From Syntrophomonadaceae bacterium (GTDB lineage: Bacteria; Bacillota; Dethiobacteria; DTU022): DNA of 5,282 nt. The notes beneath the pieces are model-generated. The model was not told the DNA's origin and did no database searches. It saw only the letters and a program-made list of their open reading frames with translations. How positions within the stretch are numbered: the stretch's first letter is position 1; each line of letters opens with the position of its first letter. Below, one piece after another: positions 1-5,282 of the stretch. The stretch covers positions 1 through 5,282 of the forward strand of contig SKPU01000025.1 of NCBI GenBank assembly GCA_007119335.1. The letters are read 5' to 3'. Made by a program: the position numbers and the translations under genes.

Positions 1-19
1 ATAGAACATAATCATCTAA

Positions 20-712
20 CTAGGCTAATAGCAAAGGCGAGAAGTCTAGACCATCGGCGGCAACAAATCTGTATTCCACTCCATTTCTTTCACCCTGGTA
101 GATTGTATCCCTGCTGCTATCATGAATATGGCCAAATATACATATTTTAGCATTGTATTGTTCCAAAAGATCAGTAAACCCACTTGACTGCCCGTTACGT
201 GGAAAAGGCGGAAAATGAAGAGCAGCTATAATGGGGGCCGAAGTTTTTTGACGCGCACTATTCAGAGAAAACTGCAGGCGCTGGACTTCTCTTAAATAAA
301 TTTTCTGATCTTGAAGATTATCAAACCCCTCTTCACCGGGGCATAACCAACCCCTGCTACCGCAGATGCTCCAATCATGCCAGGTAAAATGGTCATTTTG
401 CAAGGCATAAATTGAAGGCGGGAGTTGATGACGGACCTTACCAATTGACGACCACCAGTAGTCATGGTTCCCTTTGATTAGAAGTTTGGTTCCGTTAAGG
501 GCGTCCAGCCATTCCAAATCAACAACCGCTTCCGGTAAGCGCATAGCCCAGGAAATATCTCCCGGAACAATAACAAGATCATCAGAGGTTACAATTCTAT
601 TCCAGTTTTTTCTGATCTTATCAGTGTGTTTTTCCCAGGTCGGCCCAAAAATGTCCATCGGCTTGTCCTGGCTAAGAGAAAGGTGCAAATCGCCAATTGC
701 AAATATTGTCAC
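20..712 (-). CDS. Metallophosphoesterase of the calcineurin-like superfamily
   Basis: Predicted cytosolic metal-dependent phosphoesterase of 230 residues, with no signal peptide or membrane segment. All signature blocks of the calcineurin-like fold are visible in order: GDLH near the N-terminus (D8, H10), GDISWAM (D52), GNHD (N82, H83), a lone His in ALHFPPF (H166) and GHIH (H195, H197). These residues would bind two metal ions and the phosphate, so the enzyme looks intact. Its length and the GNHDYWW and ALHFPPF blocks suggest the small stand-alone bacterial group related to chlamydial CT488, recalled from memory; the substrate is unknown. An in-frame GTG at 719-721 lies inside the ribosome binding site AAAGAGGTG, so the GTG at 710-712, six bases after that site, is the better start. 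The gene is divergent from the TetR gene and ends in TAG at 20-22. The family is confident; the physiological role is open. Confidence 0.9.
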   Translation of the reverse strand: MTIFAIGDLHLSLSQDKPMDIFGPTWEKHTDKIRKNWNRIVTSDDLVIVPGDISWAMRLPEAVVDLEWLDALNGTKLLIKGNHDYWWSSIGKVRHQLPPSIYALQNDHFTWHDWSICGSRGWLCPGEEGFDNLQDQKIYLREVQRLQFSLNSARQKTSAPIIAALHFPPFPRNGQSSGFTDLLEQYNAKICIFGHIHDSSRDTIYQGERNGVEYRFVAADGLDFSPLLLA

Positions 713-727
713 AGCAAGCACCTCTTT
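710..727 (-). promoter_or_regulatory. Ribosome binding site that decides the GTG start of the phosphoesterase gene
   Basis: Read on the minus strand, AAAGAGGTG (727-719) is a strong Shine-Dalgarno match and is followed after six bases (CTTGCT) by a GTG at 712-710. The upstream in-frame GTG (721-719) is part of the Shine-Dalgarno sequence and could not be served by it. This favours a protein beginning MTIFAIGDLH, which places the metal-binding GDLH close to the N-terminus, as is usual for the superfamily. Confidence 0.7.
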
Positions 728-765
728 ACAAAATAAATTCTCAAATCAGGACAAATCCGAAACTC

Positions 766-799
766 CTTATATATTACTAAATCACAAACTCAAATGCAA
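766..799 (-). promoter_or_regulatory. Candidate sigma-A promoter(s) for the phosphoesterase gene
   Basis: Two overlapping minus-strand options are visible. One is TTGAGT (793-788), a 16-base spacer and TATAAG (771-766). The other is TTGCAT (799-794), a 17-base spacer and TAATAT (776-771). Either would start transcription about 40-50 bases before the GTG start. The matches are moderate and the region is AT-rich, so chance matches are possible. Confidence 0.4.
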
Positions 800-819
800 A
801 AGTAATTTTTTTCTGCTTA

Positions 820-839
820 TTGAAACATCATGTATTCAA
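820..839. promoter_or_regulatory. Imperfect dyad between the divergent promoters, possible second operator
   Basis: The outer arms TTGAA (820-824) and TTCAA (835-839) are exact reverse complements separated by ten bases. Inside them, ACAT and ATGT also pair, shifted by one base. The element lies just upstream of the -35 box of the tetR promoter. Its right arm, TATTCAAA (833-840), recurs exactly at 898-905 in the larger dyad over the tetR start, 65 bases away. It could be an auxiliary site for the same repressor. AT-rich DNA makes short dyads common, so support is modest. Confidence 0.3.
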
Positions 840-848
840 AATTTAGCT

Positions 849-877
849 TTGCAAATATTTTTATAAAATGATATACT
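849..877 (+). promoter_or_regulatory. Sigma-A promoter of the TetR-family gene, with extended -10
   Basis: TTGCAA (849-854) is separated by exactly 17 bases from TATACT (872-877), and a TG one base before the -10 box (869-870) makes an extended -10 element. Transcription should start near 884, leaving a leader of about 45 bases with AAGGAGGT (913-920) before the ATG at 930. The spacing and the extended -10 make this the best promoter in the window. Confidence 0.65.
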
Positions 878-905
878 TTTGTTATGACTAGTAAGTCTAT
901 TCAAA
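878..905. promoter_or_regulatory. 28-base dyad over the tetR transcription start, probable autoregulatory operator
   Basis: The pattern TTTG-N4-GACT-N4-AGTC-N4-CAAA is symmetric about 891/892, and all eight bases of the two defined blocks in each arm pair exactly. It begins one base after the -10 box and covers the predicted start site, so a bound protein would block transcription. TetR-family proteins usually bind such two-block palindromes as one or two dimers and commonly control their own gene. The core ATGACTAGT (884-892) also resembles the centre of the Bacillus subtilis FadR (YsiA) box as I remember it, though the rest does not match well. Assignment to the adjacent regulator is inference. 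Confidence 0.5.
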
Positions 906-929
906 CAAGATGAAGGAGGTTGTCAGGCT

Positions 930-1562
930 ATGGAAAAGAATACTACTAAAAGACCGCGCCGTTACCTGCGCAGTCGCATCACCCGTAAACTAATTCTGGA
1001 TACTGCGCTGGATGTTTTCCTCAGTGAAGGATACAGCAAAACTACTATTGCCAAGATCAGCCAGCAGGCAAAAGTAGGCTATGGCACAGTTTACAGTCAT
1101 TTCAAAGGCAAAGATGATATTTTAAACAAAGTAGTCGATAATGTGTTAGATGAATTTTTTGATCTGTTAGAGGTACCCTTCGCCCCTGCAACACTTGAGG
1201 AAGCTCGTAATGCTTATTACGAATTAGTTTTAACCTCTTTCCGACTTGCAGAGCAGCACCGCCCGATTATGAAAGTATACCAGGAAGCAATCGGACAGTC
1301 GAAATCGATTGCCGAGCACTGGCACGAAGTAACCAATCAATTTATCTCAAGTTCGGCTCGTTCATTTGCCTATGCCCAGGAAAAAGGGCTGGCTAAGGAG
1401 TTTGACATTGAAGTTGTGGCTAAAGCTTATATTTTACTGGTCGATCGTTTTATCTGGGAAGTTGTTAATGAAAGGGAAAAAGAGCTGAAATATATCACTA
1501 AAATTATCATCGACATGCTATTCCACGGCTTTTTTGATCCAAACGGGACTGTTAAGAATTAA
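930..1562 (+). CDS. TetR/AcrR-family transcriptional regulator
   Basis: A 210-residue, full-length one-domain repressor of the TetR/AcrR type. The N-terminus is very basic (residues 7-20, rich in Arg and Lys). It is followed by the classic DNA-binding segment: ILDTALDVFLSEGYSKTTI, then a helix-turn-helix at about residues 38-58 ending in VGYGTVYSHFKGKDDIL. Residues 70-200 are helical and diverse, as expected for the ligand-binding and dimerisation domain, and I cannot name a subfamily or ligand. The start is clear: AAGGAGGT at 913-920, nine bases before ATG. An extended -10 promoter and a 28-base dyad lie upstream, suggesting autorepression. The divergent phosphoesterase gene is a possible second target through the dyad at 820-839. 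The last 11 bases overlap the convergent cyclo-ligase gene. The family is certain; the regulon is unknown. Confidence 0.93.
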   Translation: MEKNTTKRPRRYLRSRITRKLILDTALDVFLSEGYSKTTIAKISQQAKVGYGTVYSHFKGKDDILNKVVDNVLDEFFDLLEVPFAPATLEEARNAYYELVLTSFRLAEQHRPIMKVYQEAIGQSKSIAEHWHEVTNQFISSSARSFAYAQEKGLAKEFDIEVVAKAYILLVDRFIWEVVNEREKELKYITKIIIDMLFHGFFDPNGTVKN

Positions 1563-2124
1563 TAATTCGTTTTTCGGTAATAATCATATCAACCCGGCGA
1601 TCCCATCTATCAACCGGTATCTCGGGCAGAATCTGTAGTTCAAATGCAAGAGCAACCAGGGACGCTTGCGGTTTCAGATATGAAATAAAGCGATCATAAT
1701 ATCCGCCCCCATAACCGATTCGCATTTTTTGGTTATCAAAAGCCACACCCGGAACTATTAGCAAGTCTATTACTTCGGGCTGGTATGGAGAACAGGTTTC
1801 CTGCCTCGGTTCGGGAATATCGTAAGCTCCCGTAACCAGGTCATTAGTGCAGTCTAATATTTGCGAGGGAATAAGTTCACGACTTTCCGGTACTGTTCTC
1901 GGAGCAAGCGCCAGCTTGCCCCGTTTGATTGTTTCCTCTAACATTGGCATGGTGTCAACTTCACTGCCAAAAGAAATAAAAAACATGACTGCTTTCGCTT
2001 TCTGGTAAGCAGGAAGTCTGTAAAGATTTTCTGCAATCAGGCTGCTTTTCTCCTTAATTTCTGGAGAAGTTAGCTGATCGCGAAGTTTAATTATTCTTTT
2101 GCGCAGCTCTTTTTTTTCGTTCAT
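1552..2124 (-). CDS. ygfA: 5-formyltetrahydrofolate cyclo-ligase (MTHFS)
   Basis: Catalyses the ATP-dependent conversion of 5-formyl-THF to 5,10-methenyl-THF (EC 6.3.3.2) in the cytosol, returning a stored or inhibitory folate to one-carbon metabolism. At 190 residues it has normal family length. Visible family blocks are the basic N-terminal helix KKELRKR (4-10), FGSEVDTMPML (52-62), the folate-pocket-like YDIPEP (101-106), VPGVAFD (124-130), the glycine-rich phosphate-binding GYGGGYYDR (137-145), and a C-terminal DRRVDMIITE. The ATG is the only possible start: a TAA two codons upstream in the same frame is the proS stop, giving TAA-CAG-ATG. No strong Shine-Dalgarno is present (only AGGG about ten bases upstream), so translation is probably coupled to proS. 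Its 3' end overlaps that of the convergent tetR gene by 11 bases. Gene names differ among bacteria (ygfA/fau, yqgN). Confidence 0.93.
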   Translation of the reverse strand: MNEKKELRKRIIKLRDQLTSPEIKEKSSLIAENLYRLPAYQKAKAVMFFISFGSEVDTMPMLEETIKRGKLALAPRTVPESRELIPSQILDCTNDLVTGAYDIPEPRQETCSPYQPEVIDLLIVPGVAFDNQKMRIGYGGGYYDRFISYLKPQASLVALAFELQILPEIPVDRWDRRVDMIITEKRIINS

Positions 2125-2127
2125 CTG

Positions 2128-3600
2128 TTAATAAGCCCTGGCATAGTAAACGACTTCTGTAGCTTTTTTTCCGCAGACCATGCAAGTTTCATCTTCAAGT
2201 TCCTTATCAAAGGGAATGCAGCGAATTGTCGCCTTCGTATCATCTTTAACTTTTTCTTCACATGCATCTTCACCACACCAGGAAGCCAGGAAAAAACCGC
2301 GTTCTTCTGTCATAATCCTTTTAAATTCTTCATAATCCGAACCACTGCGTGTATTCGCTTCTCGCAATTCAAGGGCTCTTTGGAGCATGTCATCCTGAAT
2401 CTGAACGAGCAGCCGGGGCAGCTCTTCAAACAGATCATCACGGGACATGAAGGTCTTTTCTCCATTATCCCTGCGAACAACTACAACATGGCCTTTGTCA
2501 ATATCCCTGGGGCCAACTTCGATACGCACCGGCACTCCACGCATTTCCCATTCATTATATTTCCAACCTGGTGAATACTCTTCGCGGTCATCAAGTTTAA
2601 CTCGCAACTTATCTTTTAACTGATCAGCCAGATCCCGGACTGATTCCAAAACCCTCTCCCGATCTTTTTTAGTGAGAATAGGCACAATTACGGTTTGAAT
2701 TGTAGCTATCCTGGGTGGCAGGACCAAGCCTCGATCATCACCGTGAACCATAATCAAAGCTCCAACTAACCTGGTTGAAACACCCCAGGAAGTTTGCCAG
2801 ACATATTTTAACTGATCATCCTGATCGAGATAAGTAATATTAAACCCTTTGGCAAAATGCTGACCCAGATTATGAGAAGTCCCGGCCTGCAAAGCTCTGC
2901 CATCACTCATCAAGGCCTCGACAGTATAGGTGCGCAGAGCACCGGCAAACTTTTCCCGCTGGGACTTGCGCCCGACAACTGCTGGTATGGCCATCTCAGT
3001 TTCAAGACATTCCCGGTAAACTTCAAGCATCTTTAAAGTTTCTTCTTCCGCTTCCTCTTCAGTGCGGTGGCAGGTATGACCTTCCTGCCACAAAAATTCG
3101 GAAGTCCGCAAGAAAGGGCGGGTTGCTTTTTCCCAGCGCAAGACATTACACCACTGGTTGATTAAAAGAGGCAGATCTCGCCATGATTGGATCCAGCGGG
3201 AGTAGAAATCACAAATAATTGCTTCGGAAGTGGGCCGTATAGCCAGCGGTTCGTTTAATATTTCGTCGCCGCCTTTAGTCACCCAGGCTACTTCAGGAGC
3301 AAAACCTTCGACGTGTTCAGCTTCTTTTTGCAGCAGCTCCTGGGGAATAAGCAGCGGAAAATAAGCGTTTTGATGGCCGGTTTCTTTAAAACGCCGGTCC
3401 ATTAATTCTTGGATTTTTTCCCAGATTGCATATCCTTCGAGACGGATTGCCATAAAACCCTTGATTGGGGCATAATCCATCATTTTCGTCTTCAAGATAA
3501 CATCAATATACCACTGTGAATAGTCGACAGCTTTAGGGGTTATTGCTCTGACAAATTCTTTATCCTGATCTGATTTCTGATTTTCAGTCTTTTGTTCCAA
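2128..3600 (-). CDS. proS: Proline--tRNA ligase, archaeal/eukaryote-like (type 3)
   Basis: Charges tRNA-Pro with proline in the cytosol (class II synthetase, EC 6.1.1.15). From the preferred TTG start the protein has 490 residues. The order is motif 1 (HQNAYFPLLIP, about 76-86), RPTSEA (122-127), motif 2 (LRWE...TRPFLRTSEFLWQEGHT, about 154-176), AGTSHNLGQ (239-247), motif 3 with GLVLPPRIA (291-299), the anticodon-binding domain (about 302-400) and a C-terminal zinc domain. No editing insertion lies between motifs 2 and 3, which with the zinc domain marks the type 3 form. Cysteines C442, C447, C473 and C476 have the same spacing as the zinc ligands I recall for Thermus thermophilus ProRS, and the chain ends in Tyr, also typical of this type. 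An extra cysteine, C461, lies between. proS is 3 bases upstream of the cyclo-ligase gene. Confidence 0.96.
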   Translation of the reverse strand: MEQKTENQKSDQDKEFVRAITPKAVDYSQWYIDVILKTKMMDYAPIKGFMAIRLEGYAIWEKIQELMDRRFKETGHQNAYFPLLIPQELLQKEAEHVEGFAPEVAWVTKGGDEILNEPLAIRPTSEAIICDFYSRWIQSWRDLPLLINQWCNVLRWEKATRPFLRTSEFLWQEGHTCHRTEEEAEEETLKMLEVYRECLETEMAIPAVVGRKSQREKFAGALRTYTVEALMSDGRALQAGTSHNLGQHFAKGFNITYLDQDDQLKYVWQTSWGVSTRLVGALIMVHGDDRGLVLPPRIATIQTVIVPILTKKDRERVLESVRDLADQLKDKLRVKLDDREEYSPGWKYNEWEMRGVPVRIEVGPRDIDKGHVVVVRRDNGEKTFMSRDDLFEELPRLLVQIQDDMLQRALELREANTRSGSDYEEFKRIMTEERGFFLASWCGEDACEEKVKDDTKATIRCIPFDKELEDETCMVCGKKATEVVYYARAY

Positions 3601-3615
3601 TCCCGTCACCTCTCC
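3598..3615 (-). promoter_or_regulatory. Ribosome binding site implying a TTG start for proS
   Basis: On the minus strand GGAGAGGTGA occupies 3615-3606, and its GAGGTGA core (3612-3606) matches the anti-Shine-Dalgarno fully. An in-frame GTG at 3609-3607 lies inside this core, so it is unlikely to be the start. The next start-type codon, TTG at 3600-3598, follows the core by five bases, an optimal spacing. The choice changes the protein by only three N-terminal residues. Confidence 0.65.
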
Positions 3616-3660
3616 AAATCTAGATCATAATATAAATACTGCTTTATTCTATCACAGTTT
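3610..3660 (-). promoter_or_regulatory. Short AT-rich gap before proS, weak promoter candidate
   Basis: Fifty-one bases separate the stop of the upstream fusion gene from the GTG/TTG start region of proS. A minus-strand TAGAAT (3651-3646) with TTGGCT (3675-3670) at an 18-base spacing, reaching into the end of the upstream gene, is a poor to moderate promoter match. No GC-rich hairpin with a T-run and no room for a T-box leader are seen. Read-through from the upstream gene into proS is therefore as likely as an independent promoter. Confidence 0.25.
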
Positions 3661-5282
3661 TTAGTGGGCAGCCAACTCCCGGCGGCTCTTGAGTAACCTC
3701 TGCCAGGATTCTTCGCTTAGAGGTCGGTTAAAGCTGCGGAACTTAGCTAGTTTAAAGCCGTGTTCATTAGCCCAGTACCTGGTCTGCAAAATAGTTTCGA
3801 GGTTCACTCCGGATGATCCAATGCTGTAATGTTTATATTCCTGTTCCAAGGCAAGCATCATAGTTTCAGCCATACAAGCATAAGATAAACCTTTTTCAAA
3901 GCCAAAATCCCAACCGAAAGAAGGTAGCCCGGGCACTTCGACCACTCCACCGTCTATAACGAGAACATCGGGTCGGGCGTGATCAACTTCCTCGCTGACA
4001 TTGGCCGGGCGGGAAATATCACAAACCACAGCACCCTGCTTAAGATTTCCGGCATGAATGACCCTGCCCGTAGCGCTGGTTGCGCTAATAACCACATCAG
4101 CCCGGGCCAGGACAGCATCTATATCTGTGGAAAATTCTATCAACCCCATCCTTTGCCCTTCACCCTCAGCAAAAGATTCAAATTCTTCCATTGGAGCATC
4201 CGGTGAGGGCAGTTCAGAACAATCGGCAAGCAGGTGTCCCATGCTGCCCGGTTTCAAAGGTCTGCCCTGCTGCAGAAGCGCTGACTGATAACGATATATT
4301 TCAGCAGCAACCAGGTGTAATTTCTCGCTGGCAGTTTTATTGTTCGGGTTGCCAATCAGGATCAGCCGGGGCACGGTTTCAGAAAGCAAAAGCGATATAC
4401 CCTTCCCAATGGAGCCTGCTGCCCCGACAATTCCGGCAGTAATTTGTGAACGATCCATTTCCAGTTTATCAGTGGAAGTATTGACTGCATCAACGGCAGA
4501 AACCACGGTGTAACTGTTGCCGGTGGTAATCGGCACCCCTTCATTTTTGAGGTAAAGTCCTCCCATGGATGCTACTGCGGTAAAAGCGCCGAGGCCCACG
4601 ATGCGCGCACCCCGTTCACGGGCCATTTGCACAGCTGCTTTTAGTTCAGTCATAGCCTGTTTGCGGGGCATTTGCACAAACTCATCAGTAGTTCTGGGCA
4701 AACCTATAAATTCACCGTAAGCAGTTCGCCCGGTTTTAGAATATATTTTTGTCTTTCCGGCTACAAAAGGCCCAATCATGTCACCAAACCGGCCGGTCAG
4801 TTCAGCCAATTCATCTTCACTGAAAGCAAGCAGGCTTTTATCAAACTGGTGGTAACTTTCCAGGTCAAGGGCATGGACGAGGAAGGCAAAACGCCCTTCA
4901 TCCGGTTCATTATCGGGTTCAACGTCTTCTACCAGGTAAGGGGAAAACTCCGTAAACTCACCTCCGCTATCTGGCCGGATCAGGTAAGACAAAAACCGTG
5001 CTGTATTGCTTTCATTAAGGACCTCTAGCATTGAATCTAATCCTTCCAGGGCCTCTCGGCACTGAGCTTCATTTATATTTAAAGGTGGTTCAATCCGGAT
5101 CACTTCATTGCCGTTAAGAGTAGGCGCAACCCGGACTTTTTCCACATTTAAGAGATAAGAAGAAATGATCGGGGTAAGCAGTTCCTGTTCAGCCATAACC
5201 CCGAGCAGGCTCCCGGGAAATTTTCCGCGATCCATGTTAAATTCCAGCCCCAGCATCAGGCCCCGCCCTCGCACTGTCTTAA
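3661..5282 (-). CDS. Class III aminotransferase fused to an acyl-ACP-reductase-like domain (5' end outside the window)
   Basis: The frame is open to the right edge, so only the C-terminal 540 or so residues are seen; the first start-type codon, GTG at 5274-5272, is an internal Val in a KTVRGRGLMLGLEF context. Numbering from the Lys at 5280: residues 3-90 are the C-terminal domain of a class III PLP aminotransferase (VRGRGLMLGLEF, then VIRIEPPLNI), and the catalytic Lys must lie upstream. After a linker (about 91-127), residues 128-512 resemble cyanobacterial long-chain acyl-ACP reductase: VGLGAFTAV (228-236), TTGNSYT (252-258), GxxGxxG (G286, G289, G292), VVISATS (396-402), DGG (443-445), ACMAETMML with C469, and HGFK near the end. 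C469 aligns with the AAR acyl-accepting cysteine (Cys294 in Synechococcus). A segment at about 332-377 is extra. Likely roles are acyl-thioester reduction plus transamination; the substrate is unknown. A short-chain or shikimate dehydrogenase label is less likely because AAR-specific blocks are present. Confidence 0.8.
   Translation of the reverse strand, partial: KTVRGRGLMLGLEFNMDRGKFPGSLLGVMAEQELLTPIISSYLLNVEKVRVAPTLNGNEVIRIEPPLNINEAQCREALEGLDSMLEVLNESNTARFLSYLIRPDSGGEFTEFSPYLVEDVEPDNEPDEGRFAFLVHALDLESYHQFDKSLLAFSEDELAELTGRFGDMIGPFVAGKTKIYSKTGRTAYGEFIGLPRTTDEFVQMPRKQAMTELKAAVQMARERGARIVGLGAFTAVASMGGLYLKNEGVPITTGNSYTVVSAVDAVNTSTDKLEMDRSQITAGIVGAAGSIGKGISLLLSETVPRLILIGNPNNKTASEKLHLVAAEIYRYQSALLQQGRPLKPGSMGHLLADCSELPSPDAPMEEFESFAEGEGQRMGLIEFSTDIDAVLARADVVISATSATGRVIHAGNLKQGAVVCDISRPANVSEEVDHARPDVLVIDGGVVEVPGLPSFGWDFGFEKGLSYACMAETMMLALEQEYKHYSIGSSGVNLETILQTRYWANEHGFKLAKFRSFNRPLSEESWQRLLKSRRELAAH

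Follow-up and report, generated by a model that had tools for sequence, protein, structure and literature searches.

A transaminase–thioester reductase fusion in Syntrophomonadaceae and its relationship to a stand-alone reductase of a core Bacillota locus

Results

The window that we analyzed (5,282 nucleotides) is the whole of contig C236, from a Syntrophomonadaceae genome that is 58% complete. On its minus strand, a frame of 539 amino acids (3661..5280) runs without a stop through the end of the window, which is also the end of the contig. This frame is the C-terminal part of a gene that fuses a class III transaminase (TA) to a thioester reductase of the acyl-ACP reductase (AAR) type (TR), and the gene starts on C220, a second contig from this genome. 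The end of the TA domain (residues 1–91, 5008..5280, minus strand) was delimited with domain models and by alignment to the fusion P0196 of Thermaerobacter subterraneus. It is followed by a linker that is poorly conserved in the alignment (residues 92–128, 4897..5007, minus strand) and then, from residue 129 onward, by the TR domain (3664..4896, minus strand), as supported by models, structures, and alignment. The TR domain contains a GxxGxxG nucleotide-binding motif (GAAGSIG, residues 286–292, 4405..4425, minus strand), with three glycines that do not vary among 32 aligned fusions, and Cys469 (codon 3874..3876, minus strand), which is invariant in the same fusions and aligns with C815 of the T. 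subterraneus fusion. Structure matches and alignment also place a stretch of about 57 residues (326–382, 4135..4305, minus strand) between the halves of the Rossmann domain. This stretch is missing or shorter in PigE, in cyanobacterial AAR, and in stand-alone TRs, and it is missing from another fusion (L043) as well. According to Pfam, the other genes in the window encode ProRS, 5-formyltetrahydrofolate cyclo-ligase, a TetR regulator, and a phosphoesterase. (In NCBIfam, the TetR-family regulator, at 930–1562, scores highest with FadR, a fatty acid regulator, at 60.9 bits against a cut-off of 200.)

Residues 1–84 match positions 337–402 of the 403 positions of Aminotran_3 (E = 0.0021, 17.3 bits, Pfam cut-off 30.5); this match is weak because the window holds only the last part of the domain. 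The model for cyanobacterial AAR, TIGR04058, matches with E = 2.4e-21, and its best stretch is residues 386–510, with a score (76.4 bits) that is below the cut-off for membership (449.7). The downstream part also matches the structure of PigE (4ppm, E = 1.6e-26) and the AAR crystal structures 6jzq, 6jzu, and 6jzz (E = 6.5e-13 to 1.7e-11). The match to 6jzq (E = 6.5e-13) covers both halves of the domain (residues 153–299 and 387–510) and brings the cysteines into register (ACMAET with ACFAEA). The initial annotation had placed the start of an AAR-like domain at residue 128, and this boundary was right, with the AAR-type reductase running from residue 129. The top Pfam match for the window protein is to Shikimate_DH (30 bits, cut-off 24.3). 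We rejected an identity as a shikimate/quinate dehydrogenase because the models and structures of PigE and AAR score better and span both halves. The PigE model NF053554, whose domain order is reversed, gives 175.8 bits for the window protein and 564.7 bits for a full-length relative (L006), both below the cut-off of 850. With an N-terminal TA that has the PLP lysine and a C-terminal TR that has GxxGxxG and the cysteine, all in one chain, the protein is a TA-TR fusion.

We located the start of the fusion by searching the same genome with L006. Residues 1–334 of L006 match C220, residues 335–872 match the window's contig, and the ends of the two contigs share an exact overlap of 8 bases. C220 supplies the start along with the PLP lysine motif LAKALGGG (the lysine is residue 265 of the L082 frame). 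The frame that precedes the fusion on C220 has an HFLEH motif, and relatives have the same type of neighbor. We take this frame to be an M16 peptidase; Pfam assigns M16 to the corresponding gene in the relative L011. Across the 32 aligned fusions, Lys252, Gly620/623/626, and Cys803 (L006 numbering) are all invariant, and we take their catalytic roles from published homologues. The predicted structure of L006 has a mean pLDDT of 89.5, and a structural comparison with this full-length model ranks the PigE transaminase half and putrescine aminotransferase highest. (Transaminases dominated the list of matches.)

Among 91 TR-bearing proteins, TA is followed by TR in one frame in 70, and TR is alone in 21. 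(We kept five other loci out of this set: L002, L003, L015, and L046 are cut by contig ends, and L044 has a broken frame.) The uninterrupted frame noticed initially is therefore borne out, both by the open 539 residues and by the 70 single-frame relatives, and these relatives together with the join to C220 exclude separate genes that were merged by a frameshift or an assembly error. In the one-contig genome G436 (L147:5904–8443), TA and TR stand next to each other but occupy two frames, of 603 and 555 amino acids, which is either a split gene or a sequencing error.

In a tree of the TR domain from these 91 proteins, all 70 fusions fall to the same side of a single branch (support 100). This is a quick tree with a midpoint root and several long branches of unsure placement, and it was built from these proteins only, with no TamH, PigE, or cyanobacterial AAR sequence. 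The placement is compatible with a single origin of the fusions but does not demonstrate it. Two fusions, from records labeled Desulfovibrio sp. (L020) and Actinobacteria (L033), group with those of Syntrophomonadaceae and Peptococcaceae, which reflects either transfer or mis-binned contigs.

Published relatives

The architecture of the window protein has already been published, for PtTamH (PMC9594044), for KecF (PMC6498172), and for four fusions termed TsFusion, TmFusion, TfFusion, and PP_2782, of which three are from thermophiles (Thermaerobacter/Thermincola; PMC10829540). So, the statement in the initial annotation that no enzyme of this architecture had been characterized does not hold. 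P0196 is 51% identical to the window protein and 55% identical to the full-length L006 by alignment. Its host and the hosts of the other two thermophile fusions are presumably Bacillota. TsFusion and its kin have TA and then an AAR-type TR in one chain, as in the window, with the cysteine aligned: Cys815 of P0196, which aligns with Cys469, is the residue named for TsFusion in PMC10829540, where it was mapped onto C294 of AAR. That report describes transaminase activity of TsFusion on aliphatic aldehydes and a preference for long or aliphatic aldehydes in all four fusions. The assays it describes are of the transaminase half, and it deduces the AAR function from structure, which for the fusions nearest to the window is a point against assuming a reductase role.

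The whole reaction has been demonstrated for PtTamH from Pseudoalteromonas tunicata, which by its published description has the domain order, the cysteine, and the GxxGxxG motif of the window protein. With NADH and not with NADPH, PtTamH converts a C12 acid bound to PtTamA to the C12 amine, and in the absence of glutamate the aldehyde is detected (PMC9594044). It refuses C12-CoA, and it accepts aldehydes from C7 to C14, with an optimum at C12 (PMC9594044). The gene for PtTamH lies in a tambjamine cluster with its own AMP-ligase–ACP partner, PtTamA; in contrast, among the neighboring genes of the window's fusion and its relatives we found no tambjamine cluster and no counterpart of PtTamA adjoining the fusion. 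KecF from Pseudomonas koreensis is also like the window protein, with an aminotransferase and then a COG5322 reductase in one chain, and it belongs to a koreenceine polyketide cluster; both of its activities are described as predictions (PMC6498172). PigE from Serratia (4ppm, NF053554) has the same two kinds of domain in the opposite order, and it is reported to reduce a thioester and then to aminate the product (PMC8341465). Cyanobacterial AAR (TIGR04058, 6jzq) shares the fold family, the cysteine, and GxxGxxG, but is a single-domain enzyme. The earlier suggestion that the aldehyde is aminated next finds support in the published accounts of PtTamH (PMC9594044) and PigE (PMC8341465).

Spread and gene neighborhoods of the fusions

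At E ≤ 0.001, two protein searches yielded 2939 and 1890 clusters (about 8000 candidates were scored in each); we considered the best 120 from each search, and the remaining clusters may include plain transaminases. In the window's order, the TR part of the fusion is present in 37 of 71 genomes, namely 35 of the 43 genomes of family f1 and two of the three of f4. In two other f1 genomes (G019 and G021), only the transaminase part was detected, truncated at the edge of a contig. (G035 has a 68-residue piece that we assign to the end of its own fusion.) Across the window's phylum, 230 of the 398 sampled genomes match this TR, which does not fit a picture of AAR-type reductases as mainly cyanobacterial enzymes.

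In the window's clade, the fusion's neighbors are M16 peptidases, ProRS, 5-formyltetrahydrofolate cyclo-ligase, the TetR regulator, and the phosphoesterase. These are housekeeping genes and therefore give no pathway context. Elsewhere, additional domains are found in the same chain: two Chloroflexi/Anaerolineae records have AMP-ligase, ACP, TA, and TR (L035:4878–9491 and L042:706–5373) and a Lysobacterales record has TA, TR, and AMP-ligase (L060:6911–11209), with chain lengths of 1433–1556 amino acids. In Pseudomonas and Chromobacterium (L047–L055, L057), the TA-TR gene is found with varying sets of genes for an AMP-ligase, a desaturase, an acetyltransferase, an ABC transporter, a LolA-like protein, and a ketosynthase. 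These loci look like a cluster for an amine-bearing lipid, with the Pfam domains of the group read on L052. The fused or adjoining AMP-ligase and ACP genes favor a fatty acyl-ACP as the substrate, and by analogy this may also hold for the window's enzyme.

Fusions and stand-alone reductases

We searched the 71 genomes of the window's order with a profile of the stand-alone TR and then read the active sites. A stand-alone TR with the cysteine was detected in none of the 37 genomes that have the fusion versus 25 of the 34 others (P = 5e-12, Fisher exact test, which ignores relatedness). Among the 37, 30 have no match to a stand-alone TR, six have a leftover TR that lacks the cysteine, and in one (G012) the TR is cut before the cysteine. 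The residue in place of the cysteine varies (T in G015, W in G017, P in G020 and G022, M in G026, and D in G046). Also, the two genomes with only the transaminase part of the fusion have a stand-alone TR without the cysteine (P in G019, S in G021). We assign the piece in G019 (contig C13, with proline at the place of the cysteine) to the leftover TRs because it is 67% identical to them and is followed by GreA. The leftover TRs without cysteine, from genomes with the fusion or its TA part, are at L133:2788–3861, L134:2322–3386, L135:3706–4761, and L136:2849–3952, with further ones at L137:2636–3736, L131:2691–3755, and L138:2567–3631 and one that is cut by a contig end at L212:684–1298. The uncut leftovers of the order have open frames over 351–374 residues, so they look like proteins that are kept without the catalytic residue rather than wrecked genes.

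The families that contain fusions also contain genomes that show the alternative state. The TR with its cysteine is kept in the fusion-less genomes G018 (f1) and G047 (f4), and within f4, G045 has no stand-alone TR and G046 has one without the cysteine. In seven genomes of the order, 64–86% complete, we detected no fusion and no catalytic TR, and two of these (G024 and G025, 66% and 86% complete) have a TR without the cysteine. All 35 genomes that are at least 90% complete with at most 5% contamination match the TR profile, whether in a fusion or in a stand-alone protein.

From the scan of 398 genomes of the phylum, we took 42 in which the TR match falls within a long frame. (This set includes G046 and excludes the other fusion-bearing genomes of the window's order.) TA and TR are in one frame in 41 of the 42, the other being G436, with its different frames. 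Of these 42 genomes, 35 have no stand-alone TR match, six have one without the cysteine, and one (G251) has both the fusion and a stand-alone TR that keeps it. The six are G046; G080, G198, and G276 (all f17); G179 (f39); and G438 (f99, a weak remnant with 39 bits). In the fusion-less genomes of the phylum, the cysteine is present in 37/37 TRs read, where the better-scoring rows were chosen, which favors intact TRs. Together with the 25 from the order, this gives 62/62, with G024 and G025 as the exceptions; the count for the order is free of any choice by score.

The core locus

The stand-alone TR is part of a core Bacillota locus, Dus-c1-c13-TR-GreA-LysRS. In two f107 genomes (G280 and G416, loci L150 and L151), the fusion occupies the TR's own slot, and in other lineages c1, with or without c13, adjoins the fusion. 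In particular, c1 precedes the stand-alone TR and, in these other lineages, the fusion; it does so in the near relatives L120 and L122, unlike in the window's clade. A search of the window's genome (58% complete) found neither c1 nor c13.

c1 is a small protein of the helix-turn-helix type whose C-terminal half is conserved (L029:6414–6980, L074:6534–7061). c13, which adjoins TR or the fusion (L074:7066–7968, L126:4704–5615, L119:4483–5337), is found in 289 of the 398 sampled genomes of the phylum and, where it is named, is annotated as "quinate 5-dehydrogenase" or as hypothetical. Its predicted fold may be that of AAR; nine c13 sequences have no invariant cysteine and none has GxxGxxG, and two of the nine have no cysteine at all. 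We found no report of the displacement of TR by the fusion in the literature that we searched, and the core locus and its link to the fusion are apparently unreported.

Discussion

We propose that the fusion converts fatty acyl thioesters, via the aldehyde, to primary amines and that it likely replaced the core stand-alone reductase (a probability of roughly 0.7). We read the domain content, domain order, and catalytic residues from the fusion itself and take the reaction steps from homologues. By analogy, Cys469 would accept the acyl group from a carrier, most likely acyl-ACP. NADH or NADPH bound at GxxGxxG would then reduce the acyl-enzyme and release the aldehyde, and the PLP site, with its lysine encoded on C220, would aminate the aldehyde with a donor such as glutamate. 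As the fusion and a catalytic stand-alone TR are never found in the same genome of the order, the fusion has probably assumed the role of the core reductase. Several observations speak against the proposal: PtTamH refuses C12-CoA, no PtTamA counterpart adjoins the window's gene, the neighbors in the clade are housekeeping genes, c1 and c13 were not found in the window's incomplete genome, G251 has a fusion beside a TR with its cysteine, and G024 and G025 have TRs that lack the cysteine although no fusion was detected in them.

The substrate might instead be a different acyl thioester, either short or polar, or the transaminase might run in reverse, from amine to aldehyde. The TA half does resemble putrescine and acetylornithine transaminases, but the relatives whose assays are described favor aliphatic aldehydes (C7–C14 for PtTamH, and likewise the four fusions), and relatives bear acyl-activating and ACP domains, so we consider this unlikely. 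It also seems improbable that the fusion belongs to a dedicated natural-product pathway, in which TR would free a fatty or polyketide chain and the amine would then cyclize or join another piece. The genes for PtTamH, KecF, and PigE are in such clusters (PMC9594044, PMC6498172, PMC8341465), antiSMASH is reported to find NRP/PKS-type clusters in the genomes of the three thermophiles, with a prodiginine-type alkaloid as the likely product (PMC10829540), and the Pseudomonas fusions adjoin AMP-ligase, desaturase, acetyltransferase, ABC transporter, LolA-like, and ketosynthase genes. However, the neighbors in the window's clade are housekeeping genes (M16, ProRS, cyclo-ligase, TetR, and phosphoesterase), and the gene, which 35 of the family's 43 genomes carry, resembles a core gene more than part of an optional cluster.

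A slightly more plausible objection, which we still doubt, is that the complementarity of the fusion and TR is due to shared ancestry only: one lineage could have acquired the fusion and, independently, lost the stand-alone gene. Indeed, of the 37 genomes of the order that have the fusion, 35 belong to one family, the counts ignore relatedness, and G251 holds both the fusion and a TR with its cysteine. Yet the pattern recurs in f1 (versus G018), f4, f17, f39, and, with a weak remnant, f99, and the fusion is in the TR slot in two f107 genomes and beside c1, with or without c13, elsewhere. The recurrence in f1, f4, f17, f39, and f107 argues for several displacement events. More tentatively, and at somewhat less than even odds, we suggest that the core TR was displaced several times by a TA-TR fusion across the anaerobic Bacillota, with the fusion in the TR slot (G280, G416) or elsewhere; that the original TR either disappeared from the genome or turned into a pseudo-enzyme without its cysteine; and that the aldehyde step was thereby rewired to an amine, with long-chain amines in ordinary metabolism.

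The window's enzyme is of an already known kind, so the fusion alone is no surprise; the new clue is its link to an unexplained core locus. The near exclusion of the fusion and a catalytic TR ties TsFusion, which can be assayed, to this locus, so the function of the locus becomes testable. If the proposal is true, then some anaerobes would make long-chain amines routinely, and such amines would not be confined to antibiotics.
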